Virus record (IMG/VR): IMGVR_UViG_3300047168_000046 | Span: 1 to 35,415 of that record | Reading direction: 5' to 3' (one strand) | DNA from: a virus | Length of the DNA stretch: 35,415 nucleotides | Shown: one piece after another, positions 1-35,415 of the stretch | How the letters are laid out: the number at the start of each line of letters is the position of its first letter | How positions within the stretch are numbered: the first letter of the stretch is position 1 | Program-made: the position numbers and the translations under genes | Notes under the pieces: model-generated | Told to the model about the DNA's origin: nothing | Databases searched by the model: none | Seen by the model: the letters and a program-made list of their open reading frames with translations, nothing else

Positions 1-16
1 GATCGCCTCATCCGCC

Positions 17-121
17 AAACCCAGCGCGCACCGCGCGCGCACCGCGCGCGCATCCTTTTTTGGACGTAAGTATAAACAAGCCATCACGTTCGAAACCGCG
101 CGCGCTTTTTACATCACTTTT
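17..121. repeat. Left copy of 105-bp terminal inverted repeat
   Basis: The reverse complement of 35277-35381. The outer 36 bp (17-52) match perfectly, and so do 25 bp at 89-113. A further 7 bp at 115-121 match after one mismatch. The middle 36 bp is only partly conserved but has the same length. The outer block contains GC alternations with 'acc' spaced every 11 bp, so it could also act as iterons or as a very strong hairpin if the molecule is circular. No gene overlaps it. Confidence 0.9.
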
Positions 122-207
122 CCGATTCACTCCCACTCCATTCATAACCACGCGTACACTTTTTTTCCGCCGGCGGCGTACACTAGGTTGACCGAAAGAG
201 GCGCATT

Positions 208-432
208 GTGGAACGAGCCAAAACACCGACTTTCGACGAGATCGTCCGCCAGGTCGACATCTGCCACGACCGAGCAACAAGGGGATTCGGGCTATTTGGG
301 GAAGAAACCGACGAAGCGGCGGGAATCCTCTTCATGGACCTCTGCCAGCGGCTCAACACCATCCAGCGGCTACTCGAGCGCATGGCCGAGACCGAGGACT
401 GCGCGGCGACAACCAGGTTCGGCAAATTCTAG
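208..432 (+). CDS. Small hypothetical protein (74 aa)
   Basis: First gene after the left terminal repeat. It starts with GTG behind a purine-rich AAAGAGG, and the 74-residue product is charged and mostly helical. I do not recognise a family. The acidic middle (EETDEAAG) and the leucine-spaced second half (about residues 44-62) suggest a small helical, possibly coiled-coil, protein. It lies in the same direction as the following small gene and the integrase, so an early or lysogeny-related role is conceivable, but this is only positional inference. Confidence 0.55.
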   Translation: MERAKTPTFDEIVRQVDICHDRATRGFGLFGEETDEAAGILFMDLCQRLNTIQRLLERMAETEDCAATTRFGKF

Positions 433-464
433 AGGTCGACAAACGAGCGCAAGGCGGAACCCAA

Positions 465-677
465 ATGAGACGCGATCGACTGGGCAGGGAAATCAAATCA
501 AACCGCGACTGGAAGCTTACGGACGCGGAAATCGCGCGACGGATCGCACTCGCCATGAAGCTAAAGCACTCGGTCGAGGGCCGTTCGCTGACGGACGCCG
601 AGCTTGACCAATATCTCGCGCCGATCGATTGCAAGCGAACCCGCAACCGCCTGGCCGGCGGAGCGGTTCGGCAGTAG
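465..677 (+). CDS. Small basic hypothetical protein (70 aa)
   Basis: It starts at an ATG behind AAGGCGG. The product is very basic at both ends, with a central segment (about residues 17-50, beginning WKLTDAEIARRIAL) that reads like two short helices and could be a small DNA-binding fold. It is not one I can name. A small basic protein just before attP and the integrase is the usual place for an excisionase or directionality factor, but no MerR-type winged-helix motif is visible, so that remains a guess. Confidence 0.5.
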   Translation: MRRDRLGREIKSNRDWKLTDAEIARRIALAMKLKHSVEGRSLTDAELDQYLAPIDCKRTRNRLAGGAVRQ

Positions 678-936
678 CAGACCCCATGAAAAGATCAAAA
701 AAAAGCCGTCACGCCGGCCCAAGTTTTGGCGACCCGCCGGCGGACGGCCCTCTAAGGATTTGCCCGATACCATTGTACATGATCCAAGGATCAAGCCCAA
801 TGGAACCAAGCAACCCACAGTCCTTTCGGACCATGCTCCCACGATGTTTCGTTTATCCCTCAACTCCCACCAGGAGACCCCAATGACCCTGACAATCACC
901 CGTCCCAAAGGGGCCCATACCCAAGACTTACAAAAA

Positions 937-977
937 GCCACCTCAGGGACTCGAACCCTGGACCCCAGCTTTACGAA
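937..977 (-). other. attP-like core: 3' half of a tRNA-Thr(CGU)
   Basis: Read on the minus strand, this is the 3' part of a tRNA. It shows anticodon-loop bases TTCGTAA, a T-arm with a 5-bp stem (CAGGG/CCCTG) around TTCGAGT, and a 3' acceptor strand AGGTGGC at the 937-943 end. The 5' half of the tRNA is missing, and the bases beyond the anticodon loop do not pair as a stem. That is expected when a phage attP copies the tRNA from the anticodon loop to the 3' end. A tyrosine integrase starts 132 bp away. The anticodon CGU predicts integration into a host tRNA-Thr gene. Confidence 0.8.
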
Positions 978-1023
978 GGTGGGTATGTTTGGCGGGTTTG
1001 TTGCCGCAGCGGAACAAGCTCGC

Positions 1024-1052
1024 TTGACAGTCGCGCGCAATCCCTTAATTGA
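1024..1052 (+). promoter_or_regulatory. Possible integrase promoter
   Basis: A consensus TTGACA (1024-1029) is followed after 16-17 bp by a weak AATTGA-like -10, about 60 bp before the integrase start. The -10 is poor, so this is tentative. Confidence 0.25.
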
Positions 1053-1108
1053 CTCAGACTTGAGCGGAGCAACGTCGCTCCTGCTTAACATGTCTTGGAG
1101 TCAAATCC

Positions 1109-2035
1109 GTGCCAGCCATTTCTCTTGCCGAGTTTCGGACTCGGCTCACCAGGCTTTACGCATCCAACGAAACGCGCCCGTCGACGGGCAAAAGGATCGA
1201 CCAGCTCGCCGGCGAGCTGATCGAGCAGCTTGGACCGGACGCCACGACAGCGCAGCTCACGACCGACGCCATCGCGGCGTGGAAGCTGGCTCATCCCGGA
1301 CGCAGCAAGGAGACTGTGATCGGGTATCTCGGCTGCCTTCGCGCCGCGTGCACCTGGGCGTTCGAGGAGGGCTGGATCGAGCGCCAGCCGTCCTGGAAGC
1401 GTCTGAGACCGCGGCGGCGATCTGGGTCGCAGGCAGGGCCGCATCTCGACCTTGGGCAGATCAGGCTGCTACTGGGCCACCTGGCGGCCAAGGCGGCCGA
1501 CGGCGGGTGGACCGATCAGCGGCTGTATGCATTGGTGTCGGTCGCAACCTACACGGGTCTGCGACGCAACGAGCTGCTCTTCCTGCGATGCTCCGACTTC
1601 GACCTCGCGGCGGAGATCCTCCTGGTAGTGCCGCGGAAAGAGCGCGAGCTGAAGACTCCGGAATCTTGCCGGCCGGTGCCGATCGCGCCCGAGCTGAGGC
1701 CCATTGTCGCCTCGTGGCTGCCTCTGGCGGGCTCGGAGTGGTTTTGCCCGGGTCTGCGCCACGGGCGGCCGTGGAGCAGCGGGAGAGTCGGCTATCGGCC
1801 GATCGATCGGCTCCGGCAGGCGGCGGCGGAAGTGGGCATCGACCATATCACGTGGCAAACGCTCCGCCGCGGCTGGTCCGTGTATGCCGAGGGAGTTTGG
1901 GCGTGCACCGATCCTGAGATCGAGCGCGTGCTCGGGCACACGTGCCCGACGACGTCGAAGCGCTGGTACCGCAAGGCCAACGTCGACAACCTGCGAGCGA
2001 TCGGCGCACGAATCCGACTCCAGGAAATGGCCTGA
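1109..2035 (+). CDS. Tyrosine-type site-specific integrase
   Basis: A 308-residue tyrosine recombinase that should catalyse attP x attB strand exchange. The GTG start at 1109 is preceded by GGAG. An N-terminal core-binding region (about 1-100) is followed by the catalytic domain. Box I arginine is R152 in YTGLRRNEL, box II is WQTLRR with R253, then H277 in LGH, and Y287 is the likely nucleophile. Box II is unusual: the normal H-x-L-R-H reads Q250-T-L-R-R, so the first histidine is replaced by glutamine. Its position directly beside a tRNA-derived attP core strongly supports a phage integrase role. The odd box II leaves some doubt over full activity. Confidence 0.88.
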   Translation: MPAISLAEFRTRLTRLYASNETRPSTGKRIDQLAGELIEQLGPDATTAQLTTDAIAAWKLAHPGRSKETVIGYLGCLRAACTWAFEEGWIERQPSWKRLRPRRRSGSQAGPHLDLGQIRLLLGHLAAKAADGGWTDQRLYALVSVATYTGLRRNELLFLRCSDFDLAAEILLVVPRKERELKTPESCRPVPIAPELRPIVASWLPLAGSEWFCPGLRHGRPWSSGRVGYRPIDRLRQAAAEVGIDHITWQTLRRGWSVYAEGVWACTDPEIERVLGHTCPTTSKRWYRKANVDNLRAIGARIRLQEMA

Positions 2036-2104
2036 CCCCAGCCGCTGAGGGAGCGAACGAAGCGGGCCACGACTGCCCCCCTGCCATCATTTCCCATTTT
2101 TTCC

Positions 2105-2136
2105 CCAGCCCGGGCGAGCAACGCGCCCGGAGCTGG
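2105..2136. other. Intergenic hairpin after the integrase
   Basis: A 12-bp stem (CCAGC-CCGGGCG with CGCCCGG-GCTGG and one bulged A at 2131) with a 7-nt loop, 70 bp after the integrase stop and 31 bp before the next start. There is no T run behind it, so it is not a typical intrinsic terminator. It may protect or pause the transcript. Confidence 0.5.
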
Positions 2137-2166
2137 GACCTCAACTAAACCACCAGGAGATGCCCC

Positions 2167-2574
2167 GTGGAAACTGCGCTGATCGCGCTCGCGGCGATCG
2201 TCTGCTTGATCGCGCTAGTGAGCTTTATTTGCGTTTGCTGGAATGAGCCGCCGCCTCCCCAGAAGGTGGCTATACGCGTGATGGATTCGACCCCGCGCCA
2301 CGCCAGGCGGGACGACCTGGCCGAGGCCATTATGCCACTGCCGGCGATCAAGACTGAAACTGAAGGCGCCCTCGCGCAACAGCTCATCAGGCTCGGATAC
2401 ATCGTGCCACTCGAGGTGATCGAGTGCCTGACCAACGACGAATTTGACGAGAGCTGGGAATGGATCAGGACGACGACAAAGCGGAAACACATCAGGAGCT
2501 TCCGCGAGCTGCCGCCCGATATGCCGGCGTGCCTTCGCAGAGCGTTTACCTACGGGAAGGAGCGTGCCCTTTGA
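2167..2574 (+). CDS. Membrane-anchored hypothetical protein (135 aa)
   Basis: It starts with GTG behind a good AGGAG (about 2155-2159). The first 25 residues form a single hydrophobic segment (ALIALAAIVCLIALVSFICV), which should anchor the protein in the cytoplasmic membrane. The remaining 110 residues are soluble and charged. I do not recognise the family. It opens a tightly packed operon leading to the pseudopilin and acyltransferase genes; its stop overlaps the next start in TTGA. A role in the same surface-modifying cassette is an inference from this coupling. Confidence 0.65.
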   Translation: METALIALAAIVCLIALVSFICVCWNEPPPPQKVAIRVMDSTPRHARRDDLAEAIMPLPAIKTETEGALAQQLIRLGYIVPLEVIECLTNDEFDESWEWIRTTTKRKHIRSFRELPPDMPACLRRAFTYGKERAL

Positions 2575-2876
2575 GCCGCTATTTCCCAATCGACTCGATA
2601 ACGGAGCCACCCGAATGGTGGCGAGCATCGTTTCTCAAACGGCAACGCGAGATCAAGCACCTCATACGCGTGATGCTGAAGGAAGTGGATGACGAGCCAC
2701 TTTTCCGCGACGCGTTCTTCGCGGGACTTTTGGCTTACGAGCGATCCGAAATAGAGCACGCGCTCGCGTCGATGGTCGCAGATAACGGGCTGTTCATGGA
2801 CTCGGCCCAGCGCTACAGGATGCGTTACACCGCAGTCGACGCGGCCCTCGACCAGATGGAGGAGACGAACGCGTGA
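2571..2876 (+). CDS. Hypothetical protein (101 aa)
   Basis: I chose the TTG at 2571, which overlaps the upstream TGA as TTGA; all other junctions in this operon are similarly coupled. An earlier in-frame ATG at 2460 would overlap the previous gene by over 100 bp. The product is soluble, rich in acidic and aromatic residues (PPEWWRASFLKRQ near the N terminus) and predicted helical. No family is recognised. Its stop overlaps the next gene as GTGA. Confidence 0.6.
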   Translation: MSRYFPIDSITEPPEWWRASFLKRQREIKHLIRVMLKEVDDEPLFRDAFFAGLLAYERSEIEHALASMVADNGLFMDSAQRYRMRYTAVDAALDQMEETNA

Positions 2877-2989
2877 AGTACCAAATCACCCTGACGGAGC
2901 TGCTCTTGATCGCTGCCTGCCTGCTGTGCGCGGCCTCGATTGCGGGGACGCTCGTTCATTTCTACTACCCTGGGAGCATCGGCCAATGA
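2873..2989 (+). CDS. 38-residue single-span membrane protein
   Basis: A very short gene with GTG start at 2873 overlapping the upstream TGA (GTGA) and TGA stop overlapping the pseudopilin ATG (ATGA at 2986-2989). The product is almost entirely one membrane segment (LLLIAACLLCAASIAGTL) with a short polar tail. The double overlap is good evidence that it is translated. Its function is unknown. A small partner of the adjacent pseudopilin or membrane acyltransferase is possible. Confidence 0.6.
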   Translation: MKYQITLTELLLIAACLLCAASIAGTLVHFYYPGSIGQ

Positions 2990-4281
2990 GACGCGGATTT
3001 ACCTTGATCGAGCTATTAACCGTAATCGTGATCGTGCTCCTGCTGAGCGTGATCGCGCTACCGACTGTGATCCCGGCAATTTCGCACCGCCAGGTTGGCG
3101 AGTCGGCTCGGTTGCTGCAGGCAGCGCTGGCGGGAGCTCGCGACGCAGCCATTCGTGATAACGCCCTGGCCGGGATCAGGCTCTTGCCGGATCCCATTTA
3201 CAAAACCTACCTGGTCGATCCCCAGCTCGGCATCTACGACTTTCCGCGGCTGGCGAATGGGCAGATCGACCCGACGATTGCGCTGGCCGCCAACGCGTGG
3301 GTACCGATCGGCGCGCCGCCTGCTTACGACGACGGGCTAGCCTCGGTCTGCCCGTCGACCATGTACTCGCAATCGCTCACAGGGAACACAACGGCCCTTG
3401 TGCTCGAGGAATCGGTCGGCGCCTGGACCAACGCCGGCGGGGCCTGGGTGTGGCTGCCCAACTCGCCGACGAGCTGGTCGTGGAACGTGCGGGCCGGCGA
3501 TCGGCTGCGGATCAACAATACCGGCGCGTGGTACACCGTCGTGGGACCAAACGCCGCGGGTGTGACCGCCAACCCCCAGCGATTCGTCAACGCCGTGGCG
3601 CCGGGGCAGACGTCGCCGCTCTCGCGGACGATCCCATCACCCGATGGGAAGCAATCGGTGACCGTTAATCCGGAGTTCCTCCTACTCGTCAACGGGCGAG
3701 ACGACAACGGGAACGGCTGGGTCGACGAGGGGTGTGATGGTGTCGACAACAACGCGAACGGCATCATCGACGATCCCGGGCCGATCGATCCAACGGGCAA
3801 GACGCCGGGCGAGTCCGAGCCCGAAGCGTGGCTGGGGGCGATGGCGGCCGGCGCGGCCAACCTGCCCTACACGATCACCCGCCGGCCGGCGCCCACTACC
3901 AACTCACGCCAGACAACGCTGCCGAGCGAAGTGGTGGTTGACCTGACGACGTGGGCGACAACGCAAGAGCGATCGCGGCTGACCGTCGACCCGTACAACG
4001 GGACCGTCGACCTGGTCGTGATGGCGGATGGAAAGGTTGTCGGCACGACGATCTATTCGGCGCCCAGCTCGGTCGGAATGGCGGGAGCGTTCCATCACTT
4101 CTGGCTGGCCGAGCGAGCGGACGTGGTGGCGCCCGTCGGTACCACCGCGCCGAGCCTTCCCACTCCGAGTGGGACGAGCTGGCTCGTGACGGTGTTTGCT
4201 CGGACCGGCGCGGTCACGAACATCGACAACCCGGCGGAGTATCCAAATCCGTTTGCCTATGTACAGCAAGGGGGTCGGTGA
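2986..4281 (+). CDS. Type II/IV pseudopilin-like protein
   Basis: A 431-residue protein opening with a textbook class III prepilin signal. A short basic leader MRRG is followed by FTLIELL, with the conserved glutamate at position 5 of the mature protein, then a hydrophobic helix to about residue 30. Host prepilin peptidase (PilD/GspO) would cut after G4. Residues after 30 keep the pseudopilin-like helix (ISHRQVGESARLLQAAL). A large C-terminal domain follows, with two Asp/Asn-rich calcium-loop-like segments near residues 240-262 (DDNGNGWVDE and DGVDNNANGIIDD). The ATG at 2986 overlaps the preceding stop. Known pseudopilins belong to host secretion or pilus machines; finding one inside a phage operon is unusual. 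Incorporation into host pili or a secretion system, changing phage or surface interactions, is an inference. Confidence 0.82.
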   Translation: MRRGFTLIELLTVIVIVLLLSVIALPTVIPAISHRQVGESARLLQAALAGARDAAIRDNALAGIRLLPDPIYKTYLVDPQLGIYDFPRLANGQIDPTIALAANAWVPIGAPPAYDDGLASVCPSTMYSQSLTGNTTALVLEESVGAWTNAGGAWVWLPNSPTSWSWNVRAGDRLRINNTGAWYTVVGPNAAGVTANPQRFVNAVAPGQTSPLSRTIPSPDGKQSVTVNPEFLLLVNGRDDNGNGWVDEGCDGVDNNANGIIDDPGPIDPTGKTPGESEPEAWLGAMAAGAANLPYTITRRPAPTTNSRQTTLPSEVVVDLTTWATTQERSRLTVDPYNGTVDLVVMADGKVVGTTIYSAPSSVGMAGAFHHFWLAERADVVAPVGTTAPSLPTPSGTSWLVTVFARTGAVTNIDNPAEYPNPFAYVQQGGR

Positions 4282-4282
4282 G

Positions 4283-5326
4283 ATGGAGCATCGCCCCCAG
4301 CTCGACGGCCTGAGACTGGTCGCATTCCTGGCCGTCTACCTGTTTCATTTCGACCCTAACGCGTTTGGCTTCGGGGCCATCGGGGTAAAGTTGTTTTTCG
4401 CCTTGAGCGGCTTCCTGATCGTGAGGATCTTGATCCGCAACGAAGGGCCGTCGCTGGCGGACAACCTGCGGGTGTTTTACCTGCGCCGGACGTTGCGGAT
4501 CTTCCCGCTCTATTACGCGTACCTCTTCACGCTGCTCGCGGCCGGGCGGCTCGAGGGGGCGAAGTGGCAAATCCTTTACCTGACGAACATCTACGGATTC
4601 GCCAAGCAGCGCTGGCCTTACTTTCTTGGCCACTTCTGGACGTTGGCGGTCGAGGAGCAATTTTACGTTTGCTTCCCGGTCGCGCTCTACCTGACCCCGA
4701 AGCGGTGGCGACTGGCGATGATCGCGGCGGCTTTCGTAGGGGGCGAGCTGTGCAGATTCGGACTGGTCGCCTACACGACCCGCCGCTTCACGGGGCAGCT
4801 CCCGATGGTCGCCGGACTGACGCTCCTCATGGGGTGCGCCGCTGGGATCTGGGAGCTGGCTCGGCCGGCCGGGACGAAATGGGCGCCTGGGCCGGGCCTG
4901 TTCTGGGCTGGATGTGGAGTGCTGGCCTTCGTGTGGATTGGCCAGAAAGTGACCGGTCCGCGGCACATCTACTACGACCTGGGCGGCGTGGGGTGCACGC
5001 TGGTCGTACTGGGGGCGTGGACGTCGACCGGGGTGATCGCCTCGGCTCTATCGTGGGAGCCGGCGGTGTACCTGGGTCGCATCAGTTACGGGCTATACGT
5101 GCTGCATATCCCCGCGCTGGCGCTGACAACGGGAATCTGGGGTGTCACCTGGCGGGCGGTCATTGCAGGGATGGCGCTGACTATCATCGCCGCGATGGCC
5201 TCGTGGCACTTTTTCGAGTCGCCGATCTTGTCGCTGAAGTCGCGCTTCCCGTATGGCCCGACCAAACACGGAGAGGAGGAGCTTTCCCATGGATCCATCG
5301 CGATCGCGACAGCCGACGCTGGATGA
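4283..5326 (+). CDS. OafA/YrhL-type membrane acyltransferase
   Basis: A 347-residue multi-span membrane protein of the acyltransferase-3 family, which moves acetyl (or other acyl) groups to surface glycans. It opens with the family signature RPQLDGLRLVAFLAV and has the membrane-embedded histidine in YLFHFDP. FFALSGFLI, RRTLRIFPLYY and the FWTLAVEEQFY block are also present. About ten hydrophobic segments follow, ending with ISYGLYVLHIP. It starts two bases after the pseudopilin stop behind an AGGGGG. Known phage relatives (O-antigen acetylases such as Oac of Shigella phages) change the host surface during lysogeny to block superinfection. That role is inferred here from family and location. 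Confidence 0.9.
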   Translation: MEHRPQLDGLRLVAFLAVYLFHFDPNAFGFGAIGVKLFFALSGFLIVRILIRNEGPSLADNLRVFYLRRTLRIFPLYYAYLFTLLAAGRLEGAKWQILYLTNIYGFAKQRWPYFLGHFWTLAVEEQFYVCFPVALYLTPKRWRLAMIAAAFVGGELCRFGLVAYTTRRFTGQLPMVAGLTLLMGCAAGIWELARPAGTKWAPGPGLFWAGCGVLAFVWIGQKVTGPRHIYYDLGGVGCTLVVLGAWTSTGVIASALSWEPAVYLGRISYGLYVLHIPALALTTGIWGVTWRAVIAGMALTIIAAMASWHFFESPILSLKSRFPYGPTKHGEEELSHGSIAIATADAG

Positions 5327-5498
5327 GTTTCGGGCCCGGACCGTCGCCGAGGTGACAGCGGCCCTGCGGGAGGCAGCCAACAAATACCTCGACGGAGTAC
5401 GACCCACCCAAGAACAGAGGCCGAAGCCGCGCTGTCCGACGAACGCGCCATTCCTGCCGGGGCTCGAGCCCGAGCCACGCGGCCGGCGAAAGCGATGA
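5289..5498 (+). CDS. Small hypothetical protein (69 aa)
   Basis: The ATG at 5289 lies behind a strong GGAGGAG and overlaps the 3' end of the acyltransferase gene by 38 bp. The 69-residue product is charged, with an N-terminal helix (LDEFRARTVAEVTAALREAA) and a Pro/Arg-rich tail. It is the last gene of the plus-strand operon, six bases before the terminator. No family is recognised. Confidence 0.6.
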   Translation: MDPSRSRQPTLDEFRARTVAEVTAALREAANKYLDGVRPTQEQRPKPRCPTNAPFLPGLEPEPRGRRKR

Positions 5499-5505
5499 CC
5501 ATTAA

Positions 5506-5548
5506 AAAAAACCCCCTCGCGGCCGTCTCGGACGCTTGGGGGTTTTTT
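5506..5548. terminator. Strong bidirectional intrinsic terminator
   Basis: AAAAAACCCCC (5506-5516) pairs with GGGGGTTTTTT (5538-5548) around a 21-nt loop. It has T runs on both strands and sits just after the last plus-strand gene, facing the end of the minus-strand late operon. It should end both transcripts. Confidence 0.9.
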
Positions 5549-5556
5549 GATTCACC

Positions 5557-5635
5557 TCGACAGGTTGGGTAGCCGGGTGGAAATCGCTACCGCGCGACCT
5601 CCTTGCTCGCGATGCAACCGGGTTTGACCTGTCGA
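5557..5635. ncRNA. Possible structured RNA element between convergent operons
   Basis: A perfect 9-bp inverted repeat (TCGACAGGT at 5557-5565, ACCTGTCGA at 5627-5635) closes 61 nt. These contain a second pairing (GTAGC 5569-5573 with GCTAC 5586-5590) and a further GC-rich weak hairpin (about 5591-5611). The layout resembles a multi-branch RNA and lies outside any gene. No known RNA family is recognised. Confidence 0.35.
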
Positions 5636-5701
5636 AGGCTGTTTTTACCGTGATTTACCGACCAAGGCAATACGAAAGAATAAGCGCATGACGGCTATGA
5701 A

Positions 5702-6088
5702 TCATTCCGGTCCCCATTTGGGCGGGTCGAGTGGGCATGCATCGGCGGCGATCCATACCTTCGCGGACTGCTTGCAGCCGCACTTCGCGCAACGACCCTG
5801 CGCTCGATCGTAGAGAGGACAAGCCACACAGAGGGCGAGGCGCCTCGCCCTCGCTGACTTCGACGCGAGCTTACCGCCCGAAGCCACGAGAGCCCGGACT
5901 GACCGAAAGAAATTGAAAGCCATCGTCATAGCCGACGGATAAACACGAGGCTGACTGACCCCGGTGGCCATCTCGACCATAAGCCTGCGAAAACCCGGGT
6001 GGCCAGGGTGAGACTCGCAAGTCAGTGCGCGATAGCGCTCGTGTTTTGTTTTGGCGACAACGATCTCGAGAGCTTCCGTCCAGTTCAT
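5702..6088 (-). CDS. Cysteine-cluster phage protein (128 aa)
   Basis: The ATG at 6088 overlaps the preceding stop (ATGA). The C-terminal third has a metal-binding-like cluster: C-V-A-C-P, ten residues, then C-A-K-C-G-C, ending in DACPLDPPKW. Such C-x2-C-P...C-x2-C-G-C clusters are common in small phage proteins encoded near tail-tip genes. The exact role is unknown to me. It is the last gene of the minus-strand late operon. Confidence 0.7.
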   Translation of the reverse strand: MNWTEALEIVVAKTKHERYRALTCESHPGHPGFRRLMVEMATGVSQPRVYPSAMTMAFNFFRSVRALVASGGKLASKSARARRLALCVACPLYDRAQGRCAKCGCKQSAKVWIAADACPLDPPKWGPE

Positions 6089-7068
6089 GGCGTGATCGTT
6101 ATCGCTGAACCGTCGGGGTAAATGCCGCGAATTTCCGGGTCCGCGCTGCACGGACCGAGAGTGAAATTGAAAGACCACGGGCAGGACGTAAAGGACGACG
6201 TGCTGCTCGTACCCGACGACTCGAACCCGCCAACGCCTGGCGGGTCAGGCCAGGGGCAACCCTCATTTACCCCGAACCCACCTAAACCGGTGTAATAGAC
6301 GGCGAACGAGCAGGTTGTCTGTGCAAAGACATACGTAATAGCAAATAGCTCGGCTGGACACCCGCAACCGCCCGCGAAAGAAGCGTTCGGCGTCGTGCCG
6401 ACCCATTCCTGCGTCCCCGCGTCATACGCGAGGGTGCATGGACCGTACACGGTATCCGTGAGATAAAGAGTAGCCGGCAGCGCATCGGGGGGCGGGAGAA
6501 CGCACCCGCTCAAGCAGTAGTAATTCGTCAGAGGCGTAAGGGTGACGGTCGTGGGCGCTCCCGAGCATGCCGAACAATCCGACGCGATCGTTACCGTGCC
6601 CGTCGCGTTATTGAAATTGGGCGCCTGAATCGTCCATGGATATGTCCCGGCTCCGGGCAAGCAGACCTCCGCCGGAAGCGTGTAGACCTCGCCGTTAATC
6701 GTTACGGTCGCGTCGCACGCGGCCTGCGCATTACAGCCAGTGGCGCTGAATTCACAGCAATAAGTCGTAGTCACCGGCAAAAGCTTGTAAACATACGAAG
6801 AGCCACACGTAAACGAGACCGAGGCACTGTAGGGCTTCAAACCGCTTGCCGTGATGCTAAGACTGCACGTGCCGGCCGAGCCGATATTGATCGAACAACA
6901 GCCCTCCGCGCCAGTGGTGCAAGTGTAAGTGGACGTGCATGTAAGCGTGACCGTAGCGCCAGAGATGGGATTGCTAGAACAATCCGTGACGCAGATCGTG
7001 ACAGAGCACCCTTCACCGCTACAACAGCCGCATCCGCTGCCGCTTTTCGGGACGCCCAAGATGCCCAT
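6085..7068 (-). CDS. Cysteine-rich beta-domain protein, probable tail-tip or receptor-binding
   Basis: A 327-residue protein with about 28 cysteines, roughly 9% of the chain. ATG at 7068 overlaps the previous stop (ATGA). It starts with a Cys/Gly-rich patch (GSGCGCCSGEGC). A carboxypeptidase-regulatory-like beta domain follows (ISGATVTLTC, then GCCSINIG and LKPYSASVSF), and further beta-rich repeats of similar make-up continue to the end. Its place after the tape measure and tip genes suggests an exposed tail component that binds or modifies the cell surface. The high cysteine content would be stabilising outside the cell. No enzyme motif is visible. Confidence 0.7.
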   Translation of the reverse strand: MGILGVPKSGSGCGCCSGEGCSVTICVTDCSSNPISGATVTLTCTSTYTCTTGAEGCCSINIGSAGTCSLSITASGLKPYSASVSFTCGSSYVYKLLPVTTTYCCEFSATGCNAQAACDATVTINGEVYTLPAEVCLPGAGTYPWTIQAPNFNNATGTVTIASDCSACSGAPTTVTLTPLTNYYCLSGCVLPPPDALPATLYLTDTVYGPCTLAYDAGTQEWVGTTPNASFAGGCGCPAELFAITYVFAQTTCSFAVYYTGLGGFGVNEGCPWPDPPGVGGFESSGTSSTSSFTSCPWSFNFTLGPCSADPEIRGIYPDGSAITITP

Positions 7069-7478
7069 CAGCAATCGGCTCCGAGGAGCCAGAGGCCGTA
7101 ATCGGCTGTGACAACATAGCAGTTGGTGCCGACCGCGATGGTCCCGGAGTTCTGGTACCAGTTGCGAACAGGCGTCGAGGTGGACGTCCAGTCTGGATCC
7201 GGACTGCCGCCGGTCGCGTCGGGGCTCGACGAGTAATAGAGCTGCACGTACCCGCTGCCGTAGGACGAGGACGTCGCCGCCGTGATGGCGGTTGTGACGA
7301 CAGCCTTGAACACGGTCATAGCGGGCGCCTTGCCGAGCTGGACGCCCCGACCGCGGGGGTCGGTGCCGGGCGGGTTGACCTCTCGCTGCATGCGCAACAC
7401 CTCGCGCGCGACCTCACGGACAAAGTCGCGTGAGACGCGGGCGGGGGCGTCGGCCTGGCTGTATCTGGGCCTGATCAT
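7068..7478 (-). CDS. Hypothetical tail-region protein (136 aa)
   Basis: It starts at ATG 7478, eight bases after the preceding stop, and its own stop overlaps the next start. The N-terminal half is basic and helical (RDFVREVAREVLRMQREV). The C-terminal half is Ser/Tyr/Gly-rich and probably beta (SSSYGSGYVQLYYSSS, ending in YGLWLLGADC). Phage proteins of this size between tail tip genes are often baseplate or hub accessories. I cannot name it. Confidence 0.65.
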   Translation of the reverse strand: MIRPRYSQADAPARVSRDFVREVAREVLRMQREVNPPGTDPRGRGVQLGKAPAMTVFKAVVTTAITAATSSSYGSGYVQLYYSSSPDATGGSPDPDWTSTSTPVRNWYQNSGTIAVGTNCYVVTADYGLWLLGADC

Positions 7479-7487
7479 GTGAGGTGG

Positions 7488-8447
7488 TTAGCCGCCACCG
7501 TAGTAGGGGCTGCCGTAGCCGCCGACGAACCCCGAGCGAGCTCCGCTGATGGCATCGGGGTCGAACTCGAAGACCGCAAACGGGAGCTCGGGCTTCGTCT
7601 GGAAAATGCAGTAATAAGGGTCCTCGCCTTTGTCGATCTGGTACCCGCTTTGGTTGAGGAGGATCGGCTCCGTGATCGTCACGCCCTTATATGAAGGATG
7701 GTATTTCACTCCGGTGACTGTCGAGAGGGCGCGCATCCCTTGATTGAGGACGGTGCGCCGATAGCCGTTCTGGCCCGAGCTGTCGGAAGTAGCAGGCCGA
7801 AACTCGAACTGATAGGTTGTCTGCGAATACCAGCCCACGTCTTGATGAAAGAGGTTCTTCGACTTGATCGGCAGACACCTGGCGAAGAGCGGGTCGAAGC
7901 CTCCGAACGCGTCCGAGTTGACGGCATTGCGGTACTGAATCGCTTGCGCCACATTAAACGTCGGCTCATTCCGCACGACGGTCAGCAGAGGCCGGGGATC
8001 GTCTTCCATGAGCGGCGGGTCGAAGGGGTCGAACGCCGTGTTCAAGATAGGATTACCATCCACATCGATGTCGGCGACTATCTCTTGAGTCCGCCAATCC
8101 CACTCGACATCGATCGGCTGCATGAGCGGGTTTTGGGTCGGGCCGCCGCCGGCCCAGAGCGACGAGTAAGGGCCATATTCCACGACGACGAGCCAGCCAA
8201 GCCCGTCCCCATCTTCCTGCGTTGCCGTGAGAGTGTGCGCATACGCATTATTGTCGAACTCGAACTCATTGCCATTGGGCTGGTACTGATCGCCTCGGTT
8301 CACGCCACAGCCCTGAATGGCAAGGTTGGGGCCGTCGTACGTCGAGCTCATGAGCACGCGGAAGATGCGGACGTACTTTCGACCCTCGTCGACTGTCCAC
8401 GCGCCGGTACGCGACACAAAGTCTTCGTTCACGCTAACGATCGACAC
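7488..8447 (-). CDS. Hypothetical tail protein (319 aa), next after tape measure
   Basis: GTG start at 8447 behind GGGGGAAGAG. The protein is rich in beta-type and aromatic residues, with no signal peptide or enzyme motif. In siphoviruses the gene after the tape measure usually encodes the distal tail or a hub protein, and this position is the main evidence. The sequence ends in a Gly/Tyr-rich tail (GFVGGYGSPYYGGG). Confidence 0.65.
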   Translation of the reverse strand: MSIVSVNEDFVSRTGAWTVDEGRKYVRIFRVLMSSTYDGPNLAIQGCGVNRGDQYQPNGNEFEFDNNAYAHTLTATQEDGDGLGWLVVVEYGPYSSLWAGGGPTQNPLMQPIDVEWDWRTQEIVADIDVDGNPILNTAFDPFDPPLMEDDPRPLLTVVRNEPTFNVAQAIQYRNAVNSDAFGGFDPLFARCLPIKSKNLFHQDVGWYSQTTYQFEFRPATSDSSGQNGYRRTVLNQGMRALSTVTGVKYHPSYKGVTITEPILLNQSGYQIDKGEDPYYCIFQTKPELPFAVFEFDPDAISGARSGFVGGYGSPYYGGG

Positions 8448-8462
8448 TGCTCTTCCCCCAAC

Positions 8463-9878
8463 TTACGAAGCGCCCGCGGCATGCGGTGTGAGTGCTTTCG
8501 GCTCGCGGCCCGCGGCCTGAGCGATCTGCTGAAGGAAAGCCACCGATCGCTCGCCCGCGCCAGCGGTGCGGGCAGTGTTGGCGGCGATCTGCCGCTGGTC
8601 GGTGCGCTCGGATGTGCCCATGACGCCTTTGACCGCTGCGCTGTAGGCATCCTTCGACCCCAGCTCGAAGGCACCGCCGAAGGTGGTTTTTTCTTCCTTG
8701 CTCGTGCTGAGAGCTCCGGGCGCGTTGAAGACGTTGGACTTGGCGACCTCGGTGGCGGCGCGGTTTTGCGCGCCTTTCTGAATGTCGTCGACCAACGTCC
8801 TGACGGTCTGATGCCCCTTGCCAATCGCTTCCCAGGCGGACTGGGCCGCGTCGAGCTCCTTGACGGCGGTGTCCTCGAAACCTTGCGACCAGCCGCGCAT
8901 CGAGCTCGCCAAGTCGGAGTCTTTGCCCAGCTTTTTCGCTACCCAGTCGATGCCCTCGAGCATGTGCTCGATGCCGGCCAGGAAGTACGAGACCATCTCG
9001 GCAATGGCCATGTTGATCGCGTGAAAGATCGCCTTGAAGACGTTGGCCGCATCGACCGCATACCCAAAGCCGGTGACTACCCAGTCCATGCCCTGCGAAA
9101 CGAAACTCGCGCTCTTGGTCCCCTGATAGCCCCACTCGATATAGCGATCGATCAGCTCGGTGATAAACGGACTGAGCTGGGTGACGATCAAATTGGCGAA
9201 GCCCTGGCCGGCGGCCTCGAGGCGGATGAAAGCCTGATCGGCTTCCTCGACCTTGGCCGTGTCGATATCGCTGAGCGCGATGCCAAGCCGAGAGGCGTCG
9301 TCACCCAGGCCCTTCAGCTCGTCGGTCCCGCGCGCGACGAGGTTGATCATGCCCTGGCCGCTCTTGCCAAAGAGATCCATTGCGACCGATGCCCGCTCGG
9401 CCGGGTTTTTGATCCCTTCCATGGCCTTCATGATCGTCATGAAAGCACCCTCTGTACCCATGCGCGTGAGCTGGCCGGCGTTTAGCCCGAATCGCTTGAG
9501 CGCATTGGCGGCCGGGCCGGAACCCTCGATCGCCACTTCGCCCAAGCGTTTGCTCATTTGCTCGAGGCTGACGGCGAATTGATCCTGGTCGACGTGGGCG
9601 AGCTTGGCGGCGTAAGACAGCCGCCCAAACGACTCGGCCGAGAGGCCGACGCGCTCAGCGAGGATCTTGGTGGCGCTGACTCCCTCGATGGAGCCCACCA
9701 CGTACTCTTTGATTTTCTCGGCGCCGAGCTTGAGCGCTTCGAAGCCCAGGTATGCTTCAGCGAGGTGCTTGAGCTGCTCGCCGAACTTCTGGGTTTCGCC
9801 GGCGGCCCTTTTGAGGTCGCTGCTGAACTGGGTGGTGTCGGCGGCTACGCCGACTTTCAGCCAACCGAGAGTTGCCAT
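8463..9878 (-). CDS. Tape measure protein
   Basis: 471 residues, which by the usual relation would give a short siphovirus tail of about 70 nm. It opens with GWLKVGVAADTTQFSSDLKRA, typical of tape measure N termini. A long helical region with the lambda/TP901-like segment VGLSAESFGRLSYAAK follows. The middle includes AMDLFGKSGQGMINL and the C-terminal half has hydrophobic helices (about 275-320, VFKAIFHAINMAIAEMVSYF). It sits directly after the frameshifted tail chaperone, its classic neighbour. The protein sets tail length and is ejected with DNA. Confidence 0.9.
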   Translation of the reverse strand: MATLGWLKVGVAADTTQFSSDLKRAAGETQKFGEQLKHLAEAYLGFEALKLGAEKIKEYVVGSIEGVSATKILAERVGLSAESFGRLSYAAKLAHVDQDQFAVSLEQMSKRLGEVAIEGSGPAANALKRFGLNAGQLTRMGTEGAFMTIMKAMEGIKNPAERASVAMDLFGKSGQGMINLVARGTDELKGLGDDASRLGIALSDIDTAKVEEADQAFIRLEAAGQGFANLIVTQLSPFITELIDRYIEWGYQGTKSASFVSQGMDWVVTGFGYAVDAANVFKAIFHAINMAIAEMVSYFLAGIEHMLEGIDWVAKKLGKDSDLASSMRGWSQGFEDTAVKELDAAQSAWEAIGKGHQTVRTLVDDIQKGAQNRAATEVAKSNVFNAPGALSTSKEEKTTFGGAFELGSKDAYSAAVKGVMGTSERTDQRQIAANTARTAGAGERSVAFLQQIAQAAGREPKALTPHAAGAS

Positions 9879-9890
9879 GGGTGTTTTCGC

Positions 9891-9926
9891 TGAAGACGTC
9901 GGGCTGGAAAGCCCGACCTACGTTTT
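9891..9926 (-). repeat. Palindromic intergenic repeat, copy 1
   Basis: Hairpin GTCGGGCT-GGAA-AGCCCGAC (stem 9898-9905 with 9910-9917). Thirty bases (9891-9920) are identical to 14721-14750 and include the TAG stop of the upstream gene. Lies between the chaperone extension and the tape measure start. Confidence 0.85.
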
Positions 9927-10573
9927 GGCGGCTTGCATGGCTGACACACCTTGAAACAACGCTTTGCCCGCATCGCCGCTGAGGATTCTTGGCTTGGGCC
10001 TCACCCGGCCGGTGAAGTCTTCGGGACAATACCGGTGGTGGCCACCGCTCATGGCGTTGGCCACCACCGATGCAACTCGGCCGCCGATCAAAACGTGATC
10101 CGGGACCTGGTCGAGCTGGTCGTAGGCAAGCCACCGAGACAGCTCCTCGCTGTCCATCCGCAGCCGCAGCTCGCGGACGCTCATCCCCAGCGCGAGCGCT
10201 AACTTGTGCTCGAATCGGAGGAGAGGATTGTCGACGAGTTTTTTTTTAGCTCGTCCACATCCGCCTTGCTGAGACCGCTGAGCTTGGTGGCGACGGCGAA
10301 GATTCGATCGAGAGCCTTGGCGCTCTTGTTGGTCACGGCGTTGACGTCGGCCTCGGTGAAGAGCAGCTCGCCCGATGCATTGCACACGCTGGCGACGGCC
10401 AGACGCGCGCGGACGTCCTTGTAGGGATCTTTGATCTGGCGGGCCTCGAACGCATCGCGCTCGCCTGCCGTCATGGCACGGATTGAGACTACACCGCCCC
10501 ACTCGGGGATCTCGACTTCCTCTCGCTTCAGATCCTCAATGCCGAGAATCTGGCTCTTGTCTAGATAACTCAT
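9918..10573 (-). CDS. Tail assembly chaperone, -1 frameshift product (G-T type)
   Basis: Long form made when ribosomes slip back one base on the A9 run (10239-10247 on the plus strand). It joins the short chaperone to a C-terminal extension with GMSVRELRLRMDSEELSRWLA, which is characteristic of phage gpT-like tail assembly extensions. The resulting length is 218 residues, and the arithmetic (657 bases read) fits a -1 shift exactly. The zero-frame codons CTA AAA AAA AAC contain A-AAA-AAC, a strong slippery heptamer. As in lambda G/GT, the ratio of short and long forms guides tube polymerisation on the tape measure. Confidence 0.85.
10199..10573 (-). CDS. Tail assembly chaperone, short form (G type)
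   Basis: 124 residues. ATG at 10573 overlaps the tail tube stop (ATGA). The sequence has the usual chaperone pattern: a small beta N terminus (EVEIPEWGGVVSIRAMTAGERDAFE), a helical domain, then the slippery lysine codons and a serine-rich tail. It lies between tail tube and tape measure, as in almost all siphoviruses. It binds the tape measure during tail assembly and is not part of the virion. Confidence 0.88.
   Translation of the reverse strand: MSYLDKSQILGIEDLKREEVEIPEWGGVVSIRAMTAGERDAFEARQIKDPYKDVRARLAVASVCNASGELLFTEADVNAVTNKSAKALDRIFAVATKLSGLSKADVDELKKNSSTILSSDSSTS
10239..10247 (-). promoter_or_regulatory. Programmed -1 frameshift slippery site
   Basis: Nine consecutive A on the coding strand, in frame as CTA AAA AAA AAC. 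This lets both P- and A-site tRNAs re-pair after a -1 shift. The alternative frame stays open to 9918 and encodes a conserved-type extension. Confidence 0.82.
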
Positions 10574-10986
10574 GACCAGGTCACTAGCCCCGAAAGTTTG
10601 AGCTCGACGTCGGCCTCGAGGTTGTCTTCCTCGTTCATGCCTTTCGGTTTGAACTTGGTCAAAAACGCCGAGAAAGCCGCCGTGTCCGAGCCGCCCGTGG
10701 TGTTGAAAAGGACGTTCCACACAATCAAAGTTTGCGGCCACGTGTTGGCCCAGGCTGTCAACTGCGTGTGAGTCGTGTTGGCCGGGTCATACTGGATCGT
10801 GAACGAGACCGTGCCGGAATCAGGGAGCTGCGCACGGTAGGTCTTACTGGTCGACGCCAGGTTAGTGGTTTCCTTGGCGCCAACCTCGACGGCCGGGCCA
10901 TCGATCTCGGTGACCTGCGCAATCACCGTGAGTGTGGAGCTGATGGTGGCCTTTAAGACTGTGCCTTGCCCGACATTGATGGCCAT
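10570..10986 (-). CDS. Major tail tube protein
   Basis: 138 residues from ATG 10986; an upstream in-frame extension to 11058 has no ribosome site and is out of character. The protein is beta-rich with the tube-protein feel (GPAVEVGAKETTNLASTSKTYRAQLPDSGTVSF). It is immediately followed by the tail chaperone gene with an ATGA overlap and preceded by the tail terminator. About 1-2 hundred copies would form the tail tube. Confidence 0.85.
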   Translation of the reverse strand: MAINVGQGTVLKATISSTLTVIAQVTEIDGPAVEVGAKETTNLASTSKTYRAQLPDSGTVSFTIQYDPANTTHTQLTAWANTWPQTLIVWNVLFNTTGGSDTAAFSAFLTKFKPKGMNEEDNLEADVELKLSGLVTWS

Positions 10987-11109
10987 GGCTTCGACCTGTA
11001 CTTTCCGCGTGCGGTGGGCAGTGGGCAGTAAGCGCCCCTTACGGCCGCTCGAGGCCAATCGACACCCGCAAGCAAGTGCCTACTGCCCACTGCCTACCGC
11101 GCGCTATTT

Positions 11110-11865
11110 CTAAACGTCGACTTGAGTGACCGAGGTGGGAGCAGAGACGCGATGCAAGATTTCGTAATCGACTTCAACGAGGTAAATCCACTGATCCGAC
11201 CCGTCCGGCGGCTCGACCGTGTCGTCCGATTCGTCGCCAAGGAAACAGCGGAGAATCGCGTTGCCTGACTGCATTCCGCGGAAGCCCTGGAAACTATCGC
11301 GGACGACTTCGGCGATCGCCACGCAAGTGGCTTCGCGGTTCGATATGGCCGTGATCTCGGCGGTGATCAGAGAAGCGCCCGCGAAACCGTAGAGGTTGTA
11401 AACGTATGTGCGATCACTGACCTTAACTGTGACGGCCGGGTAAACCGAGATCTGTGAGGGGTCGCTCGAGTAGATCCGCGTGCCGACAAGAGCCGTGAGT
11501 GACGGGAGTGTCCGGAGCCAGGCGACGACGGCCTCGCGAATGGTGAGCGGTGCGACATACGTGCTCTTGTACAGCGGACCGCCCGTGCGGACCGCGCCGG
11601 TTTCGAGGGGAGCCAGAACGGAGACTGTCCAGCCGGCGTTGCGATAGAGAGCCAGGCCCGTTCTGCCGGCGCCGGTCTCCGAGGGCGAAAGCACGCGCAA
11701 GTCCGCGGGCTTGTACAGCGCCGCACCGGTGCGCGCGGCGCTGGTCTCGAGCGGGCCAAGCCGCGGATAGGTCCTGAGCACGAGATTGCCGAACTGCCCG
11801 AGCCGGTTGGCGGTGCCGACCAGATTGAGCGAGCCGAGCTGGTAATTCGAGAGTCGAACAATCAA
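11110..11865 (-). CDS. Tail terminator (DUF3168-like) with N-terminal repeat extension
   Basis: I place the start at TTG 11865, overlapping the preceding stop (TTGA), giving 251 residues. The C-terminal half (from IREAVVAWLRTLPSLTALVG) matches tail terminator/completion proteins of the DUF3168 type (usual length 120-140), including YPAVTVKV and the closing VEVDYEIL. The N-terminal half is unusual: three tandem 25-30-residue units built on ETGAxRTGxxLYK. Such an extension could be an exposed decoration at the head-tail joint. The fold assignment of the C-terminal half is fairly secure. The repeats are not recognised. Confidence 0.75.
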   Translation of the reverse strand: MIVRLSNYQLGSLNLVGTANRLGQFGNLVLRTYPRLGPLETSAARTGAALYKPADLRVLSPSETGAGRTGLALYRNAGWTVSVLAPLETGAVRTGGPLYKSTYVAPLTIREAVVAWLRTLPSLTALVGTRIYSSDPSQISVYPAVTVKVSDRTYVYNLYGFAGASLITAEITAISNREATCVAIAEVVRDSFQGFRGMQSGNAILRCFLGDESDDTVEPPDGSDQWIYLVEVDYEILHRVSAPTSVTQVDV

Positions 11866-12449
11866 GCTTGGGTCACCAAATTGAATCGAGCCGTGTCGGA
11901 GGCCGGCCCGGCGAAGTTGAGAGCGATCGTTTGGGCGTTCATGTCGTTGTCGCTCAAGTTGATCTGGTACCAGCCATTGCCGGTTTCGGTGGCGGCATTG
12001 TCGCACGGGAAAAAGCCGCCGCCGTTTTGCGACCTGGCGGCCGTGATCGAGAGGCCGGTTGCCGGACTGTAGTGATCGGAAGAGAGGGTCATAAAGAATG
12101 GAAACGCGTCGATACCGACGCCCGTCTGAAGGATGTAGCTCGCGGCGGTCAAGAGAGCGTCGACGGGAGTAAAGAGCGCAATCGGCGCGAAGTCATCGAC
12201 GGCGGTGCCATGGACTGACCAGTGGACGATGGGCAAGACACCCGACGTGCCCGGAGGAAGGATGACCTCCGAATACGTGACCTCGCAAATATAGGTTCCG
12301 GGCGTCGACGTCTCGTACACAGTGCCGAGCGATGCGTTAGAGTCGACCACGGGCGCGGCCGCTCCGGTGGTGTATTGAGGCGAGACCGAGGCGGTCGACG
12401 CGTAGCCGGTCGACAGGCCGGAGACCTTGGAGAGGAAAGAGAAAGCCAT
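11862..12449 (-). CDS. Beta-rich structural protein (195 aa), possible neck/head fibre component
   Basis: ATG at 12449 overlaps the previous stop (ATGA), and the stop overlaps the next gene as TTGA, so it lies in a coupled run. It starts MAFSFLSKVSGLSTGY and is Thr/Ser/Gly-rich without charged clusters, like exposed beta-structured decoration or whisker proteins. It sits between a fibre-like protein and the tail terminator. I do not recognise a family. Confidence 0.65.
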   Translation of the reverse strand: MAFSFLSKVSGLSTGYASTASVSPQYTTGAAAPVVDSNASLGTVYETSTPGTYICEVTYSEVILPPGTSGVLPIVHWSVHGTAVDDFAPIALFTPVDALLTAASYILQTGVGIDAFPFFMTLSSDHYSPATGLSITAARSQNGGGFFPCDNAATETGNGWYQINLSDNDMNAQTIALNFAGPASDTARFNLVTQA

Positions 12450-14191
12450 CAGTTCTCCAGAAAGAGCTGGAACGACTGAACGTTGAAAGAATTGCTCGTG
12501 CTGGCGGCCGACCACTGGACCTTGAAGTCGAAGGCGCCACTGGTGGCGGTAGAGACGGCGGTTGAAGATACGGGCGCACCGGTGGTACCTGGGCAAGCCG
12601 TCGTCCCAACCTGAGCGCCGGTAGACAGAACGCACTCAATCCACGACATTCCGCCCATGGAACCACTGGACCCGATTCCCTGTACGTTCATGAAGCCGAC
12701 GAGGTTGTACCAAAACACAGCCGTCTGGGCAGAGCTGAAGGCGGCGCTGGATTGGTTAGCGAGAATCTGAGTGCCATTAAAATACACGTAGCTCGACAGG
12801 TTCGGACTTGATGAGCTCGAACTGACAATGCCCGAGACGACCCAGCGCAACACATTACCGACCGCCAACGTATTGGCGGGGACCGTAAGGGATCCCTTGA
12901 CGCCCGCCGGCGAGCCGAAGATCGAAGTGAGACTCGTCGTATTACCGACCGGCGTACAAATTCCACACGAGTAAATGCACCCGCCGATCCGGGCCTGACC
13001 CGAAGCGCGGCCAATCGAAAACGTGCCCTGGTCGCTGGACTGGTACCAAATGCGGTTAGCGGTCGTCGCCGGTACCGATACCGAACCCCAGAGAGGGACG
13101 TTATTCGTGGTATCCATCCCAAAGTTGGTTGACCACGCCGGAACCGCGCCGGTTCCGCCAGTGAGCAGCAACGCGCCGACCGTGCTGCCTGGCGCGAGAT
13201 TCGTCCAGCTCGAGGCGCCGCGATAAAGCAAGTCACCTTCCGTGTTGTCGATGGCCGCGTCGATGAGCGAAGTGAGCGTGACGCCGGCGGGAGCGGCGGT
13301 GCCACTGGTCGTGTTGGCCAGGAGGTAATGGGTTGCGATCGTGGGGAGCTGAGCGGCGGGGAGATTGCCGCTGGTGATGTTCGAGGCGTTTGTGGTGTCG
13401 GTCGTTGCGGAAGTGGCGAAGGATGTTCCGTTTGTTTTTGTGACCGTCACCGCGCCCGTGCTGGTATTGATCGAAGCATCGCCCGTGGCTGTGAAGCCTC
13501 CGAAGGCGCCGCCGTTGTCGTACTGGATCTGGCCGCTGGTACCGCCCGGAGTGCCCCCACCCGTGGAACTGAGGGTGCCTCCTGAGAGCGTCAGGTTCGT
13601 GCCGACTGTTACGGTCGAAAACGCGCCAGCGCTGTTGTAGCCGGCGAGGCTATTGGCAGTCGCAGCGGCCATCGAGATCGTGCCGGTGGTCATTACCGGG
13701 CCTCCGGAAAGGCCGTTACCGGTCGCGACGCTCGTGACGGTGCCCGGTCCGGTGGCGGTGAGGACTCCGCTGGTGAGCGCGAGGTTGCTACCGACCGTGA
13801 TCGTGGCCAAAGTGCCCGCGCTGTTGTAGCCGGCGACCGTGTTGGGGGTGTTTTGCTGGATCGCCTGGACGGCCGACTCCAGGTCGTTGATGTGCTTGGC
13901 GTTGGTGCGCATCTCAACAATGTCGCCGACCTGGAACGCATAGTCGGTACCGCTGATCAAGCTGAGGCCAGTGAACGTGTTTCCCGAGACGCCCGTCACG
14001 CTGTAGGTGGCGAAGGTCTCGGGGTAGGTTCCGTAGCTGGCGAGCGTCGCGGCTGTGATCAAGATCGGCGCAGTCGTCGAGGGCGTGGGGAAGCCCGAGA
14101 CGCTGGCGACGGTCATCGAGCCCGACCCCGGGACGTACGTGCCGACCGTGGTGCGGACGGCATCTCTAGCGACGGCAAACGAGCTTGACAT
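12449..14191 (-). CDS. Fibre-like structural protein (580 aa)
   Basis: Long Ser/Thr/Gly/Ala-rich beta-repeat protein typical of phage fibres. The N-terminal part (1-110) carries a small domain with NDLESAVQAIQ, a helix often found at trimer bases. It is followed by phage-fibre repeats such as TSVATGNGLSGGPVMTTGTI and the duplicated module AGYNSAGTLATITVGSNL / AGYNSAGAFSTVTVGTNL. The C-terminal 200 residues look like a separate jelly-roll-type binding domain. Its location among head-completion genes rather than at the tail tip suggests head or neck fibres that may touch host glycans, but a tail fibre is not excluded. Confidence 0.75.
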   Translation of the reverse strand: MSSSFAVARDAVRTTVGTYVPGSGSMTVASVSGFPTPSTTAPILITAATLASYGTYPETFATYSVTGVSGNTFTGLSLISGTDYAFQVGDIVEMRTNAKHINDLESAVQAIQQNTPNTVAGYNSAGTLATITVGSNLALTSGVLTATGPGTVTSVATGNGLSGGPVMTTGTISMAAATANSLAGYNSAGAFSTVTVGTNLTLSGGTLSSTGGGTPGGTSGQIQYDNGGAFGGFTATGDASINTSTGAVTVTKTNGTSFATSATTDTTNASNITSGNLPAAQLPTIATHYLLANTTSGTAAPAGVTLTSLIDAAIDNTEGDLLYRGASSWTNLAPGSTVGALLLTGGTGAVPAWSTNFGMDTTNNVPLWGSVSVPATTANRIWYQSSDQGTFSIGRASGQARIGGCIYSCGICTPVGNTTSLTSIFGSPAGVKGSLTVPANTLAVGNVLRWVVSGIVSSSSSSPNLSSYVYFNGTQILANQSSAAFSSAQTAVFWYNLVGFMNVQGIGSSGSMGGMSWIECVLSTGAQVGTTACPGTTGAPVSSTAVSTATSGAFDFKVQWSAASTSNSFNVQSFQLFLEN

Positions 14192-14203
14192 GAGTGAGTC
14201 TCT

Positions 14204-14707
14204 TTATGATTTCGCTTCGCGTTCGATTCCCGCGAGGATCTCGGACCGCATGATTTCGAGTGATGCTGATTCGTGCGAACGCATGGCCGTTCGTACGAGG
14301 TGCTTGCCCTGGATCTTGCGACCACTGCCCTCTCGGCCGACGGTCTTACCACCGCGGCGGATCCGCTTGCCGACCTTCCAGCCGAACTCGATCAGGAACG
14401 CCCACCAGGGCCGGACAATGCCTTTTTCCTTGTCGCCTTTTCTGCCGCTGGCACCGATAAGGAGCGCGGTCGCGATCGTCTTGCGGCCTGACTTGCGCGG
14501 GCCTTTGGCGGAGCGAATACGGATCGATTTCTTGAGCTTGCCTGAATGAACGGGGGCTGATGCCTGCACGGATTGCTTGATTGGTTCGAGTGCTTTTCGC
14601 TCGGCCTGGCGGATGACTTTGCGCGCTAGCTTGGGCTCGAGCTCGATGAAGGCTCGCTTGACGGCCGCGAGGCCTTTGATGTCGATACGGCCCTTGATCG
14701 ATGCCAT
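14204..14707 (-). CDS. Head-tail joining protein, HK97 gp10-like
   Basis: 167 residues with the HK97-gp10 pattern. An N-terminal helix pair (LAAVKRAFIELEPKLARKVIRQ) is followed by APVHSGKLKKSIRIRSA and the conserved block WWAFLIEFGW, ending in a helix after KHLVRTAM. Such proteins cap the neck or help attach the tail. It follows the connector genes, as expected. The lysine/arginine content is high throughout. Confidence 0.85.
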   Translation of the reverse strand: MASIKGRIDIKGLAAVKRAFIELEPKLARKVIRQAERKALEPIKQSVQASAPVHSGKLKKSIRIRSAKGPRKSGRKTIATALLIGASGRKGDKEKGIVRPWWAFLIEFGWKVGKRIRRGGKTVGREGSGRKIQGKHLVRTAMRSHESASLEIMRSEILAGIEREAKS

Positions 14708-14720
14708 TGGTTACGGGCAC

Positions 14721-14756
14721 TGAAGACGTCGGGCTGGAAAGCCCGACCTAAGTTTG
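14721..14756 (-). repeat. Palindromic intergenic repeat, copy 2
   Basis: Identical over 30 bp (14721-14750) to copy 1 at 9891-9920, again including the TAG stop of the upstream gene. Stem 14728-14735 with 14740-14747. It lies between the HslV-like gene and the gp10-like gene. Confidence 0.85.
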
Positions 14757-15254
14757 GATGCCGAACATATCTCTGGTGATCGTGACTACTGGGCCCTCGC
14801 AGAGCGTGCTGAGCTGGACGGCAGTCTCGACGGCCAGGCGCGGGGGGTGGCCCAGATGGAGCGCGGCCGTCGCGAAGTCCGCGCCCGCGCCGATGGCTAT
14901 GAAATTGGTCACGCGCTGAACAAGGAAACCACACACGGAAAAGACGCCTGACTCGAAGCCGAGCAAATAGGAATTCTCGATCGATCGGGAGTCGGTCCGT
15001 TCTTTTTTCCAGCGACTGAACTCGGCGATGTGCTCGACGATCGATTCCTCGTTTGGAATCGGGCTGCGCGTCTTCAGGAAGAGCGAGAAGAGGCTACTTT
15101 CATCGCAAGAGCCGACCGCGCCCACGATGAGACCATCAATCGCGTGGAGCTTGGCGAACCCGGTATCGCGGCGCTGGCTCGCGCCCAGGACAACGATCGA
15201 ATCGGCCGCCATCTCGTAGCGATTGGGATAGATCCTCGCCGCTACAACCGACAT
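14748..15254 (-). CDS. HslV/proteasome-like N-terminal-nucleophile protein
   Basis: 168 residues that follow the HslV / proteasome beta-subunit pattern throughout. After Met removal the chain starts with Ser2 (MSVVAARI), in the place of the catalytic threonine. AADS gives the conserved aspartate, KLHAIDGLIVGAVG matches the K33 region (HslV KVRRLYNGKVLAGFAG), and AIGAGADFATAALHLG matches the C-terminal AIGSGGxYAxAA motif. If active it would be a threonine/serine-type peptidase. It lies between connector and gp10-like genes, where no such protein is normally found. Family assignment is by motif order only. Processing of structural proteins or proteolysis with a host HslU-like unfoldase are possibilities. 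Confidence 0.62.
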   Translation of the reverse strand: MSVVAARIYPNRYEMAADSIVVLGASQRRDTGFAKLHAIDGLIVGAVGSCDESSLFSLFLKTRSPIPNEESIVEHIAEFSRWKKERTDSRSIENSYLLGFESGVFSVCGFLVQRVTNFIAIGAGADFATAALHLGHPPRLAVETAVQLSTLCEGPVVTITRDMFGIQT

Positions 15255-15273
15255 GCTTGGCCTCGATAAAGGA

Positions 15274-15978
15274 TCAATAAGTGACGATCTTGCCGCGGAA
15301 GTTGCAGGCGTTCGCGTTGGTCAAGTACATGCTCGTGACGGCGCCCAGGAACGGACACACCATGCCCTGCGCTGAGTCCCAACTCAGATCGATGTTTGCC
15401 GAGAGCTGGATCACGTCTTGAGGCGTGCCCGAGGCATTGGCGATCGCGATCGTCGGCGTGCCTCCGGTGAGACCGCCGATGTTCGACGTCATGAGTGGAA
15501 CGGTCGCATTGACGAGCGAGCCGGAGAACGTGCAGGTGATCGCGGTACCTGGCAGCGGACCGCCCGTGCATGTGACATTGGTGCCCCCGATCGTTGACAG
15601 CGCTCGAAGCGCGGCCTGTACCGTGGCGGCAGACGCGTTGTAGGCGATGGGCGTCGTGATTTGACCCTGATAGCCGAGAGCGAATGTGCCGCCTGTGGGT
15701 GTACCGCCGATCGTGATCGTTTGGACGCCGATCGCGCCATTGCCGTTGGTTTGAATCGTGATCGGCTGCGTCGACACAAAGAAGAAACCGACCAGGTCGC
15801 CGGAGGCGTTGCCGGGGGCATTCCAGCTATTGCTCTGAAGCACTAGCGAGCCGCCCGCGGCCAGGTTTTCGTTGATCGTCTGGACCACGCTGCCGACCAA
15901 GATGTGGCTGGCCGACAGCGGAGAGCCGGTCGAATCGAGGACCGAATCGTTGACGGTATAAGTGATGAGGCCAGCCAT
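15274..15978 (-). CDS. Beta-domain structural protein (234 aa)
   Basis: ATG at 15978 overlaps the head-closure stop (ATGA). The middle (about 85-185) is a domain reading QTITIGGTPTGGTFALGYQG, then IAYNASAATVQAALRAL and later GSLVNATVPLM. This is very like the repeat domain FTLTFNGQTTxxIxYNAxAAxVQAALxAL of giant secreted planctomycete proteins. Its position in the neck cluster suggests a decoration or neck protein. The domain similarity, from memory of that family, supports a planctomycete host. Confidence 0.68.
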   Translation of the reverse strand: MAGLITYTVNDSVLDSTGSPLSASHILVGSVVQTINENLAAGGSLVLQSNSWNAPGNASGDLVGFFFVSTQPITIQTNGNGAIGVQTITIGGTPTGGTFALGYQGQITTPIAYNASAATVQAALRALSTIGGTNVTCTGGPLPGTAITCTFSGSLVNATVPLMTSNIGGLTGGTPTIAIANASGTPQDVIQLSANIDLSWDSAQGMVCPFLGAVTSMYLTNANACNFRGKIVTY

Positions 15979-16334
15979 CAGATCGACGTTCCTTGCTGGA
16001 TTTCGTACGCGACCATCTCATAACTGCGATTGCGTTCTTCGATGTTCTTGACGTCGAAGAGGCCGAACGTCCGGCCGTTGAAAATGATCCTGCTCAGCGG
16101 GGTGATCGGGATTGAGCTGCCCTGCCAGCGGATCCGGATCGAAATCGTGGCCTGCGCTTTCACTTGCTTGGCGGCGACCAGCTCGTGACCTTGGAGCGGT
16201 TTTACGAAAGCCCAGAAGGTACCGATCGTCGTGTAAGTGCCAGTGGGCTGCGCAAACGTGTCGGACGTTTCGGGCGTCATCGGGTTTTGGATCGTTACCC
16301 GCTGACGATGTTCGCCGATCCGGATGGGTCTCAT
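15978..16334 (-). CDS. Head closure / head-tail adaptor protein
   Basis: 118 residues with the phage head-tail adaptor (SPP1 gp16-like) pattern. RIGEHRQRVTIQNP is near the start, followed by WAFVKPLQGHELVAAKQV, a beta core with ISIRIRW, and LSRIIFNGRTFGL-DVKNIEERNRSYEM near the end. Length is normal for the family. It is coupled to the connector gene by ATGA. It should close the head after packaging and receive the tail. Confidence 0.87.
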   Translation of the reverse strand: MRPIRIGEHRQRVTIQNPMTPETSDTFAQPTGTYTTIGTFWAFVKPLQGHELVAAKQVKAQATISIRIRWQGSSIPITPLSRIIFNGRTFGLFDVKNIEERNRSYEMVAYEIQQGTSI

Positions 16335-17251
16335 GCGTAGATGCCCGGATCATCGATTGATAAAAGCGTGTCGAAGGTTTCAGGGACCGTCGCATAGCCG
16401 CCGACGTCAACCCATTGACGGTTTTCGTACCAGGTCGACACGGCATACTTGATGGCGGTTTGCACGTTCGTCGGGACGTTTACCTCGAGCGGACCATACC
16501 CGCAGGTGAAGGTGATCTGAACGCTGTCGATCGTCGGCCGACTGATGGGCCAGACCGTGCTGTATTGCGGCTGGATCCGGGCCGGCGTGCCGAGGCTCAC
16601 GTTGTAAGCGGACGGAGAAACCGTTGTGAACGTGTTCTGGAAGTTGTAGTAGCCTATCTCGACGATCTGCTGAAGCGGGGGGAGCGGGATGTCGATCACG
16701 CCCGTGCTGTTTGGCACGAGACCGGGGTAAAATCCCAGTCCACTAGGAAGACCTCCAAGCGATGGCCATATCTCGCGGATCGCCCGGTTGTAATAACCTC
16801 CCGCCGATGGAAACGAATCGAGGTAGAGCGTCCACGTCTGAGTGATAAGCGCCTGGCGGAGTCGCGTCTCGGCCAGCCGGCGAGCAGACGTGATAAGACT
16901 CGCAATAAACGCTGTCTCGGCTGCATAGGCTGGGTCCGTCGAGGGGATCTCGAAACGACAGTGCTGCAACGCCTCGGCCAACGAGACTGGCTCGACCCCG
17001 AATGTAAGCGTTTGGGATCCACTGACCGTGGCTGCCTGTGATAGAACGATGTCGGTAGGGTCGGTGACCGACTGGACGACAGTGCCCGTCGAGATGCCGG
17101 TGCCGGAGACCGGTTGGCCGACGAAAGGCACGTAGACCATCGACCCAAAGGGGGCGGCGCCTACCACGGCCAAACCGGAGACCGTCGTCTGGTTGGCGCT
17201 CAGAATGCCCGTCATGTTGAAGACGGGAGGGGTTATTAATTGGAGTCTCAA
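16331..17251 (-). CDS. Head-tail connector (HK97 gp6-like) with an inserted domain
   Basis: 306 residues from a TTG at 17251. The family hallmark MRLQLITPPVF opens the protein and is normally followed at once by EPVSLAEAxxHLR. Here about 75 residues of beta-type sequence (TVSGLAVVGAAPFGSMVYVP through GSQTLTFG) sit in between, then EPVSLAEALQHCRF resumes. The helical region (IASLITSARRLAETRLRQAL, then TQTWTLYLDSFP) and closing YAVSTWYENRQ match gp6. The protein docks on the portal. The insertion has the look of a tail-decoration beta domain. Confidence 0.82.
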   Translation of the reverse strand: MRLQLITPPVFNMTGILSANQTTVSGLAVVGAAPFGSMVYVPFVGQPVSGTGISTGTVVQSVTDPTDIVLSQAATVSGSQTLTFGVEPVSLAEALQHCRFEIPSTDPAYAAETAFIASLITSARRLAETRLRQALITQTWTLYLDSFPSAGGYYNRAIREIWPSLGGLPSGLGFYPGLVPNSTGVIDIPLPPLQQIVEIGYYNFQNTFTTVSPSAYNVSLGTPARIQPQYSTVWPISRPTIDSVQITFTCGYGPLEVNVPTNVQTAIKYAVSTWYENRQWVDVGGYATVPETFDTLLSIDDPGIYA

Positions 17252-17253
17252 GG

Positions 17254-17601
17254 ATGTCCCACGAAGCTATTTTGACGCGAAAACCGATGTGCGCGTCGTG
17301 CCATTACTGGGAGAAATTTCCGGTGTTGCTTGAGGGCCGCTGCCGCCAAGACTCGCCCAAAGCCACGCCGAGATCGATCGAGCATTTGGGGAATATCGAT
17401 CGCGAGGCTATGTGGCCGATCACACAAATCAGCGACTGGTGTGGCAAACACCAAGAGTTCACTAGGTACGCTGAGGCCAGAGAAAGCGATGCGACCGAAC
17501 GAAAGGAAGCGTTCTACGCGGCAATGAAAGCAATCAGCGGCGCTGAGCGTCGGCCTTCGGAGCCATGGCCCGCTGGGCCGGGGCCGGAGGGAGCTGAGTG
17601 A
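17254..17601 (+). CDS. Small cysteine-containing protein on the opposite strand (moron)
   Basis: 115 residues with four conserved-type cysteines: C-A-S-C at 13-16, C in EGRCRQ near 30, and the block ISDWCGKHQEF near 63. This resembles small phage proteins of the form C-x2-C-x-W ... GxCR ... DWCGEF. It is transcribed against the whole late operon. Its ATG is only two bases from the divergently read connector start, and its 3' end overlaps the next minus-strand gene by 68 bp. Such lone reversed genes are typical morons. The function is unknown. Confidence 0.72.
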   Translation: MSHEAILTRKPMCASCHYWEKFPVLLEGRCRQDSPKATPRSIEHLGNIDREAMWPITQISDWCGKHQEFTRYAEARESDATERKEAFYAAMKAISGAERRPSEPWPAGPGPEGAE

Positions 17602-17776
17602 CCGCTTCGACGGTACCCTCTTTGATCAGTCGCTCGGCTACCTTGCGATCGAGCTCGATCGGACCGTCGGCCGGGGTGTAGGTTCGGTTCCCGATCAGGA
17701 CGCCGGGAATGTACCGACGATTTCCGTCGGCGGGTTTCAGGTCCTTGCGGACTCGCACGTGCATTTTCTGATCCAC
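17534..17776 (-). CDS. Small hypothetical head-region protein (80 aa)
   Basis: I choose GTG 17776, seven bases after an AGGAG, over a longer form starting at 17878 that would run into the palindromic repeat. The product begins MDQKMHVRVRKD, is basic, and contains a compact beta segment (RYIPGVLIGNRTYTP) followed by a short helix (ELDRKVAERLIKEGTVEAV). Small proteins of this kind often follow the capsid gene. The exact role is unknown. Confidence 0.65.
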   Translation of the reverse strand: MDQKMHVRVRKDLKPADGNRRYIPGVLIGNRTYTPADGPIELDRKVAERLIKEGTVEAVTQLPPAPAQRAMAPKADAQRR

Positions 17777-17830
17777 TGCTTTGCTCCTGGGTTGGCCTGC
17801 TCGCGGTGAACTCGATCCGCGCCGACAGGA

Positions 17831-17864
17831 TGAGGATGTCTGGCTGGAAAGTCCGACCTCCGAA
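17831..17864 (-). repeat. Palindromic intergenic repeat, diverged copy 3
   Basis: Matches copies 1 and 2 at 25 of 30 positions (17831-17860) and keeps the GGAA loop. One stem pair is lost and one becomes G-T. Lies between the capsid gene and the next gene. Confidence 0.75.
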
Positions 17865-17899
17865 ATGCGGGCGGCCAAACTGGCCGCCCGCTCTGACTA

Positions 17900-19306
17900 T
17901 CACTGCGACTGATCGGTGAGGACGTCCACCATCACGCTGAACGCTTCGTTGTGCCTGACCTGAATATCCATGTCGAGCAATGCAACGATGCGGACGGTAC
18001 CCGTGTTGCTGCCGGTATAGGGATCGACCAGGATGTCGATGCCCGACCAGTAGGCCATGATGAGCTGATTCCAGATCCCGTAAATCAGCGGACTAAGGCC
18101 CGTACCACTGCCCTTCGTGAAGTTGTTGGGCAACTGCATGGTGGTCAACAGCGGCTTACGGTACAGCCGGCCGTCGTCGTCAAGCAGGTAAACGGGATAC
18201 GTGGTGCCGACCTTCAAGGTCGTGGCCAAGGTCCCCTCAATGTCCGCGTTGCCGATGTACGCGCCTGGACCCAGGTCCGCCGCGTTGCCGCGGGCGACGA
18301 TCGTCTGGAGCTCAACCACCGCGGGCCAGGTCGGAGCGCCGCCGTTGGTGCCGTTGCTCACGGTGCGGGTCGACGTGATGCCCGTGTTCTGGAGAATTCC
18401 CAACGGCACGAACGAGTTGCCCGGACCGTTGAGCCCAGCCAGATCTGCGCCACGACCGAGGATTGCGGTGAGATCCTCTTTGGCGAACGCCTCGCCGGAA
18501 TCGAGCATCGTCAATTCGAAGAAACGACGGCTGAGGTCGGTATAGGCCCCGATCGTGTGCGGCGTGAAGAGCACCTGGTCGAGGGTCTGGTTCGTTCCGG
18601 TGGGCGCGGCAGACTCGGCGACCCAGTAGGCCGTCGCGGCTGCGTTCTGGCGCGGGATCGCGAACTTACCCTTGAGGTCGAGAACCTCGCGGGCGCCGGC
18701 CGCCATCAGGACCATGCGGTTACGCAGGAGCTCGATCCAGTCAGCTTCTAGAATCGTGGGGATGGAGCCCGCGCCAGCGTTGGAGTCCAAGGCTCGCTTG
18801 AGCTTCTCCCTGCTTTCCCAGGTGTGCGTCCGAGTGTAGTAGGGAATTTTGAAGCCACCCCAGTTGGACGGGATTCCCGTGCGTGCGCTGATCTCTTCGC
18901 TGACTTCTTTCTCGAGGCCAGTGAGACCCTGGCCGCCGGGGAGAAAGCCCTGCGCGGCACGCATCATGCGGAACTGATGCCGACCGTTGCGCGTGTTGGT
19001 GGGATCTTCGTGCGGCAGCGGATTGGAGAGCCGGCCGCTCGGGCTGAACGGCTCTTTACCACTGCGCTCGTCGTCGCCGATGCGATCGAGCGCGTTCAAG
19101 CGATTGATCTGGGCAATGCGTTTGTCGAGCTCGAAGATCTCGCCCCCCTGGTCTTTGGCGGTGCCACAAAGACGAAGGTGCTCGACCTCTTCGTCCTTCG
19201 TCATGGCGCGTTTTTCGGTCTCGCACCGCTCGAACATTTCGCGAGCCCGATCATGCAGTTTCTGGCGTTGCTGCATCAGCTCGCTGAGCTTTTCCGTGAG
19301 TGCCAC
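17900..19306 (-). CDS. Major capsid protein, HK97 fold
   Basis: 468 residues from a GTG behind GGGAGATC. The first 100 residues form a charged coiled coil (KLSELMQQRQKLHDRAREMF through EIFELDKRIAQINRL), the built-in scaffolding delta domain removed by the protease encoded next door. The rest matches HK97 gp5-like capsids: YTRTHTWESREKLKRAL, then TILEADWIELLRNRMVLMAA, PRQNAAATAYWVAES and the loop near DLAGLNGPG-NSFVPLGIL. Length and order (protease just before) are as expected. Confidence 0.93.
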   Translation of the reverse strand: MALTEKLSELMQQRQKLHDRAREMFERCETEKRAMTKDEEVEHLRLCGTAKDQGGEIFELDKRIAQINRLNALDRIGDDERSGKEPFSPSGRLSNPLPHEDPTNTRNGRHQFRMMRAAQGFLPGGQGLTGLEKEVSEEISARTGIPSNWGGFKIPYYTRTHTWESREKLKRALDSNAGAGSIPTILEADWIELLRNRMVLMAAGAREVLDLKGKFAIPRQNAAATAYWVAESAAPTGTNQTLDQVLFTPHTIGAYTDLSRRFFELTMLDSGEAFAKEDLTAILGRGADLAGLNGPGNSFVPLGILQNTGITSTRTVSNGTNGGAPTWPAVVELQTIVARGNAADLGPGAYIGNADIEGTLATTLKVGTTYPVYLLDDDGRLYRKPLLTTMQLPNNFTKGSGTGLSPLIYGIWNQLIMAYWSGIDILVDPYTGSNTGTVRIVALLDMDIQVRHNEAFSVMVDVLTDQSQ

Positions 19307-19316
19307 GGTGATCTCC

Positions 19317-20027
19317 CTAGAATAATGGAGCCTCGGCTAGCCGCAGGCGAGCTCTGGCCAGTGACAGTGATCGGAGGACTTGTTCCGCCTTCAGTGCGTC
19401 TCTGGCCTCGAGCGCTTTTTGGAAGTCCCGCATGTCGACCTCGGTGTCGAGGTAGGCGGGGTTTGTCACAGGAGCCACGTCGTAGAGACGACTGACCCGG
19501 GTGATCGTGCGGAGCGGTGAGTCGCCGTCGAAATCCCAGTCGGCGCCGTCGACCGCAATCCGGAATTGGAACGATGAACCACGCATGTCGCCGCGGCCGA
19601 CCAGCTCGGCCGTGTCGCGGCCCGTCGTTGTGTCGGGCAGCTCGCACTCGTACATAAGGCCGACCTTGTCGAGGCTCAACGTGAGAGTGCCTGAGACTGT
19701 GCGGCCCAAGAGGTTGTCGTCTTCGTGATTGCGGAGGCAACACGTGTCGTCTCCCATCACGTCGTCGAAGCAACCGATCGCTAGTTTCTCGTAAAATCCG
19801 CCCAGATCCTGAGAGAGCTTGTCGAACTTGGCGGCATAGCCGACCATCAGGCCCGGACCTTTTCCGCTCTTCGACGCGCGGAGCTCGAGCTTCGAGTCAA
19901 GGATTCGACGCTCGGGCCGGATGCCATCGCCCACGGCGGCGGAAACGCGGGCTGGGAAAGCGCGGAACTCCCTGACGGTGCGATCTTCTCCCCGGTTCTT
20001 GCGTACGAGATAGCTATGGATATTCAT
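19317..20027 (-). CDS. Prohead maturation protease (HK97, S78 family)
   Basis: 236 residues. Catalytic histidine in CLRNHEDDNLLGRT and serine in GRGDMRGSSFQFRI, with the family's closing LYDVAPVTNPAYLDT. It cuts the capsid delta domain during head maturation. ATG at 20027 lies behind a GAGG. The N-terminal 60 residues are basic and probably autoprocessed. It lies between portal and capsid, the standard order. Confidence 0.92.
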   Translation of the reverse strand: MNIHSYLVRKNRGEDRTVREFRAFPARVSAAVGDGIRPERRILDSKLELRASKSGKGPGLMVGYAAKFDKLSQDLGGFYEKLAIGCFDDVMGDDTCCLRNHEDDNLLGRTVSGTLTLSLDKVGLMYECELPDTTTGRDTAELVGRGDMRGSSFQFRIAVDGADWDFDGDSPLRTITRVSRLYDVAPVTNPAYLDTEVDMRDFQKALEARDALKAEQVLRSLSLARARLRLAEAPLF

Positions 20028-20039
20028 GGGAGCAAAACC

Positions 20040-20507
20040 TCAAAGCTGCGACTGGATCCAGGGAGCGAGGCCGACGTTTTCGATCTGCACGGCGAAGGCC
20101 TCGAGCTCGAAGATCGCGCGTTCAATGCACCGCTCCATTTCGGCGACTTCACTGGCCGTTGTGATGTCGCCGGCGGTGTGGATTGCGTTCCACGCGGCGC
20201 GATAACCGTCGAGGAGTGAAACGAAAAAACGCGTGGAGTCGGCGACGACTTCTCCGACGTCGCCGGCCGGGTCGATCGTGGCCGGCGTCATGCTGATCCG
20301 GATCGTGCCACCGAGCCGGATGATTCGTTTCTCGAGATACGCACGGCGCCTGTGCGACGCGCGAAGTTGCCATCGGAAAAACTTCCTCAGACGCTTGACC
20401 TTGTGGAACGCGAAAACGTATTCCCACCCATGCGCAGCCTCATGAAGCGTTACTTCCGAGGGGATGAGAGCGTTGAGCGCGTCGAGCACGCCGGGGAAGG
20501 CTGTCAT
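20040..20507 (-). CDS. Ferritin-like four-helix protein (putative)
   Basis: 155 residues, coupled to the portal by ATGA. The pattern is helix A (VLDALNALIPSEVTLHEAAH), helix B (RASHRRRAYLEKRIIRLGGT), a linker, helix C (SLLDGYRAAWNAIHTAGD) and helix D (AEMERCIERAIFELEAFAV). The LNxL-ExT start and RIIRLGGT after helix B read like bacterioferritin/Dps-type proteins. Diiron ligands are only partly conserved, so iron binding is uncertain. The HEAAH string could instead suggest an HExxH protease, but no protease context follows. The location between portal and protease genes is unusual. I treat the fold as likely and the function as open. Confidence 0.45.
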   Translation of the reverse strand: MTAFPGVLDALNALIPSEVTLHEAAHGWEYVFAFHKVKRLRKFFRWQLRASHRRRAYLEKRIIRLGGTIRISMTPATIDPAGDVGEVVADSTRFFVSLLDGYRAAWNAIHTAGDITTASEVAEMERCIERAIFELEAFAVQIENVGLAPWIQSQL

Positions 20508-21871
20508 TGAGCGTGTCCGTTCACGTGAATGAAACCGTTGAGCCGGTGATCGAGACCGGGGAACGCGCCCTTTTGCTCGGGCGCGGGTTGTTTCGGAGGC
20601 GGTGATGGCGCGTTGCCGACCTGGTCGAGAGGGATGTATTGAGACTGCACGAGGTACTTGTCACCGCCGAGCTTGGGACCGAGGGGATTGAAGCCCTGGT
20701 CGCGCCTGATGTCGTCTGCGCTCCACGCACCGACGTTGCGGAGCGTCTGAATCCGGAGCATCTGCGCCTGGATATTTCCGCGCAAGAGCGCGGACATATC
20801 GGTGATGATCTGGTGAGTCTTGCGCTGATCTCTCGTCAGGAGTTTGGTGTTGAGCTCGAACTCTCTCATTACCACCCAGCCCATGATGGTCATGGCCACG
20901 TAGTCGATGTTGGCCTCTTCGACGCTCGCGAGGTGCGACTCGCTGTAGTCTCCGATCTTGTGAGGCGGGACGGAGAAGATCCGCGCGATGTCCTTGACCT
21001 GAAATTCCCGCGTGGCGACGAACTGGGAATCTTCGGGGCTGATCTGGTTTTGGACCCAGTCCATGCCCTCTTCCAGAATCCCAATCTGGTGGGCGGATTG
21101 ACTTCCCTGGTGGATTTGATTGAAGGTTTTGCGGAGGTTGTTTACCGCGGCCTCGCTCAGCTTCTTCGGCGTCTTTAGCCAGCCGTGGGCCACCGCCCCG
21201 TTGCCGAAAAAGGCCGCGCCGAATTGCTCGGCACCCATGGCCAGGCCGATCGACTGCCGCATGAGAGTGAGCGGGCTGTAGCCGATAATTCCGTCAAATC
21301 CGAGACCCGCGAAGTGAACCACGTCTTCCGGCGCGAGTCGCTTCTTGTTATCCAGCTCGTAATAAAGCCGTCCTACCGTTCCGCCGTCGTCGACCGTCGT
21401 CCGCTTGGGGACCGTCTTGACCGGATGAAGCATCTCGATCGTCTGGACAAAACCGCGCTTGCGGACGATCTCCGAATACTGATTTCCCCGGCCGAGGACG
21501 TGGCCCATGCCATCCCTCGACCATCGGTACGCGTTCATATCGTCGTTGGGCTGGAAGGCCAACAAGTCGTTGATCGCGCCCAGCTCGCCGATAGTCTCAA
21601 TCTCACGGCCGCCATCGGGGTAGACCCGAAAGACGTTGGTCGGCATTGCGGCGACGTCGCGAGCAATCACGTTGATGGCGCTAAAGACAGCGGCCAATCC
21701 GAGCGCTGTCTCCGGCGTCACGAACGTGCCCGACAACACCGGAGCGGCCGGGACGTAGCCGCCCGATCCCGAGTAGCCAAGCGCGCGGGACTGGCTTTGC
21801 GGGCCAGGAATTCCGGGGAATCCCTGGCGCCGCGTGGTCCAGTCTCGGATTGTCGAGATCGGGTTGATCAA
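20504..21871 (-). CDS. Portal protein, HK97-like
   Basis: 455 residues. Matches HK97-type portals: ALGLAAVFSAINVIARDVAA near 60, NAYRWSRDGMGHVLGRGNQYSE in the crown/stem region, YSPLTLMRQSIGLAMGAEQF, and RIFSVPPHKIGDY followed by a helical C-terminus. The protein ends in a Pro-rich tail. The most likely start is TTG 21871. It forms the dodecameric DNA gate at the capsid vertex. Confidence 0.92.
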   Translation of the reverse strand: MINPISTIRDWTTRRQGFPGIPGPQSQSRALGYSGSGGYVPAAPVLSGTFVTPETALGLAAVFSAINVIARDVAAMPTNVFRVYPDGGREIETIGELGAINDLLAFQPNDDMNAYRWSRDGMGHVLGRGNQYSEIVRKRGFVQTIEMLHPVKTVPKRTTVDDGGTVGRLYYELDNKKRLAPEDVVHFAGLGFDGIIGYSPLTLMRQSIGLAMGAEQFGAAFFGNGAVAHGWLKTPKKLSEAAVNNLRKTFNQIHQGSQSAHQIGILEEGMDWVQNQISPEDSQFVATREFQVKDIARIFSVPPHKIGDYSESHLASVEEANIDYVAMTIMGWVVMREFELNTKLLTRDQRKTHQIITDMSALLRGNIQAQMLRIQTLRNVGAWSADDIRRDQGFNPLGPKLGGDKYLVQSQYIPLDQVGNAPSPPPKQPAPEQKGAFPGLDHRLNGFIHVNGHAQ

Positions 21872-21929
21872 AGGTGCATAAGCGAAGAAGTGAGCGCGGA
21901 TCTGAGACGGAATCGCCTGCTACGACCGA

Positions 21930-22550
21930 TCAAGCGCCGCCGTAGGCAAAAGCGAGCGTACCGCCGGACGTGGGGGTGACTGTGATCGTCTTGGCCGAGC
22001 TGCTGACGGTGCCACCGGTGGGCCAGTACAGCGCGACGACTCCACCGGCCGGCACGCTGAGCGTGGGCGAAGTGCCGGTAAACGCCGGGAAGGGAGCAGG
22101 GTTACTGGCGCCAGGAGCGATGGTGACTGCCTGGGTGCCGACGTTATTGAAGATCGCACAATTGATGGTGGCGAGAGTCGTATCGCCAGCCTGAGACGTT
22201 ACGCCGGTGAAACCACCAAGGTTCGTGAGGTCGATCGTGACGGCCGTGCTACCACTGAGCACGATCAAGGCACAACCATTCTTTGCGAAGTTGCCAACGT
22301 ACTTACCGAAAGTCGGGTACGTCGCTCCGACGGTTGGCGTCGCCAGGAGCGAGAGATCGAAGGTAACGCGATCAAGGGGGATTGCGTTCTCGGCTGTGAT
22401 CGCCAGATTGCTGGGTGTGGCGTTGACGGCCTCGAGAGCTTGCACCGGGTTGTATGCCGCCACGAACGGAGTCGAGGTGACGGCCGTGCCGAACAGAAGA
22501 CCGTTGCCGGCGCTAACGATCTCCACAAAATTGACGCCTGTCGTTGCCAT
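21930..22550 (-). CDS. Ser/Thr/Gly-rich beta protein between TerL and portal (206 aa)
   Basis: ATG at 22550. No charged clusters; mostly beta-prone Thr, Val, Ala and Gly with two similar halves (PTSGGTLAF ending). It looks like a capsid decoration or fibre protein. Such a gene between large terminase and portal is not common. No family is recognised. Confidence 0.6.
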   Translation of the reverse strand: MATTGVNFVEIVSAGNGLLFGTAVTSTPFVAAYNPVQALEAVNATPSNLAITAENAIPLDRVTFDLSLLATPTVGATYPTFGKYVGNFAKNGCALIVLSGSTAVTIDLTNLGGFTGVTSQAGDTTLATINCAIFNNVGTQAVTIAPGASNPAPFPAFTGTSPTLSVPAGGVVALYWPTGGTVSSSAKTITVTPTSGGTLAFAYGGA

Positions 22551-22567
22551 TCAGAGGCCCTTTCGAT

Positions 22568-24181
22568 TCAGAAACTGAGGCTCAAAAGGCCTCTGGATTC
22601 GTAGACACTGGGTCCATCGTCTGGAGAACCGGCCGAGTAGCCGGCGACGGCGTTGACCAGCGCCGCCATGCCGTCGATTTTCTTTTTTGACCTGCGCTTG
22701 CTCAGTTTGATGTTTCCGGCGGCGTCGGCCTCGGCCGTGGCGTTACCGGCGTGCCATCGAAGGATTGGATTGCCACCATGCCGTAGCTTTTGGCCGAGAA
22801 CGAGGCGATGGAGCTCTTTCGTCGGATCCGACAGTGAAAGGAAGCCTTGGCGGATCGTCTCGACCGGCAAACCGTCTTGCTCTTTGAGCTCGATCGCGAG
22901 TTTGGCGGCCCTGTAGGGATCGATAAGAACTTTTCTGACGTCGAACTGACCGGCAACTGCGTTGATTTGGGCTCTCACAAATGCAAAATCGATTACGTTT
23001 CCAGGGGTCAAAGTGATCAAACCCATCGCGGCCCACATGCGATATGGCTGCTGATGCCTTCGCTCGAGGTCGACGATGTTCTCTTTCGGGAGCCAGAAGT
23101 GCATTTTGATGCCGATGATTCCATCTTCCAGCTCGATCACATTGGCAAGGGCGGTGAGATCTTCGTTTTCCGAGAGGTCCAATCCCATCCAGCAAGGCGA
23201 TTTAGGCGGGGCGACGAACGGTGCGGCGCAGGCGTCCCACTGAGCGAGATCAAGGAAGTCTGATTCCGCGCGACTGACGATGTTAAGACGCAGCCGAAGG
23301 AAGTTGCCCATCTCGGCCGGGCTGATCTTGGCGTTTTCGAGATCCTGCTTGAAATCGGCCTCGGTGAGCGTCACTCCCAAGCTTGGATTCGCCTTCGCCC
23401 AGGTCGCCGGTGATTCGATATCGTCATCGGGATCGGCACGATAGACCACGCCCAAAAATTCGGTATCAGGACGGGTGCCATTGTTGACCGATTCGGCATG
23501 TGTTCTCAGCTCGTACCAGACGCCTTCCTCTTCCTCCCCTGCCGTTGTGATGATGATCTTGAGCGGTTGCTCTCTCGAGAGGCCGGCGTATTTGAAGACG
23601 TCCCACAACTCGCGGGACTTGAAGCGGTGAATTTCGTCGAAGATGATGCCGCTGCCGCTGACGCCGTCTTTGCTCGGGGCGTCGGCCGAGTTTTTTTGGA
23701 TCTTACCGTTGCCCACTGGATCGATGATGCGACCCTTGGACTTTACGACTTCAAGGCGAGATGCCAGATCGGATGAAGCCTGTACCATTCGAGCACATTC
23801 GTCGAACACGATACTGGCTTGCTCGCGGTCGACCGCGTTGAGGTAAACCTCGGGAGCTCCCTCACCATCGGCCAGCAGGAGATAGAGGCAGAGTGTCGAT
23901 ACCAGCGTGCTCTTACCGTTTTTCTTGGCCACCTCCAGATATGCGACCTTGAACCGCCGCTTGCCGTCACGTTTCCGCCAACCGAAGAGACGCATAAGGA
24001 AATCACGCTGCCAAGGAAGCAACCCAAGAGGCTCGCCAGCCCAGCGCCCCTTACTCTGCCGGCAGAATGATTCGATGAATTCACAGACGAATTCCCCTTT
24101 GGACGTGTCGAAGTAGCAGCCCTCGGCGAGGGCTTGTTCGTCGGAGGGGTTGCGGATCCAGTTCTGCGGGGTTTTCTTCAC
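22568..24181 (-). CDS. Terminase large subunit
   Basis: 537 residues. Walker A is YLEVAKKNGKST (about 81-92), Walker B GIIFDEIHRF (178-187), and the coupling motif KIIITTAG (208-215) follows. The nuclease domain has WMGLDLSENEDLTALANV (D335 as a metal ligand) and a second acidic site in VLIDPYRA. The pattern is the HK97-like Terminase_1 type. ATG overlaps the small subunit stop (ATGA). It cuts and translocates DNA into the prohead. Confidence 0.95.
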   Translation of the reverse strand: MKKTPQNWIRNPSDEQALAEGCYFDTSKGEFVCEFIESFCRQSKGRWAGEPLGLLPWQRDFLMRLFGWRKRDGKRRFKVAYLEVAKKNGKSTLVSTLCLYLLLADGEGAPEVYLNAVDREQASIVFDECARMVQASSDLASRLEVVKSKGRIIDPVGNGKIQKNSADAPSKDGVSGSGIIFDEIHRFKSRELWDVFKYAGLSREQPLKIIITTAGEEEEGVWYELRTHAESVNNGTRPDTEFLGVVYRADPDDDIESPATWAKANPSLGVTLTEADFKQDLENAKISPAEMGNFLRLRLNIVSRAESDFLDLAQWDACAAPFVAPPKSPCWMGLDLSENEDLTALANVIELEDGIIGIKMHFWLPKENIVDLERRHQQPYRMWAAMGLITLTPGNVIDFAFVRAQINAVAGQFDVRKVLIDPYRAAKLAIELKEQDGLPVETIRQGFLSLSDPTKELHRLVLGQKLRHGGNPILRWHAGNATAEADAAGNIKLSKRRSKKKIDGMAALVNAVAGYSAGSPDDGPSVYESRGLLSLSF

Positions 24182-24579
24182 GCTTTCCGACCAGCTTGCT
24201 TCGCGAGGAACTCCGCCATCTTATCCTTCGGCGGCTCAACGGTTGATTTGATTCGCGACCGTGAGGAAGGCGTGAGTCCAAACTCCACAAGCAAACGCCG
24301 ATACCTGTCTCTGGCGGCGGAGTTGAGCGGGTCGCGACGGATCGTGTCGTATTCGTCGCAGAGCTGCTCGAACGCGGGGACGTCGCCGAGGCTCAGAAGG
24401 CCAGCAGACGCGAGAACGGGAGCCAGACGCTTCCAGATATCAACGCCGAAATTACCGAGCCATGCGGGCGGGTCGGGCGCACCTGCGCCGGGGATGATTG
24501 GTTCCCTGGTGTTGATCCGGCACGGCTGATCGCCGGCGAGAATTTTGAGTGCCGTCGGCTTTGGTTTTCGGCCTCGCAC
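24178..24579 (-). CDS. Terminase small subunit, P27-like
   Basis: 133 residues from a GTG. Opens with RGRKPKPTALKILAGDQP, the P27-family signature, followed by the Pro-rich linker, LGNFGVDIWKRLAPVLASAGLL and the C-terminal RRLLVEFGLTPSSRSRIK. The central region is shorter than in most P27 proteins. It should recognise the packaging site and recruit the large subunit. Confidence 0.88.
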   Translation of the reverse strand: MRGRKPKPTALKILAGDQPCRINTREPIIPGAGAPDPPAWLGNFGVDIWKRLAPVLASAGLLSLGDVPAFEQLCDEYDTIRRDPLNSAARDRYRRLLVEFGLTPSSRSRIKSTVEPPKDKMAEFLAKQAGRKA

Positions 24580-24636
24580 GCTACACTTCCACTCGCAAAC
24601 GCATAAAATTATCTAAGAGTTACTAAGGAGAATCCG

Positions 24637-24947
24637 ATGAGACGCAAACGAATCGTTGAGTCTTTCCGTTCGGCGGCCGAGGCGATCGGAACTGTCGAGG
24701 CAGGCATGAGCCTTTTCGCGGTGACGCGCGGGCAGTGGTCGATGATCGATGCGATTTTTCACTGCCTGAGCCAGACCGGACCAGCAAACATCAGCGTGAG
24801 GCGTCGGCCAACATCACCCAGTACGGGATCGTTGTCCAACACCCCCGCACCGGGAACCCAATCGAAAACCCCTACCTGGTAATCCGGGACCGAGCAGCGA
24901 AGAAGCTACTCGCCATGCGGAAGATCAAAGCGGACTTCCTCTGGTAA
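24637..24947 (+). pseudogene. Broken fusion of two foreign packaging-region genes
   Basis: Two reading frames meet at about 24790-24810. The first (from ATG 24637) reads GMSLFAVTRGQWSMIDAIF, the start of a PLD-like phage protein usually located before a P27-type small terminase gene. After a frame change, the rest reads NITQYGIVVQHPRTGNPIEN and ends KIKADFLW, matching the C-terminus of another P27-type small terminase. A deletion that fused these two neighbours explains both halves and the frame shift. It faces away from the real terminase genes, so it may be a relic of another phage. Confidence 0.6.
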
Positions 24948-25075
24948 CGCGGACCTTCAATTTTGCACGAAAAAGCGCGCGCTTCCGTCTGCGGTCTGGA
25001 GAAAATTCGTTTTTGCAAAAACACTCCCCCCCGGCCAATTTGCGCGAAAAATTCGAGTCTGGCGCAATTCAACGG

Positions 25076-25121
25076 TCGGGGTCGGGGCTCGCGACTACTC
25101 GGGGTCGGGGCTCGCGACTAC
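25076..25121. repeat. Two 23-bp tandem copies
   Basis: TCGGGGTCGGGGCTCGCGACTAC is repeated twice without gap (25076-25098, 25099-25121). It covers the stop of the small gene at 25095-25271, so this C-terminus may be recent. Confidence 0.9.
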
Positions 25122-25271
25122 ATCGAGCTTCGCGCCCATGACGCGAAGGCCCATCCGCACGAGCCAAAAGCCGATACGCCAACGCCAGTCCTCGTGGAGC
25201 GTCACGTTAATGGTGACTCTTGAATCCGCCATAACCTCGCTCAATCGAAGTGGGCTAAAGAGCTTAGCCAT
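25095..25271 (-). CDS. Small hypothetical protein (58 aa)
   Basis: ATG at 25271 follows AGGTG; a GTG at 25280 is an alternative. The product has a beta stretch (RVTINVTLHEDWRWRIGFW) and an amphipathic helix (LVRMGLRVMGAKLDV). Such short proteins occur beside HNH genes in many phages. Not named. The last codons lie in the tandem repeat. Confidence 0.6.
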   Translation of the reverse strand: MAKLFSPLRLSEVMADSRVTINVTLHEDWRWRIGFWLVRMGLRVMGAKLDVVASPDPE

Positions 25272-25280
25272 GCCATACAC

Positions 25281-25610
25281 CTACGATACATTCATTGATT
25301 GGCAGAACCGCAGACCATCAGCAGTCTGATGACTACCACCGCAATACGGACAGTCGCCAAGCAACGCATCCAGCAATCGTGATTTCCAGTCGACTTGACA
25401 GTGGGCAAGCAATGCTTCCTGGTACGCACGCGCGGCGGCTGGGAACCCGAACTCGATCTCGAACGACGGCGCCAGATCCTTCAACGAATACTTGGCGGGA
25501 GTGAACTCACAACCGTCGATAGGCAACCCCGCCACCTGCTTGATCTCGCACGGCATAGGCGGCCCATTAATAAAACTGACCGGGTATCCGTAAATCTTCA
25601 TTGGGTCCAT
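25281..25610 (-). CDS. Hypothetical protein with C-terminal zinc-ribbon-like cysteines (109 aa)
   Basis: ATG at 25610 directly abuts the HNH stop codon. The C-terminal part has CPYCGGSHQTADGLRFC, a likely metal knuckle, while the N-terminal part is not recognised. Being packed between the HNH gene and another small gene suggests a shared transcript. Confidence 0.65.
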   Translation of the reverse strand: MDPMKIYGYPVSFINGPPMPCEIKQVAGLPIDGCEFTPAKYSLKDLAPSFEIEFGFPAAARAYQEALLAHCQVDWKSRLLDALLGDCPYCGGSHQTADGLRFCQSMNVS

Positions 25611-25928
25611 CTATCGTTCCCTGGCATGATGGCTGGAATGGCATGACTCGCAGTTTGATTCCAGATTGTCGATCGATAGCCGCAATTCAGGGAAGTCTCT
25701 GGCCGGCTTGATGTGGTGCACCGTGGTTGCTGGCCGTAAGACGTTGAGCTCTTGACATGGCTCACAGAGCGGCGTCGACGAGAGCTTCACCTGCCGAATC
25801 GACTTCCAGGCGCGGCTGTTATAGAACGCCTTCGCCACCTCATCGCGCCTGCCGCGATCGTAATCCCGTCGCATCTGAGCTAGCGTCGGAGAGTGAGGCG
25901 ACCTGAAAGAGGATACGCGTTGCGGCAT
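25611..25928 (-). CDS. HNH endonuclease
   Basis: 105 residues. Contains YDRGRRDEVAKAFYNSRAW, then LCEPC, VHHIKPARDFPEL and NLESNCESCHSSHH, which form the HNH core with its structural cysteines. Phage HNH proteins of this size assist terminase-dependent packaging, cutting near cos or pac. Here it is 1 kb upstream of the terminase genes on the same strand, as usual. Confidence 0.9.
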   Translation of the reverse strand: MPQRVSSFRSPHSPTLAQMRRDYDRGRRDEVAKAFYNSRAWKSIRQVKLSSTPLCEPCQELNVLRPATTVHHIKPARDFPELRLSIDNLESNCESCHSSHHARER

Positions 25929-26072
25929 CAAAGAAATCCCCGGAATTTGACCCGTGCAAACGAATCCATATTGTCAGCACCGGCGACGGGAGAAAACAAA
26001 CCTGTGCGTCGACTACACTCGCACCGGCCACGCCGCGGCCGAGGGATTCCGCGACGCAGCCGGCGGAGGGCT

Positions 26073-26189
26073 TCACCTGGACTTGAGTACGAAAAAAAAC
26101 CAGACCAAGATCAAAGTCGCGGCCATAACAAACCCCAAAATTTGCTCGATGGCAAAAAGCATCAGACCAATATGCTCAAGAGTGTTCAT
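26073..26189 (-). CDS. 38-residue single-span membrane protein
   Basis: ATG overlaps the preceding stop (ATGA). After a short polar N terminus the protein is almost wholly hydrophobic (LGFVMAAT-LILVWFFFVL), ending in KSR. It is the third of three overlapping membrane genes. Possible small holin/antiholin-type component; its function is not shown by sequence. Confidence 0.6.
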   Translation of the reverse strand: MNTLEHIGLMLFAIEQILGFVMAATLILVWFFFVLKSR

Positions 26190-26596
26190 CGACTATCTTC
26201 CAATGCGCCAGACCGCAAACCGCCCGCCTGCCTATCTGGGCTCGTGTCTTTCCGGCTGACGTTCGCATCAGCATGCGAAGCCAGCTCCTGGAGCCTGATA
26301 CGCTGCTCGAGCTCGAGATACTCTTGCTTCCGCCGCGCATCGGCATCGGCCGCATCTCGAGCTCGCCGCGCATCATCTTCGAGTCGCTCCAACCTGAGTC
26401 GTGACCGCTCGCGGCGCTCCGCCAGGTGGAGATACAGGCCCGTTGCTCCGATCGACAAACCGCCAACCATCGAAAGCGCCCACTTGAGATCTTCGGCGTG
26501 GATCCCGGCGACCATATTGATGGCACGCTCGATCGGTTCGGCAAGCGCCACCGCCGCTCCCGCCAGAGTCAATTGTGATCCACTAGGGGAACTCAT
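26186..26596 (-). CDS. Membrane protein with long charged coiled-coil tail (136 aa)
   Basis: A hydrophobic segment (WALSMVGGLSIGATGLYLHL, about 40-59) is followed by a strongly charged helix (LRLERLEDDARRARDAADAD and beyond), probably a coiled coil. This topology resembles Rz-type spanins or small lysis accessory proteins. ATG overlaps the previous stop. No signal for lipoprotein or peptidoglycan cleavage is seen. Confidence 0.65.
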   Translation of the reverse strand: MSSPSGSQLTLAGAAVALAEPIERAINMVAGIHAEDLKWALSMVGGLSIGATGLYLHLAERRERSRLRLERLEDDARRARDAADADARRKQEYLELEQRIRLQELASHADANVSRKDTSPDRQAGGLRSGALEDSR

Positions 26597-26742
26597 CGCC
26601 GATCCAACTCCTCGACGCGCGGCAACGGCTTACGCCGATCGCCGCGTGACTGTACTGCGATCAAAACCGAGAACACGACCGCGATGAGGCCCAAAAGCCC
26701 GAGGGCCAGATCGACAAAACTGTCGGGGTACACTTCACTCAC
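26593..26742 (-). CDS. 49-residue single-span membrane protein
   Basis: GTG start overlaps the upstream TGA (GTGA at 26739-26742) and the stop overlaps the next ATG. One transmembrane helix (LALGLLGLIAVVFSVLIAV) is followed by a basic tail (SRGDRRKPLPRV). This is the size and layout of a small holin-like protein. The tight coupling to two other membrane genes supports a lysis-module reading, although no endolysin is visible nearby. Confidence 0.6.
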   Translation of the reverse strand: MSEVYPDSFVDLALGLLGLIAVVFSVLIAVQSRGDRRKPLPRVEELDRR

Positions 26743-27029
26743 GCGGTGACGATCTCACTGAGTTGTTTGGAGGCCCACTTCGGCCGTCTCGATTTTCGCG
26801 TTGCGGAACGCCGACGTGCAGGCGCCTTACCAGACAAATAACTGAGCTTTGGGCGGGACCTCCACGCATACAGCAGGTCAGCGACTAGCTGCCTGTCCGA
26901 CTCTTTTACCATCCGGCCGCGAACGCCATCGACCATCTCAATGTCGTGGAACACGCACAGTCCGGCAAGAAGCTCTACATACGTTCCGAGTTCTCGCGAC
27001 AGCGACCAGAGCGAGACGTGCCCCGTCAT
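26739..27029 (-). CDS. Hypothetical protein (96 aa), first gene of the minus block
   Basis: ATG at 27029 follows AAGGGGGTGA. The N-terminal half is helical (VSLWSLSRELGTYVELLAGL) and the C-terminal half is strongly basic (ARRRSATRKSRRPKW), so nucleic-acid contact is possible. I cannot name a family. The promoter at 27056-27084 sits directly upstream. Confidence 0.65.
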   Translation of the reverse strand: MTGHVSLWSLSRELGTYVELLAGLCVFHDIEMVDGVRGRMVKESDRQLVADLLYAWRSRPKLSYLSGKAPARRRSATRKSRRPKWASKQLSEIVTA

Positions 27030-27055
27030 GCTCACCCCCTTGTTGTCTATCTATA

Positions 27056-27084
27056 AATATACGGGGATTTACGGGAATCGTTAA
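27056..27084 (-). promoter_or_regulatory. Promoter of the minus-strand block
   Basis: On the minus strand TTAACG (27079-27084) and TATATT (27056-27061) are separated by exactly 17 bp, 27 bases before the first ATG. This is the best sigma70-like promoter seen and could drive the HNH/lysis-like genes and possibly the late operon beyond. Confidence 0.55.
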
Positions 27085-27375
27085 TGCACCCATCGGCGCG
27101 AGGCGCGCAACGACCCCCTCCGCGGAATTGTGCCGCATCGACTTACGCCAGCTACGAAAATTCCCTTGAAGCGATATTCCGCGCCGCTCGGCCGCCCCTA
27201 CAAACGCGCCAACCGATAGCACCCTTCGCTCTCGGCCTGGTACCGGCGTTCTCGAGGGGAATGCAAGATAATCCTCATTACCATGCTAGAATTGACCCAA
27301 AAGGGGCTTAGAGGCGGCGCTTTACCCAGATTAACACCCAAAAAACTCGCAAGATAATTACGCAAGGATAATGAG
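27085..27375. promoter_or_regulatory. Regulatory gap before the second recombinase, with GCAAGATAAT repeats
   Basis: About 290 bp with no supported gene. It holds GCAAGATAAT at 27263-27272 and 27349-27358, and GCAAGGATAAT at 27362-27372. The last copy is merged with the ribosome site of the recombinase. Such repeats may be an operator or recombinase binding sites. Confidence 0.45.
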
Positions 27376-28296
27376 ATGACCAAGACGCCGACAACACCCA
27401 TCAGGCCTGCTACCTGGTCCAATGCGGTCGAGCTGTTCACAATCCATCTGACCGAGGCGGAGAAATCGCCAAACACCATCCGCGCCTACCAGTCCGACCT
27501 GATGCTTTTCCAGAGCTGGTACGTCTCGACTTATCAAGAAACGCCCGCGCTCGACCTGGTGAGCGCCGCCGAGCTACGCGCCTGGAAAGGATCAATGACC
27601 GAGGCAAAGCAGGCGCCCCAGACGATCAACCGACGCCTGGCCGCCATCCAGAGCCTCATCCGGTTCGGCGCGACCCAGGAATGGTGCCAGACGGTGGCCG
27701 GGCCCAGGACGGTGCGGCAAGAGACGCCACGGCCACGATGGCTATCGCGCCGCGAGCAACTCGCCCTGGTGCGCATCGTCGAACGATCGGCCGATCGCCG
27801 CGACATCGCGCTGATCAAGCTGATGCTACACGCCGGCCTTCGAATCGCCGAAGCCGAGTCAACGAGATGGAGTTCGCTCGAGCTGTCACCGCGCAAAGGC
27901 TCGATCACCATAATCGGCAAAGGCCGCAAGCAACGGACAATCCCACTGAACGTCGAGGCCCGCAACGCGCTGCTCGATCTCAGCGGCAACGTCAACACCG
28001 GCCAAACCCGCATCGGCCGTGACCTACCCGTCTTTCGCGGTCGAGAAGGCGGACTGACCGCCAACGCCCTCTGGCGGATCGTGACGAGCTACGGCGAAAA
28101 GGCCAAGCTCGAAGGCTTCAGCCCGCACGTGCTCCGACACACATTCTGCCGCCGCCTGGCCGAGGCCGGAGTACGCCTAGAAGAGATCGCCGCGCTCGCC
28201 GGCCACGAATCGATCGAGACAACCCGGCGCTACGTCGAGCCAGGTGAAGATGACCTGAGAGCCGCAGTCGAAAGACTCGCAGCGGGCGATGACTGA
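27376..28296 (+). CDS. XerC/D-like tyrosine recombinase
   Basis: 306 residues with a full catalytic set. R156 lies in HAGLRIAEA, K182 in GKGRKQR, H251 and R254 in PHVLRHTF, H277 in LAGHESIETTRRY, and Y286 is the nucleophile. The N-terminal SAM-like core-binding domain (about 15-105) contains SPNTIRAYQSDLMLF. It is closer to Xer than to phage integrases. ATG sits behind AAGGA. Possible roles are resolving genome multimers, using a host dif-like site, or a second integration route. No dif-like site was found with certainty. Confidence 0.92.
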   Translation: MTKTPTTPIRPATWSNAVELFTIHLTEAEKSPNTIRAYQSDLMLFQSWYVSTYQETPALDLVSAAELRAWKGSMTEAKQAPQTINRRLAAIQSLIRFGATQEWCQTVAGPRTVRQETPRPRWLSRREQLALVRIVERSADRRDIALIKLMLHAGLRIAEAESTRWSSLELSPRKGSITIIGKGRKQRTIPLNVEARNALLDLSGNVNTGQTRIGRDLPVFRGREGGLTANALWRIVTSYGEKAKLEGFSPHVLRHTFCRRLAEAGVRLEEIAALAGHESIETTRRYVEPGEDDLRAAVERLAAGDD

Positions 28297-28300
28297 GGTA

Positions 28301-28642
28301 TTACAACCATGGGACCGAGCGCAAATGGTCGAGAGGAACGGCACGAAGGTCATAATGGAAACACCACCTAACCGCACATTCCTCAATGCGAGACGTCGGT
28401 ATGCAAAACATCGGAATCAAACGGCCGCCGTGCCGCTGGCTAAACGCAAACGAGCGTAGCTCGCAATCGTCGATGTTCAGCCAGACCTCAACGAGTCCGT
28501 CCAGGTTTCCACGAAAGAACGGCTCGCCCGCCAAACAGAAATAAGATCCCGGCCTGTTCAACTCCCGAGGCGACGAGAACCCCTGAGAACGGATCAACTT
28601 GACGTTGGCAGGCGTCGTGTAGTGCCAGAGATGAATAAGCAT
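28301..28642 (-). CDS. Possible ADP-ribosyltransferase-fold protein (113 aa)
   Basis: Begins MLIHLWHYTTPANVKLIRSQGF, close in form to the HYT-x-x-N-x-x-I-x-x-x-G start of DarT/Tpt1-like ADP-ribosyltransferases. A Gly-Ser-Tyr-Phe segment and VEVWLNIDD follow, and FHYDLRAV near the end. The protein is shorter than most members. As an accessory gene it might be a toxin, an anti-defence enzyme or a host modifier. Family membership is a motif-level judgement and could be wrong. Confidence 0.4.
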   Translation of the reverse strand: MLIHLWHYTTPANVKLIRSQGFSSPRELNRPGSYFCLAGEPFFRGNLDGLVEVWLNIDDCELRSFAFSQRHGGRLIPMFCIPTSRIEECAVRWCFHYDLRAVPLDHLRSVPWL

Positions 28643-28802
28643 ATTTCGCCGACCCCGGTTCAGGTGTTAAAGCTCGCGACCCGCGATGGTACGTGGCGAT
28701 CTTTATCCCGGACTGAAACGAACCGGCCCGATGGAAGTGAAATTTGACTTCCACCGTCGCATCAAAACCGGCCCAGATTCACCGTAGAGTCCCAGCCAAT
28801 AA

Positions 28803-28900
28803 CCGGCGGCCTGGTAGCTCACGACTGGCAACGAGGCTCGATGGCTCGAGCATCTGGTCAAGACTCGCCAACCGCGAACTGGTGGGTACCAGGCCGCCGG
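28803..28900. ncRNA. Large inverted repeat, possible structured RNA
   Basis: Perfect 14-bp arms CCGGCGGCCTGGTA (28803-28816) and TACCAGGCCGCCGG (28887-28900) enclose 70 nt, including a further GATG...CATC hairpin around CTCGAG. It lies in a 400-bp stretch (28643-29042) with no gene I can support. No T run marks it as a terminator. No known RNA family is recognised. Confidence 0.4.
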
Positions 28901-29042
28901 GGACCGCCTTCGCGCTGCGTTGTGTGCGAGCCGCGGGGCCGAGCTGCTCAAGAACCCACGCGGTCGCCATTTTCGAGGCCCCTCCCCTACTCCGGATCGG
29001 GGCAGGGGGTGCCGTCAGACCCATTTGCCCGACCGGCAAAGG

Positions 29043-29372
29043 TTAAGCCGCAGACTCATTCACAGTTTCACCAGCTTGACCGCTGATTTCAGCGAAAACT
29101 TTTTTGAGGTTTTTGTCCGCTCCATACGAGCGACAACCCTGCTCGAGCAGCTTAAGAGCAAAGCCAGACTTGTGCATCCGCAGGAAAAGCGCCAGGTTAT
29201 CGAGCCTGAAATCCAGCTCCAAGGGTAAATGCAAAGTCAGCTTTCGCCCCGGCTCGAGCTTCTTGCCTCGCTCTTTCCTTGGCGAGACGACGGCCGGGCC
29301 GGTCGAACCCGTCGCCGCGATCGCGGCCGAGTCCCCCGTGACAGCAAACGGTGGCTTGCCTGTTTTGGCCAT
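29043..29372 (-). CDS. Ribbon-helix-helix-like regulator (109 aa)
   Basis: ATG behind a consensus AAGGAGG. After a low-complexity basic N terminus the protein reads GRKLTLHLPLELDFRLDNLA followed by HKSGFALKLLEQGCR. This is the beta-strand, helix, helix order of ribbon-helix-helix DNA-binding proteins (KxTLxLPxELxxRL ... KSExAxxLLExGL). Could control the neighbouring small-gene operon. Confidence 0.65.
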   Translation of the reverse strand: MAKTGKPPFAVTGDSAAIAATGSTGPAVVSPRKERGKKLEPGRKLTLHLPLELDFRLDNLALFLRMHKSGFALKLLEQGCRSYGADKNLKKVFAEISGQAGETVNESAA

Positions 29373-29580
29373 GGATTGCCTCCTTACCTGTCGAGCGCTA
29401 TCGGCGCTTTGGGCGGACAGCTAAAAGCCTTTTTCCAGCTCGGCCAAAAAATTAATCTACCGGCCCCATTGACTAGCGGCCCCATTGGCGCCGCGCGCTC
29501 GACGTGCCGCGGTTCAACGCCGGCACCGTCGCGGTCTGGTCGGCCGCTGCGGGGAAGCTGCGCCAGCCAAAGGCCCCTCG

Positions 29581-29829
29581 CTAATAACCTGCCGCCTTCA
29601 ACTCCTCGACACACGCAGGGCACAGCTCCGTCGCACGATCGGTCAGCGGGTCTCGAAACCTCCCCCAGCCGCAACCAAGCGAGCGATGAACGGAGCGGTT
29701 GGCGACTACACGAAGCTGCGTCCAAGTGAGCGCGTCCCCCCGGAAATCGAAAAGCTGCACGAAGCCACACGAGTCGCACCTCACACCAACATGGATCGAC
29801 GCGTTGACTATCCGCTGAATCGCGATCAC
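29581..29829 (-). CDS. Small zinc-ribbon protein (82 aa)
   Basis: GTG start overlaps the upstream stop (GTGA). Two cysteine pairs, CDSCG near residue 18 and CPAC near residue 70, could bind one zinc. Ends EELKAAGY. No enzymatic signature. One of several small zinc-type proteins in this block. Confidence 0.68.
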   Translation of the reverse strand: MIAIQRIVNASIHVGVRCDSCGFVQLFDFRGDALTWTQLRVVANRSVHRSLGCGWGRFRDPLTDRATELCPACVEELKAAGY

Positions 29830-30230
29830 GCCAGCCTCCCCCGCTCCGCCGGCCGCCGGCCGGCTGCTCGAGCTCGATCGAGCACCCGCTCAAACTGCAT
29901 GTTCAGCTTGAGCAACACGGGATCGGAAAGGTAAGCCGGACCGTCGCCAAGGTCAGACGTCGCAAACGCGTCGACCAGCTCCTGGGCGACCTCGAGCGCT
30001 TCGTTGTGCTCTTCGACCAGGCGCTTGACCCATTGATCGCTGATGGGCGTCTGAGTGAAGCCGCGCCCCGAACAGCCAGGGCAGATCCTTGGCGTGGCAC
30101 GCACGCGCCTCGCGACCTTGACGCTGTTCTCCGGCAGCGCTTCGTGAATCCCCGCATCCACAGGCGCCTCCCCCGTACCCAAGCACTCGCCACACCGCGA
30201 GTAAAGCGGATTATGTGTCGCCTTCGACAT
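29826..30230 (-). CDS. DnaJ-type zinc-knuckle protein (134 aa)
   Basis: ATG at 30230. Residues about 13-60 have CGECLGTG and CPGCSGRGF, the CxxCxGxG repeats of DnaJ-type zinc centres. A helical region (KRLVEEHNEALEVAQELVDA) follows. Such single-centre proteins are common in phages and are usually of unknown role. Confidence 0.7.
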   Translation of the reverse strand: MSKATHNPLYSRCGECLGTGEAPVDAGIHEALPENSVKVARRVRATPRICPGCSGRGFTQTPISDQWVKRLVEEHNEALEVAQELVDAFATSDLGDGPAYLSDPVLLKLNMQFERVLDRARAAGRRPAERGRLA

Positions 30231-30495
30231 TGCCGCCAACCTCCTCTTCCACGCGCCGGAGCCATTCCTTGACCATCAAGATCATATCCTCGCGCCGGGC
30301 GTTCGAGATGTAGTTCACCCTATTCGCCGACGTGCCTTCGAACGGAAAACTAAAGAGGACAAAGCCATTCTTCCGCACGCCCGAGCTGCCGTTGAAAGCC
30401 ATATCCAGGGCGCGTGCAACGACCTTCATGACGTCAACGAAGGCCGGATCAATCGGCTCCGGATCGCCGCCTGCTAGCGTAGCCTTCCCTGCCAT
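30211..30495 (-). CDS. Conserved-type phage hypothetical protein (94 aa)
   Basis: ATG 30495 behind GGGAG. The centre has NGFVLFSFPFEGTSANRVNY followed by SNARREDMILMVKEWL, a pattern I have seen in small phage early proteins of unknown role. The last 20 bp overlap the next gene. Confidence 0.7.
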   Translation of the reverse strand: MAGKATLAGGDPEPIDPAFVDVMKVVARALDMAFNGSSGVRKNGFVLFSFPFEGTSANRVNYISNARREDMILMVKEWLRRVEEEVGGNVEGDT

Positions 30496-30528
30496 GATTG
30501 GAACTCCCAAAACGCCGAACACATCCGA

Positions 30529-30978
30529 TCACGGATCCTTTCTCGGAGCCGAAAGCGCCAGCCTCTGAGCGACCATTACCTCGTAAAAGGTCCGATCGTC
30601 ATTTCCCAGAAGGTAGGGAAGCATCGCCTGATCGAGCGTGACGAGACCGGCTTCGATGATCGCGAGCTGCGACTTGATCCAATCGAATAAAATCCTCCAG
30701 GCTACCCGGGCGGCCTGCTCTCGACACGCCAGCTTGCGAGTGATCTTCCCTCGCTGGAACTGCTTTTTCAAAACCAATTCGACCCCGTCGATGTTGGCCG
30801 GCAGCCTAAACGGCCTCGGACCAAACTGCGTTTCGGCGACAAATGAGATGCTGCACGCGATCCGATCGCTCCCGTACTCGGTCACCATGCGGGAAACACC
30901 AAACGCCGCCAACCGACGCTGAATCTCCGCCACCGTCCGGTCCGGAGTGATCTTCGTCGTGTAGTTCAAGATCGGCAT
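30529..30978 (-). CDS. Conserved phage protein of unknown function (149 aa)
   Basis: ATG 30978. The opening MPILNYTTKITPDRTVAEIQ and the block REQAARVAWRILFDWIKSQL, then LVTLDQAMLPYLL, match a widespread family of small early phage proteins without known role. Length is normal for that family. Confidence 0.75.
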   Translation of the reverse strand: MPILNYTTKITPDRTVAEIQRRLAAFGVSRMVTEYGSDRIACSISFVAETQFGPRPFRLPANIDGVELVLKKQFQRGKITRKLACREQAARVAWRILFDWIKSQLAIIEAGLVTLDQAMLPYLLGNDDRTFYEVMVAQRLALSAPRKDP

Positions 30979-30982
30979 ACGT

Positions 30983-31456
30983 TCACCATACTCGCCATAA
31001 AGCTCGGACACCCGCCACGACGCCGATCAACAGCGCGCTGCAAGCCAAAACGATCGCCAAAAGCTTAACAGACAGCAACCACGCATCTCTCGAAGGGCCA
31101 GACCTGCCCTGAACCTCATCCCAGACCGAACGCACAAACCGGGACGAATGACCCCAGCCCGCAACCGCGCCCCGCCGCGCAACGGTAACGCCGCGCCTAC
31201 CGACAAACCACGCGGCCCGGCCGAGCCCGACACAAATGGCGAAGCCGAGAACCAACAGCGACCGGATGACCACCAACCCGCCGCCGACGACGGCCGAAAC
31301 GCCCCGCCTGACCAGCCCCGGCGTGCGGACGGTCCGATCCTCCTCCTGAAACGCCAGGTTCTCACCACCGCATCGAAAGCACTCATCGCCGTCGTCGATC
31401 CGGTACGAATGCCAAGACCTCCCGCAATCGCGGCAATAGACGATCGGTACCGCCAT
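30983..31456 (-). CDS. Zinc-ribbon membrane protein (157 aa)
   Basis: ATG 31456. An N-terminal zinc ribbon (CRDCGRSWHSYRIDDGDECF, then RCGG) is followed by two hydrophobic segments (about 60-80 VSAVVGGGLVVIRSLLVLGF, and 130-150 LLAIVLACSALLIGVVAGV) with a basic stretch between them. The ribbon is probably cytoplasmic. No known family is recognised. Confidence 0.68.
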   Translation of the reverse strand: MAVPIVYCRDCGRSWHSYRIDDGDECFRCGGENLAFQEEDRTVRTPGLVRRGVSAVVGGGLVVIRSLLVLGFAICVGLGRAAWFVGRRGVTVARRGAVAGWGHSSRFVRSVWDEVQGRSGPSRDAWLLSVKLLAIVLACSALLIGVVAGVRALWRVW

Positions 31457-31464
31457 GAGCCCCC

Positions 31465-31659
31465 CTAGCCGGTGCCCGCCTTCATCTCCGCCTTGTCGCG
31501 ACGCGCCCGCTGCAACACGGCCATCCGGACATACGCCGCGACCCCAAGCCCGATCGAATGGGCGACCTGCTCGACAACGGCATAATCCTCCGGCGAGAGC
31601 TCGATCCGCGCGTGCTTGACCTGCTTGACCTTCCCCTTCGCCCCTGCCTTCTTCGCCAT
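31465..31659 (-). CDS. Ribbon-helix-helix regulator (64 aa)
   Basis: ATG 31659 behind GGAGG. The protein has a lysine-rich N terminus, then HARIELSPEDYAVVEQVAHS and AAYVRMAVLQRARRD, the Arc/CopG-type strand-helix-helix order. First gene of its operon, next to a palindrome-rich divergent control region, so autoregulation is likely. Confidence 0.78.
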   Translation of the reverse strand: MAKKAGAKGKVKQVKHARIELSPEDYAVVEQVAHSIGLGVAAYVRMAVLQRARRDKAEMKAGTG

Positions 31660-31946
31660 CACGCCTCCGTTCGTTGATCCGATCAGACGGCGCCAATCTT
31701 ATACGGTATCACCGGGGATTGTATACCAACCGACGATAACGAACCACAATCGGATACGGATCGTATTCATTGCGTATGCGAATTGTATAAGCTAGAATTG
31801 TTGGAGACTGATCGCGCCGCGCCCGCGAGCGAAACAAAAACGCCCGGCCGGGAAAACATCCCGGACCGGGCTCCGTGTTCGAAGCACGCAGTGGTGACGA
31901 ACTCCCAAGAATCTATTCGACCGAACCACCAAGGAGCAACACGCCA
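31660..31946. promoter_or_regulatory. Divergent control region with repeated GTAT/ATAC palindromes
   Basis: Contains several short inverted motifs (ATACGGTAT, TGTATACC, GGATACGGATCGTATTC, GCGTATGCG) that could be operators for the adjacent ribbon-helix-helix protein. A plus-strand promoter TTGCGT-17-TAGAAT lies at 31770-31798. A strong hairpin, GCCCGGCCGGGA / TCCCGG-A-CCGGGC, lies at 31842-31871. Confidence 0.5.
31770..31798 (+). promoter_or_regulatory. Likely early promoter
   Basis: TTGCGT (31770-31775) and TAGAAT (31793-31798) are separated by 17 bp. It is placed to drive the plus-strand early operon (31947 onward). Confidence 0.45.
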
Positions 31947-32286
31947 ATGCGCGAAAAGCCGATCTTGCTCGCAGCCCCGTATGTGAGGGCAATCCTTGAG
32001 CGACGAAAGACCCAGACCCGCCGCGTTGTCAGCAGGCGCGGAGCGGCCGGGCCTCGGGAAGTGCTACGAATCTGCCGTAACCGCTGGGGAGTGGCACTAT
32101 GAAGGCGCCTACGGATCGTGCACCTGTGCGGATAAAGAAGCGATTCCGCCGATCAAAGACAGACTGACGCCTGCCAGATGTGTTTGGCGCGAGGCATGGG
32201 ATGCGCTGCACGATGTAGGCCGTCGCTGGCGCGAAAACCCGCTGGTCTGGGCAATCACCTTCGAGCGAGTCGACGAAACAAAATAA
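31947..32286 (+). pseudogene. Frameshifted gene of the 'MREKPI...KTQTRR' phage family
   Basis: From ATG 31947 (behind AAGGAG) the frame reads MREKPILLAAPYVRAILERR-KTQTRRVV. This is the start of a common phage family (MREKPIIFSGPMVRAIL...KTQTRRV), often called ASCH-like. Near 32030-32060 the family-like sequence moves to another frame, reading GEWHYEGAYGSC then CVWREAWDALHDV and ending WAITFERVDETK at 32286. Zero frame ends at 32102. The gene needs one frame change, which may be a mutation, a sequencing error or programmed shifting. Confidence 0.6.
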
Positions 32287-32311
32287 CCCGGCCGGGACCG
32301 CCCCGGCCGGG
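32287..32311. repeat. Two copies of the self-complementary 10-mer CCCGGCCGGG
   Basis: Copies at 32287-32296 and 32302-32311 are separated by 5 bp, directly after a TAA stop. Each is a palindrome, and the pair can also form a hairpin. Related to the hairpin at 31842-31871. Confidence 0.75.
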
Positions 32312-32370
32312 AGTACATCGAAACGAATCAGGCGAGGGAAGTATATCCCGCCCAACGGAGATTTCAAAAA

Positions 32371-32682
32371 ATGCCGCCACGCAGCCGAGACCGGACCGCC
32401 AACCACACTATGCACATCGAGCTCCGTCGCCGCGCAGTGTTCATTTCAGAAGAGTCGATCGAAGAATGGCCCCCCTGGCACTTCCGCGCCGCGATGCGAT
32501 GGTTGCACGAGACACCAGCGCAAAGCCCAGACGCCCAGGCAAATTTCAATACCTTCATTTCCCGCAAAGCCACCCAGCGCCACTGCGCAATCTGCGGGTG
32601 CACCGACGACGACGGCTGCCTCTCCGGCTGCGTCTGGGTCGCGCCGAACCTTTGCTCGGCCTGCGAGGAGCTCCAGACGTAG
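32371..32682 (+). CDS. Zinc-cluster phage protein (103 aa)
   Basis: ATG 32371 behind CGGAG. The C-terminal third reads HCAICGCTDDDGCLSGCVWV, followed by LCSAC. This CxxCGCTxxDxCxxGCxWV...LCSxC pattern recurs in many phage early proteins and is probably a zinc site. The N-terminal part is not recognised. Function unknown. Confidence 0.7.
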   Translation: MPPRSRDRTANHTMHIELRRRAVFISEESIEEWPPWHFRAAMRWLHETPAQSPDAQANFNTFISRKATQRHCAICGCTDDDGCLSGCVWVAPNLCSACEELQT

Positions 32683-32830
32683 CCAACCCAAACAAAACGA
32701 CCCATATTGCGGCCGTGCCCATCGCGCGGCATAGTAAGCGTGTTCGATCGACACCGACGTCAACCGCTTGAACTGGACCAGGTTTGGCGATCCAATCCAG
32801 CTCCCGCGGTAAATCTCTAAGGACCACAGA

Positions 32831-33544
32831 ATGATCACCTCCGCATTTCCCGCTGCGCGCGGGGCACGCGCTCAGCGTCCGCCCGCTCTCGCGCGCCGCA
32901 ACGAGCTCGGCGCGGGCCTGACACCCGCCGAAGAGCGAGCACTGGCGGCCCGAATCAAAGCCGGAGACGAGCTCGCCCGCAACGAGCTGGTGATGGCCAA
33001 CGCGGCCCTGGCAAGCTACTTCGCCAAGCGATTCCGCTGGCGTTGGCATGACCTCACAATCGAAGATCTCCGCCAGGAGGCCATGCTCGGGCTAATCACG
33101 GCCGCCGAACGATTCGACCCCGAGAGCCACCACACGCGGTTCAGCACTTACGCCGCCTACTGGATCAACTGCCGGCTCCGCCGCGCAGCCATCACCACGG
33201 GCGAAAGCATCCGAATCCCCGACCACCATCACCAGAAGGGAACAGCCGCGGAACACCGATCCACAGTCCGACTCGCATCACATCGCATGGATCGAATGGC
33301 CACGCGAAAAGGCCAAACCGGCCCACCGACCACGGACGACCCCGCCGATACCCGAATGCGCCTGATCGACTCGCTCACGACCGACCAGCGCGCCCTACTG
33401 GACTGGTACGCCGACGACATCCAGCAATTGAAAACCCGCACCGGCGAACCGTTCCAGGTCCGCGAAAAGAAAAGGATCGCAGCCCGACGACTGCTCGCAA
33501 AGTTGCGAGCCAAACTCCAAGCCGAGGAAGGATCCCAATCATGA
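32831..33544 (+). CDS. Phage RNA polymerase sigma factor
   Basis: 237 residues with sigma-70 region 2 at about 45-120. It reads LVMANAALASYFAKRF, DLTIEDLRQEAMLGLITAAE-RFDP and TRFSTYAAYWINCRLRRA, matching promoter-melting and -10 recognition segments. The region-4-like C-terminal part (LTTDQRALLDWYADDIQQL onward) keeps the length but a poor helix-turn-helix. It would redirect host RNA polymerase, probably to late phage promoters. The stop overlaps the replication gene (ATGA). ATG lies behind AAGGA. Confidence 0.88.
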   Translation: MITSAFPAARGARAQRPPALARRNELGAGLTPAEERALAARIKAGDELARNELVMANAALASYFAKRFRWRWHDLTIEDLRQEAMLGLITAAERFDPESHHTRFSTYAAYWINCRLRRAAITTGESIRIPDHHHQKGTAAEHRSTVRLASHRMDRMATRKGQTGPPTTDDPADTRMRLIDSLTTDQRALLDWYADDIQQLKTRTGEPFQVREKKRIAARRLLAKLRAKLQAEEGSQS

Positions 33545-35289
33545 GCTATGGCGAATTGATCGAGCGAAACCCCGCGACCAGAATGACGTCCGCCTTCCAG
33601 GCCGCCGACGAGCTCGCGCCGCCCCACCATCTCGAGGCCGAAAAGAGCTGCATCGGCGCCATGCTCTACGACAACGCGGTCATCGACGACGTGCTCGAGA
33701 TCCTCCGCGCCGAGGACTTCTACCGCGATGCCCATCAAGTCATCTTTCGCCGGATCGAGTACCTCCACAAAAAGGGCACGCCCGTCGATAACGTCACCCT
33801 GGGCGATGACCTGCGCGTTCTCGGTCTCTGGGACGCAGTCGGCGGCATGGACTACCTGCACGAGATCATCATGTCCACGCCCCACGCGGCCAACGCGCGG
33901 TATCACGCCAACATCGTCAAGGAAAAGGCGAAGGCGCGACTCTCGATCGAGCAGCTCAAAGATCTGCTCAGGCGAGCCCACACGCAGCAAGAAATCCCCG
34001 ACGATATCCTGGAAGCGCAGTCCAGGATGATCGAAAGCATGCGATCGGACCGGGAAGAGCACGACGAGCTCGCCATCAACCCCCTGCCCACCAAAATGGA
34101 AGCGCCTGCCTTCCGCGGGCTGCTCGGCGACCTGGTGCACCGAATCGCACCCGAGACCGAGGCGTCACCCGAGGGAATCCTGGGCCAGCTCCTCCTAACA
34201 TTCGGCAACGTCGCCGGCCGCCGGCCGCACTGGGTCGTGAATGGGCGAAGGCACCACGCGAACCTGAATCTATGTTTGACCGGCCCCACTGGCGCCGGCC
34301 GCAAGGGGACCGCCTGGGACTGCACGCGTTGGCTTTTCAGCCAGTGCGACGAGCAATGGGCCAGGACGCCAATCCTATCCGGCATCGCGTCCGGTGAGGG
34401 CCTCATCCAGAAGGCGAGGGACTCCCGCGGACCATTGCTCATCGTAGAGTCTGAGTTTGGCCGGCTGCTCACCAGCTCGGGCCGTGACAATAACACGATC
34501 TCGCATGTATTGCGCGAGGCGTTCGACGGGGGCGCCCTGTCATTGCCGACCCGCAAAGACTCGCTCTACGTCGAGGACGCGCACATCTCGGTGATCGGGC
34601 ACATCACCTACACCGAGCTGAGGTCGAAAATCACGCAGTGCGACATCGACAACGGACTGGTCAATAGATTCATGTGGCTGCATGTCTACCGCGCGAGATC
34701 GCTCCCAGAAGGTGGCGATTTCGGCAGCCTCAAGCAGGTACTCGCGCCCCTGATCCAAGACCTGTCCTTCGCGGTCGATTTCGCCAAGCACGACAATGGC
34801 CATGACGTGCCTTACATGCGCGACGACGAGGCCAAGAAGTTCTGGCGACCGGTCTACGAAGAGCTCACCGAGCCCATCCAGGGAAGCTACGGAAGCGCCG
34901 TCGAAAGACGCGCTCCCATCGTCACCCGGATCGCCATGATCTACGCCATGGTAGACCGGGCGTTTTACATCGGAAAGAACCACATCGAATCGGCCCTGGC
35001 CTTCTGGCGCTACTGCGACCAGACAGCCGCGCACATCTTCGGCGCGCCCAAGCGAGATAAGCGCCTGGCAAAGCTCATGGAGCTGCTGGACGCCGCCGAG
35101 GACGGACTCCGCCGGACCGACATCAACCAGAAACTGGGCAACGGCCGCATGACGCCGGCCGAGCTCGACGCCCTCATCGACGCCGCCTACGCGTCGGGGA
35201 AATACCTGTACAAGGAGGTGAAGACCGGCGGTGCCAAGCGAAGGCTACTAGTGCACAAGAAGTACAGTAATGATGAAAAAGTGCTGTAA
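33541..35289 (+). CDS. Replication protein: DnaB N-terminal domain joined to a DUF3987-type ATPase
   Basis: 582 residues. Residues about 26-165 are a DnaB-helicase N-terminal domain (PPHHLEAEKSCIGAMLYDNA, VTLGDDLRVLG, then MDYLHEIIMSTPHAANARYH). A DUF3987-like ATPase follows: ASPEGILGQLLLTFGNVAGR, Walker A GPTGAGRKGT (248-257), Walker B LLIVESEFGRLL, sensor HISVIGHITYTEL and NGLVNRFMW. Canonical DnaB has a RecA domain here instead. The fusion may load or replace the host helicase at the phage origin. It is the last gene before the right terminal repeat, which overlaps its final codons. Confidence 0.85.
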   Translation: MSYGELIERNPATRMTSAFQAADELAPPHHLEAEKSCIGAMLYDNAVIDDVLEILRAEDFYRDAHQVIFRRIEYLHKKGTPVDNVTLGDDLRVLGLWDAVGGMDYLHEIIMSTPHAANARYHANIVKEKAKARLSIEQLKDLLRRAHTQQEIPDDILEAQSRMIESMRSDREEHDELAINPLPTKMEAPAFRGLLGDLVHRIAPETEASPEGILGQLLLTFGNVAGRRPHWVVNGRRHHANLNLCLTGPTGAGRKGTAWDCTRWLFSQCDEQWARTPILSGIASGEGLIQKARDSRGPLLIVESEFGRLLTSSGRDNNTISHVLREAFDGGALSLPTRKDSLYVEDAHISVIGHITYTELRSKITQCDIDNGLVNRFMWLHVYRARSLPEGGDFGSLKQVLAPLIQDLSFAVDFAKHDNGHDVPYMRDDEAKKFWRPVYEELTEPIQGSYGSAVERRAPIVTRIAMIYAMVDRAFYIGKNHIESALAFWRYCDQTAAHIFGAPKRDKRLAKLMELLDAAEDGLRRTDINQKLGNGRMTPAELDALIDAAYASGKYLYKEVKTGGAKRRLLVHKKYSNDEKVL

Positions 35290-35381
35290 AAAGCGCGCGC
35301 GGTTTCGAACCCGTGACGCTGACTCGACTTGCAAAAAAAAAGAGGTGCGCGCGCGGTGCGCGCGCGGTGCGCGCTGGGTTT
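35277..35381. repeat. Right copy of 105-bp terminal inverted repeat
   Basis: Inverted partner of 17-121. It starts inside the last codons of the replication gene that ends at 35289 and runs to within 34 bp of the window end. Perfect blocks lie at 35285-35309 and 35346-35381. The run of A at 35333-35341 mirrors the T run of the left copy. Confidence 0.9.
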
Positions 35382-35415
35382 ATCAACCTATGTACGTGCG
35401 CGCATGGATCGCCTC

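Follow-up and report, generated by a model that had tools for sequence, protein, structure and literature searches.

The three small ORFs just upstream of the genes for an HNH endonuclease and the two terminase subunits (terS, terL), in a 35,415-nucleotide stretch of viral DNA (the window), may well form the membrane-lesion (holin-like) part of a late lysis cassette, with a partner enzyme that has been lost, replaced or become unrecognisable. Their slot is the one taken in four related phages by a peptidase and small membrane ORFs, and we infer all of the lysis functions discussed here from position. Late in infection, the small proteins would open the inner membrane. In the relatives, a cytosolic peptidase would then leave through this opening to attack proteins of the envelope; in the window phage, this partner would have been lost, replaced by something unrecognised, or supplied by the host. 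A preliminary description of this DNA had reported that no endolysin was visible anywhere in the 35 kb, and none is recognisable in Pfam, PHROGs, NCBIfam or six-frame profile searches. Its suggestion of a non-standard lysis mechanism appears more plausible in the light of the lineage, where predicted peptidases occur without recognisable muralytic enzymes.

Identity, host and completeness of the virus

The window encodes portal, prohead protease, HK97-type capsid, head-tail proteins, tail tube and tape measure, along with two tyrosine integrases, a sigma factor and a DnaB-like/DUF3987 protein. The best explanation is that it represents a complete, temperate siphovirus of Planctomycetales. The capsid protein shares 57–67% identity with its counterparts on uncultured virus contigs and on two MAG contigs, labelled Planctomycetales bacterium and Singulisphaera sp. 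(three remoter matches, at 23–29%, were set aside), and the terL profile has matches at E ≤ 1e-90 in 9 of 45 genomes from that order, a 7.5-Mb contig among them. The planctomycete host proposed at the outset is well supported by the sequences of these relatives, although MAG bins may combine sequences from different organisms.

The first nine bases of the window are also its last nine, and the ends carry an inverted repeat, imperfect and about 105 bases long (Table 1), whose right arm starts at the end of the replication gene. Three relatives (G007, G008 and G009) also have an inverted repeat, which follows the replication gene at 15–19 bases and encloses a loop of 57–106 bases; two of them, G007 (36,210 bp, direct terminal repeats of 141 bases) and G009 (37,923 bp, 127 bases), are complete. 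The simplest reading is that the window is one circle broken inside the inverted repeat, so that the limits of the contig do not simply account for the missing enzyme, although a few loop bases may be absent. A fragment with the enzyme beyond the contig end is unlikely, given the terminal repeat and the presence of a repeat in the corresponding place in the relatives. The repeat (window 1–121 and 35277–35415, and its counterparts in G007–G009) is perhaps a replication origin.

Several other features of the window were seen. A ferritin-like protein (20040–20507) is encoded between the portal and prohead protease genes; its match to PF00210 (E 3.5e-4) is below the cut-off, and it has a homologue in G009 (41%). 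On the strand opposite terS, 24637–24944 holds the remains of a conserved gene pair, of which two stretches match intact G007 genes (70–72%), and similar genes are found at loci L069 and L075. An identical, hairpin-capable stretch of about 31 bases occurs at 9890–9920 and 14720–14750, one copy just ahead of the tape-measure gene and the other just ahead of a gp10-like gene. Overlapping frames at 9918–10741 resemble the frameshift-made G and G-T tail assembly chaperones. A cluster at 2460–5326 comprises a 38-aa TM ORF (2873–2989), a large prepilin-like protein that is conserved in G007 and G008, and an O-acyltransferase.

Table 1. Coordinates of the small ORFs and neighbouring genes, the terminal inverted repeat, and members of the second papain-like family in other prophage stretches
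Feature	Position	Strand	Remarks
98-aa ORF	26739–27035	-	no family match; directly upstream of 49-aa ORF
49-aa single-TM protein	26593–26742	-	GTG start; charge pattern N-out/C-in; candidate holin-like
136-aa protein	26186–26596	-	ATG start; candidate holin-like by position and architecture
38-aa single-TM protein	26073–26189	-	ATG start
HNH endonuclease	25611–25931	-	phrog_144, 2.9e-25
Terminase small subunit (terS)	24178–24579	-	phrog_83, 6.9e-28
Terminase large subunit (terL)	22568–24181	-	profile match
Terminal inverted repeat, left arm	17–121		alignment score 122; maximum among 300 random pairs, 36
Terminal inverted repeat, right arm	35277–35381		directly behind replication gene 33541–35289
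Putative second papain-like family	L068:5189–5863		Cys, His, Asp-Asn motifs
Putative second papain-like family	L072:5345–6082		Cys, His, Asp-Asn motifs
Putative second papain-like family	L074:5751–6473		Cys, His, Asp-Asn motifs
Putative second papain-like family	L075:4968–5975		Cys, His, Asp-Asn motifs

The three small ORFs and their surroundings

The 49-, 136- and 38-aa ORFs follow one another on the minus strand with successive 4-base overlaps, and the 98-aa ORF ahead of them shares 4 bases with the first. The full order on this strand is 98 aa, 49, 136, 38, HNH, a 109-aa ORF, terS and terL. Such a chain has no significance by itself, as a chain of four is present in 69 of 100 simulated sequences under a permissive rule. 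Codon usage is likewise inconclusive: the true HNH gene scores below all three ORFs, so codon bias is uninformative and by itself gives the trio no support. A 264-aa ORF on the opposite strand was dismissed as an artefact, its codon usage being strongly non-coding.

Hydrophobicity is more telling for two of the three. Among the 151 ORFs of 36–60 aa in the window, the 49-aa ORF ranks first on the Kyte-Doolittle scale (2.91) and the 38-aa ORF second (2.71), and in 40 Markov-simulated sequences, with 7,811 ORFs in all, no ORF scores as high as 2.5. The maximum for the 136-aa ORF is a weak 1.31. Of the three overlapping small membrane genes originally described, the overlaps and the strongly hydrophobic character of the two shortest were thus confirmed, but membrane character is weak in the longest. 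The 136-aa protein has one or two weak hydrophobic stretches (at about 8–27 and 38–58), followed by a charged, helical tail rich in arginine and glutamate, and matches the DUF7365 coiled coil of Pfam below the cut-off (E 0.0012). From its sequence, a weak TM and a coiled coil are likely, and the arginine-rich flank after the TM predicts that the coiled-coil tail would be cytoplasmic.

The surroundings also favour the lysis-cassette reading. Within 1.5 kb upstream of HNH, small hydrophobic ORFs reach about 7-fold the density (15 in ∼23 kb) seen on other parts of that strand (27 in ∼293 kb), and at least one strong small TM ORF lies within that distance at 11 of 15 loci, with none at the other four. 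These 15 loci are those with HNH and enough upstream sequence; two without HNH and one with too little upstream were left out.

The proteins had been described as possible holin or spanin parts, and these two readings fare differently. A small size with one to several TM, as expected of holins, is strongly evident in the 49- and 38-aa proteins and weakly in the 136-aa protein. None of the three gives a significant match to any named holin family in PHROGs or Pfam; the best PHROG holin match of the 136-aa protein is phrog_1296 (E 0.35), and the equivalent genes of G007 and G008 match holin phrog_1350 at E 0.23 and 0.019. The 49- and 38-aa proteins have no Pfam match in single scans at E ≤ 1, and no relative of the 136-aa protein was found in IMG/VR or phage records. 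Similarity between the trio and the small proteins of the relatives is marginal, with 2 of 300 shuffles scoring equally high. A holin-like role is plausible from position and hydrophobicity, though profile similarity is weak; the spanin reading is not supported. An i-spanin has an N-terminal TM with a periplasmic coiled coil, and an o-spanin is a lipobox-bearing lipoprotein whose gene commonly lies within or just after that of the i-spanin. The tail of the 136-aa protein is predicted to have the opposite orientation to that of an i-spanin, and the reading was rejected because no ORF of at least 36 aa in the window has a lipobox behind a hydrophobic stretch.

Cell-wall hydrolases and the peptidases of related phages

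The profile searches of unclassified genes that had been proposed as a check gave no cell-wall hydrolase domain. For all 52 window proteins, no muralytic family is among the best 25 of 43 Pfam families (the other 18 are weaker than 3.5e-4), the best 25 of 78 PHROGs or the best 25 of 90 NCBIfam families. Single Pfam scans of 20 unclassified proteins at E ≤ 1 gave nothing muralytic, single PHROGs searches of 20 window proteins gave no cell-wall hydrolase and only the holin match mentioned above, and the 136-aa protein matches no cell-wall hydrolase in Pfam at E ≤ 0.1. Six-frame searches with PF00959, PF01510, PF08291, PF01464 and PF00877 (phage lysozyme, amidase-2, M15, SLT and NlpC/P60) found no match in six virus records, including the window; the method does work there, since two of the profiles matched contigs of the G007 assembly other than the phage contig.

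Fast-evolving lysins are missed by profile searches, and an ordinary muralytic endolysin too diverged for profiles, for example inside an unclassified tail or early protein, with the trio as its holin set, is a possibility to which we give rather modest weight. Many window proteins match no family, and two tail proteins (7488–8447 and 7068–7478) are common to relatives that also lack a recognisable lysin. Against this stand the lack of any match in the three family collections and a catalytic-motif scan of the window that gave no candidate beyond a few short, chance-like matches. The tail protein at 7488–8447 was considered as a hidden lysin and set aside; its model, of low confidence (pLDDT 56), looks beta-rich and structural. 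An HslV-like Ntn hydrolase (14748–15254), which has a Met-Ser start and the Asp and Lys typical of its family, was also considered. It would be cytosolic, and its homologues lie at different places, between terS and terL in the fragment L009 and at HNH in L074. A lytic role was rejected on these grounds and because L074 has it in addition to another peptidase.

Among the proteins of relatives, too, no muralytic family was found in sets of 70, 64 and 131 (the last from upstream regions only). Five relatives without a recognisable endolysin, two of them circular and complete, have peptidases: papain-like in three, astacin-like in one and trypsin-like in one. G007, G008 and G009 share a gene order that begins with a sigma factor and a gene of ∼195–240 aa and continues with a peptidase of ∼260 aa (phrog_19005, papain-like), two to five small ORFs, mostly membrane-like, and then HNH, terS and terL; the peptidase block is at the spot of the 98-aa ORF in the window. 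An invariant Cys and a Gly-Gly-His are present in 7 of 7 phrog_19005 homologues, though the Asn that precedes Trp-Gly in papain is not conserved. The modelled structure (pLDDT 71.6, pTM 0.77) resembles procathepsin K (Foldseek E 2.5e-8), other papain proteases and phage proteins named Peptidase_C1, so that a C1A papain-like fold with Cys and His is predicted. There is no evident signal peptide. The gene occurs in 2 of 294 planctomycete genomes, one being the G007 phage contig, so that it belongs to phages and is not widespread in their hosts. A homologue in an unrelated phage (MW202816.1) lies directly behind an annotated amidase; this adjacency supports a lysis role for the papain-like gene and, because the two enzymes occur together, argues against any general rule that a protease takes the place of the lysin.

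In G001 the same slot holds an astacin-like peptidase (PF01400, Pfam 5e-6; myroilysin, E 4e-40), followed by small membrane ORFs. G010 encodes a trypsin-like protein that has a hydrophobic segment at its N-terminus and for which adjacency to small membrane ORFs was not seen. A second, secreted papain-like family is found in 4 of 10 other Planctomycetales prophage stretches, ∼2.3–3.2 kb upstream of HNH (Table 1). It is a putative peptidase by its conserved motifs; its first member has no Pfam match, and there was no credible PDB sequence match. L009 lacks a peptidase over the 3.5 kb that precede HNH.

None of these peptidases is found in the window, where the phrog_19005 search gave no match at E ≤ 10, and the ∼195–240-aa gene that precedes the peptidase is missing as well. 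These two absences would fit a defective or degenerating prophage in which the relatives' sigma-X-peptidase block has been lost, the missing enzyme being a matter of decay rather than of a new mechanism. Of the conserved gene opposite terS, only two pieces are left (24637–24798 and 24795–24944), and an ORF near 31875–32286, which we take to be ASCH-like from its motif, appears split between frames. However, all genes for head, packaging and tail have open reading frames, and an independent virus contig with ends that fit together speaks for a replicating form, which makes decay an unlikely explanation.

It is similarly improbable that Planctomycetales phages digest envelope proteins rather than peptidoglycan, with interchangeable peptidases (papain-like, astacin, trypsin-like and secreted papain-like) in place of an endolysin beside holin-like genes, and membrane proteins alone in the window phage. 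If peptidases do stand in for endolysins in these phages, this would be a new lysis strategy and would offer a handle on planctomycete envelope proteins.

The host envelope and known lysis systems

The planctomycete envelope was long held to be protein-based, and an atypical envelope had been offered as a reason for the missing enzyme. This argument is weakened by a report that the sacculi of planctomycetes contain peptidoglycan and are broken by lysozyme (PMC4432640). A phage without a muralytic enzyme would therefore still have to cope with peptidoglycan.

Tailed phages of about this size normally use a holin plus an enzyme, and this speaks against lysis by one small membrane protein that blocks peptidoglycan synthesis in the manner of single-gene lysis proteins; such lysis, or an exit of particles without any lysis, would agree with the failure to find an enzyme and is quite improbable. 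In the planctomycete phage and prophage literature that our search for lysis and endolysins retrieved, the one exit route described is the chronic release, without lysis, of Phage-ZRK32 from the deep-sea planctomycete Poriferisphaera heterotrophicis (PMC10945688). The preferred reading remains that of a holin-like trio with a missing or unrecognisable partner. Phage-ZRK32 resembles the window phage in being a planctomycete phage; as described, it differs in being 21.9 kb long and extrachromosomal and in having different genes.

Nearer comparisons are offered by the relatives. At the phrog_19005 locus of G007, G008 and G009, and with the astacin-family peptidase of G001, a peptidase takes up the position just ahead of the small membrane genes. 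Neither is in the window, and the phrog_19005 protein resembles protein-cutting papain proteases, not peptidoglycan peptidases. The lambda-type cassette S-R-Rz/Rz1 consists of holin, endolysin and spanin genes. Unlike it, the window has no recognisable endolysin or spanin pair, and the trio precedes HNH-terS-terL; like it, the window has several small membrane genes together in one late cluster.

Follow-up and report, generated by a model that had tools for sequence, protein, structure and literature searches.

A DnaB-type N-terminal domain joined to a DUF3987 motor of predicted MCM-like fold in a tailed phage, beside a candidate replication origin

Introduction

What can a replication protein do when the N-terminal domain of the helicase DnaB is retained and the motor behind it belongs to another family? 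This question is raised by a 582-aa protein encoded in the window, the whole 35,415-nt stretch of DNA analysed here, which comprises the complete IMG/VR record IMGVR_UViG_3300047168_000046. A preliminary description of this DNA proposed that a DnaB-N domain is fused to a DUF3987-like ATPase which replaces the RecA part of the helicase, that the product could dock on primase through DnaB-N and act as a loader or an initiator, and that a terminal palindrome next to the gene is the best candidate for an origin. Here, the domain anatomy and predicted fold of the protein are described together with its relatives and the adjoining repeat, and the possible roles of the fusion are weighed against each other.

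The phage record

Genes for terminase, portal, major head and tape-measure proteins are present in the record, along with two tyrosine-integrase-like genes on the plus strand (1109-2032 and 27376-28293), a gene content that indicates a tailed phage of temperate appearance. An O-acetyltransferase or O-antigen acetylase-like gene (4196-5323, plus strand) possibly alters the host surface, and a gene for an HNH endonuclease lies upstream of the terminase genes on the minus strand (25611-25931). A 36-nt repeat, CTGAAGACGTCGGGCTGGAAAGCCCGACCTACGTTT, occurs at 9890-9925, 14720-14755 and 17830-17865 (97% and 75% copies) and contains a short inverted repeat; its core, considered as a clue to the host, has no exact match in the loci of the relatives or in IMG/VR. 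No tRNA or Rfam family was detected in the window. The start codon of the fusion gene overlaps the stop codon of the sigma-70-like gene upstream (ATGA), and another virus record with the fusion (L148) also encodes a sigma-70 region 2 protein, at a position that is not adjacent to the fusion gene. The features of the locus are compiled in Table 1.

Table 1. Coordinates of the fusion gene, the parts of its product and the neighbouring features in the window.
Feature	Position	Strand	Basis
Sigma-70-like gene (regions 1.2 and 2, no clear region 4)	32831..33544	+	PF04542, E = 1.3e-9
Fusion gene: DnaB-N, predicted MCM-like AAA+ (DUF3987) and winged helix, 582 aa	33541..35289	+	ORF list and translation; Pfam; AlphaFold2 model of the whole protein (54 related sequences, pLDDT 89.9); 11 further fusions
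DnaB N-terminal domain with helical hairpin, residues 25-174	33613..34062	+	PF00772; VIA
Predicted MCM-like AAA+ motor, residues ~183-500 (DUF3987, RKGT clade)	34087..35040	+	PF13148; domain-only AlphaFold2 model; structure matches
Variant Walker A, GPTGAGRKGT, residues 248-257	34282..34311	+	Invariant residues in 54 sequences
C-terminal winged helix, residues ~507-572, candidate origin-binding domain	35059..35256	+	Secondary structure of models
Inverted repeat, left half: outer arm 35277-35310, inner arm 35337-35381	35277..35381		Repeat search
Inverted repeat, right half: inner arm 17-61, outer arm 88-121	17..121		Repeat search
Last 9 nt, GATCGCCTC, identical to positions 1-9, likely circular junction	35407..35415		End comparison

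Domain organization of the fusion protein

The fusion of the two domains was borne out by Pfam matches within one ORF: residues 27-128 correspond to the DnaB N-terminal domain (PF00772, E = 1.8e-31) and residues 283-501 to DUF3987 (PF13148, E = 1.5e-13), the latter at 51.1 bits and thus above the curated cut-off of 27. The replacement of the RecA part was likewise confirmed, as the DUF3987 motor is present while DnaB_C (PF03796), the RecA-type motor of DnaB, has no Pfam match in the fusion protein or anywhere else in the record, and profile and structure searches found no RecA-type helicase domain after residue 200. In agreement, NCBIfam models of DnaB match the N-terminal part only, and sequence matches in the PDB end at residue ~176 and all represent DnaB N-terminal regions. 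In the whole-protein model, residues 25-174 match DnaB N-terminal domains (NTDs) with Z scores of 20-22 over 139-151 residues (VIA), and the sequence is 42% identical to the E. coli DnaB NTD over 114 residues. The domain is complete with its helical hairpin and is intact in the predicted structure. We infer from the presence of DnaB-N alone that this part would form a primase-docking collar able to bind DnaG.

The fold of the motor was addressed with two models and two programs, which both indicate MCM proteins. An AlphaFold2 model restricted to the motor and the C-terminal winged helix reached a pLDDT of 92.9 and a pTM of 0.87, and when the motor alone was searched, the best 50 rows were all MCM proteins in both Foldseek and VIA. 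Among the best 50 rows, the VIA Z scores range from 16.8 to 18.6, mostly over 245-277 residues at 3.4-4.0 Å, and the best match extends over 273 residues at 3.7 Å (Z = 18.6). Residues 192-500 of the whole-protein model match MCM motors with Z scores of up to 19.1. Some of the MCM alignments reach over the C-terminal winged helix, but at an overall rmsd of 9-12 Å. At the sequence level, a profile of the motor retrieved MCM proteins as its best seven matches in the PDB, with weak E values of 0.0075-0.025, and hhalign aligned it to archaeal MCM with a probability of 2.8% (P = 0.016 for one comparison) in the lid region with its candidate sensor-2 arginine. As this match is local and weak, the MCM assignment rests on structure prediction, according to which the ATPase domain of the fusion is an MCM-like AAA+ domain. 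The residues G248, K255 and G256 of the Walker A motif are invariant in 54 sequences, and so are N375, R376 and R456, candidates for an arginine finger and sensor 2, the last of which is placed by hhalign on the TARQ arginine of MCM at a weak score. Because Walker A (RKGT) and Walker B (VESEF) both deviate from the usual motifs, the motor is a putative ATPase.

These features also delimit what the protein is. It is not a DnaB, as the RecA motor is absent, and neither is it an MCM in the strict sense: the MCM family PF00493 is not among its Pfam matches at E ≤ 1, and the N-terminal OB/Zn domain of MCM is missing, with the motor following directly after the DnaB NTD. The product is probably a DUF3987-family protein that works like an MCM and carries a DnaB collar.

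Recurrence of the fusion

A scan of IMG/VR with the single protein recovered no close relatives, and in a first survey of 29 loci the fusion appeared to be unique to the window. This was overturned by wider profile scans of IMG/VR and 84,980 genomes, which yielded about 165 proteins that share this DUF3987 motor; 12 of them, the window included, carry DnaB-N in frame. The other fusions are distributed over six IMG/VR viruses (L116, L117, L119, L125, L135 and L148), four Planctomycetota loci (L056, L059, L064 and L067) and one locus of Panacagrimonas (L084). Their occurrence at 11 other loci means that the fusion is not an assembly chimera of the window contig alone and identifies it as real but rare; among 392 genomes of the phylum of L059, about 20 encode the motor and only the motor of L059 itself bears DnaB-N. 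In the motor tree, on which the window motor sits on a long and poorly placed branch, the fusion label must change five times, with well-supported branches forcing no fewer than three of these changes, and repeated swapping of DnaB-N is therefore likely from the sequences, yet an origin in a single clade is not rejected (AU p = 0.089). In two of the Planctomycetota loci, a tRNA-Leu (CAG) begins about 90 nt past the stop codon of the fusion gene (2338-2420 in L064 and 7626-7708 in L067), which suggests the end of an integrated element. A literature search that covered few subscription journals found no paper describing DnaB-N fused to a DUF3987 or MCM-like motor.

The inverted repeat downstream of the fusion gene

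The palindrome noted earlier beside the gene is real: positions 17-121 and 35277-35381 are inverted copies with 80% identity over 105 nt (blastn, E = 4e-22), organized into two tiers, an outer one whose arms measure 34 nt (97%) and an inner one whose arms measure 45 nt (93%), and the inner arm contains iterons at 11-nt spacing (GGTGCGCGC at 35344, 35355 and 35366). The record ends with the same 9 nt with which it begins, and for this reason both halves most likely belong to one inverted repeat, interrupted by the contig ends, in a genome that is circular or circularly permuted. Joining the record at this overlap produces one inverted repeat that starts at the stop of the fusion gene and has a loop of ~41 nt; its score is 45, whereas shuffled sequences reached 11.5 at most.

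Repeats of different sequence are found in the same place in four of the viral relatives, L116 (arms of 67 and 48 nt), L117, L119 and L135, and they support the earlier proposal of the palindrome as an origin candidate. More generally, a strong inverted repeat lies within 400 nt past the stop codon in 24 of 161 relatives and in 1 of 136 control stretches taken 1.5 kb further on (Fisher p = 2.9e-6; paired comparison, Wilcoxon p = 2e-11), and part of this excess may reflect intergenic position, since the controls lie mostly in genes. None of the four Planctomycetota fusions is followed by a strong repeat. Repeat strength does not distinguish fusions from the other relatives (p = 0.41), so that the repeat is tied to the motor rather than to DnaB-N. 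By eye, three of the seven fusion-bearing virus contigs (window, L119 and L125) end within 360 nt of the gene stop, as expected of assemblies that break in such a repeat. Sites downstream of their own genes are known to be bound by the SCCmec helicase Cch2 and, likewise, by the SaPI Rep helicases (PMC7581432).

That the repeat is instead a transcription terminator, or the true terminal repeat of a linear genome, would be compatible with the preferred explanation of the protein and appears rather improbable. It follows immediately on the stop codon, lies where the contig ends and has T-runs adjoining its GC-rich arms, all of which would suit such a role, whereas arms of 34-45 nt, partly composed of iterons and arranged in two tiers around the loop, do not. 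Moreover, the like-placed repeats of L116, L117 and L135 are internal to their contigs, the shared 9 nt suggest a circle, and no protein-primed polymerase is present among the genes scanned. From its sequence and placement, the inverted repeat is a good candidate for the origin.

Replication modules in the N-terminal slot

The relatives indicate which modules can occupy the position of the collar. Among 65 N-termini of at least 140 aa without DnaB-N, Pfam detected Prim-Pol in 20, PriCT_1 in 13 and the NrS-1 polymerase HBD in 5, with counts that may overlap, and a few contain Toprim, RepB_primase or AEP (TOTE-type primases). DUF3987 was previously predicted to be a helicase because, when fused to primases, it takes the place of an MCM, RepA or DnaB helicase domain (Kazlauskas et al., PMC5862659). 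In the PICMI satellites, replication requires the gene prim, which DUF3987/DUF5906 models recognise (PMC10803314). The best indication that the collar serves priming is its position: a primase-docking module stands where relatives often have a primase of their own. The remaining replication genes are less telling: neither DnaB_C nor DNAG_N was found in any of the seven fusion-bearing virus records, but DnaB_C also has no match in 17 of 22 non-fused records (it is present in 5), which leaves its absence only partly informative and of little weight, and DNAG_N is missing from all 20 non-fused relatives as well, so that its absence is uninformative and was dropped as evidence.

Proposed mechanism and alternative roles

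Building on the computed results for the domain anatomy, the MCM-like fold, the recurring fusion, the slot primases and the downstream repeats, we infer hexamer formation, helicase activity, its polarity, origin binding and recruitment of DnaG. The fusion protein would, with reasonable probability, be an origin-binding, self-loading MCM-like initiator and replicative helicase, equipped with a DnaB collar for the recruitment of host DnaG. Its winged helix and MCM-like AAA+ domain would recognise the iterons in the inverted repeat that immediately follows the gene, and the protein would assemble there as a hexamer that unwinds DNA without a separate loader. The N-terminal DnaB-type collar would then bring the host DnaG primase to the moving ring; where the motor of the relatives often carries its own primase, the fusion version would carry a docking site for that of the host.

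Of the two roles first suggested for the protein, that of an initiator, in the form of a self-loading helicase, fits better than that of a loader of host DnaB, which is the main alternative. As a loader or recruiter, the protein would use DnaB-N to pair with host DnaB through the NTDs of the latter, while its AAA+ part would open or deliver the host ring at the phage origin. Within DnaB itself the NTDs form pairs, AAA+ proteins are represented among the helicase loaders of bacteria and phages by several examples, and host DnaB could be the working helicase since the phage is devoid of DnaB_C. We nevertheless consider this role unlikely, as an AAA+ part that resembles the replicative motor type of MCM and the slot primases of the relatives fit a helicase at the fork, and the protein has no Pfam similarity at E ≤ 1 to DnaC, DnaI, lambda P, DciA or other loader families, which are divergent. 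The self-loading helicase-initiator is favoured because of the MCM-like motor, the slot primases and the lack of a DnaB motor in the fusion-bearing virus records. A takeover of the host, in which DnaB-N forms mixed collars with host DnaB or sequesters DnaG and thereby stops host replication, would exploit the closeness of the domain to cellular DnaB seen in the E. coli comparison, but is highly improbable for a protein that retains a motor, a winged helix and a downstream repeat, none of which a decoy would need, and that is present in bacterial MAG contigs too. Least probable of all is that DnaB-N is a functionless passenger inherited from one accidental fusion: the AU test accommodates a single origin, but the domain is intact in the predicted structure, its distribution demands at least three changes on well-supported branches, and it is present both in viruses and in contigs from two bacterial phyla.

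If the helicase-initiator role is correct, a DnaB collar on an MCM-like motor mixes two replication systems that are usually thought to be separate, and the bacterial primase-docking part works on an unrelated MCM-like motor, which makes helicase-primase coupling testable as a separable module. DUF3987, still labelled as unknown in Pfam, gains a concrete fold and a likely role, and a candidate origin is supplied with its likely initiator encoded beside it. More tentatively, the collar may bring DnaG to a motor that probably moves 3'-5' on the leading strand; the primase would thus sit on a ring of polarity opposite to DnaB, as in eukaryotic forks, and primases and the DnaG-docking collar could be interchangeable plug-ins of one mobile-element motor.

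Comparison with known systems

DnaB (PF00772 and PF03796) shares with the fusion protein the N-terminal collar with its hairpin, which is the primase-docking part in DnaB, and differs in its RecA-type motor, in place of which the fusion has an MCM-like AAA+ motor and a winged helix. With the MCM proteins (PF00493; MCM2-7 and archaeal MCM), it has in common a predicted fold of the AAA+ type, which extends over ~270 residues with Z up to 18.6, as well as a C-terminal winged helix, and it is set apart by the lack of a PF00493 match, by DnaB-N in the place of the MCM N-terminal domain and by atypical Walker motifs. The Rep proteins of SaPI and the SCCmec proteins Cch and Cch2 (PMC7581432) embody the same idea of a single-protein initiator-helicase with an origin just downstream of its gene, and a repeat that would correspond to such an origin is present here from 35277 on and in relatives; their ATPases belong to DUF927 or Primase_Cterm/D5, for which the fusion protein has no Pfam match, and they lack DnaB-N. 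The PrimPol-DUF3987 primase-helicases of mobile elements (PrimQH and All3500; PMC5862659) combine the same DUF3987 motor with an N-terminal replication module, which is a primase in their case and a primase-docking collar in the fusion protein.
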